A DNA stretch of 64,000 nucleotides from Cliona cf. orientalis (taxonomy: Eukaryota; Porifera; Demospongiae; Clionaida; Clionaidae), in assembly GCA_963930775.1 (NCBI GenBank), contig OZ005704.1, positions 5,394,001 through 5,458,000 on the forward strand, read 5' to 3'. A program made the translations under genes and the position numbers. The stretch's first letter is position 1, and the number at the start of each line of letters is the position of its first letter. Positions 1 through 64,000 of this stretch are shown here, one piece after another. The notes beneath the pieces were generated by a model that saw only the letters and a program-made list of their open reading frames with translations, made no database searches and was not told the DNA's origin.

Positions 1-2340
1 TGATTGCCTGCTAATCGAAACCACACGCGCCCACGTAGTAAATGAACACTGGGCATGCCCATATCATTATCTCCCATACGTATAGTACAAACGTGCACGT
101 GACATTAAATTGCACGTAGAATATATGGACTTCCGGTGGTCTTAGCGTAGACTGTGCCGGATGGCTGATAAGTTCACATGTACATTCAAATCTGTCCACT
201 GAGGCTCACTCTGCTGGACATTTGACTTTCTAAACATCGTGTAGGCTCTCGATCCTATACTTATCAGTATTCTTACTCTTTAGCTGTCCGTAACCATAGA
301 TTGTAGGCTTCTCAAGTCGACCATCACAAACGTCTTTTGTGCTGAACATGTTTGATCTCCACGTACTTTCGTGGATTATACCGTGATGTTGGGTGTGCCC
401 ATACTTCCTGTGCCCACTTTAACTGAAGTTTTGAACTAATGAGCTAATAGAGAGGCAATTATGTCTTATGTATGGAGACAATGCCTATAATCGCGTACAC
501 TACAATTGTCAGTACATTGTATATATTGCTAGTAGCTACATACAATGGTGTATTGCTACTCAAAGTAGAACTAGTGATTGATACTTGATGTAGAACCAGA
601 GAAAAACACACTGTGGGGGCTCATTGATTACCTCTTCATTCATCCATCACTCATAATTAAACAATAATTACGGAATGTGCATATACCAATGCCTGTTGTA
701 GATGTGTGGTCCTATAGCATAGGCATGGTCATTAGCTAGTTCCAGTGTTACCGATATGGGCAAACAGATGATTCAAAATACGTGTCGCTCACTTCTCTGC
801 ACAATAAGGGATTAGCTATCTCATGCAAATTAAATGCACTTGGAAATTATACTATGTGTATATTCTATAGCATGTACATAGCAAACTTAACTAGCCCCTG
901 GTTTCATTTGAAGTGTCTAGGCATTTATTGAACGTTGTCTTCACTTTATTCCTTCGATTAATGAATGTTTTTAAATCCTACATGATGTCTGCAATTGTCT
1001 GTTGTTGTTGTTGTTGTCCACAAAAAATCATCAGATTGTGGGACTTACATTGTCACTGTATATGGACATCTCACTGAGTGGCCAGAGCAAAATTAATGGT
1101 AAAAGAAGTGATTACAAATTAATGATGATTTAGCTTAATGTACACATGTGATGTGTAATTGTAATGTTTGCGTATATAGCCTTACGTGTCCCCAAGCTCC
1201 CTGATACTCACTCGCCTTTGTTCTGCGTATAACACTGAAAACTAGGAGGAGCCTTGGAACTTGGCTAATGCTTGCATGTGTGTGCTTGCATTACAATAAT
1301 TTGCGTATGCTTCTCACATCGCCCAAGCCGATCAGGTTAGTATCGCGATCTTTTTTTTCAAACGTGACCATGATAAACTCTGTAGCTGTGTGATCTTGGC
1401 AGAGAGAACTTAATAAAGATGCACTCATTTTCTGTGTCGGGTAAAGAGTCCATGTTTATATGATTAAGTAATTACTACTATTGCTAGTATGGTGAACAGG
1501 CACATTAATTTTATTACGGCTACAATTTTGTATTTTAGCAATGCCTTTCTGCTTACTTATTCTTCTCCCAGACAATGAGGCTTATTGTACTCATACGACA
1601 ATAGTGCTACTGCTACCACAATATTATTGCTATTATAAAGTTATAGCCCATAACGTGTACATTGTTATCCTAGCTATGAGTAGGATTGTAATTATACTCC
1701 TATTATTAATTTGTTCATCCAGATGAGTGTTTGCCAATTCCATACCAGCCTACATAATTATCCTTCATGTGTTGCTAGGTGACACAACAAGACCTATTAG
1801 GGTTATTAAGTATCCATGTAGACGATGTAGCAGTCACTAAAAATTTGGAAAAAATTAATAATCACAGCTGCGATTGAAAGATCTCATACCAACCCATGGA
1901 GTCTTGATTAGGCTCCCCTATGAGGAAAGGCGATAGGCTCTGAATAATAATTAAAGAGAGAATTCACAATCACAAATACATTCATCATTTCTTCCAGTCA
2001 TATATCATAGCCCAGATGTTAACCCCGCCTGTATATTGTGCGGCCACATCTACTTCTAGATTGCACGAGCCACTAAGTACTTAATTTGTGAGCATTGGCA
2101 TTATGTCCTGCTCCTACTCCTACTCCTAAAGTGTGACAGGAATAGAAACAATATTATATACACATGCAGCGTGAAATCTCAGCACTTGGCAACTATACTA
2201 CGTATACTACATGTATGTACATGTATAGCCAAATTGAGTGCATCAGGGGGCAAGTGAAGTGAACCCCTGAATAATGTTATGCATATCTCTATAGTTGTAA
2301 ATAAAAATTATGTCGATCCCCCACACCACCATAGGTCAAC
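1..2340. other. Intergenic, no gene recognised
   Basis: AT-rich DNA with no supportable coding exon on either strand. Short open frames here have no recognisable domain and no splice context. Positions about 50-190 contain a dispersed repeat seen again in inverse orientation near 42535-42660 (shared core GGTGGTCTTAG, then TGTAGACTG). There are short GTT and CTCCTA simple repeats near 1000 and 2105. The interval directly upstream of 2341 must hold the promoter of the first Eph-like gene; no clear TATA box or other motif was identified. Confidence 0.5.
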
Positions 2341-5300
2341 ATGGAGGTGACTCTCTTTCTGCTAAGCATAGTACCATGCTTGACACTTGTTGTGGGACAG
2401 ATACCAGTAGCTCCTATGGATGTCTTACCCACATGTCGTACAAATTTTAATTTTCGTGGAGCCCATGACTGGATTCCCTACGTGAACGATACTTCTGATG
2501 GAGTACGTGGTCAAGTCAAGTGGCAAGTTCTTCTTGATCAGTATGACTATGAAAACTTATTAGGATCAGGCTTATTCCCTCCTTCACCCTGGGAGGCTCG
2601 AGATATTGATGGAGATACTATACAGGTACATACATGTATGTATAGCATATGCATGGTAATACTATTAAAGATATAAAATTATTATAACAGTTACACACGG
2701 GCCATACAGAAATAGAATAATGTGCCTGCTTTATATTATACGTACAAGATTCTATACATCCCTACACTTGCTTTTCTCATACACTTCTGATTCAATATGC
2801 AAAGCGTCGCTATATTATTTTGATATTGATCCATGGATACACTATTGATTTCCATTCCTGCATGCATGTATGTGCCCCATACTGTATAGCCGGAAATATT
2901 GGCAGGAATTAAATTTGGCAGTTGAGCCCAAAATCGCTATTATAAGAATATTGGCGGATTTAAATTTGGCAGTTCGGTACGGGATTGCCACACGTACATA
3001 TGCAAGTAGGAAATTTTGGCGGATTTTAATTGGCGGTTGTAATATAGACCGCCAAACCGCCAAATTTTCCGGCTATACTGTATATACCGTATAGCACTTA
3101 AATTTCGTGGGACTTAATTTTCGCTGTTTTCGTGGATACAGCGGCTTCCGCGAAAATTATTCAACGAAAATTTCCAATGCCCACGAGCGTACGCCCATAC
3201 CAGGCCGGAACTTCGAAATTTATTCAACGAAAACTTTGTAGAGAGCTATCCGCGAAATTTAAGTTCCGCGAAATCAAGGCGCTATACGGTAATATGTGTG
3301 TGCACGGCTACTCAAAAAGCAAGCGTAGGGATAGTGGATGTGATATGTTATCCCTATGAATCTTATTTGTGTATTTTTTGGCACTGCCTTCCTACTTCAT
3401 CCTTCAATTTATTCAATTGTTTTTTATACTTGTTACTATTCTTGTTTTAGTGCCCTCAGGGCCTGGTAGTTCACGATTGTCATTAATTTTCATCAATGCC
3501 ACCTAGCTAACTAATCACATGGGGACAGAGGCTGGGCATGAGACTATACATGCCGGTATATACATGTATGCCATGGCGACCGGTTTGCCTATTCATTGTT
3601 TAATATTAAAAATTTAATGCATAGAATTAGCTACAATTTCAAAAATTTTCTGGACTTAGCTACATCCAACCATGCTCCAGCAATAATAAAATATTATTAT
3701 AGGGAAGCAAGTACACCACTAATTCAGCATGTTTGTGTGATCTTAACCTTTGAGTCAGGCAGCTTTGGTACATGTACCATACAAACACACCGTGAGTTTA
3801 GTCTCGCGCAGCCAATACTCCTGTAAGCACAAATCCCAGGCAGTCTTTTGATAGCTATATAGCTAGGACGTCTTCTTTTGCATCACACACTATTGAACAT
3901 GCATCAATGGGGTTCTCGAGACAGCTCAGGTAACCAGTGTCTAGATTTGACCTGCGAATGAAGCCACACCCCTCATTATCTCGATGAAAATATTGTTATG
4001 AAATTAACTCGAATTACAGTACATAACTAGAGCTCTCTCGAGCACAAAACCCTCGGCGCGCTGCATGGCATTAGCTAAATGCTTCAACAGTTGCATGCAG
4101 AAAGGAGGTAGCTAAAGGGCTGGGGCCGGGGCAAGACAGGGATGAGGCTATTAAATGATGTTATACTTGCCCAGCAGTGTTATTCAAGGTGCAACGGCCC
4201 ATAGCAGCAAACATGTACAACCCTAGTGTGTTGTATCGAACTCCACACTGTGGTGTAGTCGTGTGCGGAGATTGAAGGGTGTGGCTTGCGAGACTAACTG
4301 TGGTGTAGAGATCAACTCAACTTCCCTCACTGTAGCCTAACCAACAATTCTTGGGAACTTAGCTAGAAGACTGAAGTACACTGAGCAATATGGCATGTCC
4401 AATATTTAATATTGCAACTCACTTGCCAGGTTCAAGCACTGTAATCCCATGCATGCATACAAGCCAGAGAGTCAAAGGATGCCATAAGAATACAGGAAGC
4501 TTAGCGTGGGATGACAGTGGTTTCTTTTCAACTCTAAGGCTTAGCCTTAGGGAGTAGGTAAAGGTCGTCGGGTGAAAAAAGGGGTCTAGACTGTATATAC
4601 CAGTCAGTGGAATGAGCAGCGGGATTGATACAACTGCGCATGCGCTGAGGGTTAATAGACGTACATACCGTACGTAGCGCGGAACCTATTTATCCGTTAA
4701 GTCATGCTATCGCTAGCTCGGGCAAAGTCAAGAAGCTTAGAATCGGCAAATGACGCCAAAACTGGCGAACAAAGCGTTTTTGGAGAAATCCACACAAATC
4801 ATGGGTTTGAAACGCCATAAGGAACCTTACCACACCGTAAATTGGACTCACAAACGAGGTATGTAGCAGCTAGCGTGGTAACAGACAGACAGACACACAA
4901 AACAACTATAGTAACCCTCGCGCATGCGCCGAGGGTTAATAATTATTGGTTTGGGGTGGAAGGGGGCGTGGCACTTCAGGATAGTCCCCTCCTCCAAACC
5001 ATTAATCAGGGTTTTAGGTGCAACATGGTATACTCTTTGCCGTTAATTTAGCGGAATGCTATTTAAATGTACATGTATTATCATAGCATCCAAATAGTAC
5101 CGTAGAATCCCGCGATTACGCCCCCCCCTCGCGCATAAGCCCCCCCTCCATTTTTAGCTCAAGTTCCTGCATAGGTACTTTTGTCTCGCGTAAAAGCCCC
5201 CCCCCTCCCTGACTGTAAAATGGAGCCCATAAATCAATAAAAACAGTAGCTACAGCTAGCAAACTAGCTATTTGTGTCATCTTATGCCTTACTTTGTCGT

Positions 5301-8300
5301 TTTTCTCGAGTTTTGCCCACCAAACAGCATGAGAAAGTACAGAGATCGCGCGCCCACGTGGCATTCGACGGTCGGTAATGGTCGTCACACGGAAATGTCA
5401 GGATCCCGCGTATAAGCCCCCTCCCCACTTTTGCCCAATCCTAGCATGCACAAAGGGGGGGCGTAATCGCGGGATTCTACGGTATACGTTTCCCACCTCC
5501 TCCCTCTCTCCCTCTTTTTCTCTTGCTACTCTTCTTTTGGGGAAGAAGCTGGGAGCTTTGGGGGGAAGCTTCCCCCCTGCCCCCCTCCCCAATAGATAGA
5601 AGCCTGCATCAGTGCTAGTATTGGGATTTCACTATTTTATTTTTCCTTATACAGTTTACATTGGGAAGTGGAGGTAATTGCCAGTACCAACTCAGAATTC
5701 CTACCTCAAGCTACCTAAATGAAAATTCAAACAACTGGGTGTTCACACAGTCTGTTAACCTTCTCGATGCTATAGAGATCTATGTCAATGCCACAGTCAG
5801 ATTTACTGGTTGTCATCAGCGAGCATCTGAGACTCCTCCATGTCAAAATAATTATGTAACCTTGAATAGCTATAATACAAATTCTCCACAAACGGTTGGA
5901 CAAAGAACTGATCCTAACAACTATCAACCTTATCTTGGTGATCCTGGAAGGTCTCGCCTGGAGCAGAATGTTGGTGATAGTGGTAGGATAATCATGACCT
6001 ACGCTCGGCCCCAAAATTTCAACTTTACACATTTTGGCATCCATGACACTGGCACTATTGGCGTGTTTGAGCGCCTCTTGGTGTACTATTTAGTAGCCCA
6101 AGGATATGAAGATGGCTTGGTGGTTTGCCCCAGTGTTGCCTTGCCAGCAATGGGGAGTGGAGCAACAAACACTAAAAGCTGTACATGCAAAGCAAACTCC
6201 ACTCCTACCGCTAGTCTAGTGAGGACATGTGATGAAAATGGAGTCTGTCAAGAAAGTCCGGCTTGTGAATGCAATCCTGGGTATGAGTACAACAGCACTC
6301 TAGGGATGTGTATAGGTAAGTATGATCAGCTATAACATAGTATTACATAATATCATGTGGTGGATAATTTGGGGGGTGCTAATTTCATAGAAAGTCAGAG
6401 AAAGCCCTCAGAATTTCATAATAACCGATTCACAGAATCAGGTGTACAAATGATGATATGATCAATGCACACTCTCAATTTAGCTCAGTTTCAGTTGTCA
6501 CTAAACCACCTGCAAAGAAATTTGGACAAGTGTCTAACACAGGCTAGAAGAGTAATAGTCAAAGTCCCATCACTTGGATGATAGTAGCGATTATTGCTTA
6601 CTACATGTAACACTAAGAACAGTTGGCCTAGCTGACACGATATTTTGGCACGCTTCTTCAATCTTACTACCTTAGTGTCCCAGGCAAGTGCCCACTCTCG
6701 GGTAGGCGCCCCCATTTCAATGGGTCACTGTAGCAACTTCAATACAAACTTGATCCCGGGTAAGCACCCAGTGCAGGCCAAAATCACAAGTTATGTGAAG
6801 CACCCATGGGCGCTTACCCGGGACACTACAGTAGTTATGTATCACTGTAGCTACAGAGGCAATTTTCATGGGTGGAAAGTTTCATGACTGCCAAGTCAAC
6901 CACAATAATAACAAAATTACCGTAGAAACTGGTTGTTAAGCGAACACATGGCAACAAGAAAATATGCGCTTAACAAAAAGTATGCGCTTAATTAAAAGTG
7001 CTAAAATACGGTTGGTGGGGCGTGCGTAGAGAATGTGTCGAGGGTAGAAAGGCCTACAACGGTGGCCAAGAAGCGACCAGAGAGCGTAATTCTCGACGTT
7101 TTCTTCTCCAGCCTACTTCTAGCCTTCTTTCTGGGCTCATGTAACGGATCGCTCGTCGTTCAGCTGGCTTGCTGGGCATATGCGCCTAACAAAAAGGGGT
7201 TAAGCTCGCACAAAACTATGCACTTAATAAAAAGTATGCGCTTAACTACGAGCAGCGCTTAACAACCAGTTTCTACGGTAATTTATTAGCACCCCACTAA
7301 AGTTATCCGCCACATAATATTATTTATAGTCGATAATAATTAAACATCCATGGCTTTGAACTTTCTAGGTTGTGGTATGGGAACCTACAAGACTAGTTTG
7401 TCCAGCACAGCTCGCTGCATTCCATGTCCTGGCAACAGTATGACTATCAACAGTTCTTCCACTGTGTGTGATTGTATCCGGGGAACAGTCCGGTGTCCAT
7501 CAAGGCCAGATGATGCATGCCAACTCTTCGATGATTTCTTTGCAGGTAAGGAATTGAGCTCTTATTACTACTAGTTAGTATCCTTACATGTATTCGTGTA
7601 CTTTTCATCCCTACTTAATTTGGGTTTTCTATTTATCTTGCTTATCAATACAGTGGCCGAGAGGGACACTGCCGCGGCAGCCCAAGTCGTATTGGGGCCG
7701 CCTGAAAGCCGCTGTTGGCCGCCCATCAGCTGCGGCTGGCCACCTCGGTTCAGCCACGCCCACCAAAACGTTTAAAAAATGGTTATTCAGTTGCAAATGG
7801 TTAAGTGGACAATATTAGGTGTGGTCTAGATCTTGTGATTGTTGGAATTCAGCCCTCCGCATTTTTATCCAGAAATAACAAAATGCTTCCGGCAGTGGTG
7901 GGAGTATCGAGAGGGAAAACATTTATGTGACGTATACCACCCTTTCATTATCAGTGATGATCGTTCTCGTGCTTATAATTATAGCAGATATCGAAAGTGT
8001 ATGCTTAAACCCTGCGGTGGGCATAGTACTGCGTGCGCATGGGCAGAAAGCATGCGATTGATAGCGTGATCAACAAGCATTTAGCCCCTGTAACCAGTAT
8101 CAATTGAGTCTAAATGAGGCCGAGTCCGTTTGTTTTGCTGTATTTGATCGCCATTATAACCCACCGTGCCCAGATGCCTATGCATATTATGTGGACGATG
8201 TCAAGGCAGACCGACAAACTGACCCCTTGGGTATGCGTGCGGGATAATGGTCTAGTTTACCATGCAGTCGTAAGCTAGAGAATAATTTTTCAAACAAATT

Positions 8301-8697
8301 GGCGGGCGGGCTGGCCAGCCGCAGCCGATATGCAGCCCTTTTGGCAGCCAACGGCAGCTTTCGGGCAGCCCACAGCGGCTTGGGCTGCCACGGCAGTGTC
8401 CTTCTCAGCCACCGTATATCGATAATTGTTACAGTAGTAGCTATGTTGGTGGCAAGAGCTATAGGGTTAAAATATCACTGCTATATATATACCATACACT
8501 ATGACCAATTATTGTTAAAATTATCTCAAATTCCAGGAGGTGAAGTTGATTGTGAAACTGAGTCATCCCAGAGCAGTGGTGGTTTAAATCAAGCCGGTGC
8601 TATAGCTGTTACATTCTTTGTTACATTGATTATAACTGCTGTCCTCACCACCCTGGTGGTGTTCTTACTGCTATATTTCCTCATAATGAAGAAATAG
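2341..8697 (+). CDS. Eph-receptor-like ectodomain protein A, kinase-less, membrane-anchored
   Basis: Four exons: 2341-2625, 5655-6315, 7369-7545, 8537-8697 (427 codons, phases agree throughout). A signal peptide covers about residues 1-20. The region about 30-260 resembles the Eph ligand-binding jelly roll: an NNW motif, paired cysteines around the extended loop, and a C-terminal FGIHDTGTIGVFERLLVYY strand comparable to the Eph strand before its KKCP. A cysteine-rich part with an EGF-like segment (CECNPGYEYN) follows, then a GCC2/GCC3-type module (CIPCPGNS, about 320-360) as in Eph receptors. A Ser-rich stalk leads to a transmembrane helix (about 396-425) ending in two lysines and the stop. 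No kinase, SAM or PDZ-binding tail exists. It probably acts on the cell surface as an ephrin-binding decoy or adhesion protein (inference). It is a tandem duplicate of the gene at 9934. Alternative: a sponge jelly-roll family only distantly related to Eph. Confidence 0.75.
2879..3083. repeat. Foldback element, TGTATAGCC ends, intron 1 of Eph-like A
   Basis: About 205 bp palindromic element. The left end reads ACTGTATAGCCGGAAATATT and the right end is its near complement (AATTTTCCGGCTATACTGTA). The interior repeats the self-complementary word TTGGCGG/CCGCCAA several times. It is a diverged copy of the element at 45855-46079. It has no coding capacity and is probably a non-autonomous DNA transposon (MITE). 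Confidence 0.75.
3085..3291. repeat. Foldback element with TACCGTATAGC ends
   Basis: Starts TACCGTATAGCACTT and ends GGCGCTATACGGTA. The interior contains several TTTCGYG/CGCGAAA words on both arms. It directly abuts the preceding element, so two foldback elements lie back to back in intron 1 of Eph-like gene A. It shares its terminal 11 bp with 45855-46079 and 47775-47985, though the interiors differ. Confidence 0.75.
3293..3450. repeat. Single arm of the long-TIR foldback family (see 32891-33269)
   Basis: The stretch containing AGCAAGCGTAGGGAT, then CTTATTTGTGTA and TTCAATTTATTCAATTG, matches the right arm of the 379-bp foldback element at 32891-33269. Only one arm is present, so this is a solo or truncated copy. 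Confidence 0.6.
4680..4950. repeat. Dispersed repeat ending CGCGCATGCGCCGAGGGTTAA
   Basis: This stretch (GTCAAGAAGC ... GCGTTTTTGGAGAAATCC ... GGTATGTAGCAGCTAGCG ... GCGCATGCGCCGAGGGTTAA) is paralleled at about 21430-21805 in the same order, including an ACAGACA microsatellite. A more distant relative ends near 35234. No coding potential was recognised. Confidence 0.6.
5098..5484. repeat. Foldback element, TACCGTAGAATCCCGCG ends
   Basis: 387-bp inverted-repeat element just upstream of exon 2 of Eph-like gene A. The left terminus TACCGTAGAATCCCGCGATT is matched by the right terminus AATCGCGGGATTCTACGGTA. C-rich words such as CGCGNATAAGCCCCC occur on the left and internally, with G-rich complements on the right. 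It shares the TACCGTA heptamer with other elements here; the rest of the terminal repeat is unrelated. Confidence 0.8.
6668..6833. repeat. Foldback element, GTGTCCCGGGTAAGCGCCCA type
   Basis: Begins TACCTTAGTGTCCCAGGCAAG and ends CGCTTACCCGGGACACTACAGTA, in intron 2 of Eph-like gene A. Related copies lie at 20136-20266, 39074-39249 and, more degraded, about 34390-34478 and 53310-53496. Copies vary most in the middle; the outer 25 bp of each arm is conserved. Confidence 0.75.
6918..7280. repeat. Foldback element, TACCGTAGAAACTGGTTGTTAAGCG type
   Basis: Ends are TACCGTAGAAACTGGTTGTT and AACAACCAGTTTCTACGGTA, perfect complements. Inside, words like TATGCGCTTAA recur on both arms. A second, interrupted copy lies at 36986-37846 and helps define the insertion nested in that copy. 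Confidence 0.85.
7649..8415. repeat. 767-bp foldback element with about 35-bp inverted ends
   Basis: The left end (CAGTGGCCGAGAGGGACACT, continuing to GCAGCCCAAG) is matched by the right end (CTTGGGCTGCC through to CTTCTCAGCCACCG). Both sides carry a flanking TA, which fits TA target-site use. It fills intron 3 of Eph-like gene A and is absent from gene B, so it probably inserted after the duplication or was lost from B. The central open stretches have no recognisable protein. Confidence 0.75.
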
Positions 8698-9933
8698 AAA
8701 TTATTTTTATTGTGTGTGCTATAAATCAATATTATTATTATGTAATGCTGAGACAGTGGCCTTTTCTATTTTCATACATGTACTGAGAGTATAATTAAAA
8801 TTAAATTTAATATTATTATAACAGTGTTTGCTTTATTTAAACGTAATAATAAATAATTATAGTTGAGCCTGGTCTTAAGAGCTGCTGTATACTACTGGCA
8901 TTATATACTCAACAATAATTATTATTTCTAGCCTGAGACTGGCCTTAACGTACAGTGCATACTGCACGAGAAATGATCAAGGGCCTGGAGTATGTATACA
9001 AATTGAAGCTGGATGAATTTCATTGATTAACAGGACAAGAGCCCCAGCTCAGTATCCAAGTTATCCTTGGGCCTACCCTTTCTTTTAGCCAGAAACTTCC
9101 ACAATTAATACTTGCACTGTACATAGCCTTGGGGCTATTGGTGTAGGTACCACTGAGAATTATTAGCCTTTTAATAATTTGTACTACACACATGCACTTA
9201 GTCTATAGCTATAGTATCTATAAAATTTAATGATTTTTGAGGGAAAAAATTTAATAGCTAAGTTTTGTGCACTGTAGAAATTTGATTTGCCAATAAAATT
9301 AATGTATAGTGAATGAGTGAAATCCTCGCAACATAATTATTATTAATGTGCTTTCCAATGAGCACCGGTATTAAATGGGCGTCAACGCATTGTGCAATTC
9401 TTGAGATTGCGCAGCGATCCTGGATCCTGAGCCCCTCCCCCCGTGGGCTAGACTTCTGTGGCTGTTTTGCATACTCCACCCGTCCAAAGGAAGGTGGAAT
9501 CATAGACGGTATAGCTTTCAGTCTCACAAACTTACGACCAAGACAGAGGATAAGAGATAAATCAAGGTGAGCCACACAAAACAATGTCTCGTAAAAAAGG
9601 GCCTATGGGCGTGGCACCTTACCTTGGCTCAAATTAGAGGGCGGGCCAACATTAATTAATTTCAATATATTTGGCACTTGCACTGTTTAGACTTCATTAG
9701 TAGCCCTAATTAGCACTAGTTTTAACTTCCTATTGCACGTGCTCATGATTTTCCTGTAATCATATTATTGGTGGAAATGGGCAGCACATTATAAATACAC
9801 AACCTGGAATCTCAGCCTGCTTGTGTGATTAGTTGCCTCGCACCAGCATTTATAGCATGTACGCCAAATTTGTATGGTCAAATAGAATGCAGCAGGATCT
9901 ATACGATCATCATTTCCCCCACGGTAGGTCAAC

Positions 9934-12810
9934 ATGGAGGTGACTCTCTTCATACTAAGCATAGTACCATGCTTTGCACTTGTTGTGGGACAGATACCAG
10001 TAGCTCCTATGGATGCCTCAACCACATGTCGTACAAATTTTATGTTTCATGAAGCCCATGACTGGATTCCCTACGTGAACGATACTTCTGATGGAGTACG
10101 TGGTCAAGTCAAGTGGCAAGTTCTTCTCGATCAGTATGACTATGAAAACTTAATAGGGCCAGGCTTGATCCCTGCTTCACCCTGGGAGGCTCGAGATGTT
10201 GATGGAGATGGTGTTCAGGTAAGTATAGCATGTGTAGTAACTTTTATTATGTAATTGATCATATTTTCTATCATACCTCGGTGCTAGTGTTGGTATTCCA
10301 CTGTTTATTGTGCTTGGACGCCATTAAATTTTCCTATGCAGATCACATTGGGAAGCGGAGATAATTGCCAGTACACACTCAGAATCCCTACCTCAAGCTA
10401 CCTAAATGCAAATTCAAACAACTGGGTGTTCACACAGCCTGTTAACCTTCTCGATGCTGTAGAGATCTGTGTCAATGCCACAATCAAACTTGATCGTTGT
10501 CATCAGCGAGCATCTGCGAACCCTCCATGTCAAAAGAATTATGTAACCTTGTATAGCTATAGTACAAATTCTCCACAAACGGTTGAACAAAGAACTGATC
10601 CTAACAACTATCAACCTTATCTTGGTGATCCTGTAAGGTCTCGCCTGGTGCAGAATGTTGGTGACAGTGGTAGGATAATCATGACCTACGCTCGGCTCCA
10701 AAATTTCAACTTTACGCATTTTGGCATCCAAGACACTGGCACTATTGGCGTTTTTGAGCGCCTCTTGGTGTACTATAGAGTAGCCCAGGGATATGAAGAT
10801 GGCTTGGTGGTTTGCCCCAGTGTTGCCTTGCCAGCAATGGGGAGTGGAGCAATGAACACTAAAAGCTGTACATGCAAAGCAAACTCCACTCCTACCGCTA
10901 GTCTAGTGAGGACATGTGATGAAAATGGAGTCTGTCAAGAAAGTTCGGCTTGTGAATGCAATCCTGGGTATGAGTACAACAGTACTCTAGGGATGTGTCT
11001 AGGTACGTATGATCTGTTTCATTATATAAAAGTATGGCAGATAAGTTTTAGGCATAGGCGTAGGAAGATGCTGAAGGTTGGGGGGGCTGAATGTACAATT
11101 GCGCGCGAAGCGCGTGCAAATTTTTATGACCACGCCTACTTTGTGTCAAACCACGCCCATTTTTGCACGCTCGAGGCTGCTATCTCGATGAAAAAACGAA
11201 CTGTAGGTCAAGTAGAATAGATTTGGCAGCTACTGAGGCACATTTTATTCATAATCAGGCCAGGTAAGAAATCTGTGTTATAATAATACTGGGCTAAGAG
11301 AACTTCCCAAGGGTTTGCTACTCTGAGAACATGGACTGACACTACCAACAAGGGGGGGCGCCAGCCCCTGGAGCCTCCTCGTTTCCTACGCCACTGTTAG
11401 GGGTGCTGATTTTGTGGAAAGGCATAGTCTCATACACATTACGTGCTTTTTGGGGCACACAAGCCATGTGATTTTCGTGCATAACAATTACCGGTAATGC
11501 ATTTTGGCATGGCAACACATCAAGCACTCTCACACGTAATGGTTGGGTATAGCACAGTACTAGTATCATACTATGATATGATAATCACACGTAAGCCACA
11601 TCGCATGAATCATAATATTGGCGTATCACTATTCAGAAACAAGCCCCAGATAGTGCTCGATGTGTACCAGACCTTCCCTCTTTGAGGGCGGGATCTGCAT
11701 GGGGATGAGACTAGATCGGTCAGAGAAAACTCTCAGAATTTAATATTGTGATAACCAGTTAGCCCCCAGTCCAGGGCCCTGCACTGCACCAACAATGATG
11801 TATTCAATACACGCTCTCTAGCTATCTGGCTTGGTTTCTTTTTGTCAAAGAGCCACTAATCTTCTGTAAACAAGCAAGAATATAGCATGGACTAGAATTA
11901 TGATCAAAGATGCCATCACACCCCACTAAAGTATCTATAGCTATACCATACAGTTACCATAATAGTAAACATGACTTTGAACTTTCTAGGTTGTCGTATG
12001 GGAACCTACAAGACTAGTTTGTCCAGCTCAGCTCCCTGCATTCCATGTCCTGGCAACAGTATGACCATCAACAGTTCTTCCACTGTGTGTGATTGTATCC
12101 GGGGAACAGTCCGCTGTCCATCAAGGCCAGATGATGCATGTCAACTCCTCGATGATTTCTTTGCAGGTAGGGGATTGAACTGCACCAAGTTAACCTCTTA
12201 AAAATCCCGAATTTTGGAGAGGTAGATAGTACATTCTGTGGTAGGCTAATTGTTAGCCCCATGCATATGGCGTATTTAGGCTAGATGGGACCTCGTTCAA
12301 TAGTGTAACCAGGCTACCACCATTGAATATCATGCACTCAATGACCTATATAGGCCATGCAGCCCTACACCTTGTTCAAGTGCTATCCAGAACCCGGCTT
12401 ACTTTTAATCACTTTGCTAAAGTCCCGTTTACACATACAAGCTTTGACTAAAGTGCTTTGGAAGGCACTTCACAGGCCCTTATCCAGCTTATGTAATTGT
12501 ACAAACTGTCCACATGTAAACGCTCTAAGCTGATCCCTATTTTGGAGATCACAAGATTTATCTTTTGAAAATTCAAAATACCCCCCCCCCCCGGCACTAT
12601 ACCACACTGCATGTGACAGTGTAGACTGAATTGAATCATGATTTACATTCCTCTTATATAGATCAGTGCGAGGCTTCATCCCAAGGCGAAATTTCAACCC
12701 AGAGTGAAACTTCATCCCAAGGTGAAACTTCATCCCAGGATGGTAGCAGTGCTGGTGTGGGCCAAGTTATAATTACCTTCTTTGCATTGATTATGATGAT
12801 AATAATATAA
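9934..12810 (+). CDS. Eph-receptor-like ectodomain protein B, kinase-less, eroded anchor
   Basis: Tandem paralogue of the gene at 2341, with four exons of matching phase: 9934-10218, 10342-11002, 11990-12166, 12662-12810 (423 codons). The first three exons are the same lengths as in A (285, 661, 177 nt). Signal peptide, Eph ligand-binding-like jelly roll, EGF-like segment and GCC2/GCC3 module are all conserved. Exon 4 differs. The Ser/Thr/Gln stalk is expanded by an imperfect repeat around SQGETS, and the hydrophobic segment VIITFFALIMMIII stops after 14 residues at an AT-rich microsatellite. A matching hydrophobic stretch containing ALVVF, like TLVVF in A, continues downstream in another frame. 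The product may be poorly anchored, secreted or lipid-anchored (inference). No kinase domain follows. Introns here are shorter than in A. Confidence 0.72.
11036..11400. repeat. G/C-rich inverted element in intron 2 of Eph-like B
   Basis: Begins around GCATAGGCGTAGGAAG and ends around CTTTCCTACGCCACTG-like sequence at about 11385-11398. It carries long G runs at both sides and a central GCGCGCGAAGCGCG palindrome. It resembles the TTAA-flanked element at 37355-37824, which has TTCCTATGCCACTG at its end and a CGCGCTACGCGCG palindrome. Boundaries are approximate. Confidence 0.5.
12672..12738 (+). repeat. Coding minisatellite in stalk of Eph-like B
   Basis: About three to four imperfect copies of an 18-bp unit resembling GGTGAAACTTCATCCCAA, in frame in exon 4. 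They encode repeats of the type (S/T)QGETS. Gene A has only a short ESSQSSGG stalk at this position, so the repeat lengthened the juxtamembrane stalk in B. Confidence 0.75.
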
Positions 12811-13703
12811 TAATATTATTATTGTTTGCTCTGGTGGTGTTCATAATTTTGTAGCTAGCTATATTAAGAGCTAGAAATTTTGTTTGAGATAATAATATTA
12901 TTATACTAGCTCAGTATATATATAGACTTATTAGTGAACTCTTATATTTTCATTAAAATTAATAGCTATTGTGTAATAATTATAGTGCAGACTGCTGTGA
13001 TAGTGCATATTAACCATTATTAATCGGAAAGTTTGACAATTTAAAAATATGACTGTCATGCCAATAATAATAACGTGTACTGATATTATTATACATGTAG
13101 TATAGTAATTAGTACACGGGCATGGACAGCCATCGGTTTGGGTACATCACATGTAACATATTACCGTATTATAACGGAGTTCAGCCCAGTGGGAGCTTTG
13201 TTTAAACTTTTATCCCTCTCAGTATATTATCATGATATTGATATTATACTATTTCTGAATCAGTGATCGGGCCGGCACCGTCGCAGCATCATGTGGCTAG
13301 TAGCTAGTGTGTCGGGTGCTGCATGTGGTGCTATGAATGGTCTTATTAAACCCATGGCCAGCTAGTGATTATTATACACTGCTGTATTGATATCTTAGAA
13401 CATCGTAAATCATTATGACTGCAGTGTGAGTTTGTATATAGCTAGCCACCTAGCACGGTGCACCCAGGCACCAACTGAGCAGCCCCACATGTACAATAAG
13501 ATGTCGTGCACCTATTATTAGCTAAGCCTACCTCACAACCACAGACTCTGAAAGTAAATTGCTACTGGGGATGACAAGTCAAATACGAGCTGCAGCCCGA
13601 GTCACCCTGACGATAAGGGCTATAGCTGCAGCCGTTGATCCTGACGACCTCGTACCATACGGGAACATCTGGAGAGAGTGCTGAGTCAGCAGAAGGTATC
13701 GGG
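12811..13703. other. Intergenic, no gene recognised
   Basis: AT-rich DNA between Eph-like B and ARL2. The start (12811-12855) is relic coding sequence of the Eph-like B transmembrane segment in a shifted frame. The remainder holds short ATTATT microsatellites. The word AAAGTAAATTGCTACTGG at about 13551 also occurs near 32831 and 47123, marking one end of a dispersed repeat family. No coding exon seen. Confidence 0.5.
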
Positions 13704-14285
13704 ATGGGGCTCATGTCAATATTGAAGAAGATGAAGCAGAAAGAAAAAGATGTCAGACTACTGATGCTGTATCCTATAATTCTGAGCGTGCATTTACAGT
13801 GGCTATATACTGTTTGGCTCACTGTACATATTGAGGCATATACAGTAGGCCACACTATCGAATTACCAGCGTAGTTAAAACCATCAACTGGAGCAGGACT
13901 CCCTTCAAGTATTAAATACAGTCTGAGAATGTACATGACATGTATGTAGTATGTCTAGATCATTTCTCCTACACACATATTATACATACTGAGGATACCA
14001 TGGACACTTGCAGCGGTGCCAGGCTAGGTATACACGGTCAGAAAGATTCTAAGTGCTATAATCATAATTTTATGATCATGGAAATGGGCCTGATTTCCTT
14101 CACTTTTGAGTGTTACCTCGTGCTGGCAACAGTGGTCTGGATAATGCTGGAAAGACCACCATCTTAAAGAAATTCATAGGAGAAGATACCAGTACCATAT
14201 CTCCGACCTTTGGCTTCAACATCAAGACAGTGGAGCATAAAGGGTAGGCTCTCTCTCTCTGTCTCCCTCCCAGGTCCCTTGTCCT

Positions 14286-14331
<46 letters not shown>

Positions 14332-15356
14332 CCCCTCACTCCCTATCACTTACTTGCATACACACACTCAACTACATTGTAGGTTAAAATTGAATATTTG
14401 GGATGTTGGAGGTCAGAGATCATTGAGATCTTACTGGCGTAACTACTTTGAGAGCACTGATGGTTTGGTTTGGGTGGTGGACAGCGCTGACCGGAGGAGA
14501 CTGGATGACTGCAAGGCTGAGCTTCACACTCTCCTAGTAGAAGAGGTGAGCTATTGTTGGCCTCAAAAACATGGGAGTGGCCTGCTAATAATACTAATTA
14601 TTATTACTCGGTATTACAGTAATACTCACTACCCTTTAATTATTACCTAAAGCATCATTTTCTATACATGAGTTTTATTTTGTTTATGTGAATTAAGCAA
14701 GTCAAATGCCAGACATAAAATTTTATCATGCCATACATTGCAATGCAGTAATACACAAATTTCTCTCCCTTTCCCCTTCTCTCACTTGATCTCCCATCCT
14801 CTCATTCTCGTTGACAGAGATTGGCAGGGGCTACCCTACTGGTGTTTGCTAACAAGCAGGACCTTCCTGGTGCTATGTCAGCTGAAGAAATAAAGGCGGT
14901 ATGTAAAACTAACTGAGAGTATTATACCATCAGGAGCTCGTATTTATTATATAGCTAAAAATTTTTGCTGTGAGAAACTTCAGTTTCGCTATGTACCTGC
15001 TCTCGATGAGATTTTATTCTGCAAATTTTTGATCATAGAAAATAATTATTAATTTTTGGTGACCTTTACCACACTAGTAAAAATTTTTATTCCCTTCTTT
15101 AATGCAAGGGTATATAGCTGGAAATTTTTGTCCAGTGAATTTTTTCAGCTATACAGTACAATGTCATCGTATAGTTTGAAGAATAATATAATTATTATGA
15201 TCCACTTGAATTATTTGGTAGGCATTGGATTTAGAGTCAATCAAGACGCACCACTGGCAGATCACTCCATGCAGTGCCGTCACTGGAGAGAGACTGTTGG
15301 ACGGAATCAACTGGATGACCACAGATATCAGCTCAAGAATTTTCACCATGGATTAG
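13704..15356 (+). CDS. ARL2: ADP-ribosylation factor-like GTPase 2
   Basis: Five exons: 13704-13768, 14133-14243, 14383-14545, 14818-14898, 15222-15356. They give 184 codons plus stop, the usual ARL2 length. The start [16 protein letters not shown] carries the family's N-terminal amphipathic helix with Gly2. The G1 P-loop is GLDNAGKT, the switch 2 motif is WDVGGQ, G4 is NKQD and G5 is [19 protein letters not shown] is strongly conserved in ARL2. Established role: cytosolic GTPase that works with tubulin cofactors C, D and E in alpha/beta-tubulin dimer assembly and binds PDE6D and UNC119 to release lipidated cargo into cilia. Intron 2 contains a long CT microsatellite. TBCB, another tubulin-folding factor, lies immediately downstream on the opposite strand. 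Confidence 0.95.
14289..14330. repeat. CT dinucleotide microsatellite in ARL2 intron 2
   Basis: About 20 uninterrupted CT units, followed by a degenerate pyrimidine tract. It ends about 50 bp before the exon 3 acceptor and may overlap the polypyrimidine region. Confidence 0.95.
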
Positions 15357-15528
15357 CATAATTTTGGTGTGTCTTAATTCCTCAATGTATGCCCATACCT
15401 ATTATTATAATCATTACGGTTTGTTCCATGCATTCCCTGTACATGCACACTGAGATCAGCAAATCAGAGATGCATGTCCACTCATTTTAAATATTGTTCA
15501 CACTCACAATATAATTATTAGTGTTATG

Positions 15529-15865
15529 TATGGCAATCCAAACATGACAAAATTATCAAAATTCAAACTCAAGGGTATAAAAGCACAAATTTTGCACATG
15601 GAAGGGTGCAAAAGGTCAAACCTGCAAACTCAAAAGCTGTGGATGGCACATTAAGCATTATTATAAAGTACAAAGTCAAAAATACAGTATTAATTAGTTC
15701 CTTGAATTTACAGGTTTGACCTTTTGCACCCTGCCATATGTAGCTCTGCACTTTTACACCCTTGAGTTTGCAGGTTTGACCTTTTGCACCCTTCCATATG
15801 CAGCTCTGTACTTTTGTACCCTTGAGTTTGAATTTTGATAATTTTGTCACGTTTGGATTGCCATA
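15529..15865. repeat. 337-bp inverted-repeat element, copy 1 (TATGGCAATCCAAACATGAC)
   Basis: Terminal inverted repeats of about 50 bp: TATGGCAATCCAAACATGAC at the left and GTTTGGATTGCCATA at the right. The interior repeats AAAGGTCAAACCTGCAAA and its complement several times. A second full copy lies at 26843-27177. It occupies part of the ARL2-TBCB tail-to-tail interval. No coding capacity. Confidence 0.85.
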
Positions 15866-16053
15866 GTTATGCATAATGATGCTACATGGATCATGGTGGA
15901 AGAGATATAAGGTAATGGCAATAAAAATCTTATGCACACAGTCAGACTGACATAGAACAGCTGTAACATTATATCCATATATAGACACCTGCTAGAAGCA
16001 TCATGACAGCATGATAGTAAGAATGGTATGAAGATATACATGTACGGTGGTCA

Positions 16054-18670
16054 CTACATTTCATCATCACTGAAGGTCTCTTCTGGAAAGTCTCCAACTT
16101 GAACGTTCTTTGCCTTCACAAAGGCACCATACTTGGGAGGACACTCAAAGTAGCGCTTACCCTGGACACTGTATGATAATAGTGAATTGATACATACAAC
16201 CAGTTACCGGTATATACGTGCATGTGATTTAGTCTAATTAATAATAATAATATCAATTTTAATTTTATTATTATACCCATGAACCAAGATCTAGAGTTAA
16301 TTAATTAACCAAGAATTTGCAAATTCCCCACACCACCAATGATGGTACCCATCTGAAATTATTCACAGGAAAATACGATGTCCTGTAGTTTTTGAGTAAT
16401 GCAAATATTCTGCTATAAAAATGTGCACACAGCCGGAATGTTCAAGATTAAAATTTGCCTCTAAAAATGGGTGAAGCTTAGGCGTAACTATTACTTTTGT
16501 GCCAAATGAAATATGGCACTATGGGGGATTATGAACAAAAGTATTACATGTATGTACCCAAGAGTCAAGATGCAGATTTTCATAATATTGTAATGGCAAT
16601 ACCTTCCATCATTCTTCCCCAGAGGCTCGTCATACTTCACTCCAACCCAGTAGCCTGGTTTGAACCCAGTCTTACCTGCAGCAAGAGAGATGGACGGAGA
16701 GGTAGAGATGCAACACTTCTTAAATTACATAATTCAGAGGTGCAAAAAAATTGATTATTATACCTGTTTATTCCATCTAGGCCTGGTAACAGGGCCTGGG
16801 GGTATCTACCACAATTCCCGGGCTATCATGCATTGCATTAACTATATCATCCCTTTAGTAATAATCAACAATAACTTACCAACAAACATGACCGTTCCCC
16901 TCTTTGCCGTGGCACCTGGCAGTGTGACCTCGCACCTTGACCCCACCGGGACCGCCTCTGCCTCTCTCTTCTCTGTTTCCTCCCTCTCCCTCGCCTCTTC
17001 CTCAGCCGCTAGGTCTCTCTCAGCAAACTGACCCAGCTTCATGCGCTTCTTGAACGCAAGAACAGAATCTGTAGGTAGGAGGGCATCAACACTTACAATA
17101 GATACACAATAATGTACATGTATATATAGGGACGTGAAAGGTAGTGGTGGGAAAGACGATGGCAGATAACTCCAGCCAATTGAAATACGATACTATAATA
17201 TTACAATAAAAGTTAAATCAGGAGTTTGCTATATCGTTTAGGAAGTATAAAGCATGACAAAGAATATGTGTAGATTCCCAAGGTGGTGGTATGGAAGATG
17301 ATGCATGGCAGGTAATACCAGCCAAATTGAAATTATGATATTACCTTAGGGCTACGATTATTCGCGGGTACAAATCTTAGCGGATTTTGGAAATAGTGCA
17401 TTTAGTGGGTACTCATTTTAGCAATTTTTCAAAATTAATACCCTATTTATTCGAAAATATTGAAAATTTTAATATTCACGGCACAAATTTTAGCGAAAAT
17501 TGGGCAAATCACTAATTTCATTAAATTTAGTACCCGCAAACAATAGTGTCCTTAAGGTACAATGAAAGTGAACCACACGTATCACTTAGCAAGTATGAAG
17601 CAAGACAATGAGATCAAGAAGACAGAAGTTGGGAATGTACACGTATTCTTTACATATTCTAAATTTCACATAAGCCAATCTCATCCAAATATTTCAACAC
17701 TGAAATATTCACAATTTACGTTACTTGCTGACCTCCTCTCTTTGCATAGTCCTCCGTTGACATCTCGTACTTCTCTACTTGAGAGGTGTCTTCAAACTCT
17801 CCTTTTGACTTTGTTGGATCCTGGTTAATAACCTGCATGCATAATCATGTACAGATGCATGTATTTCCTCGAAATTTTCCCATAGCTTAAAATGGTACTG
17901 CATGTTTCAGCCAACTCATCCTAATAAATACCACCCTCAAAATCTCATTGCATAGATATATACAATAATATGTATACGTCCACACACATTAAGCATGCAT
18001 ACAAATAACACACTATTGAAGCTTTGTACACGTGTGTGCATATCAATCTCTATAGACTCCTAAATAATTAGCAACTTTATACATGTAGGATACCTCCTAT
18101 GTGTAATAATCAAAGGATACTAACCCACCCCAAGGGTACCCACAATAGAGAAGCTCCACACTGCATGTGCTTTTATCTACTATTCTAGGAAAATCGGGCA
18201 CTCCAGATGCACTACAATCCAACTCTCACATGTAGCCTGTAGCCATCTCTGACTGAAGTGGATCCTAGTGTTGCTGTGTCGTCACAGAGCTCACAGACCA
18301 GCTTGTCATTGTCGTCAAACAGCTGCAGCTTCATCAGTGACGCTGTGGCACCAGTGATCAGCTCAAGCTTACCCTACAACGGGATATTCACAATCAATTG
18401 CAGTGTATTCCCCATCTTTTGAATCTTTTCTAGCCTCGAACCTAGTCTGGGTTCGAGGCTACTCTTGTTCCATCCCTCCCTATGCTCTCCATAGATTCTC
18501 TCACACCCCCAAAATGTCTTGGTGTGCATTTATTGGAAGATAAGACGGTCACGTACCTTTAAATCTCCGATTGTATCAGAGGCTGGATATCTCTTCTCAG
18601 ACAGCATGGAGCTGAGTGAGCTCGTTACTTTTAGCGACACAAAAGAGGGGTTACTGTCCACCATGGCCAT
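16054..18670 (-). CDS. TBCB: Tubulin-folding cofactor B (CAP-Gly protein)
   Basis: Six exons on the minus strand: 18557-18670, 18230-18373, 17733-17832, 16880-17068, 16603-16675, 16054-16168. They give 244 codons plus stop, the usual TBCB length, with phases agreeing. The N-terminal ubiquitin-like domain covers about residues 10-90. A charged linker and coiled coil follow ([19 protein letters not shown]). The C-terminal CAP-Gly domain includes [20 protein letters not shown] and [16 protein letters not shown]. The end is acidic (FSDDEM), like the acidic EEY/DEI-type tails that CAP-Gly proteins bind. Established role: captures alpha-tubulin released from the CCT chaperonin and, with TBCE, dissociates tubulin dimers in the cytosol. 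A second ATG two codons downstream (18664) is an alternative start. It is head to head with LRR1. The 17342-17559 foldback element lies in intron 3. Confidence 0.93.
17342..17559. repeat. Foldback element in TBCB intron 3
   Basis: Starts TACCTTAGGGCTACGATTATT and ends AATAGTGTCCTTAAGGTA. Internal words such as GCGGGTACAAATTTTAGCG are mirrored by their complement near the right end (TTTAGTACCCGC). It belongs to the same structural class as the TACCGTA elements, with a slightly diverged heptamer (TACCTTA). Confidence 0.65.
18431..18463. other. Short perfect hairpin in TBCB intron 1
   Basis: AGCCTCGAACC and GGTTCGAGGCT are perfect complements separated by a short loop. The right arm resembles a tRNA B-box (GGTTCGAGGC), but no tRNA cloverleaf can be drawn around it. 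Confidence 0.6.
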
Positions 18671-18787
18671 TCTTACCAGCTGATGCGTGCTGATTCAGCA
18701 GAAAGTAGGCCACCTTTCGGATTTTGGCGGGAAAACACAAAAGTTGGTACGGGTCGTTTCCATACTGCCAGGCCAAGGCCTAGGGAG
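18671..18787. promoter_or_regulatory. Divergent promoter interval TBCB / LRR1
   Basis: Only 117 bp separate the TBCB start codon (minus strand) from the chosen LRR1 start codon (plus strand), so both promoters must lie here or overlap the opposing 5' exon. No TATA box was seen. An in-frame upstream ATG for LRR1 at 18683 lies inside the interval. Confidence 0.55.
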
Positions 18788-20627
18788 ATGAGACTCAACT
18801 GTGAGCTGGAAGTAGCTTATAGCTTGGCTTTGGCGAATGGCGGGACTCCTAGTCGCTCCAGCCGCGCTAGAGCCTCGATATGCTTGGGGAAGAAGCCAAT
18901 TCCCTCAAAGACAAGCTCTTCTCAGACCAGTTCTGAAGGGACAGCCAAAAAGGAGGAACTGTTTCTCATTGTCTCCACCGCCAAGAACGTGGCTGGGAAC
19001 AAGTACAAAGTAAGAGAAATTAGCGAGTAATCTAGAATAATTTTAAACCTTTTAAAACTCAATGCCACCGTACGTGCACACACTCACACACACATGCCAA
19101 ATTATACAGATCAAGAATAACATATCCAAAGTGTTCACCAGATTTGTTCAAGAAGGGAAAGCTACAATCAAGTTCAAGGATCCAGCCCATGATCTCTCCA
19201 TCAGTAAGGTAGGCATCTATTATACCAGATAAATTGGTTAATTATAAACGTGCATGTAGCATGCCATGTACGTTATTTTTACGTTATTTTTATGCCGCAT
19301 AGAAGCATGCACATTGTCTCATAATTTACCCTGTTTAGGCTGACCCCACAAAACTGAGGGAACTGTTGAATGTCTTGAGACTGAGTCCCAGTGCCCAGCG
19401 TGAAGTGCCTCTGGCTCCCCTCTTGCCCACAAAGCTACAAAACATCGAAAAGCCAAAAACCAAAATGGTCATCAAGTCTCGAGGCGACTACCCCATACTG
19501 AAGGGATTTCCTGACACTCTTGAAACTTTCCAAGGGGTTGGAATCAGCTTGAATAGAATAGACACCAGACTGCTTCGACTGAGCCAACTACAAGCATTAG
19601 ATCTGACAAACAATTCCATCAAAGTGATACCGGATGCTGTGAAGGACACACACTTGGTCGAGCTAAAACTGGCCGGGAACAAGCTTTGTGAAATTCCTGA
19701 CCTGCTCTGTGAAGGAGAGATTTGCCAGACATTGAAGCACCTGGACTTGGCAAGAAACTCACTCATCAGATTGCCACACAAGTTTTGTAATTTCAAATCC
19801 TTAATCCAGTTGCGTCTCGACTGTAATGAGTTGCAGGTGCTCCCTAGAACATTTGGAAAGATGACGTCACTCAAGTTCTTCTCAGCGAGTAATAATAAGC
19901 TTATTGTCCTGCCTCCTTCATTCACTAAGCTTACTCTGGAGTCCTTGGACTTGTTTGATAATCCGTTCACTGCCAGTGGGCTGGTGAGAAGATGCACTGA
20001 CCTCAGCCTGCCCAGCCTTCAGGAGCTAGCTGGGAGATATATCAAGAAGAACAGGTACGACTATAATTATTATAGCTGTATGATTGTTGGAAAGGTGTGT
20101 GTGCACGTATGCATCATGCCGTGCATTCAATACAGTACCGTAGTGTCCCGGGCAAGCGCCCATGCACAGCATTTTATAGGGTCAATGTAACATCTTACAC
20201 TAGGCTTATATCTGGGGTAAGCATCATAATATAAGCTAATGAGCACTTACCCAGGACACTACGGTAGTGTTATTTGGTGGACATGCATGGGGCGAGAGCA
20301 TCATCTATTTACATGTATATTGAAGATTGGTATTTCCTACATGTACAACAGTTACTGGGTATAAGTGACATAATCTCTCTTTCTTCTATCTTTAGACTGC
20401 CGTATGACCCCTACACCCTGCCAGTGATGCTGTGTCACTACCTGGACGGTGCTAAGAAGTGTCTTTGTGGTACGGCCTGTTTCCAGGCCTACCTCCACTA
20501 CATAGCCAGCCTTGACCTGCACAAGGTGTCAGCCACTGTCACAGCAGTCGACAAGAACGGGCTGACCAAGGTGCCAGTGGAGGCATTCCTCTGCTCCGCA
20601 AGGTGTCTAAAACTATGGAAATTGTGA
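18788..20627 (+). CDS. LRR1: Leucine-rich repeat protein 1 (CRL2 substrate receptor)
   Basis: Four exons: 18788-19009, 19110-19208, 19339-20054, 20396-20627 (422 codons plus stop; vertebrate LRR1 is slightly shorter). The N-terminal domain begins MRLNCELEV, matching the family start, so I chose this ATG over an in-frame one at 18683 that would add 35 atypical residues. At least five LRRs occupy about residues 165-310 (LQALDLTNNSIKVIP, LKHLDLARNSLIRLP, LIQLRLDCNELQVLP). The C-terminal cysteine-containing part (YDPYTLPVMLC, CLCGTACFQAYL) matches the conserved LRR1 tail. Established role: substrate receptor of the CUL2 ubiquitin ligase that ubiquitylates MCM7 to unload the CMG helicase at replication termination, in the nucleus. 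The MITE at 20136-20266 sits in intron 3. It converges with CINP. Confidence 0.9.
20136..20266. repeat. Foldback element, GTGTCCCGGGCAAGCGCCCA type, in LRR1 intron 3
   Basis: Begins TACCGTAGTGTCCCGGGCAA and ends CACTTACCCAGGACACTACGGTA, 131 bp. This is the copy with the cleanest TACCGTA/TACGGTA termini of this subfamily. Confidence 0.85.
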
Positions 20628-20933
20628 CAATTTTTGTATACCAAGATGCATAATTATGCAATATTATGATTGTAAAGCCCCACTTAGTTTGTCGAACTCT
20701 AGGCTTATCAGTATTAATTATTGCCGTAATTGTATAGGGGGATGTAGCAGGTATTTGACGTACAGAACTGGTCCTACAGGAACTTGACGAATTAGTTTCA
20801 AATTCCCACCTATAGTTCCACAGAAGAAGGGAAAGTACAGTCAGGTCACTAGAATCGAGTCTAGAGTATCTTTCAACACTAAGCACCCAGCTCCCAGCCT
20901 TAAGGCCTATACCACTCTAGTAAAAATGAATGA

Positions 20934-21718
20934 TCATTCCCTTAAACCACATTCAATAAGCATTGCTTCTAGGTGGTCGTTACTCTCAGTACTAATGTAA
21001 GGCTGGTGTAACCAACATGATAAGTACACAGTCAGAGTGTCCCTCTCCTTCTGCTGGAGAATGTCCCCCATGATGCTCTCCCTCAGCGACATCTCTTGAG
21101 AATACACTTGAAAGATTTCTTCCGCATAGGTACCTGGATAAACCATAAATTAATATTCCAGTATGTACTAGAGTGCTAGCTATAATGAAGCACTATAGTG
21201 CGAAACCCTCGGCGCAAGAGCAATAGCTAGTCTATATAGCCTTGAACCCAGGCTAGTCTGCATATTCCAATTTGCCAAGCAACACTATTAGTGTACAGTG
21301 TACGGCTCTAGTTAACAGTTGTAGAGAGTAACCACAAGAATGCAGTTATACGATTGCATGCAATTAGGTAATATAGTACCACGTGCATGCCAGGTCAGCA
21401 GATTTAGTATAAAGTAAAGCCAAGAAGCGTAGTTGATAGCCTACTGTGATCTGTGATGAGTCAGTTAAGTTCCAAGAACTATCGCTAGAGCTACACACTA
21501 CTAATCTTGAAATGAAGCCATCGCTATCTCTTTCATCGATCGAGAGCTCGTCAAGAAGCGAAGAAGGCCATGGTGGTCAGCAAATGTCGCCAAAACTTTT
21601 GAACGAAGCGTTTTCAACGAAATCCACACAATTCAGATCTTGAAGCTACCACAAAAAGCCTAATGGTACCTTGTTTTCAACGTATAGACCAGGTATGTAG
21701 CAGCTAGCGCAGTAACAG

Positions 21719-21750
<32 letters not shown>

Positions 21751-22755
21751 ACACACACACAGAACGACTACCGTACCCCTCGCGCATGCGCCGAGGGTTA
21801 ATAATGTTTTGGCCTTGTCCCCAGATCCTTCCCAGTTTTCCAATATTACACGCTGAAAGTATGAGGAAAACAACTATCATTGCATACTGAATAGTGCCAG
21901 TCAGGATACTGCCTGTTGTCCCAGCTTGTACATGTACAAAAAGTGCCCCTGAAATGAGGACACAACCTTTAATCAGGACACGTCTGTCCCTAGGGTGTCC
22001 GGAATAGAGGGGTTCCACTGCACTTACGACTAGGCATTGTACACCCTTAATAATAATTATTACGGATTCTGAAAGTGTTAGACTCACCAAACATGGTTGT
22101 GGGTAATGTCTGAAAGAGAGGTTGCTCCGGGTCTTGACCTCTCATCACTGCAAGTTCTGATGCCGCTTTCAGATTACTTGATAAAACTCCAATTCGTTCG
22201 ACAACCTTGGACTGGCAGTGGTGAAGACAATGGTGTCACGGTGGATTGAAATGATGAATGATCGATAATAATTAGAATGAACTTACTAGCTCTGTTGTAG
22301 CGTCTTTTAGTCGGGTGAAGAGGGACTCTCTTTCAGCAATCACCTTGCCTTCCAGAGCCACAGACAATGCTGGGTATTCCTTCAGCTCACCAAATGTAGC
22401 TGCTTCATTGGCATACCTAGGGACAATGACATTTTGTACCATCATAGTGCAAGCTTTGCTACTTATCAGTGGTAAATATTAAAGTGGCATCTCCCTATCA
22501 CTGGAATTAAGGCAATTAAAATTAAGCTATGGAGGGGAGAATGATCCTAGATAAGAAATTAATTATGCGATAATATCATGTAACATGTAATATTAAATAC
22601 TTGCTCTCCAATGATGTGTTGACTATTTTACTGGCTACATCAAAGCTGGTAGAGCTTAGCTCCCTCCATTTTTGGATACAGCTGTGGAGGTGGACACAGC
22701 ACTCCTTCACTCTGCCACAGACAACCATGTCTGAAGAAACCCCTGCACCATCCAT
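20934..22755 (-). CDS. CINP: CDK2-interacting protein
   Basis: Four minus-strand exons: 22601-22755, 22287-22416, 22088-22211, 20934-21133 (202 codons plus stop, near the family's usual length; phases agree). The N-terminal half is helical (VKECCVHLHSCIQKWRELSS), as in CINP. The family signatures are PLFQTLPTTMFG near residue 130 and the C-terminal LSCWLHQPYI followed by ESNDHLEAMLIECG. Established role: nuclear protein that binds CDK2-cyclin and CDC7 complexes and ATRIP, linking origin firing and checkpoint signalling; it is also reported in 60S ribosome maturation complexes. The start at 22755 is the first ATG; the frame stays open upstream without another ATG. It lies head to head with IQCB1 (127 bp) and tail to tail with LRR1 (306 bp). 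Intron 3 contains an AC microsatellite and the dispersed repeat at 21430-21805. Confidence 0.85.
21430..21805. repeat. Dispersed repeat with internal AC microsatellite
   Basis: Second copy of the repeat at 4680-4950: GTCAAGAAGC, then GCGTTTTCAACGAAATCCACAC, GGTATGTAGCAGCTAGCG, an AC run at 21718-21760 and CGCGCATGCGCCGAGGGTTAA. It lies in CINP intron 3. Confidence 0.6.
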
Positions 22756-22882
22756 CTTACTGTGACGACCATTATCTACCACACCCGATAAGCAACTGTT
22801 GACGACCAATACCAGCTCAATTTGAAACGGTGCGCTTTAATCAGAAACGTAGAGATAACCTGTATACAAAGACGAGGCAAAG
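22756..22882. promoter_or_regulatory. Divergent promoter interval CINP / IQCB1
   Basis: 127 bp between opposing start codons. The CINP frame remains open through most of it without a further ATG. No defined factor site recognised. Confidence 0.55.
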
Positions 22883-24703
22883 ATGAGTCGGTCAGCGAAG
22901 GATACTCAGCTTCAAGAATGCTACAGAGTCATCGGTAATATAGCAAGAACGATTAGCAATAAGAGAGCAACAGACATTCCGCTGATTTTGCTCCAATTGA
23001 AGCCAATTCTCTCCTCGAAAGCACTGAGTCTGAAACAGCTGAGAAAAGTGAAAGAATACATCTGGTTGAACGACCTGCTGCACGTCAACGTTGAAACTCT
23101 TCGACAGGACTTCACCAAAGTGCAAGGCCAGTGGGCCACGGCTGCTCAATTGGCGTCAATTCTGTCAACAATTTGCTGTGGAGTTTACCCCAAAGCTGAG
23201 AATCCACACACTGCAGCCAGGCAAAGCAGATACTCAGAGCAGCAGAAGGAGTATTATGACATCCTTCTACCCACCTCAGCCGACTCACTGTTGATTCTGG
23301 CCAACAACCTGCTGGAAAAGGAACAGCAAAACGTGGATTCTGGCTATCAAGTGTCTGAACTTAATCACTTTCGAGTAATTGTTGGATCACTCTTGGAAAT
23401 GTGCCAGAGCCACAGGCAGTGCATTGAACGTGTACTGAAATCGCCTTATCTGCTGCACCTTCTGATCACCGACCTAGTTCATCACTGCAGTGTGGTGTTG
23501 TCTTTCGTGGCTGATCTTGTGGTAATTGATGGAAGCTTGCTGGTCACTCTCCCTCCCGACATCCTTCACAGCTTACTGGATGAGCTGGTATTCAAGCTAT
23601 CTGGAGAGCAAGAAACCCCTGCAGTTTTATCACTGGAGCTGATGGCGAGATTGGCCACATCCAATCATGCAATTACAGAAGGAATTTCTTCACGATACAC
23701 CGGTATTTTAGAACTTGCAGTCAAATGGAATATTCAAAAGAGAAGTCGCAATATTATGAATTTTATATCACAACTCAAAACTCTAGCGATAGCTGAAAGT
23801 GAGGATGCTGTTCATCATGGAGCAGCCACAGTGATCCAAGCAGCCTGGAGGGGTTATTCCGGCCGAAGAAGACTGAAAAAGATGCAGCAAGGTATTAGAA
23901 AGTTTCAGCAGATTTACAAACAAAGGAAAGCCAAGAAGCTTAAGCAGGCAGAGGAAGATCAAACGATAAAGACACTGCGTACGGCAAAGGAGTTGAGTCT
24001 GCAGTCTCAGCGACTCAAATTCCGTGAGAAGCAGCTCTCAACAGTGGAACAGCTACCAGCTTCAGAAGTTGATAGGTTTGTTACCCAGCAAGAGAATACA
24101 GCTGCAGTAGCCATCCAGGCTTGGTGGAGAGGTAGACTAGCTCGTGCAAAGCGTAGCAAACTCTACAATGAGAGACGACAGTCAAGGAGTGCAGCTGTTA
24201 TACAGAGAGCATACAGACGGCACAAAAGGAAAGGGAAAAGTGGTAGTAGAGATGGTTACTTGCTACCTCAAATTGAAGGGGCAGAGAGGGAAGCATTACA
24301 AGGAGAAATTGCCCAATACCAAGAGCACCATCCACCAAGTTTTAAGTCACCCACAGAAGTTAGGGAACTCCACGGTAAAGTACAGAATCTCACTGAACAA
24401 TTCTATCTGTCGAGAATTGAACAACACAAGAGTGATAGAGAAAGAACTGAGCTCCTGTCAGAGTTAGATCACAGCTGCGACATGCTACTAGGGGCTCCAA
24501 ATCTGAATGATTCATTCACCATGCCTGAAATATCAGCGACTTTTACTACTGCAGCTGCAGCTAGTAGTTGTGGTGGTGATGGTTCGGCTGCTGTGTCTAA
24601 GATGGCCCAGACTGCTCACAGAGAGGAGCTGAGAGCTCTCAACACTCCCTGGTGGAAGAGACAAGCTTTAGACTCTGAAGATGTATTTGTATTGTTATCG
24701 TGA
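22883..24703 (+). CDS. IQCB1: IQ motif-containing B1 / nephrocystin-5, single exon
   Basis: Uninterrupted 606-codon frame. The N-terminal 300 residues form the helical domain typical of IQCB1, with the conserved stretch FTKVQGQWATAAQLASIL near residue 80 and an armadillo-like hydrophobic pattern. Three IQ motifs bind calmodulin: about 313 (IQAAWRGYSGRRRLKK), 407 (IQAWWRGRLARAKRSK) and 440 (IQRAYRRHKRKGK). A charged coiled coil lies between the first two. The end carries the family signature TPWWKRQ. Established role: centrosome and ciliary transition-zone protein that binds calmodulin, CEP290 and the BBSome; human loss causes nephronophthisis with retinal dystrophy. Vertebrate orthologues have many introns, so the single exon here is notable, and suggests retroposition or wholesale intron loss (inference). 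No poly-A relic is evident after the stop. Confidence 0.88.
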   Translation: MSRSAKDTQLQECYRVIGNIARTISNKRATDIPLILLQLKPILSSKALSLKQLRKVKEYIWLNDLLHVNVETLRQDFTKVQGQWATAAQLASILSTICCGVYPKAENPHTAARQSRYSEQQKEYYDILLPTSADSLLILANNLLEKEQQNVDSGYQVSELNHFRVIVGSLLEMCQSHRQCIERVLKSPYLLHLLITDLVHHCSVVLSFVADLVVIDGSLLVTLPPDILHSLLDELVFKLSGEQETPAVLSLELMARLATSNHAITEGISSRYTGILELAVKWNIQKRSRNIMNFISQLKTLAIAESEDAVHHGAATVIQAAWRGYSGRRRLKKMQQGIRKFQQIYKQRKAKKLKQAEEDQTIKTLRTAKELSLQSQRLKFREKQLSTVEQLPASEVDRFVTQQENTAAVAIQAWWRGRLARAKRSKLYNERRQSRSAAVIQRAYRRHKRKGKSGSRDGYLLPQIEGAEREALQGEIAQYQEHHPPSFKSPTEVRELHGKVQNLTEQFYLSRIEQHKSDRERTELLSELDHSCDMLLGAPNLNDSFTMPEISATFTTAAAASSCGGDGSAAVSKMAQTAHREELRALNTPWWKRQALDSEDVFVLLS

Positions 24704-24907
24704 TGTGATAGAATCACTGCCACTTGGCGACCTTTACCTACTCCCGCGTGTTGGAAATGCTGGGCACAAGACTAGGTCTAGCGTCAATTGCTACTTTTTT
24801 GTTAAGGAATATCACCTCAGCTCTCAATTGAAACAGCTGGTTTATAACCGAAACGAAATTGATACTGTGCCTGAATATCGTCTTGATAATAATAATAATT
24901 GTAAATG

Positions 24908-24925
24908 TTGTGCGCATGCGCACAA
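24908..24925. promoter_or_regulatory. 18-bp palindrome with NRF1-type core
   Basis: TTGTGCGCATGCGCACAA is a perfect palindrome containing TGCGCATGCGCA, the consensus of nuclear respiratory factor 1, a sequence-specific activator conserved in animals. It lies 64 bp upstream of the chosen start codon of the next gene, a plausible core-promoter distance. Caution: GCGCATGCGC also occurs in local dispersed repeats (4930, 21783, 31964). Confidence 0.45.
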
Positions 24926-24988
24926 TGCCATCACAGTGATGATCGTTTGGGCCATGGGAGTGGCATGTACATTGTTCTAGTACAAAGG

Positions 24989-26815
24989 ATGGCGAGAAAA
25001 GTGAAGCAACTGCTGTTGTTGCTTTGTGCCCTGGTATTGGTCCTGATCACGGTATCAATCACGACAAAACTAAGAACCCAAGGAAAGGTCACGTTAGTTG
25101 TCTCCTCTCAGAGTCAGAAATTAGCAAACTTGCAGTGGGGCTCAGAAGCTGGATTGCAGGGTGAAGCCAATGTGGAAGCAAGGAAAAGGTCGTCAACAAT
25201 ATTCAACATTTTCGGTAGAGAGAATAGGCAATTAAAATTGCCAGACATTGATTCACTCCAGATGAGTGATGAGATCCGAGATTTCTTCAAAAGGGTAGTA
25301 TTTTCAAACAAAACCCACACCCCACCCTCACAGCAGCCAAGGAGAGTACAGCGAACGGCACGAACAAATTTATCACAAATTCGTCAACATGATAAGGAGA
25401 GATTTATGGAACTGATAAGAAAGCTAAACTTAGAAATAGGTATCAATGAAGATGGTATCTTAATGGTGAACAACTCAGAAACAGGACAGTATAATTATGA
25501 CACAGATAATGTCAGTTATGATCAAAATGGTGTACTATGGAAATCATTCGGGAAGAAGCACAGCAAGCACTCTCCCTTAACTCGGCCATTGCAGGGAAGC
25601 TACATATTAGCTGTTGACTTTTGGGACCAGAAAATAGCTGGCCTGCAGAACGTACTCAGTCTTCAGTGTTGGACTGCTCATTTGGGCAACAACGTCAAAG
25701 TCGTTGAACCTTTTGTCATTGCATCAGAATTTGGGGCTCTACCACTTTATCACAGCGAACCATTGCAAACCGCACACTTGACGTTTGGAGAGCTGTACAA
25801 CAGATCAGTATGGAACAAAGAAGCTTCCAAAGCCAAGTTGGCCCAACTCATAGAGTGGAATGAATTCATTATAACAGCTCCACCATCCGTTATACTCGTG
25901 ACTTTGTTTTATGCTGATCTCCCTTCAGCTGCTGGCTGTCCATTGAACAAGCTAAATGAGCGTACCCGTAGCTTAATTCTCACCTATGACATGGATGTCA
26001 TTTCTGAGGTATGCATCAATTTGAAGGACCTTGGCCATAATACGACTACCGCTGAGTTTGATGCTCTAGTATTCGGTGAATATGATATCAACGATATGGA
26101 TGTCACTGTCATCTTCTCACAGTGGAGAGGAATTACCAACAATGATAGTTCGCGAATGTACCTTGTGGACTCACCCTGTCGTCAAGGAGTAGATTCCTCT
26201 CATTATATCTCATATTTGCTTCCAAATATAGATGTCATGGCTGATGCAAACACTTTCATAGGGTTGCACTATCCCAATCGAGTGTTTTTTGGGGTGATGA
26301 TCTACATGGAGAAAATTGTCATAAATAACAGAGAAGGAGGGTCAATGAATGTATTGGACACGGTGAGGAAGTGTTATGTCAAGATACTCCATGATTGGTC
26401 CAGTCTGGTGAATGGCACAAAAATTAAGTCCACATTTCTTTCTATTGACCTAAACGTGTACAGAAGTTCAATCTTTTCCATGCACCACTTCAAGCCAATA
26501 CACGCCAACTTGAGTGCAATGACTGAACAAGTAACACGCCATCTCTTGGGAAGGAATATGACTATGGAGAAGTGGGGTAAGATTCTCGACACGATAGCTT
26601 CTGTGGACGATCCAGCATACATTGGCCTAATGCAGACAGCTGTTGCCATGAGGTCTAGGTGTATCATACTGGCTGGAGGTGGACCACTTCAGGATTATGC
26701 TCTACGGCTATACAAGAGAGTTAATCCAAAAAGACAAGAACGTTGCTACATTCTACTCAATCAAAATTGTGTGCGGACGGCACATGTAGTACCCAAATCT
26801 TTAAGTGTAAGATAA
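24989..26815 (+). CDS. Type II membrane protein, putative Golgi glycosyltransferase-like
   Basis: Single exon of 608 codons from the ATG at 24989 (MARKVKQLLLLL). An in-frame ATG at 24905 would add 28 atypical residues, and the chosen start puts the hydrophobic helix (about residues 8-28) right after three basic residues, as in type II Golgi enzymes. A stem of about 170 residues follows. The globular part begins near GSYILAVDFWDQKIAGLQNVLSLQCW and contains the conserved-looking blocks VVEPFVIASEFG, YLVDSPCRQGV, FIGLHYPNRVFFGV and YIGLMQTAVAMRSRCIILAGGG. The layout (basic N-terminus, lumenal catalytic-looking domain, late GGG loop) recalls O-fucosyltransferase-type enzymes, but I see no diagnostic motif. 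Several N-glycosylation sequons occur. It could be any lumenal enzyme of an invertebrate-specific family; substrate unknown. Confidence 0.5.
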   Translation: MARKVKQLLLLLCALVLVLITVSITTKLRTQGKVTLVVSSQSQKLANLQWGSEAGLQGEANVEARKRSSTIFNIFGRENRQLKLPDIDSLQMSDEIRDFFKRVVFSNKTHTPPSQQPRRVQRTARTNLSQIRQHDKERFMELIRKLNLEIGINEDGILMVNNSETGQYNYDTDNVSYDQNGVLWKSFGKKHSKHSPLTRPLQGSYILAVDFWDQKIAGLQNVLSLQCWTAHLGNNVKVVEPFVIASEFGALPLYHSEPLQTAHLTFGELYNRSVWNKEASKAKLAQLIEWNEFIITAPPSVILVTLFYADLPSAAGCPLNKLNERTRSLILTYDMDVISEVCINLKDLGHNTTTAEFDALVFGEYDINDMDVTVIFSQWRGITNNDSSRMYLVDSPCRQGVDSSHYISYLLPNIDVMADANTFIGLHYPNRVFFGVMIYMEKIVINNREGGSMNVLDTVRKCYVKILHDWSSLVNGTKIKSTFLSIDLNVYRSSIFSMHHFKPIHANLSAMTEQVTRHLLGRNMTMEKWGKILDTIASVDDPAYIGLMQTAVAMRSRCIILAGGGPLQDYALRLYKRVNPKRQERCYILLNQNCVRTAHVVPKSLSVR

Positions 26816-26842
26816 TCGGAGTTACTTGACCATGCATACCCC

Positions 26843-27177
26843 TATAGCAATCCAAACATGACAAAAATATCAAAATTCAAACTCAAGGGTACAAAACTAC
26901 ACAGCTGCATATGGCAGGGTGCAAAAGGTCAAACCTGTAAATTCAAGGAACTAGTTTATCAATTAATACTGTACTTTTGACTTTGTACTTTATAATAGTA
27001 GCTTAATGTGCCATCCACAGCTTTTGAATTTGCAGGTTTGACCTTTTGCACCTTCCATATGCTGCTCTGTACTTTTGCACCCTTGAGTTTGCAGCTTTGA
27101 CCTTTTGCACCTTCCATATGCAAAATTTGTGCTTTTACACCCTTGAGTTTGAATTTTGTCATGTCTGGATTGCCATA
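26843..27177. repeat. 337-bp inverted-repeat element family, copy 2
   Basis: Begins TATAGCAATCCAAACATGAC and ends ATGTCTGGATTGCCATA. It matches 15529-15865 over its whole length, with the same internal AAAGGTCAAACCTG words in partly inverted order. Confidence 0.85.
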
Positions 27178-27299
27178 CATACTTAAATATTATAACCATT
27201 TTCTACCAATATGACCTTTTGTTCAACTTTTCAATACATACATTTTGGAAAAGCATTCTGCAAATGTGGACCACACATATAATATTATACATACAAACA

Positions 27300-27430
27300 G
27301 TGTGACCATACAAAATAAATTTGACCATACAGAAAAAATTGATCACACGGAAAAGTTTTGACCATACAGAAAAAAAAATTGATCACACGGAAAAAAAACT
27401 GACCACAGAAAAAAAAAAAATTTGACCATA
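27300..27430. repeat. Minisatellite of about 20-bp units (TTGACCATACAGAAAAAA)
   Basis: About six imperfect tandem units alternating TTGACCATACAGAAAAA and TTGATCACACGGAAAA, with A-run length varying between units. Confidence 0.85.
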
Positions 27431-27835
27431 ATATTATTTTGTCTTGAATGGAATTCCATAGACACAATTGCAATTATTATTATGACATTGTGCATCAGAG
27501 CATAGTAGTGGAAGATAGTATTGCAACAAATTTAATGATATTCGTTAATAATATTATATTAGCCTCTCTAATGACTATCTAATTAATCCATATAATATAC
27601 ATTATATTAAGGTAAATGGTTTACAAGTCATGTTCATTACAATTATTGTTGAAAACTTAGTAAGCATAAAAAAATTATGTGAAACTGTTCTTATACTCCA
27701 GATATACAATCATGTATGTTATATGAAGCATATTCAAAAATATTATTACATGCATGACAATTTTTAATATAAAAAATATTAATGTATTGTAAACTCAGCA
27801 ACAGCAATCTTAAAATAATATCGATATCACTCAAG

Positions 27836-28900
27836 TCAGTCAGCCTGCTTCTGAATCGCGAGCATGTGCATAAAGCTGGTAACAAACGCTTTGCCCTTCA
27901 CTACAGTATACAAGATACCAGCGAGCAAAAGCACGCCAACATAGTCCATGATGGGCACGCGAAGTGGCTCATTGAGGCGATGGAGAGGCTTATTCCAGTA
28001 ATAAAAGAAACAGCTGGCCAAGATTAGCAAACTTGATAGCTTAACTATCAAGCCAATCTCTCTGATGTGCATTTGCGTGATCACAAACACCGAGAGACAA
28101 CCGTACAAAAATATTGGCCAGAGGGTATAGGGCTGATTCAATGCCACAATCACGCCATGCGGAGCCACAATGAGTTCCAGTGCTAGCTTCCACCAAGGGT
28201 TAAGGTGGATCTTCGTGAAGAAAAGACTCCCTTGGAGTAGTAAGAAAAACGTGTAGCAAATTCCCCAGAGGTGACCGATTGTGGTTTCCATCGGATGATA
28301 CCAAAAGTTATAAATGATTGCCCATGAAAAGTAGTATGCATGATATTTCCTTGCAAATCGAACTACTTCCTTTGAAAGTGGCAAAGGACGTCCAGCGACC
28401 ATGCCCCTGGTGTAGTTCTCCATCAAAAGTACCCAGATCAGCAATACTGCGACAGCACCCAAGGCGGAAACTTCCGGCACATCCTGTGCTAGGCCATCGT
28501 AGAAGGTATGAGTTTGAATGATACGAACAATGCTGAAGAACAGGTTAACAGCAAGTGCAGCATAGTTGACAGGATGCAGTTTTGCTGTTGTCTCTTTGAT
28601 ATGTGTCTGGGCATAGTAGACCAGGCCCAAGTGTGATAGTTGGTGGCATGCATAGAGCCCCCAGGCGCTCAGTCTAGTCACTGCTGTTGGGTTAGGCAGA
28701 ACCCAGTAGTAGATGAACGGGCCTTTGTCGGGCTCGTGGGGGACGTCACGCAGACGATACTCGAAAACTTTAACGATGAAAGTGAGGATAAATGAGACTC
28801 CAACACCCAGAGCAAGAGCCCTAACGTCCTCCCTTGATAGTTGTTCCCTCCTTATCGACTGTTGACTTTGCCGCTGGTTGGAACGAGAAGTCACCTCCAT
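27836..28900 (-). CDS. Intronless multi-pass membrane protein, unknown function
   Basis: Single exon, 354 codons from the first ATG at 28900 (MEVTSRSNQRQSQQ). A polar N-terminal tail of about 30 residues is followed by roughly eight to ten hydrophobic segments. Conserved-looking polar and aromatic elements sit at membrane edges: HPMETTIGHLWG, KIHLNPWWKLALELIVAPHGV, FARKYHAYYFSW. Several histidines (HQLSHLG, HAYYF, HPMETTIGH, APHGV) lie near predicted membrane boundaries, which could suit a metal-dependent lipid-modifying enzyme, but this is speculation. I do not recognise the family. Because it has no introns and a compact bacterial-like membrane topology, horizontal acquisition is possible and untested. 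It is convergent with the preceding gene. Confidence 0.6.
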   Translation of the reverse strand: MEVTSRSNQRQSQQSIRREQLSREDVRALALGVGVSFILTFIVKVFEYRLRDVPHEPDKGPFIYYWVLPNPTAVTRLSAWGLYACHQLSHLGLVYYAQTHIKETTAKLHPVNYAALAVNLFFSIVRIIQTHTFYDGLAQDVPEVSALGAVAVLLIWVLLMENYTRGMVAGRPLPLSKEVVRFARKYHAYYFSWAIIYNFWYHPMETTIGHLWGICYTFFLLLQGSLFFTKIHLNPWWKLALELIVAPHGVIVALNQPYTLWPIFLYGCLSVFVITQMHIREIGLIVKLSSLLILASCFFYYWNKPLHRLNEPLRVPIMDYVGVLLLAGILYTVVKGKAFVTSFMHMLAIQKQAD

Positions 28901-30842
28901 ACTCGATTGCAAAAGTGCGGCGCTTCGAGTTCGGTAACCTGTGACCTCTTCGTTTGATTATTAAATTTTATTATAATAATTATCAAGGATAATATTATTA
29001 ATTAAAAAATAAACGTCAGCGGAATGGAACGATGGAATGGAATGATATTATGATGGAATGGAATGGAATAGTGGAATGACCACGCCCACAGCGTGCGTTT
29101 GTGACGACCTACACCTATTGTATTCAGTGCCCAAGACACACAGATCTTCTCGATCGAATTTAAGGTACCATTAAATTGCGTGGGCGTGAGGTGGGGGATA
29201 TGACACCTAAACCACATCAAAGTCATTAGTGAGGTGCATGTTGTGTAACCACGCCCTTTTAATTGCACAGGTCTCAGGGGTGTGGCTGCTAGAGCCGGAA
29301 GTGTTCATTTAATATCCTCCATGGACCGGAAGCCGAGCCGGAAGGGAGGGGCCAGGCCACGCCCAAAACAGCCCCACCCTGTTCCCCAAGGACCACCATT
29401 CTCAATCAAGTGCCTAACCACCGGATGTCCACCGGAAGCCCACAATCAATCCCAATTAAAACACACAGCTTCCTCAAGGCCAAAACACACACAAACACTT
29501 GGAGGCCGTTCTGCCACACCGCCCACGCAAGAGCTCACCTCATTTCCTGTGTGGGCGGAGTAACAACACGTCATCGCAACCACATCCGCTTCAAACCATC
29601 GTCAGCTTCCGTCCAGCCGTACAGGCCCCTCGATCGCACCGCCGTACAGTGCCTCATTAACAGACATGGCCTCACCTTTGACCTCCTGCCACGCCCCCAA
29701 AGCCTCCTCGCGGGGTTCAAAGGTCACCACCGCTTCCGGGACACGCCCACCTATCGCCGAGGCCAAGTCCCAGGCGCCGATGTCCAAGCACTGGCCCGTG
29801 AAGCCACGCCCAATCGGAAGCAATAAAACCTGCATTAATGCACACGCACACACTCCACACAGTGCCAGGAACACGCCCACATGCTTAATTAGGCCTAATA
29901 AGCTTTTTTTTTTTTTTTTTTTTTGTCGTTGCGGTTAATAGTTAAGAAAGAATGCTTTGATCTTGCTTTGATGTGGGCAATTACCGGCCTTTTCTTCAGG
30001 GGCCACTTCCGGTCGCTAATTACACGCGCATAATCATCCCTGGCCGATTCTGGACACGCCCACCTCCGACCAAAAGCACTCGTATGGCCTCTTCGGCCAC
30101 GCCCCTTCACGATTCGCTAATTGAATTAGCCATTCCTGACGCTCACGCCCACGCAATTAAATGGTACCTTAATATGGCTAGCCAGTGGCAGTAATTAAAA
30201 GAAGGACGAGCACAAACTGATACAGGAGAAAAATAGATAATTATGGGCACAAAATGGGTTATTCAGCTTCCAACATTGAATGTTACACCCAGCGAAGTAC
30301 ATTGAAGTAGCTACATAGTATGCGGACCCCCTACTAGACCACCTCCTCGAGATCAAAACACACTTTTCCACCACAAAAAGTCTCCAACTGAGAAGCACCC
30401 CTGTCAGTCGAAACTACCCCATTAATTCCTCTGTAAAGCCTCACCCTCCTCCAAGCAGTAACTACTTTTGACACTATCCACCCCTCGTATATGAAACTAC
30501 CCTGACCCCAAGGACTGATCCTTGCTTGTCAATAGGTTATGGTTTATCAAGACATTATGACACTATTGCAGACCATAATATTATACATGTACATGTACTA
30601 TGGTTAAACTTCAATGTTGGCATCAAGAAAACGAACAAATAGCTACATAATTGAGCAGCTAATATAGCTGATAATAAAAATACCAGATATATCATTGCTA
30701 TCAAAATTTAATTAGTTACATTATTAGTTTCTTGTCCTGGTGTTTCAAGGCAATAATGAAGGTATAGAAGCATAAGTTAAAACAGACATTGGAGGTAACA
30801 ACAAACAAACTTCCAAGTTTGTGTGGCCTTATCTACAGTTAA
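28901..30842. other. Intergenic: GGAAT repeat, GC-rich stretch, repeats
   Basis: 29021-29078 is a degenerate GGAATG pentamer array. 29280-30120 is unusually GC-rich for the window and dense in CACGCCC/GGGCGTG words; all frames are open in parts, but none shows a domain, consistent codon use or splice support. A T run of about 20 follows at 29905-29924. 30200-30842 is AT-rich and ends at the P450 stop codon. A small lineage-specific gene in 29280-29880 cannot be excluded. Confidence 0.45.
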
Positions 30843-33800
30843 TTAACAGTTTCTATCTTTTAAGATCAAGGGCAAATTTCCAGCAGGTTTGACCACTCCT
30901 TTGACTTCCTTATTCAGGCTTTCAATCTCTGTTCCAAGCACAAATGACTGTGTGATCTACAAACGTTAAAGTTTATCATTATAGTGGCCTGCAACGATCA
31001 CTGCATGGTATTACCTGGCATAAGATCAGTCTTAGTTCCAGCTCAGCAAATCGTTTACCTACATATACAATGCATGTGGGAATAATATTATTACTAGGGT
31101 GATCTAAATCATCAAGGGGGCGAGCCTTCGCTCATAGATTTTAATAGTAGAGGAGGGGTTGGGATACCCCTCTACTATCATAGTACCACGAGTACATACA
31201 GTACAAGCAGCTATCTGTTGCTCAGTCTATTGTCACTATAAAGACCAAGGGATGAGGACAGTTGCATACCATGCATGATTCATCCCTAGTAGGTCAGGAG
31301 TTTTGCCACTGAGGCTACTCTGACTACTACATGTATATGGTTACAGAATTGTACAGCTAGCTAGCTACTGAAATTAGATCATAACGTAGTCCTTGCATCC
31401 AGACTATAGGCCTAGCCTTCAATTTTGCTGTAGATACTTGTACTGATAGCGATTCCGGACGCCTAATTTTTCGGCTCGATGGTGCAAACTGGCAGTAATA
31501 GCAATTTATATGGTTAAGGTGTCTATAGCTTCCACTTGGTGAGGCCTATTCAGCGATGCATGTTTTTTTGTTGAAAGGTTGAAGTGTGCCCGATTTACGC
31601 GCCGATTATAGTTTTTCCATACATTTTCCATAGAGCTAAAAATTAAATCTGCAAGGCGTGTACTCAACCGACTCGCTTGTTTCAAGGCTTAAATGAAAGA
31701 GATTTCCTAAGCTATCTTGTGATTTTATTTTTTGTTGTCAATCCCTTCTGTTGCTAAGTTATAGCTGCTTTATGCGTCTAGGTTGATTGTCCGGGATCGC
31801 TAGTACTGATGCCTTACGGTACCTTTTCTTATTTTCTAGCAGTCTACTCGATCAAATGGATGCGAGCTGCATCTTTTGGTAAGCTATTACTATTATTATT
31901 ATTATTATATTTAGAGTTAAACGCGGCCAACATTGACGATCTTTACCGTGATAATTATGCGCATGCGCTATGAGCTATCGAGCACGTGTTTGACGTATCG
32001 CACACTACATACATACATACGTAAGTACAGTGGTTTTCTCGTAGTACTGATTAGTGTGGGGCTAGCTCAGGCTCGTACCAATAATTATTATTGAGTCTTG
32101 CAGAACTCAGATGCAATACATTATGTTACCATAGCAACTCCTGGGTCCAAAACCAAAAGGCAGGATAGCAAAAGGATTAGGCTTATCTCTTGCCCACCGG
32201 GCTGGATCAAACTTCTCTGCATTGGGAAAGAGCTGCTCATCTTTTCCAGCCACAGAGCTTAAGTACCACACATTTGTCTGAAAATTAATTTATAAATCAT
32301 CATAATACAACTAGAGTGCTAACTGAATGCAAACCCTTGGCACTAGTATCATGGCATAGAGTGCTACTGCCTTAACAAAAATCGAGCATGTACACAAGTA
32401 AGACATAGTAATAATGAAACACACTGAGGACATCATCGGCTCCAGGAGTGCATAATGCCTCACAGACATATCAGAAAGTTGACGGAGCCTGAGACCGATT
32501 CTAGTCTGGATACTTTTATCATAGAGACGAACTCGACAGTGCAGTACAGCTCGGTTGTGACACGCGCATAGAATGGTAAGCATGCGCGCTATATATCATG
32601 CACATGCTATTGCTATACCTTACGTCAGCCTGAAAAACTCCGGAGTTACAATGGTGGCACTAGTAACATGGAATTTTAGATAAGGTATTCGCTGGATATA
32701 TGCATAAGTCAATCTATACTCCAGCAAATTTTCAGGTCTCAAAAGAGCTCTGTCGAGGCCCTGAATTTTTATATAATTACGACATAGGTTACCTCATAAT
32801 AACATCATAATTACCTAACAATCGCAGAAAAGTAAATTGCTACTGGAATGATTGCATAATGCGCTCACATTCACATGACACTGTATTATCAACAAGTATA
32901 AAAAACAATTGAATAAATTGAAGAATGAAGTAGGGATGGCAGGATCAAAAAGTACACAAACAAGAGATAATCGTATCTACTATACATCCTTACGCTTGCT
33001 TTTCTCGACTATTATGCACCTATTAATGTTGACGCGTTTGTTGAGTGCGGTATGTGGGAGATATTCAGGTTGTTCCCTAGTTATCATAAAGGTTTGAGTT
33101 TATCAGTTTTGATTCAATCGTATAATATTATTACTGATTATTTTGTAGCCCTCAAATAGCAAGCGTAGGGATGTATAGTAGAGATACGATTATCTCTTAT
33201 TTGTGTACTTTTTGATCCTGCCATCCCTACTTCATTCTTCAATTTATTCAATTGTTTTTTATACTTGTTTCTGTTCTTTTTTTATTGTACTTAGTGTAAT
33301 TTATCAGTGCCATCTTATCACAACTTCTGTCCAGTGTAATTATAAGTGAAAGCTTAATGGGAGGTGTCAAAATTCGTAGCCACGCCCCTCATTAACTTGC
33401 ATTCATGTGCCTTTAGGCAGCCCATGAGACTCTGCTTAGGGAGAAAACCGAGTTTTAAGTTTTATTGTTGGCAGCAGCTAGCTCAGTACCGGGCATAATT
33501 TTATGATCTGTACATTTAACCGCTCCTCGAGCCGCTTGTCGGAGCCTTCGTATGCCGATAGTATGATATCTATGATCGATCCAGCGGAGCGCCAGCAAAT
33601 AGCTCGCCTATGCCTAGCGCCTTACCGCTCCTCGAGCCTTGCACCTTCATATCCATGATCGATCCAGCGCACCGCTGAACGTGGTAGTACGTACGTAGCT
33701 AGCTAGCTCGCGATCGCCTAGGGCGCGGCCAGGCGCTGTCACATGACTTCACCATAGCAACACATTCCGAGCATGCGCATTATATCACAAAATGGTGGCG

Positions 33801-36800
33801 TATCAGACACATCCACTCGTTAATGCGCCGTACACACCCACTATTATGTAACTGTCGAGATAACGCCAAATTAGCGTGCCACTGCACTGCGCGCTACAAA
33901 ATAGAGTGGATTTATATGAGAAGTAAGGTGAGAGGTCCAGACAGTCTTGAGTTAGCCCTGGAAATGAGAAAGAAAGAAGAAAGAAAGAAGAGAGAAAGAA
34001 TGAGAAATGGCCATTTTTTTGAACATCTGGTTCTGGCATGTACAATTGAATTGATGAATGATCTTGGTCTTGTTAGATAGATAATTTGCTGGAGATTCTG
34101 ATTTTCACACTTATAAATTTCAGAAAACTATTTATTTTGAGATATTTGGGTATTTGTAATGTATTATATATATGGCATATCCGGGCCATCCCTACTTATA
34201 GAGTCTACCGACTCTATGATATTATTCACAAAAGCACATGTATTGCGCATAACACTGTACATGCCAAGTTGTACGGTCGATCAGATCATTAATTACCATC
34301 TAGCTATAGGGCATTTGCACATGATGTCACATGGACAATTTGCGCAGGTATAATTGTATAATAGCAGCTTCTATATAAATGTATGGGACTTCTGATCCCA
34401 GGTAAGCGCATGGCATGCAGGCCAAAATCGTGAGTTATGATTAAGCACCCATGGGCGCTTATGCGGGACACTATGGTAATAGTGAAAAAGGCTTATACCT
34501 CCATATCAAGCTGCCCTTAAACAGGAAGCCAACAGTATTCCTAGTAGGTTGGAAATGTGGACAAATTAATTATGGTTACTTGAGCCACATTTATTTGATG
34601 AATAAAAGAGAAATTGAAAGTCACGGCTGCACTTGCAGCCATAAACGTACACATACCTGCACTGTGTGAACTTGTGAAGTAATTACAAACACCCTTTCAC
34701 ATGCCAATAATAATTATTGTTCTGTGAGAGGCTATATCACTTAACTAGAACTTATCACTTCTATTCATCATGAGCTCATCGATCTGGGACCGTGCATGGA
34801 AGACAGCGATGATGAACTACAGCTCTGTAGAGCATATACCCCGCGCGCTCTGTAGCCACTATAGCGTCGTATTGCAACACTATGAGGCATACATGTAGCT
34901 GTTTCATGACGTGACGACCCTTTCCAACACAGTGCTTGAACATGCGCAGTCGCATCCACATACTATTATGCTAAAAGAGTGGGTGTGGTCGATAAACCAT
35001 AGGCATGCTGAACAGAAAATGCACGATTTGTAGCACTAGTAAGCCTTTTTGAGGAATTTGAAACACGTACGAACCAGTTTTTCACCGATATCCACCGATT
35101 GGTTGTGCTTTCAGCACGTATAGATACCTAGAACGCGAGATCTGGCGATTTTCGTGCCGACAACGACGACAACAACAACGACAACAGACATACAAACCAA
35201 TTGCTTTACCCCTTGCGCATGCGCGCGGGGTAACAAATAATGCCATGGCTTAAGAACAGAGCATTTTCAGGTCAATACCACAATTGTTAGAAGTGCCATA
35301 TAGAACCCTATAATGCCATGCAAACAACACATGTGGCAACTAGAACTGAAAATACACAGACACACACACGTTGCATGTGCACTAAATAATAGCTGTTTAG
35401 GAGGTTTCTATGTGATTTACAAGACTGAAGGGCTTTGTGTAGAATCCCAAGTGAAGCAAACGTTCTACTGAGCCCTGAGGTCTTCTAAATCATGTAGAAA
35501 TCGACTAAATAGTAACATGTTTAGATCCTAGCAACAATGCCCAAAAGCTAGACACATAAACTGCTGCCTAGCAACAACCCTCACCATAGACAAGAAATCT
35601 TATATGATTTTCTACAGAGCTTTACATGACTTTATATATACTTCAGTTTAACCAATCAGATCACAGTATTTGTTACAGACAGGATCTAAGGGATCAATAG
35701 TATACCTTTGCCGGTATATGATATCCCATCAATGTAGTATCTTCTTGCATGAGTCGTGTGTAAGTCAGTGCAGTTGTCTGCATCCTGATCGAAACAGCCA
35801 TTCCATAAATTCAGAGTCAGTACTGTTTCATTGTTAACTGGCTATACCTGAATGTCTCCATTATGCATCCTTTGAGGTATGGTATCTTGGAGAGATCTTC
35901 TGACTTGGGCTGAGTCCTGTCCCCAAGAACTGATCTAATCTGACGATAGAGTTCCTCCTGAGCTTCAGGATTCTTGGCCATGCAGTATAGAAGGAATGCT
36001 GCCTGGTTGGATGTCTACATGATAATATATGACATGTATAAAAGGACTACAGTTTCAGTATAAGGCTGATATGTGAGGATGTGGCCGCTAATGCATGCAT
36101 GGCCTATAGGGCCGTAGGAAGTCTTTTGACCAAATTCACGCCTTGGGAAGTTGTAATTCAAGGGATGATGGAAACCAGTACCCAGCAACCATTGATTCAT
36201 GGTAGCTAGTTGGACAGAGTGCCTAGACCCTCCGTCAGGCTCTGCCCACAAGTACATGTTTTATCGATATAGTGCCTACGCAATACCATAGCTATATGAA
36301 AGTTTGGGCATGGTTGGATGAAAAAAAACCGGCTATGGCCCTACCTAAGAGAATGACTAGGGTTACTGCAATCGTTTGGTGACTTTTGTCCGTCCGTCCG
36401 TCTGTTTGTCTGTTCGTCCGTCCATCTGTCCCAACTGCTAAATGGTAAGGGTCGTCTGAGAGAAAGTACATGTACGCATTCGAGATATAAAGGAATAGTT
36501 GTCTGTTAAGTGCTGCCCAGTGGTGTAGTAGTGTGCAGCTGTTGCCAGTGTCTGTGTTTACATGGCACTTATCTCAGCTACATGACTGATTGCCATTCTG
36601 TGCTTTGCTGGTCAGTTGTCAATGCAGTGACAGTGGCTCTCAAGTGCATAATTCAGTTTAGGTATGTCACAGAAGCTTTTAGTTTGTATAGTGACATAGC
36701 CAGGTGCCTTCCCCCTACACCTAGATCATGCACTGACTCTGAAGAGACTTGATCCATATTCAGGTGAACGAATGAATTAAGGGTACATGTATGTAATTCA

Positions 36801-39800
36801 ATACTCCTGATATTGAACAAGCATACAAAGTGAGCCATGCTATGCATGCATGTAGTGGTGAGGGTTCTGCACTTAAGTGCATTCATCATAGCTGCAGGAT
36901 TGATATGATAGAGAAAATTCTTCATGATATATACTTAGCTGGTAATTTTCGTGGGGTGCTAGTTAACTTTTTGTTGCAATAACAAAACCCGTAGAAACTG
37001 GTTGTTAAGCGCTGCTCGCTGTTAAGCGCATATTTTTTATTAACCGCATAGTTTTGTGTGAGCCTTTACCGCTCTTTGTTAGGCGCATATGCCCAGCAAG
37101 CCAGCTGAACGACGAGCGATCGATTACATGAGCCCAGAAAGAAGGCTAGAAGTAGGCTGGAAAAGAAAACGTTGAAAATTACGCTCTCTGGTTGCTTCTT
37201 GGCCACCGTTGCAGGCCTTTCTACCCTCGATACGTTCTTTACGCACGCCCCACCTACCGTGTTTTAGCACTTTTAATTAAGCGCATGCTTCCTGTTAACT
37301 TTTTGTTAAGCGCATATTTTCTTGCTTCTGTGTGTTATAAGCGCATGCGCTTAACCACTGGCATAAGAACCAGGGGGGCTGGGGGGGGGGGGGGCAATTG
37401 CCCCCCCAGTCATAAGATTTGGGGGGCAGAGCCCCTCTGATTTTTAGACTGCTGTACAAGCCAGGGGGTGGGGCTCACCCTCTGAGGTTTGCACTTTTCT
37501 TTTTCATCTGTTGCCACAATCAGGGTTGAGTTATTCATGATTGTGGTGTATCTTAGCCCCACGGTGTGTAGATATCAATAATTGTCACATGTGAACGCAG
37601 ATCAGTAGTCACTACTGATCTGTGTTCACATGTGACAAGCTAAGAGTCCAGAATGTCCTCGAAAATGCACTAGAAAAGCTCTCAGAAGGTCTAAAACTCC
37701 AAAATTTTCCTGGGGGAGCATGCCCCCAGACCCCCCTAGCTTTTGCGCGCTACGCGCGCGTAAAGCGAGTCTTCACATGCTTACTTTTAGCCCCCCTGCT
37801 CAAAAACATCTTCCTATGCCACTGTTAATAACCAGTTTCTACGGTATTAATGTCTGTGTGAGTGGTTCCAACTATGGAGAGGGGCATAGCCAAAAGAATC
37901 GTGGAAGCATGGCCAAGTGTTCTCAGGGCTAGCAAGCAACAATCACTATTATACTGTCATCCTGCTGATGATGTATTATTAATTTTTCCATGTCATGCTG
38001 TTAAGTGGCTCAGTGATAAAAGATATCGAGCGAGATCAAGCATGTGTATCAATTATTGTTTGTGCAGTGCCGTACCCTTCAGGTTGCTGTCATCAAATTT
38101 AAAACCACAAAAATTAATTCCAAGGGCTCTCACTGACTTTGCACGAAATCCCCGAATTACCCACCATACAGTAAACACAGTACAATGCTTAATTCACAGT
38201 TTTAATTTTCGCAGTCAGCTGATTAACTATAAAAACCACGAAGGTTGGACCCCTTGCATTTCCCCATTATACGGTAACTTAGACATAAATCTGCAATGGT
38301 TAAAAGAATCACAATATGTACGCACAGTGTCTACTCCAGCAGAGAACATGTCTGCGGCATTCATCAAAGCTTCCTCTTCTGTCATCTTTCCTTCCCTCAG
38401 CCACTGTTCCAGCAGTCCCTGGACCTCTCCCCCCTCTTCTCCAGATTCAATTTTACGACGCACCTTTTCAGCGTGTTTTAAGCCATACTTCTTGGTAATC
38501 TGATAAGGATATAAATGACAAAATAACCCCCTACCCCACTTTAATCTTTTGACACAAGTAATTTGATCATTTAAAGTTCCTATTTCAATGTTGCACAAAT
38601 CGCACCATCACCAGAAACAAATAGTGTACCAGGCCCACTACGGAATATCGGCCCACCCCCCACTTTATGCTAAGGTCTAATACTATGATTTACTCGAATA
38701 TGCGCCTATGTGTAGCTGCCCTTGAAAACGCAGCTTAAATGTCTGGTCTATGAGGACTGAACTTCGAATAGTCTCGATAAATAAGCTGCCAAACAGCAAT
38801 AAAACTAAGCCTAGCTAGCTTTATGCCACGTTTCAGCACAAGTGAATGATCGTGTATGCGGCTAGCAATCGTAACCTCGCCCACTTAAAACATTTTTGGC
38901 TACTGAGTATCACATGGGAATAAGTTCACAATGGCCCATTCAGTGCACCTAATGACTGTCTGGATTGAAGAAATTACAATTTTCAGTGACAGAGTCATAT
39001 TTGAGGGCTCTTTTTAAGCACCTAGCAAAAGTGATCAGGGTATTATGAAAAGCCAATCAAAGTACCTTCTGGATACTGTATAGTGTCCCAGATAAGTGCC
39101 CATGGGCGCTTAAACATAGCTCACAATTTGGCCCGCATGGGCGCTTACCCGGGATATAACTTCCATAATATTATGTTTGTATAGAAGCTAGCTGCTACAT
39201 TGACCCCCTGAAACAAGCTACATGGGCACTTACCCGGAATACTATGGTATATAATTATTAACTGCAACCAATTGACTAATTAGGTGTTGCAGCGCCATTC
39301 AGCCAAAACGCTATATCGAGCTATCCAGAATTAAAGCAGCCACTTCTACTGAACCTTAAGCATAGTTGCCAAGTGTCCCGGTTTGGCCGGGACAGTCCCG
39401 GTTTTTGGCCCTATGTCCCGGTTGTGTCCCGGTTTACCTGATTTTGCAGCATTGTCCCGGAATCCAGCTCGATTGCACAAATGGAGGTGTGGCACAAGCA
39501 TAAACTCAGTATACTATCGAATTTCAGTCCGTATATCTCGATGTTTAGTGGGTGTGACAATATATGATCGGCCGAAAGTGGGTGTGGTCATCCGAAAGTG
39601 GGCGTGGTCAATAAAATTTCGCGCGCGTTATCTCTATATTGTTTGTTGTCCCGGTCTCTCCTCTCATAAACTTGGCAACTATGCTTAAGCTACACAAACG
39701 GAGGCTTACTATGATGATCTAACATATCATTGGACAGATTGTCAAAAACCTCTAAGATTTTATTTGCAGAAAACTCGATTTTGGGGGGGGGGGGGGGGGG

Positions 39801-42800
39801 GGAGTCATAAAGCAGCCATCAACAATCTACCCGATAGATCATTAACATTCAACCGTAAGCTTTGGTCATCGATCATTAGTGCTGCGAAACCATGAGCTCT
39901 ACAATAATTCCGGACAGCATTTGCTTGATAAAGTGAGCTCAAAACTACGGCTGTGCGGCTTTTTATAATGGTTTGTTCAGGGCATGTATGGGAATGACAT
40001 CATGGTACAAGCCACTAATTAGCTCGCAGATGGGCACGCACCAACAATAATCAGACATGCCTTAACTCCACTGAGTAACTTCCTATCATTCTGACTAATC
40101 AGTATTGCTGTGTCCGGACAGTAGTGCTGTATAATTCCTGCTGCTGTGTTGGAGGCTCATAAGGATGATGATGGCTATTTCATGTGACTAATATTAATCT
40201 TAATTATTGTTGTTTGTTCTACTACACTTCTATTGGTGTGTCACGTAATAATAATAATAATAATAATACCGTAGTTAATCGAATACAACGCATGATCCAA
40301 TTTAACGCAATAAATTAGCATTTTACGAATTCTCATAACGTTTATATATGGAGCGATTGACGACCTTTACCAGAAAAACGCGCATTTTTCAAAATTGAAA
40401 TTATTTTTTTGGCATGCGTAGTAATAGATTAAGTACGGTAGGCAGAGAAAAGCTAGTAAGAAGGCTATTCATTGGAGAGGGGTCATATTCGAGGCGCATT
40501 AAATTGCACGTGGGGGGGGGGGGTACAAGATACTGTATAAGATTTTTGTCAATTAACAGTGGTCATGATAAATCTTCAATAGCAAGAATTGTATGAATTA
40601 TAATATTAAGATACTGCCTTACCCTTACAGCTTTGTTGAAGTCACGGTAGAGCTTGTTTGGATAGAGTTTATACAGTGGAGGTTCCACTGCCAGTCTGCC
40701 AACACAATCAAAGAAGAGTGATACTGCTTCTATAAACTGTTCACTCTCTTCTGTTGGGTTCTTCAGAGCATGGAAGTCGGTATTGTACACAAACTTAGCA
40801 CTCACTGCAGTTCATGTTTAACAATAAATGAAGGAAAACTAGCTAAGGGGTGGAAAAAGCACCAAAACAGAAGTATAAGTTCTGGTTCATCAACAAAGTT
40901 AACACCATAAAAAAATTAAAAATTGAAGTAGGGTGGCAGTAACAAAAAGCACCGAAACAGGAATGGTAGGGATGGAAAACTGTAAGACTAGGGGACTCCC
41001 TACATCATGATTAATTTTATGAAGTCAAGCAGTGGCGACTCAAATGATAATGTAGTATGGGATGTCTCCTAGTATTAGTTTTCCATCACTACCACTGGAC
41101 ACCATACTGAGCTATGGATAATTGTTACTGAGCTAGCTACCTACCATGATTAGCTATAGCTATGGCAACAGAAGAATTTTTTTACTTAGATCTAGCTAGC
41201 TACTATATTCCGTGCAAAAGCTTGAAGTATAGAAGCTGGAACAGTACTAATGGGAGGTGATAAATAAGCAGACTCACTGTAGGCTCACCTGGGTCAGCTT
41301 CTTTCTGACTCACAAAGGCACATTTAAGCATTATGCAAGTACGTATATAGCTACACAAGAAGCAGTTGATCGTGGGCTATGCATATAATTGTGCATAGTA
41401 ATTGCCAAGACGCCATACTCATGGTGCAACTTTCTTGTCCATATCTTGTTATCTTCTAGATACTAAACTAGCAAAGTTACAGCTAAAATCATGAGTCTGA
41501 AATGGGTGTCCCAGTCCTTAGACAACATGAGTACTAAGATAGCCTTAATCGCTTGCTGTGCTGCCTTCTACAATCGCTAGGCAGCTCTATTCAGCCGCTT
41601 GCTGGAAGCCAATCCGATAGCTTTTTGTGCTCAAAGCGACTGCTCAAACTACTAGCTCTTTCGACGTCTGCTACATTATCGAGTCTGTACGAGGGTTGAT
41701 TGTGCTTCTCCGTTGCTCACGGCTTCCCGAAAGCTCATTTCTTCCACATGCCATTGAGAACTGTCAATTATTGCAGTATAGTCATGCCTACCAATTAAGC
41801 GTTTGTGCGAACATAAAAACGATGGATGCGCGCACATGTGTACTCCCCCTGCATTGCGAAACGGTGTGAAAACAGAAATGTTTTCACCTCAAAACTATTG
41901 TGCAACAGAACTGACCGCTACTGTATATGTTTGATTTCACAATCATGGAATAATGCAGGGGTGTAGCTAGCATAGGGCTCAGTGGGCTCGAGCCCCCCAT
42001 TATCTTCCCAAAGTGGGTGGGCCCGCTGTCTATGGATGTACAATTGCTTGGCCTGACAAGCTGAAGCTGCATGACAATCTATATAAAATTTACAACTAAA
42101 ATGAATGCACAGGAGTGCAGAACTCTCACCGCTACACGCCAGAGCTAATTATAACTTTTTGCTGATGACCTGACAAATGTCAGATCAGACCAAAGGTTGG
42201 TCGGACATCTCCAAATGTTGTCAGGACATAACACCATAGATCCATGCTAAGATTTTTTTAACTGTTGGTATTATAGAGCTATAGTATACAGATATCATAA
42301 TAGTGTTATGTACAATACAATGCACACTTAAAAGTATCCTACAGCAACTTGACCACCACAGTACAGTAGCTACTACTAAGTACATGCACCACAAACCATG
42401 CTACAGACAAGGAAATCAGCCTCAAGTAGGTGTTGAACAAACTATAGTAGCATCACATTAGTGACCACCAACCACTGTCCAGTACCAGTACTGAAGTGCA
42501 TATGCCTAAGGCAACCAGTATGGGCGGTCACTATGTCCAGACACTATCAGTCTACACTAAGACCACCGGAAGTCCATATACGTACAATACATTTTAATGT
42601 CAACGCGCGGTTTGCATGGCGCCTATGGGGGTTAATGATATGCATGCCATGCATGTGGGGTCAAAAATAGTGCATGTCTATGTACAACTGTATCTTCTAG
42701 TGTGAGTTAGCTATCGTTCTATCTAAAGTACCATTGTAAAGAAGAAGAGCTGAGCTTCACTTTGATACCAAGAACAAGAGTAAGCGTGCCGAGATGACCG

Positions 42801-45800
42801 ATGTAGAGATGACAAAGATTTCGGCTGCGTATGGCTGAGGGCATCTTTGAATTGGGGGCAAATCAGTAACTATCAAACCAGCGCTAGGGGACTTGGTCCA
42901 CAAGTAGGTAAGTACCAGAGCAGTTATTCCGCTGAATCCCGAGTCTTCCAGGACCACTCTGCCACCAGGAGCGCTCTTTGAAGATCGAAAATAATTTATC
43001 ACTTTAGTCTGTTATATTTTCTTAGTAGTAGTTAACTAGACTGTCAACCAAAGAAAATACTAACTTTAGCTACTAAACTAGCTAGGTTATAGCTACCAAC
43101 TCTTCGTCTTGAGTACTTTCTTCGTGATACTTCAACTCGCTCGTCCATTTTTCGATCTTTTCTGGCTGAATGGAACTTTGAATTGGGGGCAAATCAGTAA
43201 CTCTCGTTCCAGAACCAAAAACGAGGCATCCTCGATGTCTATACCATAGTGGCAGTGTATAGCAGTAGCGTGGAACAGAACCGCTCGAGGCGCTTCGAGA
43301 AACGAGCCTTCGAAAACGAGAAAAATTCATTCTGTCCTGGGTAGGGCGCGGAACACGGATAGATATGCGGACGTATACGAGATTATTGCGTGTAACCGCG
43401 TAATACGTACGCGCGTGTGCGTAATCATACGCAGTAAAACATCATTTCCGGTTTGCCATTAAACGGGTGGTCTTAGTGTAGACTGCTATACTATTTGACC
43501 GGCCACAAGGCTCTTTGTGGTGGTCAAATGATCGATGACCGAACGTTATAGTTAGCTCTGCACGCATGCATGACTCATGCACATGTAGATCTACACATAT
43601 TCAAGTAAACTCTAGACCTTAGCAGGAAATTGAGCCCAAAGTAGGGGGGTGGGCTGATATTCCGTAGTGGGCCCTCTTTCGCGATGGTACATACGCAGCT
43701 GCATGAATATCATAGCAAATTAGGCCCACATGATATGCCCCTGAGTCCCTACCGTGTACACAGTGCCTATGCTTATAGTCTGGTATATTAAAAACTGTCT
43801 TGGTAACTATTCTGCTTATTCTGTGGATAGGTGGCTGTTTTGGAGCTTTCTCTGATCTTTCGACAACCCAAAAATCTGGCCCATACTTTCTACTCTGTGG
43901 CTGTAATCATTACTATTTCAATGTAGCTACTGCTTAAAATTCAATTCTGTGAAACTAATCAGCAAACAAGCTGCAGCTAGGCTAACAAAACCACAAAGAA
44001 TGTGAGGTATAAGTTGTAGTTGCTGCATGCTTTATGGTGTTGCTCAGCAACTACAACTGATATGGTGTGCTCTTGGTGGTTTTGCCCACTGTATAAGTAG
44101 TAGTTAATTACTTATTCACACCTGGTCCTAGAGCTACCCACAGCCTACCAGTACTACATATACCGTATTACCTCTAATTTAATGGACACCAGAAAAATAA
44201 TTATTTTGGCCAATGTCCGCTATAATTAGAGCACACGAAAATAGCCAGCGTTCGAAGTGTCCGATGTATTAGAACACACTTTCACGCATGCGCATTCGGT
44301 CAAATGGACGTGCGATCGAGTGCCTTTGATCTCTATGGCTTCAGTGGTACAACTGTAAGGTTATGATCTTTATAATCATATTCATGCATGTGGGAAGCCA
44401 TGCAGGGCGCTGGCGCTAGGTGCACATTACACTGCAGACAGCTTGTGTAAACTATTAGATATGAATATGATTATAAAGTTCACCTAACAGCCATTACACT
44501 ACATTGTGACTGAAGGACATCAAAGTGGTTCAAGGTTGTATAGTGATGCACAGCTGCAATGGTTAATTGAGTTATGCTACATGGTTGGCTGCCATGCTAA
44601 TAGTATTCATGCCCAACACCTTGTACTCTACTTGTACCTAGCACAACCACTGTGATGTCATTCAGTCTAAGGTAACTGCCATACTACTATAAGGCCAGGC
44701 AAACTGAATTCGCAGTTTATCGTCACCGCCCGCATGGATTTTCAAAATTTCATATTTCAGATTGTATACAGCAATTATATGGCATTTTGGCCCCGCCCCC
44801 TGGAGCGCTGCAATTGAAGGGCGTGGCCTCAGTGATCGCGAGTTCGAACCTAGCGTTTCTCGCACTCTTTTACTAATTTGAAATCTGAATAATGACCGCC
44901 CGCCCGCATGCAAAATCGAAAAGTCTGTGACGATAAACTGTGAATTTAGTCTGCTTCGCCTAATATGTTCTTGCATACTCTCCCTAATACACTCTTGACT
45001 GTACTACATATACTGGAGAAGGACACTCTCCCTCTCTCTCTATTATAATATACTCTTGCTGCAAGAAAGTAAATTGCATGCTACTATACTGGGGATAATA
45101 ATGTGTATGGTGTCGATAATATACTATGACATATTGATAATTGTCAGGTTATGCTGATCAGAGAGCCTGTGGACAAGGCTAGTGTACATTGTTATGTGTA
45201 GTGGTTAACGTACGTTCCACCAATAATCTCCTCAGAGGCGTACAGATATCACTGATTCTATCATTCTCATCCCTGGCAGTTCTGAGGTAATCCACAAAAC
45301 GAAGAGTCACGTCATTCAATCCTGCAGTATAGGAGAACACATTCCTAGGCTTGATTTGATTGTTGACGACACTTCTTCCTTCCTTCCACTCTTTACCAGA
45401 CCTACAGCATAAAATTATTAGTGAACATTATTGGTGCCAAATACTCAACACCAGAGGATCAATTTGAATCTGGTATTGTAGTTGGTAGTAAAATTAGCTT
45501 GTATGTATTGCCCCACCTACCCCCGCTACTGGCAGAAGGCGGGGTTCATTTTACTAAAAAATATGCCCCAGATTAGGGGCATTTGAATCAATATTTACAG
45601 AGAAATGCACAGGGAGCGGGGGGATGGTGCCTGGGGCAATACATTGATAGATGCATAATATTCAGCACTCAACAGGGAATGTAGTGGAATAGCCCAATGT
45701 CAGATCTTTAGATAAAAACGTTAACATAATTTATAATAATCACCCAGGCCTTTAGAAGAAATATCATGGTTCTAAATTTTGTGCTTCCATGCAGGTACTA

Positions 45801-48526
45801 AAGACTATCAGGGCTGCCAAATCATCACTACATATACATACTCTCCTATTAACATACCGTATAGCCGAAAATATTGGCGGGAATTAAATTTGGCGGTTGA
45901 GCCCCAAATCGCAATTTACAAAAATATTGGCGGATTTAAATTTGGCGGTTCGGTACGGGATCGCCATACGTATATTATATGCGAGTAGGAAATTTTGGCG
46001 GACTTTAATTTGGCGGTTGTAATACAGACCGTCAAACCGCCAAATTTAATTCCCCGCCAAATTTTCTGGCTATACGGTAGTTACCAGTAGCATGCATATG
46101 GGTCAACGTCACCTTCGGCAGGGTAAATCACTTACCTCGTACCAAATCCCACAGGATATTTTAACTTAGTTGCAAGCCATCGTATATTTGGAGTTATATT
46201 AGCATCCCTGTCAGGGTACTTTCCCTCTGCTCTCAGAATATTCTCCAGCTGGTTTGGATCTGCCATCACCACAAAATTATTTTTTCCACCTGAAACAATA
46301 ATTGTAACAGAACAGGTACATGTATCAGGAGACATAAAATTTTAATTCTGAGCAAAGCAATGTTCCCACCCGACATGCTAACCAGGCCCTCCCTGAAACA
46401 AAGATAAGGGTAGCTAATCTAGTTTCCCAGACCTGAGATTGCTACCTTGGCTTATGGACTGAGTGAGGAATTTTCTGCACTCATATATTACGTAATACTT
46501 CTAATATCTATGGTTTGAACTGAGCAAGGATGTCTATACATGAAGTGTACCGATGTGTGTGTCAGAATGCCTATATATAATATATATGAACCCTTGACAA
46601 TCTCCCCAGTAGCTGCACAGTGTAATGGTGCATGTGGTAAAAGGTCGTCAATAGAATGCGTACACATCGATCGATGCTGGCCCCAAAAATCATGGAGATG
46701 GCGTCTAAGATCGACTCTCAACCTTGATAGCGACAAATTTCGATGCTTCAATCACAGAAACGAACTCGACAGCACAGTATTCCTTCCCAACTTCAGGTTG
46801 GTCGCGCTGCTGCAGTCTTGCGCGGGACAACCCCTTGTGACATTGTGTGCTAGCTATATATAGCGCAAGGCTAGCTTTATTTATACACGGCATTACGTAA
46901 GCCAAGAAAACACGTGAAGTTCAACCAACGGTACTTCTCAGAGAAAGTAGCGCTCAGCTTATAATCTATTCGCTGGATACATGCGTAAGATACTCTACAT
47001 ATTTACTGATTTTCAAGTCCCAGAAAGGCTCCAGCGAGGCCCTAGATTTTTTCATAATTACCTCATAGGTTGCATCATAATTTCATCATAGATTACACTA
47101 CAATTACCTCATAACCACAGAAAAGTAAATTGCTACTGGGGAGATAATGAAAAACTTAGAGACTACGTCCAGAGTCCCTCATGAATACGCCGCCATAAAT
47201 TCGAACTAGGACACATCGACAAACTGCGCATGCTCCGTATACGTGTACAATATTGGGGCGCGCGGCTTGAGCCGGTTGACCTTCACCCACCATGTGCTCA
47301 ACTGAATAGGGAAATCCCCCCAAGTGCACGCTCGCCAAAGAAAGCGAACCGAGAAAATCGCCATATCTCATCGATAGTCCACGATGTCTTCTACGCTAGG
47401 TTCGAATTCTGGGTCCCAACAACCATTCATGCGCGCTAAACATTTTGAAACAGTTTCACAGCAATTACATCATAGGTTTCATCATAGGTTTCATCATAAT
47501 TTCATCATAGCGAGAGCCGAATTCTTTTTTTCTAATTGGGACTCTGGACGTAATAAAAACCTGTAAATATCATGAAGTTTCAGGGACTCACTACAGTGGC
47601 TAAGTAACCACTTCCGGCATCGCAGGGCTTCAGGGAAACTCCACACACTCAGCTATACTATGGCACACAGAATTTCCTAATGGAAATTGACTCCATGGTG
47701 CTCACCCCTCCTCCAGATATGCATACAAGGTTAAATTTATCAGTAGAATAAGCAGAGAGGTAACTTACATGCTATACCGTATAGCGGGAAACTTTCGAGG
47801 GAGAAAACTTTCACGAATTTCGCGATTTTTCCGCCATCCGCGAAAGTTTTCTCCACGAAATTCTTGGCATGCCACACCCATTATGCGACCAGCTTTAACA
47901 TTCCGCGAAAGTTTTCTCCGCGAAATGCTCCTTTCCTACCGATCCGCGAAAGTTTTCTCCCTCGAAAATTTCCCGCTATACGGTATTTCAAGTTTGAAGT
48001 CTATCAGTAGTATATACTTTTTTAGCTATTCCTCTAAAGCAATCAACATTTTACATGCCATGTCCCTATTGGAATAGCATACACATACCTGGCAGAAAAA
48101 TATTATTGTGATATTTAAATGGCCATACCTCCGCAACCACTCAGTGGATTTTTACGGAACAAAGACTAAATTTAATAATTATTGTATCATGAAGAGTCCT
48201 TTATTAATATGCGTGACAAAGAAAGTGTAGCTGAGAGAATCTAAAATTTTGATGTATATAGTATGTCCTATACCTGGGGTTTCTAGCTTGAATATTTTCC
48301 CATACTTCTTGTAGCACTCTTCAAGATAGAGGTCCATCCTGAGGAGGTTTCTTTTCAGCTCCAGTAAGTTGCGAAGCACTGGAACTGGCTTGGGTCCAGG
48401 AATAGCACTGAATGGCTTGACATCTCCTTCCACTTCTCTGCTACTCCTAGCCACTGCTTCAGCGGACGAGAATCGCACACACTGAATGAGCGAAGCAATT
48501 ACTGTACGGCTACGGTAAACCTGCAT
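30843..48526 (-). CDS. Mitochondrial-clan cytochrome P450
   Basis: Ten minus-strand exons: 48274-48526, 46136-46289, 45214-45401, 40623-40804, 38326-38499, 35848-36014, 35706-35784, 32130-32277, 31015-31058, 30843-30956 (500 codons plus stop, phases agree). The N-terminus is basic and amphipathic without acidic residues (YRSRTVIASLIQCVRFSS), a mitochondrial targeting signal rather than a microsomal anchor. A proline-rich hinge follows (PGPKPVPVLRN). The C-helix is WKEGR, the I-helix oxygen-binding motif is AGVDTT, the K-helix is ETFR, the PERF region is FDPARW, and the heme loop is FGFGPRSCYGKRFAE, with the axial cysteine at the end of exon 8. The organisation suits the CYP10/11/24/27-type clan: matrix monooxygenases fed by adrenodoxin, acting mostly on sterols or other lipids. 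The substrate cannot be told. Introns total about 16 kb, mostly repeats. Confidence 0.88.
32278..35705. other. P450 intron 7, repeat-filled
   Basis: 3.4-kb intron on the gene's strand. It holds one end of a dispersed repeat (about 32290-32850, paralleled at 46440-47140), the long-TIR foldback at 32891-33269, a purine-rich (GAAA)n tract near 33967-34000, a degraded GTGTCCCGGG-type element ending at 34478, and an ACAACG/CAACAA repeat near 35160-35185. No further exon was recognised. Confidence 0.5.
32891..33269. repeat. 379-bp foldback element with about 110-bp inverted arms
   Basis: The left arm starts AACAAGTATAAAAAACAATT and the right arm is its near-perfect complement, ending AATTGTTTTTTATACTTGTT. 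The match continues through AGTAGGGATGGCAGGATCAA to the GCTTGCT word about 110 bp in. A solo arm lies at 3293-3450, and a relative (AAGTAGGGTGGCAG) is at about 40925. Confidence 0.85.
36986..37846. repeat. TACCGTAGAAACTGG foldback split by a nested insertion
   Basis: The ends correspond to the intact 363-bp copy at 6918-7280: CCGTAGAAACTGGTTGTTAA at left, TAACCAGTTTCTACGGTA at right. The left arm and interior align, then are interrupted by 37355-37824 before the right terminal word. Confidence 0.85.
37355..37824. mobile_element. 470-bp element inserted at TTAA
   Basis: Flanked by TTAA at 37351-37354 and again at 37825-37828. The intact relative at 7257-7265 has a single TTAA at this point, so this is a clean target-site duplication. 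Ends are imperfect inverted repeats (CCACTGGCATAAGAA and TTCCTATGCCACTG). Inside are a G run of about 14, a hairpin with arms of about 25 bp at 37584-37637, and a CGCGCTACGCGCG palindrome. TTAA specificity is characteristic of piggyBac-type transposases. No transposase is encoded, so it is non-autonomous. It is related to 11036-11400. Confidence 0.8.
39074..39249. repeat. Foldback element, GTGTCCCAGATAAGTGCCCA type
   Basis: Begins TACTGTATAGTGTCCCAGATAA and ends CACTTACCCGGAATACTATGGTA, with a second pair of internal complementary words (CATGGGCGCTTA). Confidence 0.7.
39355..39689. repeat. 335-bp foldback element, CTTAAGCATAGTTGCCAAGT ends
   Basis: Left terminus CTTAAGCATAGTTGCCAAGT and right terminus ACTTGGCAACTATGCTTAAG approximate perfect complements, except for a few bases (AAACTTGGC at the right). 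The left arm repeats TGTCCCGG several times and the right arm ends with TTGTCCCGGTCTC. A different family from the TACCGTA group. Confidence 0.8.
43085..43330 (-). CDS. Short nested ORF with basic N-terminus, unrecognised
   Basis: An 81-codon frame from a real ATG at 43330. It starts with an Arg/Ser-rich, acid-free segment (NFSRFRRLVSRSASSG) like a mitochondrial presequence and ends in a charged helix (PEKIEKWTSELKYHEEST). It lies on the same strand as the P450, inside its intron 3. The words coding VTDLPPIQ recur 330 bp away (42846-42871 versus 43175-43200 on the plus strand) as a 26-bp direct repeat. I do not recognise the product. It may be a small nuclear-encoded mitochondrial subunit, an alternative exon, or chance. 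Confidence 0.25.
44693..44957. repeat. Inverted-repeat element with internal B-box-like word
   Basis: Arms GCAAACTGAATTCGCAGTTT and AAACTGTGAATTTAGTCTGC are near complements and continue with TATCGTCACCGCCCGCATG / CATGCAAAATCG words. On the minus strand the interior contains GGTTCGAACTCGCGATCACT, which fits a tRNA-type B box. No A box at the right distance was found. Confidence 0.6.
45855..46079. repeat. Foldback element, TACCGTATAGCCGAAAATATT type
   Basis: 225-bp palindromic element in P450 intron 2: left TACCGTATAGCCGAAAATAT, right AAATTTTCTGGCTATACGGTA, with an interior of repeated TTGGCGG/CCGCCAA words. It is the better-preserved partner of 2879-3083. Confidence 0.85.
46290..48273. other. 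P450 intron 1, repeat-filled
   Basis: Contains the second copy of the dispersed repeat that ends CAGAAAAGTAAATTGCTACTGG (about 46440-47145), a CATCATAGGTTTCATCATAA array at about 47465-47510, and the foldback at 47775-47985. An open plus-strand frame at 46540-46863 lies in repeat sequence shared with 32400-32580 and is not called a gene. Confidence 0.5.
47775..47985. repeat. Foldback element, TACCGTATAGCGGGAAA type
   Basis: 211 bp: left TACCGTATAGCGGGAAACTT, right AAATTTCCCGCTATACGGTA. The interior has at least four GAAAGTTTTCTCC words in both orientations. It shares the terminal 11 bp with 3085-3291 and 45855-46079. Confidence 0.88.
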
Positions 48527-48823
48527 AGTCAAAACAAGTGGTGGTGAGCCGTGACTATCTGGCTATCTCCAAATCTCGGTGATCGTGAATCAGTGCATAT
48601 ACATGTACGTCCCCAGGCCACTCCCACGTTGCAAATTTAAGATGCGATGTATCGATGATATGAGTATAAACTAATCATTGTCACATGATATAAACACGAT
48701 TACATGCATGTTTGCAGTGCATATGGCATGCATAGAACAAGCCCCACCCACCTCGTGTGCGATCAACGACCATTACCAAGGGATCCGGAACTGCTGTGAT
48801 CAGCACTTTTACGAGCCAGGGAG
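48527..48823. promoter_or_regulatory. Divergent promoter interval P450 / AP4S1
   Basis: 297 bp between opposing start codons, so both promoters are expected here. No TATA box or recognised factor site was identified. Confidence 0.45.
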
Positions 48824-50656
48824 ATGTTGAAGTTTGTGCTGTTGGTGAATAAACAGGGCCAGACGAGGCTCAGCCAGTACTACGAGTATGTACCAGTGGA
48901 AGAAAGGGTCACTACAGAGGCCGATATCGTTAGAAAATGTCTGGCCAGGAGCGAAGAATCGGTGAGGTCCCATGATGCATATATCAATGCATTGCCCCAG
49001 GTACATGGTGTACCACCCCACGGGAAAGGGTGAGGGATTTGACCTATTTCCTCTTCCCTGGATCATAGATATATTCCCCTGCCCCCATCATAGTATTGCA
49101 TATCATCCCCCCCCCCTCCCCCTCCCCCAGTTGCATGATCAAATCCCCCTGATCCGGGGCATGTTTATCAATCAAACATGATCAAATCCCCACAGTAGGG
49201 TGGTAGGTGGGGCATTACATTGTAATTAATTGAAGTCCTAATAGATTTAGTGTGCCACAGTATTGAAAAAAGTAGCCATGTTTAGCTTGGGAGAGGTACA
49301 TGTACATGTACATGTAGTATCATCAAGGAGTTAGCGCTAAGGGGGATATAGGTTTCATTGGTGAACTCTCTCTCTCTCTCTCTCTCTCTCTTATTCACTC
49401 AGTGTTCTTTTATGGAGTATAAGAACTATAAGGTGGTGTACAGACGATATGCCTCACTCTACTTTATCATTGGAATTGACACTACAGAGGTAGGTCCACG
49501 TGAGAGAATAATATTATGATTTTGTTGTTACGTCTTCTTCCCTTTTGTATTAAAATGTTACGATATGAAGGGCTTATCAATCACAATTTTATCAAAGGCC
49601 TATAGTCAGATCATGATAAAGTCGAAACACTTCATGATTTGTTCCTCTATACATAGCAGGAACTGACATGTACTTCAAGTCTGTACATATGTTTCCCTAG
49701 GGCAACTTGCCAATGTTTACTATGGTTGTTGAAAGATGCTGTATAACAGGATGTAATATATAAGGAAAGAAGTATTTCCCCTCGTTATTTGCTCCTAATA
49801 AATACCACCTGATCCTCTCCCTCCTCCCTCTGTTTCAGAATGAGCTGAGTGTGTTGGAGTTCATTCATGCTATAGTGGAGACGTTTGATCGCTACTTTGA
49901 GAGTGTGGTAAGTTGCCAAATTAGCTAGCATTCTCCATTCAGATGATATGAACCTTAAACCGTAGATTAACATTCTCTTTTTTCCCCCCTTCCTTTGCAG
50001 TGTGAATTGGATGTATCCCGATAACAGCCATTCCCATGGTTATGTGTGTGCACACATGTGTATGTGTGTACATGTACGTGTATGATTATTAGTGTGTGCT
50101 TGTGTGTGATGATACCGTAGGTCGGGTTTTAATTGCGAGTATCTATTAATTGCAAATTGCGAGTTTTTCTACGTTTCACAATAATTATTATTAATAGATT
50201 TGCAAACATAAACGTGCTCGTATACTACAATACGGTACAGGGTCGTCCATCGCAATTATTGGATTCGCAATTTGGCCTGACTTGACTTGAACGCAATTAT
50301 TAAACTACCTGTCCTACGGTACATGATAGGTAGCTATGGCTAGTCTTGTCCCTTCCTACTTTCCGGTGTTGCTGTTTAAGAAACTAATTATAACCATAGG
50401 AACAGGGGGTGGGGTGGAAGAAAGGCCACTAGAATTTGTGAGATGTATATCATAATATTATGTTTGATATGTTTGACTAATATTGTTACTATATGGAGAT
50501 TAATTTGGTGGTTCCTTAACGTGAGATTAGATCATGTTCAACATTGACAAGGCTCACATGATCCTGGACGAGATGATCATGAACGGACACATCACCGAGA
50601 CTAACAAGAACAGAATTCTCGCACCAGTAGCAGTGTTAGAAAAGTCAGCAAAGTAG
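48824..50656 (+). CDS. AP4S1: AP-4 complex subunit sigma-1
   Basis: Five exons: 48824-48961, 49403-49489, 49839-49907, 50001-50012, 50531-50656 (143 codons plus stop; human AP4S1 is 144). It begins [21 protein letters not shown], the sigma-adaptin longin fold start. The family blocks [42 protein letters not shown] and [18 protein letters not shown] follow. The [12 protein letters not shown] and [12 protein letters not shown] patterns favour AP-4 over AP-1, -2 or -3. The fourth exon is only 12 nt and codes CELD; without it the reading frame meets a stop in four codons. Established role: small subunit of the AP-4 coat that sorts cargo such as ATG9A at the trans-Golgi network. The TACCGTAGG element at 50113-50321 is in intron 4. 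Confidence 0.93.
49368..49392. repeat. CT microsatellite before AP4S1 exon 2
   Basis: About 12 CT units ending 10 bp before the acceptor. It forms most of the polypyrimidine tract. Confidence 0.9.
50113..50321. repeat. Foldback element, TACCGTAGGTCGG type
   Basis: Begins TACCGTAGGTCGGGTTTTAA and ends TTAAACTACCTGTCCTACGGTA. Complementary TAATTGCGAGT / CGCAATTATT words lie inside. It follows the AP4S1 microexon by 100 bp. Confidence 0.75.
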
Positions 50657-50915
50657 ATCCAATACTGTTTTTGATCAGCCATAGTTGAGTGTGTGTGTTG
50701 TGTTCCAAGCATTAATATCTCATTAAGTAATAATTATTAAGTTTACCATATACGCATAATTATTATTGTGATAAAAAATAATATCAATGCTAGGCAATAT
50801 TAAATGTTTTACCCACAGATTTGTGTTCATATACATCAGATTCTATAATATTAAACTTCAAGCCCTACAGTTGGAATCCAATAATACTACTATTGCTATT
50901 ACATGCCTCTACTGA

Positions 50916-53900
50916 TCACGACGGTGTCCATACGTTTCCCTGACTGTCTGGCTCCATGTACCTCACATTCCACACCCAAGGCTTATCTGCAAACACAAGA
51001 CAATAATAAGAAGGGATTCCGATTCATATGTATGGATGATTTTGACTAAAAAATAGACCTTCTATCCAGGCACTATCAGATTCTAAAAAATATTGTATAG
51101 CCGAAAAATTTTGCAAAATATTTTTTTGTGTAATTGAAGACTACATGTACCGTATCATTATTATTATACAGCCAGTTGGTCATGTACAAGGTCACAATAT
51201 TCTAGAAGTAGGTTGTTATATGTGTACCATACCTTCCTTTCTGTAGCCGGTGAGAGGAAGATCAAATGGAACGTGGAGCTCCAGATCTGGGGATCTGCTA
51301 CCACCTGTGTCTTCACCTGCCAGCCCTCCAGCCACACTGAAGGTCGACCTTGACGGCTCCTATAATAATAATAATAACGGAACAGTTTGAGGAGAGTTGA
51401 AAGATCCAGAATGGCCGGGCGTACTTGGTCAGAGGGTAGAAATAAGACACCAATCTCATACGATCTGATCTTCAGCTGACTGCCTTTCTTCTCGAGAGCA
51501 CCCCAGGCCGCCTTGGATAGGTTCGAACTGACAACAAAAGCACAATGTCATCCATCCTCAAACACACAAGATTAGTGAGAGCTAGAGTCTACTTTTATTT
51601 TGCAGGACCCCTCTCTTCCAAATAAACACACACTGTGTAGCTTCATCCCTTGTGGGGGGGGGGGGGGGGGGGGGACATGTCACCTGTATGAAAACGGTAT
51701 ATACCCTGGACGGAAAAAATGCTCACCCCTCCTCTGTATACAAAAGTTCACGTACGTTCTTGTTGCTCCCTACCTAGTTATGAGCAGCCAGGCCAGCTTA
51801 GTGCAGTCAGGTGACATCCTCAGGTAGGTCTTGATGTGAGGGGCTGCCCTACTCCTTCCTCTACTCTCAGCCTTCCAATGGCTACATAAAATGAAAAAAA
51901 GTTAATGAGAGACAATGCTATGTCAAACACATCATCATTGTTTAGAGTACTGACGCACCACATATAGTTGGTCAGATATTGCTGCTTCTGAGCATTCTGG
52001 AAAGAGTGAGGAATGGAGCCCCCAGCTGCAACAGAGAGAGAGGCAATTATGATACAAAGATAAAATCCTACAATCAGTCTCACTGCATGGTATAATATCA
52101 TTCTATTAATTAGGACGCACTTATCTCTCCAATGAGTGATCATAAATAATCATGATTATTATTATTCTTACCCATATATCCCTCCAGGCTGTTCCTCACA
52201 TTCTCAACCGTTGGAAAAACCTACATAATTTATAGTACATATTATATACAATGTAACACGCACAACCTGTTAATCAAGCCAAGCAGGTTAATTAGACAAC
52301 AATCAAACTCTATAATGTAGCTAACCAGTTGTAAGTTTGGGTACTTGTGCATGGACGAGAGTCCTGTCTTCTTGACGACTGAAGAGAGACTGAGCAGCCA
52401 CTCTGAGCAGAGCCAGCTGTGACTGGCCGGACCCAGCGAACCAATGCTAGAAAATTGACCAATCACTGGCCACGATTCATCCATAGGGGAGTCAGGTGAC
52501 AGGTGCTCAGATAATACCTACAGCATGGGTAGTATATCATACAAATGCTCTCTGCAGCTGGTGATAGCCTCGTTCTTAGGCCACTCCCAGTTTTCCAATG
52601 CTACACGTTGAAAATCTGGGAGTGGCCTGGGAAGCTGGTGACACTGCTGATTGATTTTGCCTCACCTTTCTTAGTTTCATATGTCCCCACTTGTGCATGT
52701 TTTTTCCAGTGTGAGCCCCAGGCACAGATGCAACTATACGAACCCTGCAAAAAAAGTAATTGCATGAAAAATCACTCCTACCACATCTGCTACCCCCCCC
52801 CCCCCCCCATACACACCTACACACACTACTAACCCCTCTCATATGCAAAAAGGGCCTACATGTACTTGATGTGTTGATTTACCCGGCAGCTTCCATGTTG
52901 TGTTCCCGTATCTTCTGCTTCCACTCATTCAGAGCTGATCCTCCGTACGCATTCAGGTACTCCTATAGCATGACACAAAACTGAATATGCAGTGGCATGG
53001 TACACGTTGCACATAATATTATAGCAAGATCAAGCAAGCACCTTCAATTATTATCAAACCATAGTACATGCAAAACTTATTTATAATGTATGGCACTAAT
53101 AATTGAACGAAGGATAGTACATGTTGCATAGCTCACGAGCAAGTCTTGCTTAAAGTTTGTAGGATCACTCTGTGCAGCTGAAGCTGTGGCTCCTTCTCTG
53201 CTCAGCCTTGGGAACAACGGGCTCATCCACACACTAAAACAATAACCATATGAAATCTACAAACACTTATGAATGATAATAACGGTAAATCTGAAAACCT
53301 CTACTAAAACACGAGTGGACAGACGCACTGGGTAAGCGCCCACAGGTGCTTAAACATAACTCATAATTTGGCCCGCACAGGTACTTATATACTTATACAC
53401 CCGGGATGTAAATTGCATACATTTGTATAGAAGCTGCTACATTGACTTCATATGAAATGCAGTGCACGGGCGCTTTTCCCAGGACACTATACGGTACATA
53501 CCCTTGTGTCTTTTGGTCCCAGTCTTTGTGTATGAGGTTGGCTGTGTGGATGACCACCCTCAACCCTTCGCGGTACTCCAGCAACATCATTTTGCTATAT
53601 AAACGATTGGCAGTCATTACAACAGAACCTGTTAGTTAATCAGCCAGCTACACTCTCCCCCTCTCATTTTATTATTATTATGCCAGGTTTTGACTATCAA
53701 ACTCACACGAACATGTATCTGGGGAGGGGCCTGGCCAAGACTAGCTAGCCAGGTCAGAAACCTACTGTAAGCCTACCTGTGATGAGTTCCGAACATTATT
53801 TCTAATTTTGCCTAGATATCATATGGGAGGTTTGGGATGAAGAAATTGAATCAACACAATGTTTACACTGTGAATCTGACTGACCGGGAATAGCTTTATG

Positions 53901-55832
53901 TTGGAGTATGGCTGTGCTTCTTTCCTGAGCTGGAGGTTAGTCTCTCTCTGATCGCCATGGACAACAAGAAGTGGAAGGTTGCTATGATAGAAAAGATAAC
54001 GGAGACAAGAGATTGCGATACATACAATAACGATATCGCAGTGTCCCATGTACGTGTACATGTAAGATAGTGCCTATGGTATATCAACTATAGGCCAATG
54101 CTAACAGCGATAGGATAACAACAGTCATGGGCACTTCAATGTAATTGCTTTTTTGACCACATGGGCTACTACCATTTGCATGGAAGCTGCTACTTTGACC
54201 CCTTAAATTTGGTACTTGTACTTTCTCTTACCGTTTGCCTTCTGGGTACTGCTGAAGTAGCCATGGGATGTCAATCAGGTAGTTAAACTGCAGAGGAGGA
54301 GATAGTGGAGATTAGGAGGGGACAGTGCATGTGTGTGTGTGTGAGTGTGTGGGTGGGTGGAGGGTGAATGGTGGCTAGGAAAAGTGCACATGGCAATCAC
54401 TAGCATTATTATTTATTATTATTATTATTATGTCCTGTAGCTCTACATATACCTGAACTGAGGCCACCAAATCTCCTACGGAAGAGCTGAGGATATCTGA
54501 GAACACAAATAATTAACCAATTAATGAAATTGCATGTACTTCCACTTGCATACCCTTTATTCCAATGGCCACATTTGAACGGTTGTATTGTGGCCCAATC
54601 CCTCTCACCCTTGTCAAATAAAACAGTGACCGACCCTTCCCCTCCTCCTCCTTCTCCTTCAAATCACTAACAGCTGCCTCTCGACTAGCTGACTCAGCAC
54701 TTTTTCTTCCCAGTTTGCTTCGTACTTCTGTCTCCTCTGAATCACTGTCCGACAGTACAATGACTGACTCTCCGCTGGCACGCCCTCTTGCAGCTGGACT
54801 GTCAGATCTAGAATGGTGCTTGACGGTGATGCTCTCGTCTTTGTCTACTTTCACTCTCTTAGGACTGGGAGGCTGGGTGTCACTTGTTGCTTCTTTGTCT
54901 ATTCAATACAAAATTATGTACTTTTCCATCAAATCCATCCCTTGGGAGCTTTGACTGATGAAACCTTCCCCTGCAGGGTTTCATTAAGGGGGGGTGCAGG
55001 GGGATACTTGCCCCCCCCCCCTGGAAGCTGGCTGCCCCCCTTGAGAGATGCCACCATCCATACATGCAATGTACGTATGTACATGTACAAGCAAAGGTTT
55101 AAATGGTGAAAGTGTCCAAAGCGGCAGTTTGCTCATTTTTAACCCATAAATTAGCTGAAGCTTTACGCTATGTGTGGTAGGAGAAACATCCCACATCCTT
55201 GCAAAATTTGACTTGAAATGAGGGGAACCAGTGGATAATACTGACAGACTTTCCCCATCCGAGTGCTCAGAAGCCACCAGAAGAGTCTCAGAGGTTGAAA
55301 CATTACAAATTTTCCTGGGGGAGCGACCCCCCTAATATAATCAAATTAATGAGCACAACATCATTCTTCACGGGTGGAAAACATACTATAGTCTATGCCC
55401 CCCCCCTTAACTCTGCAATTATTGCATTTGCCACCCCCCCCCCCCCCCCCCCCCCCCACGAAAATCCTAAATGAAAGAAACCATAGATAATTTAGACTAT
55501 GATGAAACCCTGCCCTGGCATGCCTGGCCATGGGGTGGGATAACCTACACTGTACTACTACATGTATGTTGGCTCCAACATTAACGCAGAGTCGCAGGAC
55601 AGTGGTGATCTTCACCTTCACAAATTTTCAAAAAGAATTCAGCACCCAGATAGCGGACGACCCTTTACCATAACATTTTAATTATATTATTGATCGCACT
55701 CTTAGTAGACACTTATCCAAACTTACCTGGGTGTGAGAATTGACTCAGATGTACGGGATTCTTTCGGTAGCACTTACTTCCATATTTACATGGAGGTTTG
55801 TCGCTTGACTCGGTCGCCCAATTCTGGGACAT
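50916..55832 (-). CDS. TDP1: Tyrosyl-DNA phosphodiesterase 1 with N-terminal PBZ zinc finger
   Basis: About 17 minus-strand exons; the first seven are 55727-55832, 54554-54898, 54453-54496, 54232-54287, 53885-53981, 53777-53811, 53502-53594. Later coding blocks lie near 53130-53240, 52880-52965, 52660-52750, 52320-52510, 52165-52220, 51960-52025, 51775-51885, 51405-51535, 51236-51360 and 50916-50990. Exon 1 codes a PBZ-type finger: [21 protein letters not shown]. Exon 2 has a basic patch (PKRVKVD) and a SUMO-interacting-like motif ([11 protein letters not shown]), then the TDP1 core [17 protein letters not shown] half-site 1 is THHSKMM; half-site 2 is [12 protein letters not shown]. The end [13 protein letters not shown] and WTPS matches the family. 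Established role: nuclear and mitochondrial repair enzyme that hydrolyses 3'-phosphotyrosyl links left by trapped topoisomerase I. The finger would tether it to poly(ADP-ribose) (inference). Confidence 0.9.
51653..51675. repeat. Poly-G tract in TDP1 intron
   Basis: An uninterrupted run of about 20 G, one of several homopolymer G/C runs in the window (also 39783-39802, 52793-52808, 55434-55457). Confidence 0.9.
54974..55512. repeat. Foldback element in TDP1 intron 1, CAGGGTTTCAT ends
   Basis: Left CAGGGTTTCATTAAGGGGGG and right ATGATGAAACCCTG are inverted. The interior includes a C/G homopolymer of about 24 at 55434-55457 and the words TTTTCCTGGGGGAGCGACCCCCC. It lies between the PBZ exon and exon 2 of TDP1. 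The G-rich character and the AATTTTCCTGGGGGAGC word recall the TTAA-flanked element at 37355-37824. Confidence 0.65.
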
Positions 55833-55984
55833 CTCGGTCCACTGATGACCACTTACCAATTGAAATTGACCGCGTATAATATTAAATTCGCGAATATTAA
55901 ACGAATAATAATAATAATATTATTATTATTATTTGCGAAGCACAAATCCACAAAAAGAAAGTTCATCATCTGATCATAATAATA

Positions 55985-58900
55985 TCAATAACTATCAATT
56001 GCTGAATCTTCTAAAATGGAGTCACGAAATTTCGAAGGTTGAACATTGACAAAGTCCTGATAGTGCAATCGACACTCGGTTGAATTGGAGATGATAAGAG
56101 AAGTCTGTGTTATTGGCTCGCTCACGTGCACAGGCTCAGTTTTATCTGCCTTGAGAGCATACTTCCTCTCTTTCCATTCCTCATAGAGCACTTTCACTCG
56201 CTTCCACAAAATCCATGAATGGTACCCTACGATGCAGAAAAAGGCAACAAGAGCAGCTGCCACTGAAAGAGAAGAGGCAATCTGTATCCCAATGGGAACA
56301 CCGTGAAGAGCTACAACTGACAATAAGAGAGCATTTGTCATGAAGAACAGATCAAGCCAGTTGATAATAACATTCTTGAACGGCATTACTGCAACTTGTG
56401 CTATGATGAAGAGTATCAGAACGATGCTCTGACAGAGGAACAGAATCTGAGGAGTGTTTCTGAGACCAGCAAAGAGGATGTATATCGCCACAAGTACCCA
56501 AATACGAAGCCCAAACCAAAACCTGTATTTATCCTTGTATGGAGCACAGTAGGCATCAATCAGTGGTCTAAACTTGTTGATGATCCGAAAGCGAATGAAG
56601 AATCGAATTCCAGTGAGGAGGATCCCATAAGGAAGAATAAAGACACACACAGCAATGAGCACCAGGCAGAACAGACACACGTGCCTGTAGTCTCGCAGGT
56701 ACCGAATGTTCCCATCATAGTACCACACAATATTGTCCGATTCTTTCTGACGGTGAATAGTGCTAAAAGCCAAACCATCAACTGAAAAACGCAGAAGTTC
56801 ATAGTACGTGATGTAGATAAGCGTTGCTAGTACTGGTATGGCCGACTGAGATGTTAGCTGGGCGAGTTGGTGTGAAAATCTGCTGGCGTACACTAGGGTG
56901 ATGGAAATCAGCCAGATGTACATGGGGAAAATGATCGATAAAATAGCCTTTATGATGTCGTCCAAGCCGTCATATAGGCACACAGGAAAACCAAGCTCTA
57001 AATTGAGAAAGGAGATGAAAATTATTGCCCATTGAGTGCCCTTGAAGCCAAACAAGTAGTACGTGCTAATACTTAGTACGTTGGCATAAAAGATAAGTCC
57101 ATTGATTGTTCCCTGTGCGACAGTGAGCTGCAGTATAAGGAGAAAGACAACAATGACAACCCCTAACAGGGCATAGAATGGTAAAGTAAATAGCCACCAG
57201 TTAGAGCATGTCTGGCATTCCGGGCTGCCTATGGTGACACTCAAGTTACTCTTGCATTTCCCACACAACACTCCAGTACGCCCCAAAAGACAGAGGCTGT
57301 CCTCACTGATATTCACCATTGACTCAGTTTGGTTGCAATACCGAGTGGGACAGTGATCGGAGAATCCTAAGTCAATGTCTTCAGCTGTTAGGACAGTATA
57401 GTTTTCAATGTACTCGGCAATGCCAATCCATGAGGTCCCGGGGCGGCTTACCAATCCACTGGACACGTTGCATTGAATACCTCTGTCTTCAAGAAATGCT
57501 GGACAACTACAAGAATCAGCACCTTCGACAAGCTCAAATCCCGGAGGACAATTGAACACTTTGATGGGAATGAATAGTCCTTCTATTGACTCACTAGGGT
57601 ACATGGCAATTGAGCCAGTTGCTGAATCACCAACATCACCAGTAAGTATAGTGAATGTGAAGGTTGTACAGTTGAACCCATAGGCTTGGACGATATCTTC
57701 ACCATAGCCTAACTGCCAATTTAGTTCTGTCATATTAGCACTTGGCTCATGCCGAGGGTTACTGTAGACTAGGGAATATACACGGTTGAACGATTCGTCT
57801 ATTGGAACGATTGAAAAGCTGAACGTTTTGCCCGGAAATGTATCCATTTGTGGAATATTATAGTCTCCATTACACCTCAGAGCAGATCGACTGGTATTGT
57901 TTAAATCATCACCACACAGGCATATCTGGATAGGAGTGGAAGAGATTTCAAGGAGTCCATTTCTGACAGAGTTCTTAAACTTGAACACTTTGTCGTAGAC
58001 CACAGAGGGTTTGACATTGCGAATAGTCGGGGAGAACCGTATACTGCACATATTGAGAGGCCTAATGTACATGGAGTTTCCTGCAATGCGAGCACTGTTG
58101 GATATGAATGTGACGCTGATGTCAATATCACCAATGATGTTTTCATCGTACTCTCGTTCTGTAATGAACTGTATGGCACAGTACTCTGCATACTGACTGA
58201 CTGAGAAGATAGCACCACCTTGAAAAGCTGTATTATTGTAGAAAGTCAGGTTTAGTGGCTCCGCGAGCCAAATAATCGATTCTCCCCTTAGAAACATTGC
58301 CGCTCCACTTGTCCAGGTAGAACCAATGGCACTACCGAATGTCACATTCCCCGTGAACATAACATATGAAGCTTCAGCAAAAACAATTGGTCCTGTAAGC
58401 CGAAAGAATACTGAATCAGAAATTAGTACCCTATCGGCATAGGAGAATGTTAGCAGTCCATCTCCCACCCCCAAACTTGGTGAGTCATCAATACTGCTCC
58501 CTGTCAGGTTGATTTTTGATAGTCTAATGTCAAGAGAGTCTCCCGTACTAAGAGTGAGGGTATATAGTAGGCGAGTGTTACCACCAGTTACATTGTGTAT
58601 TGTAGCCGTACAAAATCCAATATTGTCAGGAAACTGTACTAAAGATATTTGTGAAGTGGAAAAGGTTTGCTCATCTTCTGAACTGATTACAAATTGACTA
58701 TCAGTTATAACTAAACACTCATCATTCTGACTGTAGTTGCCTAGATACTTCATGTACAGTGTCACCGTCGATCCAAAATATCGACCTCGAAAAGCTCCAC
58801 TTGGCAGAACTTGGCTATTGTTAGAAAATGTAGAGCCAGAGAAGTGTAGAGAATTGTATGCTGCTTCACTTAAGTAGATGGCCAAAATTGCTCCAAAACA

Positions 58901-59821
58901 TACTCCTCGGTTGCTAGTGAAGTTAGAGTTGAAAATTTTAACTGCAACGGGAGAATACTGCTGGTGTAAGAGTGACATTGCTCCTACGCTTGGTACACTC
59001 GTTGGCTCAAAAGAGGCGTTACTTGCAAAAAAGGAATCGGCTAAAGTATCGGCACAACTCACAGCATCTTGGACTCTCCCAGCGTAACCTGTGTTCTTGG
59101 AGAATACAGAATTGATAATTGTGAATTCAGTCTTTTCTGCACACGTACACTCCCTATCAGTCGTATTCGTGTACAGCCAGACAATACCACTTCCCTTACA
59201 AGTACCGAACTTTGTTTCACAATTTTGGTGCAAGGCAGTGTTGTCAGAAACAACAACTGATTCAAGCCGAGGACGACCAAATACGTCTATACCCACAATT
59301 GCACGCCCAATATAGCTAGTAATGTGAACATTTAAAAGGTTGAAGTCACAGCAGCTGTTGCAGACTAAGACAGCTGCTTCACCAGGGTCAAAGTAGAGCA
59401 AAGACGAGTTTCCCTCTCCCAACACCTCCTCAGTCAATATCGCTCCACAGTCTTCAAAGGCAATATTGGTCAGTGTCAGATTGTGAACGTTTCTGAAGGC
59501 AAAACCACCTCGTGTGGAAAAATTGCTTTCTAAACACTTAATCACTGTTGGCGTAGTTCTGTTGCTTCCTGAGATTGTGACATCGCTAATGTTTTCAATC
59601 ACACAGAAGTCGCCTTGGGGGATGGTGTATGGTTGAGAGGATGTGAGCTCGTAGGTGGTGTTGCTAGCCATAGATAGACTAGTGCTCTCCACATTACCAC
59701 CGCAGAGCAGGAGCTCGAGGGAGTTGTTACTTGCAATTAGCACAGTGGGCCTCTCCATAAGGCCACACACTCGAGTGGCAACTCCCACTACCACAATGGA
59801 TAAAACAAACAGTGGTCTCAT
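55985..59821 (-). CDS. Intronless beta-helix / cysteine-rich / multi-pass receptor-like protein
   Basis: A single 1278-codon exon from ATG 59821. A signal peptide lies at about residues 1-20. Residues 60-640 are an N-glycosylated, repetitive region rich in short S/T/N and hydrophobic alternation (FKNVHNLTLTNIAF-like coils, SGSTFSNNS, TFYNNTAFQGGAIFS), typical of a parallel beta-helix with a GGAI motif as in Pmp-like repeats. Residues 755-875 are cysteine-rich (CPPGFELVEG, CPTRYCN, GRTGVLCGKCKSN). About eight transmembrane helices span 880-1205, with the signature blocks QGTINGLIFYANVL, LNLELGFPVCLYDGL, VLATLIYITYYELLRFS and PLIDAYCAPYKDKYRFW. A polar cytoplasmic tail of about 70 residues ends RDSILEDSAIDSY. 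The layout is that of an adhesion-type receptor. The family is unnamed to me and ligand and signalling are unknown. Tandem paralogue of the next gene. Confidence 0.7.
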   Translation of the reverse strand: MRPLFVLSIVVVGVATRVCGLMERPTVLIASNNSLELLLCGGNVESTSLSMASNTTYELTSSQPYTIPQGDFCVIENISDVTISGSNRTTPTVIKCLESNFSTRGGFAFRNVHNLTLTNIAFEDCGAILTEEVLGEGNSSLLYFDPGEAAVLVCNSCCDFNLLNVHITSYIGRAIVGIDVFGRPRLESVVVSDNTALHQNCETKFGTCKGSGIVWLYTNTTDRECTCAEKTEFTIINSVFSKNTGYAGRVQDAVSCADTLADSFFASNASFEPTSVPSVGAMSLLHQQYSPVAVKIFNSNFTSNRGVCFGAILAIYLSEAAYNSLHFSGSTFSNNSQVLPSGAFRGRYFGSTVTLYMKYLGNYSQNDECLVITDSQFVISSEDEQTFSTSQISLVQFPDNIGFCTATIHNVTGGNTRLLYTLTLSTGDSLDIRLSKINLTGSSIDDSPSLGVGDGLLTFSYADRVLISDSVFFRLTGPIVFAEASYVMFTGNVTFGSAIGSTWTSGAAMFLRGESIIWLAEPLNLTFYNNTAFQGGAIFSVSQYAEYCAIQFITEREYDENIIGDIDISVTFISNSARIAGNSMYIRPLNMCSIRFSPTIRNVKPSVVYDKVFKFKNSVRNGLLEISSTPIQICLCGDDLNNTSRSALRCNGDYNIPQMDTFPGKTFSFSIVPIDESFNRVYSLVYSNPRHEPSANMTELNWQLGYGEDIVQAYGFNCTTFTFTILTGDVGDSATGSIAMYPSESIEGLFIPIKVFNCPPGFELVEGADSCSCPAFLEDRGIQCNVSSGLVSRPGTSWIGIAEYIENYTVLTAEDIDLGFSDHCPTRYCNQTESMVNISEDSLCLLGRTGVLCGKCKSNLSVTIGSPECQTCSNWWLFTLPFYALLGVVIVVFLLILQLTVAQGTINGLIFYANVLSISTYYLFGFKGTQWAIIFISFLNLELGFPVCLYDGLDDIIKAILSIIFPMYIWLISITLVYASRFSHQLAQLTSQSAIPVLATLIYITYYELLRFSVDGLAFSTIHRQKESDNIVWYYDGNIRYLRDYRHVCLFCLVLIAVCVFILPYGILLTGIRFFIRFRIINKFRPLIDAYCAPYKDKYRFWFGLRIWVLVAIYILFAGLRNTPQILFLCQSIVLILFIIAQVAVMPFKNVIINWLDLFFMTNALLLSVVALHGVPIGIQIASSLSVAAALVAFFCIVGYHSWILWKRVKVLYEEWKERKYALKADKTEPVHVSEPITQTSLIISNSTECRLHYQDFVNVQPSKFRDSILEDSAIDSY

Positions 59822-60735
59822 TGTACTATGATTGTACCATGTGCTCCTTGGCCTTCAATTGTTGCTGTGGGCCGGGTGAGATGATCTGCACATGATGAAA
59901 AGTATGTAAACTAGTTATTATTAAGCCATTCAGCATGATTCAGCCATTGGACCTGATCACCCGGAGAAAGGGAATACTAACTATAATTAGATTACTAGCT
60001 ATAGCCCTCTCTTTTCTGCTTTTAACCCATTAGGTTTGTTCCACATCATCATAGATTACATGACTTCATGTTAAATCATTCTGGGAGAAAAATACTGAGC
60101 CCTATATGCGGATCTGTGATCAGCCCTGCCCCCCTTTCCCCATAACCATAACTCAGTGCACAAAATAATAGCATATGGCGTGGAGTGGCGGGAATGGAGT
60201 TTAATAGCTACTACCTTTTGATCCTGGGCAGTGTATAGCATCATTTATTTACTCTTGATAGCATTCAACACTACACTCTTCAAGATTAAACACGATATCG
60301 ATGATGTGGCTCCTCAAAATACATTGCAACATATTGGCTTCAGCCCTGCCCCCCTCCCATGCAATGATGCATGCATGTTTTGATCGCTACCTACTAAATA
60401 TATTAAAATATAAGCAAGTATATTATACTTACTCTTTGATTATCTCTCGAAGACAAGCTATACCCGGGGCCTTCGCAACTGTACAAAAATTTGTTTACTA
60501 TCGAAGGTCACGCCCCTATGAATTCAATTTGCAAGCTGATGCAATTGCAAGAAAGCTATGTAGCTATGGACCTACTAGTAGTACAGTACCATGAGAACTA
60601 TGCAGCTAGCTACTGGGGATGTGGTCAAGTTTTCATATAATATTATACTACAGTATTAAATACACTTCATGAGCAACATTGTAGCTACTTATTTTTATAT
60701 AATTTTACTTTTACACAAAAATAATCACTCCATTA
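59822..60735. other. Intergenic between the two beta-helix receptor genes
   Basis: 0.9 kb with no recognised coding sequence. It serves as 5' flank of the upstream-facing receptor (start 59821) and 3' flank of the next (stop 60736). The word CCCTGCCCCCCT occurs twice, at about 60124 and 60344. Confidence 0.5.
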
Positions 60736-63700
60736 TTAGTCAGTATCAGCTCCTGAATAGTTGAGTATTGAGTCCCGAAACTCTGACGGCTGAACAATGG
60801 GTGGATGATGTTGATCATGTTGGATCTGACCACCATTGTCCTGATCAGGCTCATTAGTACTAGTGATTGTGAAAGAGCTTCTTGTGACAGTGTTCTTTTG
60901 GGGACCATCATCTTCCAACAGAGCATACCTCCTCCGACTCTTACAGTAAACACGTATCACCTGTATTCGCTTCCAAGCATGGTAGCCTACAATACAACAA
61001 AAGACGACTACAGTTAGTGCAACTGATGCGGCAGAGGCTTTGTTCAAGGTACGTGAATAGCTATAGAGCACAACGATCATCAGCAAAAGAGCATTCACCA
61101 TAAAGAACAGGTCAAGCCAGTTGATGATCTTACTCCTGAATGGCATTATGGCGACTTGGACCAGCGTAAAGAATAGTAATAGAATACACTGACACAAGAT
61201 AAACACTAGAGGGAAGTCTCGGAGAATAGCAAAGAGGACATATGTTACCACAAGCACCCAGAGCCGAGCTCCAAACCAAAACCTGTACCGGTCCTTGTAA
61301 GGGGCACAGTAAGCATCGATAAGTGGCTTGAATTTATTGATGATTCGAAAGCGATTGAAGAATCGAATTCCAGTGAGGAGGACACCGTATGGAAGAATGA
61401 AGACACAGATTACCACCAACACCATGAAAAACAGAAGCAGATGTTTCCAGTCATGAAGGTAGTGAATGCTCCCATCGTAATACCACACGTGTTTGGTTTG
61501 ACCAGGTGGGTATTGGAGCTGAATTATTCCATACGTCAAGCCATTCACCGAAAAGCGTAGAAGCTTATAGTATGTGATGTAGATGAGTGTTGCTAACACT
61601 GGAATAGCTGATCGTGATGTCCAGCTTGCAAATCTGTACGAGTATCTACTGACGTAGACAAATCCCACGGCAAGCAGTAAAATGTAGATTGGAAAGACGA
61701 TCGACAGCAGAGCTTTATCTATCTCAGTCAGTCCATCGTATAAGCACACAGGGAAACCAAGCTCAAAGTTGAGAAAGGATAAGATGATCACTGACCATTC
61801 AGCACCCTTGTATCCAGTAAGGAGTGTGTATGTGTCAACATTCAGCAGAGTCGCATAGAATATGAGTCCATTGATTGTTCCCTGTGTGACAGTGAGCTGC
61901 AATATAAGGAGAAGGACAACAATGGCAACCCCTAACAGGGTGTAAAGTGGTATTGTCAGTAGCCACCAATTGTTGCATGATAGACACTCTGGGCCACCTA
62001 CTGCAATGCTCAGATTATGCTTGCATTTTCCACACATCACACCAGTCCGCTCGTAGATGCACAGGCTTGATGGGTCCGAAACATTCACAGTGGAAGCCGT
62101 TTCATTACAGTAGCGTGTTGGGCAGTGTTGGGAGTAGCCAATAATAATCTCAGGCATTGAGGAGTTAGTGAGATTATAGTTGGTAAAATTCTCCGCAATT
62201 CCAATCCACGATGTACCAGGACGAGTTACTGTACCGTTGGATATACTGCACCGTACACCTTTGCTCAACAGAACTTCTACACAGTCACATAGACCCCTAT
62301 CTTTGATAATCTCAAACCCAGGAGGGCATTTGTTTAGATTGACGTTAACGATTAGACCAGTTGTTGACCCACTCGGATAGATACTAAGCATACCCTTTCT
62401 GGCAAGCTTGCTACTGAAAACTGTGTACATCAAATTGGTACAATTGTAGCCCTGAAGTTGGACTATATCTTCACCGTATCCCAAGTGCCAATCGAAGTCC
62501 GACTCATCCATATCACTGACGTCAGACTCTCGTACGTGTAGATTGTTGTAAACTAGGGAGTAGACTCGCTTGTAAGATTCGTCAACTGGGACAATGGAAA
62601 GGTTGAACGTTTTTCCCGGATATGTATCGATTTCAAAGGGTGCATGGTCACAATACAGCGCCTCTCTACTCGTGTTTGTAGGATCACCACGACAGATGCA
62701 AACACGCACTGGTCTTGATGATATCTCGAGTAGCCCATTTGTATAGTTGTCCACAAAGTGGAATATTGTATCGTATACAGTGTGAGGGTCAACTTGCAAT
62801 ATTGGAGAGAGACGTGTACTGCAGTGATAAAGAGGAGAGACATAAATGGAGTTGCCCGCCGAACGGGCCTTGTTGTAAGAGAACGTGACGTTGATGGCGA
62901 TTTCACCAATGTTGCTCTCATTGTAGACTTTGGAATTTTCGGAGATAAACTGAAAAGTGCAGTACTCGGCAAATCTGCTAATGGAGTAGATGGCACCACC
63001 TTCCAGCGCAGAATTGTTGCAGAACGTTAAATTCAGCGGCTCTTGAAACCAAATTTTGGATTCTCCCCTCATGAATATAGCTGCTCCGCTGGTCCAAGTA
63101 GAAGCAATATTATTGCTGAATTCGATCTTTCCCGTGAATATAACGTTTGAGACTTCAGCATAGAGAACAGGTCCAGTAAGCCTTGTGAACGATGATCCAA
63201 CATCCTCGCTTCCATGAATCACGACTTGTGTGATGTATGAAAATGCAAGCAATCCATCACCAATACCCAAAACTGGTTGGTTGTGTATCTCACCACCAAC
63301 AAGATGAATGTCGGACATGTTGATGTGAAAAGAGTCGGATAAATCAATAGCCACTGCATTAATGAGCCTGCTACTGTCACCAGTCAAGTTTCTAAACACT
63401 GACTCACAGAGTCCACGACTGGCGGGAAATTGGGTGAGAGATAGTTGAGCAGTGGCAGATACCTCGTCCCCAGTGATAAAATCAGAGTCGACTACGCTAA
63501 AGCAGTTGCCTCCGATAGTGTAGTTGCCCAAATACTTCACAAGGAGTGTGATTGTAGTTCCAAAGTATCTGCCACTCTGATAAGAGAAATTCGACAAAAA
63601 CTGAGTGTTGTTCGAGAAACTACACCCTGAGAATGATAGAGAATTATATTCAGCTTCACTCAGGTAGATGGCCAAAATGGCCCCATAACACATCCCCCTG

Positions 63701-64000
63701 TTGTTAAGAAAATGAGAGTCTGTTATGTTTACCCGCACAAAAGAGTGCTGTTGAAACAGGAACGTCATTGCACCAGCACTTGGGATATTGATCGGTGTTA
63801 AATACCCAACATCAGTGGAGTACAATGAATTTGCCAAAAGGTCACCGCATACAAAAGATCTTTTGTACGATATCTCCAAGTATCCAGTGTTATTTGCAAA
63901 TATGGAGTTAGTAATGTCAACCGTAGTGTTCAACTTTGCAGAAGCCTCACCAGTGTTTGTGTATGTCCAGACCATCCCACTCCCTTTACACGTGTTCTTG
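60736..64000 (-). CDS. Second intronless beta-helix / multi-pass receptor-like protein, 5' partial
   Basis: The frame is open from the window's right edge to the stop at 60736 (about 1088 codons seen). Its start lies beyond the window: the first visible residues (TCKGSGMVW) align with residue about 210 of the paralogue at 55985 (TCKGSGIVW), so roughly 200 residues are missing. It has the same order of parts: beta-helix with GGAIYSISR, cysteine-rich segment (CPPGFEIIKD, GVMCGKCKHN), about eight membrane helices with QGTINGLIFYATLL, LNFELGFPVCLYDGL and PLIDAYCAPYKDRYRFW. The tail ends RDSILNYSGADTD, keeping the paralogue's SEFRDSIL-type motif. Conservation is highest in the membrane part and weakest in the beta-helix, as expected for a diversifying extracellular domain. 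Confidence 0.7.
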   Translation of the reverse strand, partial: KNTCKGSGMVWTYTNTGEASAKLNTTVDITNSIFANNTGYLEISYKRSFVCGDLLANSLYSTDVGYLTPINIPSAGAMTFLFQQHSFVRVNITDSHFLNNRGMCYGAILAIYLSEAEYNSLSFSGCSFSNNTQFLSNFSYQSGRYFGTTITLLVKYLGNYTIGGNCFSVVDSDFITGDEVSATAQLSLTQFPASRGLCESVFRNLTGDSSRLINAVAIDLSDSFHINMSDIHLVGGEIHNQPVLGIGDGLLAFSYITQVVIHGSEDVGSSFTRLTGPVLYAEVSNVIFTGKIEFSNNIASTWTSGAAIFMRGESKIWFQEPLNLTFCNNSALEGGAIYSISRFAEYCTFQFISENSKVYNESNIGEIAINVTFSYNKARSAGNSIYVSPLYHCSTRLSPILQVDPHTVYDTIFHFVDNYTNGLLEISSRPVRVCICRGDPTNTSREALYCDHAPFEIDTYPGKTFNLSIVPVDESYKRVYSLVYNNLHVRESDVSDMDESDFDWHLGYGEDIVQLQGYNCTNLMYTVFSSKLARKGMLSIYPSGSTTGLIVNVNLNKCPPGFEIIKDRGLCDCVEVLLSKGVRCSISNGTVTRPGTSWIGIAENFTNYNLTNSSMPEIIIGYSQHCPTRYCNETASTVNVSDPSSLCIYERTGVMCGKCKHNLSIAVGGPECLSCNNWWLLTIPLYTLLGVAIVVLLLILQLTVTQGTINGLIFYATLLNVDTYTLLTGYKGAEWSVIILSFLNFELGFPVCLYDGLTEIDKALLSIVFPIYILLLAVGFVYVSRYSYRFASWTSRSAIPVLATLIYITYYKLLRFSVNGLTYGIIQLQYPPGQTKHVWYYDGSIHYLHDWKHLLLFFMVLVVICVFILPYGVLLTGIRFFNRFRIINKFKPLIDAYCAPYKDRYRFWFGARLWVLVVTYVLFAILRDFPLVFILCQCILLLFFTLVQVAIMPFRSKIINWLDLFFMVNALLLMIVVLYSYSRTLNKASAASVALTVVVFCCIVGYHAWKRIQVIRVYCKSRRRYALLEDDGPQKNTVTRSSFTITSTNEPDQDNGGQIQHDQHHPPIVQPSEFRDSILNYSGADTD

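Follow-up and report, generated by a model that had tools for sequence, protein, structure and literature searches.

Two neighbouring genes of the sponge Cliona cf. orientalis, here called A and B, raise the question of whether an Eph-type ectodomain can be encoded without a kinase, or whether such genes are incomplete or decaying versions of ordinary Eph receptor genes. A preliminary description of the window (the whole stretch of 64,000 nucleotides analysed) had presented them as a tandem pair of Eph-like ectodomain receptors that lack a kinase domain, and spliced models, homology, fold comparison and a kinase HMM confirm this. It appears reasonably probable that this tandem pair encodes Eph-family ectodomains that are anchored in the membrane, are devoid of a signalling domain, and would bind a partner independently of a kinase.

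Gene A (2341-8697, 427 aa) and gene B (9934-12810, 423 aa) follow each other on the + strand, and the spliced models comprise four exons each, with GT-AG introns in phases 0, 1 and 1. Because exons 1 to 3 have identical lengths in the two genes (285, 661, and 177 nucleotides), the exon phases are equal, as had been described. Both proteins present the same order of parts, namely, a signal peptide, an Eph-type ligand-binding domain (LBD), an EGF-like module, a GCC2-like module, and a terminal hydrophobic segment. Exon 1 (2341-2625 in A and 9934-10218 in B) encodes the signal peptide and the N-terminal part of the LBD, as indicated by the splice models, by hydrophobicity (residues 1 to 24 in A), and, for A, by matches to exon 1 of paralogues. 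Exon 2 (5655-6315 in A and 10342-11002 in B) contains the main part of the LBD and the EGF-like module, assigned in A from the splice model, phmmer and profile matches, an AF2 model, and Foldseek, and in B from a DNA identity to A of 94%. Exon 3 (7369-7545 in A and 11990-12166 in B) contains the GCC2/Ephrin_rec_like cysteine-rich module, assigned in both from the splice model and Pfam and in B also from a DNA identity to A of 96%. In the splice model of A, exon 4 (8537-8697) encodes a stalk and a long hydrophobic helix; exon 4 of B (12662-12810) encodes a Ser/Glu-rich stalk and a hydrophobic run up to the stop. An origin of A and B as uncollapsed alleles was ruled out, their flanks and introns being nearly unalignable. 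Intron 3 of A contains a 770-bp element with inverted ends.

The Eph homology of the LBD in A and B is well supported, with phmmer, profile, paralogue, and fold evidence in agreement, and the Eph-like ectodomain of the preliminary description thus stands. A is colinear with EphB2 and EphA4 across the LBD and the cysteine-rich region (phmmer, E values of 3e-6 to 7e-6), a profile comparison matches EphA4 (E value of 2.4e-6), and a profile of the clade of A and B matches the genome's other LBD clade (probability of 98.2, E value of 3.6e-14). The comparison of a predicted structure with the Eph fold, proposed earlier, also came out as Eph: an AF2 model of exon 2 of A, of middling quality and spanning 220 of the 427 residues, retrieved Eph receptors in 37 of 37 Foldseek matches at an E value of ≤0.001. 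This fold match is not independent of the clearer Eph LBDs of the genome, because the alignment used by AF2 contained them. An HMM search for the ephrin receptor LBD, likewise proposed, gave a divided answer. Pfam Ephrin_lbd scores 15 and 17 bits in A and B, under the cut-off of 27, and the window is absent from the genome-wide Ephrin_lbd search at an E value of ≤0.001, whereas three paralogues that are 46 to 48% identical to A exceed the cut-off. Pfam Ephrin_rec_like reaches its cut-off of 23.1 bits in both proteins (23.1 in A and 24.5 in B), and the EGF-like Pfam match is weak and under the cut-off in both. A generic galactose-binding protein with a GCC2 module was excluded as an identification by the uniformly Eph matches of Foldseek at this threshold and by the colinearity through the cysteine-rich region.

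Within the LBD, the cysteines of the conserved C105-C115 disulphide (EphA2 numbering; PMC6485061) have aligned, putatively paired counterparts in both proteins, Cys148 and Cys158. For the second LBD disulphide, C70-C188, the alignment, read against PMC6485061, shows residues other than cysteine in the corresponding columns of both proteins; Cys104 and Cys253, which lie a few residues away from these columns, could be substitutes, the alignment being gapped near Cys104. No Pfam match to fn3 was obtained at an E value of ≤1 in A or B, and exon 3 leads straight into the exon for the stalk and the terminal segment; one frame of a paralogue on C6 does carry fn3. A hidden FN3 was also looked for by eye in intron 3, and no FN3-like frame was noticed in either gene.

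The two proteins differ at the C terminus. In A, the helix (residues about 393 to 425) is followed by two lysines, exactly as first described, and then by the stop; A is predicted to span the membrane as a type I protein whose tail consists of these two residues. A membrane helix and a stop had been ascribed to B as well; the stop is there, but B ends directly on its hydrophobic run, and its terminal segment, at 14 to 20 residues, is not long enough to be called a membrane helix with any safety. From the form of its C terminus, read by eye as GPI-signal-like, B is probably GPI anchored, because the hydrophobic run is short, terminal to the protein, and preceded by small residues (DGSSAG). A SAM domain is absent from both proteins and has no room in them, since the hydrophobic segment is followed by only two residues in A and by none in B. 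Without FN3 and with a tail of KK or none, the pair is reduced further than any other LBD gene read.

A kinase-less build is common to several other genes of this genome, a finding that is new here. Besides A and B there are 27 LBD places, 10 of which were read to a membrane helix, a tail, and a stop without a kinase (6 in the clade of A and B and 4 in the second LBD clade), while 1 has a kinase nearby and 16 were not resolved. The LBD frame at C6:10700 scores 22.8 bits in Pfam, below the 27-bit cut-off; in a C6 paralogue, one segment read as Ig-like has no Pfam support, and the cysteine-rich frame of C4:10231 has no Pfam match. There is no usable exon 2 at C16:2.73 Mb and C8:5.472 Mb, and C1:10.507 Mb consists of exon 1 only; these three places, together with C6_10717, C6_10748, and C1_652, are omitted from the 23-row alignment A1. 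In the tree, row C1_652 is missing, row C6_10748 is partial, and the bootstrap is unsettled.

An account of the pair as the 5' portion of ordinary Eph kinase genes, with kinase exons that were misassembled away or are reached by long-range splicing, is very improbable. It draws on C8, where LBD, FN3, transmembrane, and Eph-kinase exons all lie on one strand. Against it, an HMM built from 16 kinases of this genome detected no kinase exon in the window, which covers about 51 kb downstream of B, and the same HMM detects an Eph-type kinase elsewhere, 16 kb downstream of another LBD, as a positive control; the earlier statement that no kinase exon lies downstream is thus borne out. (A genome scan with PF07714 scored 119 of 2511 candidates and was of no use as a proximity test.) The next gene on the + strand, named ARL2 in the preliminary description, has one frame that matches Arf, in agreement at the family level only, and relatives on other contigs share the ending in helix, tail, and stop, both of which argue against lost kinase exons. 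We also regard it as unlikely that one or both genes, B above all, are decaying duplicates becoming pseudogenes. The omega between A and B is 0.83 over exons 1 to 3 and, in the LBD, 0.98 (0.93 for its exon 2 part), as would be expected under relaxed constraint but equally under diversification; furthermore, stops inside an AT-rich ATA/ATG run truncate the helix of B, and B carries one cysteine more, at residue 138. Decay is nevertheless at odds with 374 common codons free of stops and frameshifts in either copy, with six N-glycosylation sequons that the two proteins share, and with an omega that falls to 0.38 in exon 3 and to 0.47 across EGF plus GCC2, on few changes. The LBD of A is under long-term constraint (omega of 0.16 at a dS of 2.3 versus C6:10700), in a comparison of A and B with one C6 paralogue only, where the B comparison and both EGF parts are saturated.

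As kinase-independent proteins, A and B would bind a putative partner on their own or a neighbouring cell, either for adhesion or docking or in the role of dominant-negative or decoy partners of the kinase-bearing Eph of the genome. Ephrin-binding decoys, adhesion molecules, and reverse-signalling partners were the candidate roles named in the preliminary description. A tentative alternative, to which we give perhaps a minor share of belief, is that they are recognition receptors of another kind, the Eph-type scaffold having been co-opted to recognise self, cells, or microbes through a partner other than an ephrin. In its favour, the LBD genes are clustered on C6, C17, C4, and C8, the LBD cysteines changed in a clade-specific manner, and the tails of relatives are diverse and include repeated YYATV-like motifs. 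No ephrin was recognised either: a PF00812 search of the genome gave no Ephrin-domain match above the cut-off, and the frame of 414 aa with the one weak match (E value of 0.51) does not look like an ephrin by eye. This negative result also speaks against the main reading, as do the Ephrin_lbd scores under the cut-off and the lack of cysteines in the C70 and C188 columns. Recognition of this kind is opposed by the LBD omega of seven C6/C17 paralogues, five of which belong to the ten genes with a kinase-less end; it ranges from 0.16 to 0.56 and is below 1 in 21 of 21 pairs, although such pairwise averages are compatible with selection at single sites. The same values count in favour of the main reading. 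It is conceivable, if rather doubtful, that the Eph receptor was split into a large germ-line gene set in which the ectodomain was kept and the kinase swapped for other endings: none in A, a GPI-like one in B, and elsewhere short basic or NPxY-bearing tails or tails with repeated YYxxV/I motifs, which may be likened to immune inhibitory or activating tails. If true, Eph ectodomains would form a contact- or self-recognition repertoire and not kinase switches.

With the canonical Eph receptor tyrosine kinases (Ephrin_lbd, Ephrin_rec_like, fn3, PK_Tyr_Ser-Thr, and SAM), A and B have in common the LBD followed by an EGF-like and GCC2-like cysteine-rich region, and A also the membrane anchor, whereas FN3, kinase, SAM, and a cytoplasmic tail are missing from both, and neither has a cysteine in the column of C70 or of C188. 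PMC6993872 describes Eph receptors as kinase active from sponges to humans. According to the same paper, the kinase-dead EphB6 and EphA10, which like A and B do not signal by a kinase activity of their own, still carry a kinase domain, albeit inactive, and presumably signal via other Ephs; in A and B there is no intracellular domain at all. In PMC6485061, sponge LBD sequences missing domains are reported as partial or fragmentary models, and an LBD plus fn3 and no kinase is reported for the choanoflagellate Salpingoeca urceolata; all of these share with A and B an LBD without a kinase, but A and B differ in that their gene models come from long contigs and have a stop behind the helix. If genes without a kinase are present on long contigs, the ectodomain would have had an independent, kinase-free use early in animals, which bears on the question of whether Eph/ephrin contact was first adhesion or first signalling. 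EphA7-T1, as presented in PMC7717530, is a kinase-less form with an 11-residue tail; in vitro it binds the full-length receptor and dampens it, and it has been connected with adhesion. It resembles A and B in its Eph ectodomain, its tail of few residues, and the lack of a kinase, but it is spliced from a kinase gene and has the full ectodomain, whereas A and B each form a gene of their own and lack FN3. By analogy with EphA7-T1, A and B would most likely be kinase-independent surface binding proteins that serve in adhesion or as decoys.

Genes A (window 2341-8697) and B (window 9934-12810) lie in tandem on the forward strand of the window (C16:5394001-5458000), in an assembly of 216.8 Mb and 149 contigs. 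Wnt matches at three loci mark the genome as that of an animal, presumably a sponge. Each has four exons separated by GT-AG introns of phases 0, 1, and 1, and the products, of 427 and 423 residues, share one order of parts: a hydrophobic signal peptide, an Eph-type ligand-binding domain (LBD) interrupted by intron 1, an EGF-like and a GCC2-like module, a stalk, and a terminal hydrophobic segment. In gene A this segment spans approximately residues 393 to 425 and is followed by KK and the stop; the spliced models thus bear out the preliminary description as to the two lysines and the common phases. The C terminus of gene B is SAGVGQVIITFFALIMMIII. Its hydrophobic run is short, is preceded by small residues, and ends the protein, which makes a GPI anchor likely.

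Pfam recovers Ephrin_rec_like at cut-off in both proteins and scores Ephrin_lbd at 15 and 17 bits in A and B (cut-off, 27), and the window is absent from the matches of a genome-wide LBD profile search. By itself, this Pfam evidence would leave Eph identity equivocal. Assignment to the ephrin receptor LBD family by HMM fails for A and B but holds for three close paralogues (C6:10.717, C6:10.762, and C17:7.466 Mb; 46 to 48% identity to A); another paralogue, at C6:10.700 Mb, reaches 22.8 bits, under the cut-off. Using phmmer, gene A is colinear with EphB2 (E = 3.3e-6) and EphA4 (E = 7e-6) from the LBD through the cysteine-rich region. When ten exon-2 sequences are combined into a profile, EphA4 is matched at an E value of 2.4e-6 and the other LBD clade of this genome at a probability of 98.2 (E = 3.6e-14). 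With an AlphaFold2 model of exon 2 of A (pLDDT 70, pTM 0.61), all 37 Foldseek matches at E ≤ 0.001 are Eph receptors, as the proposed jelly roll would predict. This fold match is support rather than independent proof, because the alignment behind the model contained this genome's clearer Eph LBDs, the rmsd is large (6 to 12 Å), and the TM-scores are modest. The phmmer, profile, paralogue, and fold results concur on an Eph-like ectodomain, with the Pfam LBD score below threshold. Both proteins retain the C105-C115 cysteines of the Eph LBD and lack those at the C70 and C188 columns (numbering as in the accessible part of PMC6485061). We file A and B as Eph-derived, outside Eph receptors in the strict sense.

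A kinase HMM, trained on 16 domains from the same genome, was searched against six-frame ORFs of at least 25 residues in the window and the loci. No window match reached an E value of 10, and the HMM found an Eph kinase on C8; the reported lack of a kinase exon near A and B therefore stands. The sole matches in the first locus set come from the opposite strand of L049 and represent a kinase adjoining a C17 paralogue. The positive control on C8 has kinase exons after an EphA2_TM match at C8:5537266 (31.1 bits; cut-off, 28.9). When joined by hand, these exons hit 44 solved sequences at E ≤ 1e-60, and 43 carry an Eph name; the best by E value is an EGFR entry (2.1e-92), in which no single stretch passes, and the second is EphB1 (6.3e-75). 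The same strand carries an LBD at C8:5520731, about 16 kb upstream. The intervening sequence that was read holds a TM exon and an exon scoring 27.5 bits for FN3 (cut-off, 25), with 5 kb unread and no domain tagged in the intervening locus L085; LBD and kinase are probably, not certainly, one gene. A second Eph-like kinase occurs in L079 (C8:1177-1181 kb), with EphA2_TM at 25.7 bits, below cut-off; the genome-wide search lists no LBD nearby, the upstream part of this locus being unread.

Outside the window, 27 LBD places were grouped by hand from Ephrin_lbd profile and A-paralogue searches of the genome. In ten, the sequence read contains a helix, a tail, and a stop but no kinase; one has a kinase nearby, and the remaining 16 are so far assigned to neither class; two of the 27 are fragment-like (C16:2.73 Mb and C1:10.507 Mb). 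The kinase-less endings occur both in the clade of A and B (C6:10688, 10700, 10717, and 10752 kb; C17:7459 and 7465 kb) and in the second clade (C4:10111, 10123, and 10228 kb; C1:652 kb), the joining of helix exon to LBD at C4:10111 being presumptive. Across these ten, 50 to 8840 bases follow the stop within the locus, so at the short loci the tail could still splice to a further kinase exon; at C4:10228 the next 3 kb are covered by the overlapping locus L012. By eye, the FN3-TM region of C1:652 (L055) resembles that of the C8 kinase gene (L078/L086, C8:5.52-5.54 Mb), but what follows it is a short, tyrosine-rich tail and a stop; the pair may represent a direct instance of kinase loss. Tails are short in the clade of A and B, that of C17:7465 terminating in NPIYNKDSEK. 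The tail exon of the kinase-less Eph-LBD gene at C4:10228 kb (L013) carries four repeats (EEVYYATV, EEAYYATV, EEAYYTAV, and QEVYYSTI), which we take to resemble immune-receptor tyrosine motifs. Pfam confirms fn3 in a single C6 frame, at 34.8 bits (cut-off, 25); judged by pattern, the remaining C6/C17 genes and C8:4865 seem to have it as well. C6 paralogues, such as the C6:10688 kb frame (L026/L083), also display an Ig-like looking segment (LTC...GSYRCEV) between FN3 and TM, unconfirmed by Pfam. In a midpoint-rooted tree of 25 rows, with bootstrap not settled, A and B group with the C6/C17 genes (support, 95/88) on a long branch, and C8:4865 and C8:4850 are placed outside this group.

LBD omega is 0.16 to 0.56 in 21 of 21 pairs among seven C6/C17 paralogues, five of which belong to the ten kinase-less places. 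The sole value obtained between A or B and this set, A versus C6:10700, is 0.16 at a dS of 2.3, near saturation. Between A and B, dS is 0.075 and dN 0.062 over 374 codons; omega, on small counts, is 0.98 for residues 20 to 250 and 0.47 for EGF plus GCC2, and is 0.93 and 0.66 for the two parts of exon 2. Exons 1 to 3 (window 2341-12166) are 92 to 96% identical, whereas introns and flanks are nearly unalignable past 10 to 20 bases and the two third introns do not align. Long matches in seven C6/C17 paralogue pairs, by contrast, cross introns at about 83 to 99%. This pattern points to homogenisation confined to the exons of older duplicates, for example by gene conversion. Intron 3 of A contains a 770-bp element (window 7648-8417) with inverted ends, the 49-bp arms being 84% complementary, and further short inverted-repeat elements occur in intron 1 (window 3085-3291 and 5098-5484).

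Among the open-licence PMC papers listed, no title or abstract opening was found to describe a sponge family of kinase-less Eph genes. The accessible part of PMC6485061 reports 100 sponge LBD sequences, 15 of them full-length, terms sponge gene models fragmentary and partial, and includes a choanoflagellate LBD-fn3 sequence without a kinase. Because they have no cytoplasmic domain, the A and B proteins are unlikely to signal on their own. The best-supported reading is a putative kinase-independent binding, which may act as adhesion, docking, or dominant-negative/decoy action. A search of the genome for ephrins (PF00812) gave none above cut-off (best E = 0.51), which counts against ephrin binding by A and B, though recognition of sponge ephrins has required iterated custom profiles (PMC6485061, accessible part). 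The lack of cysteines at the C70 and C188 columns counts in the same direction. For dominant-negative/decoy action a model would be EphA7-T1, which, according to the accessible part of PMC7717530, pairs with the full-length receptor and damps it in vitro.
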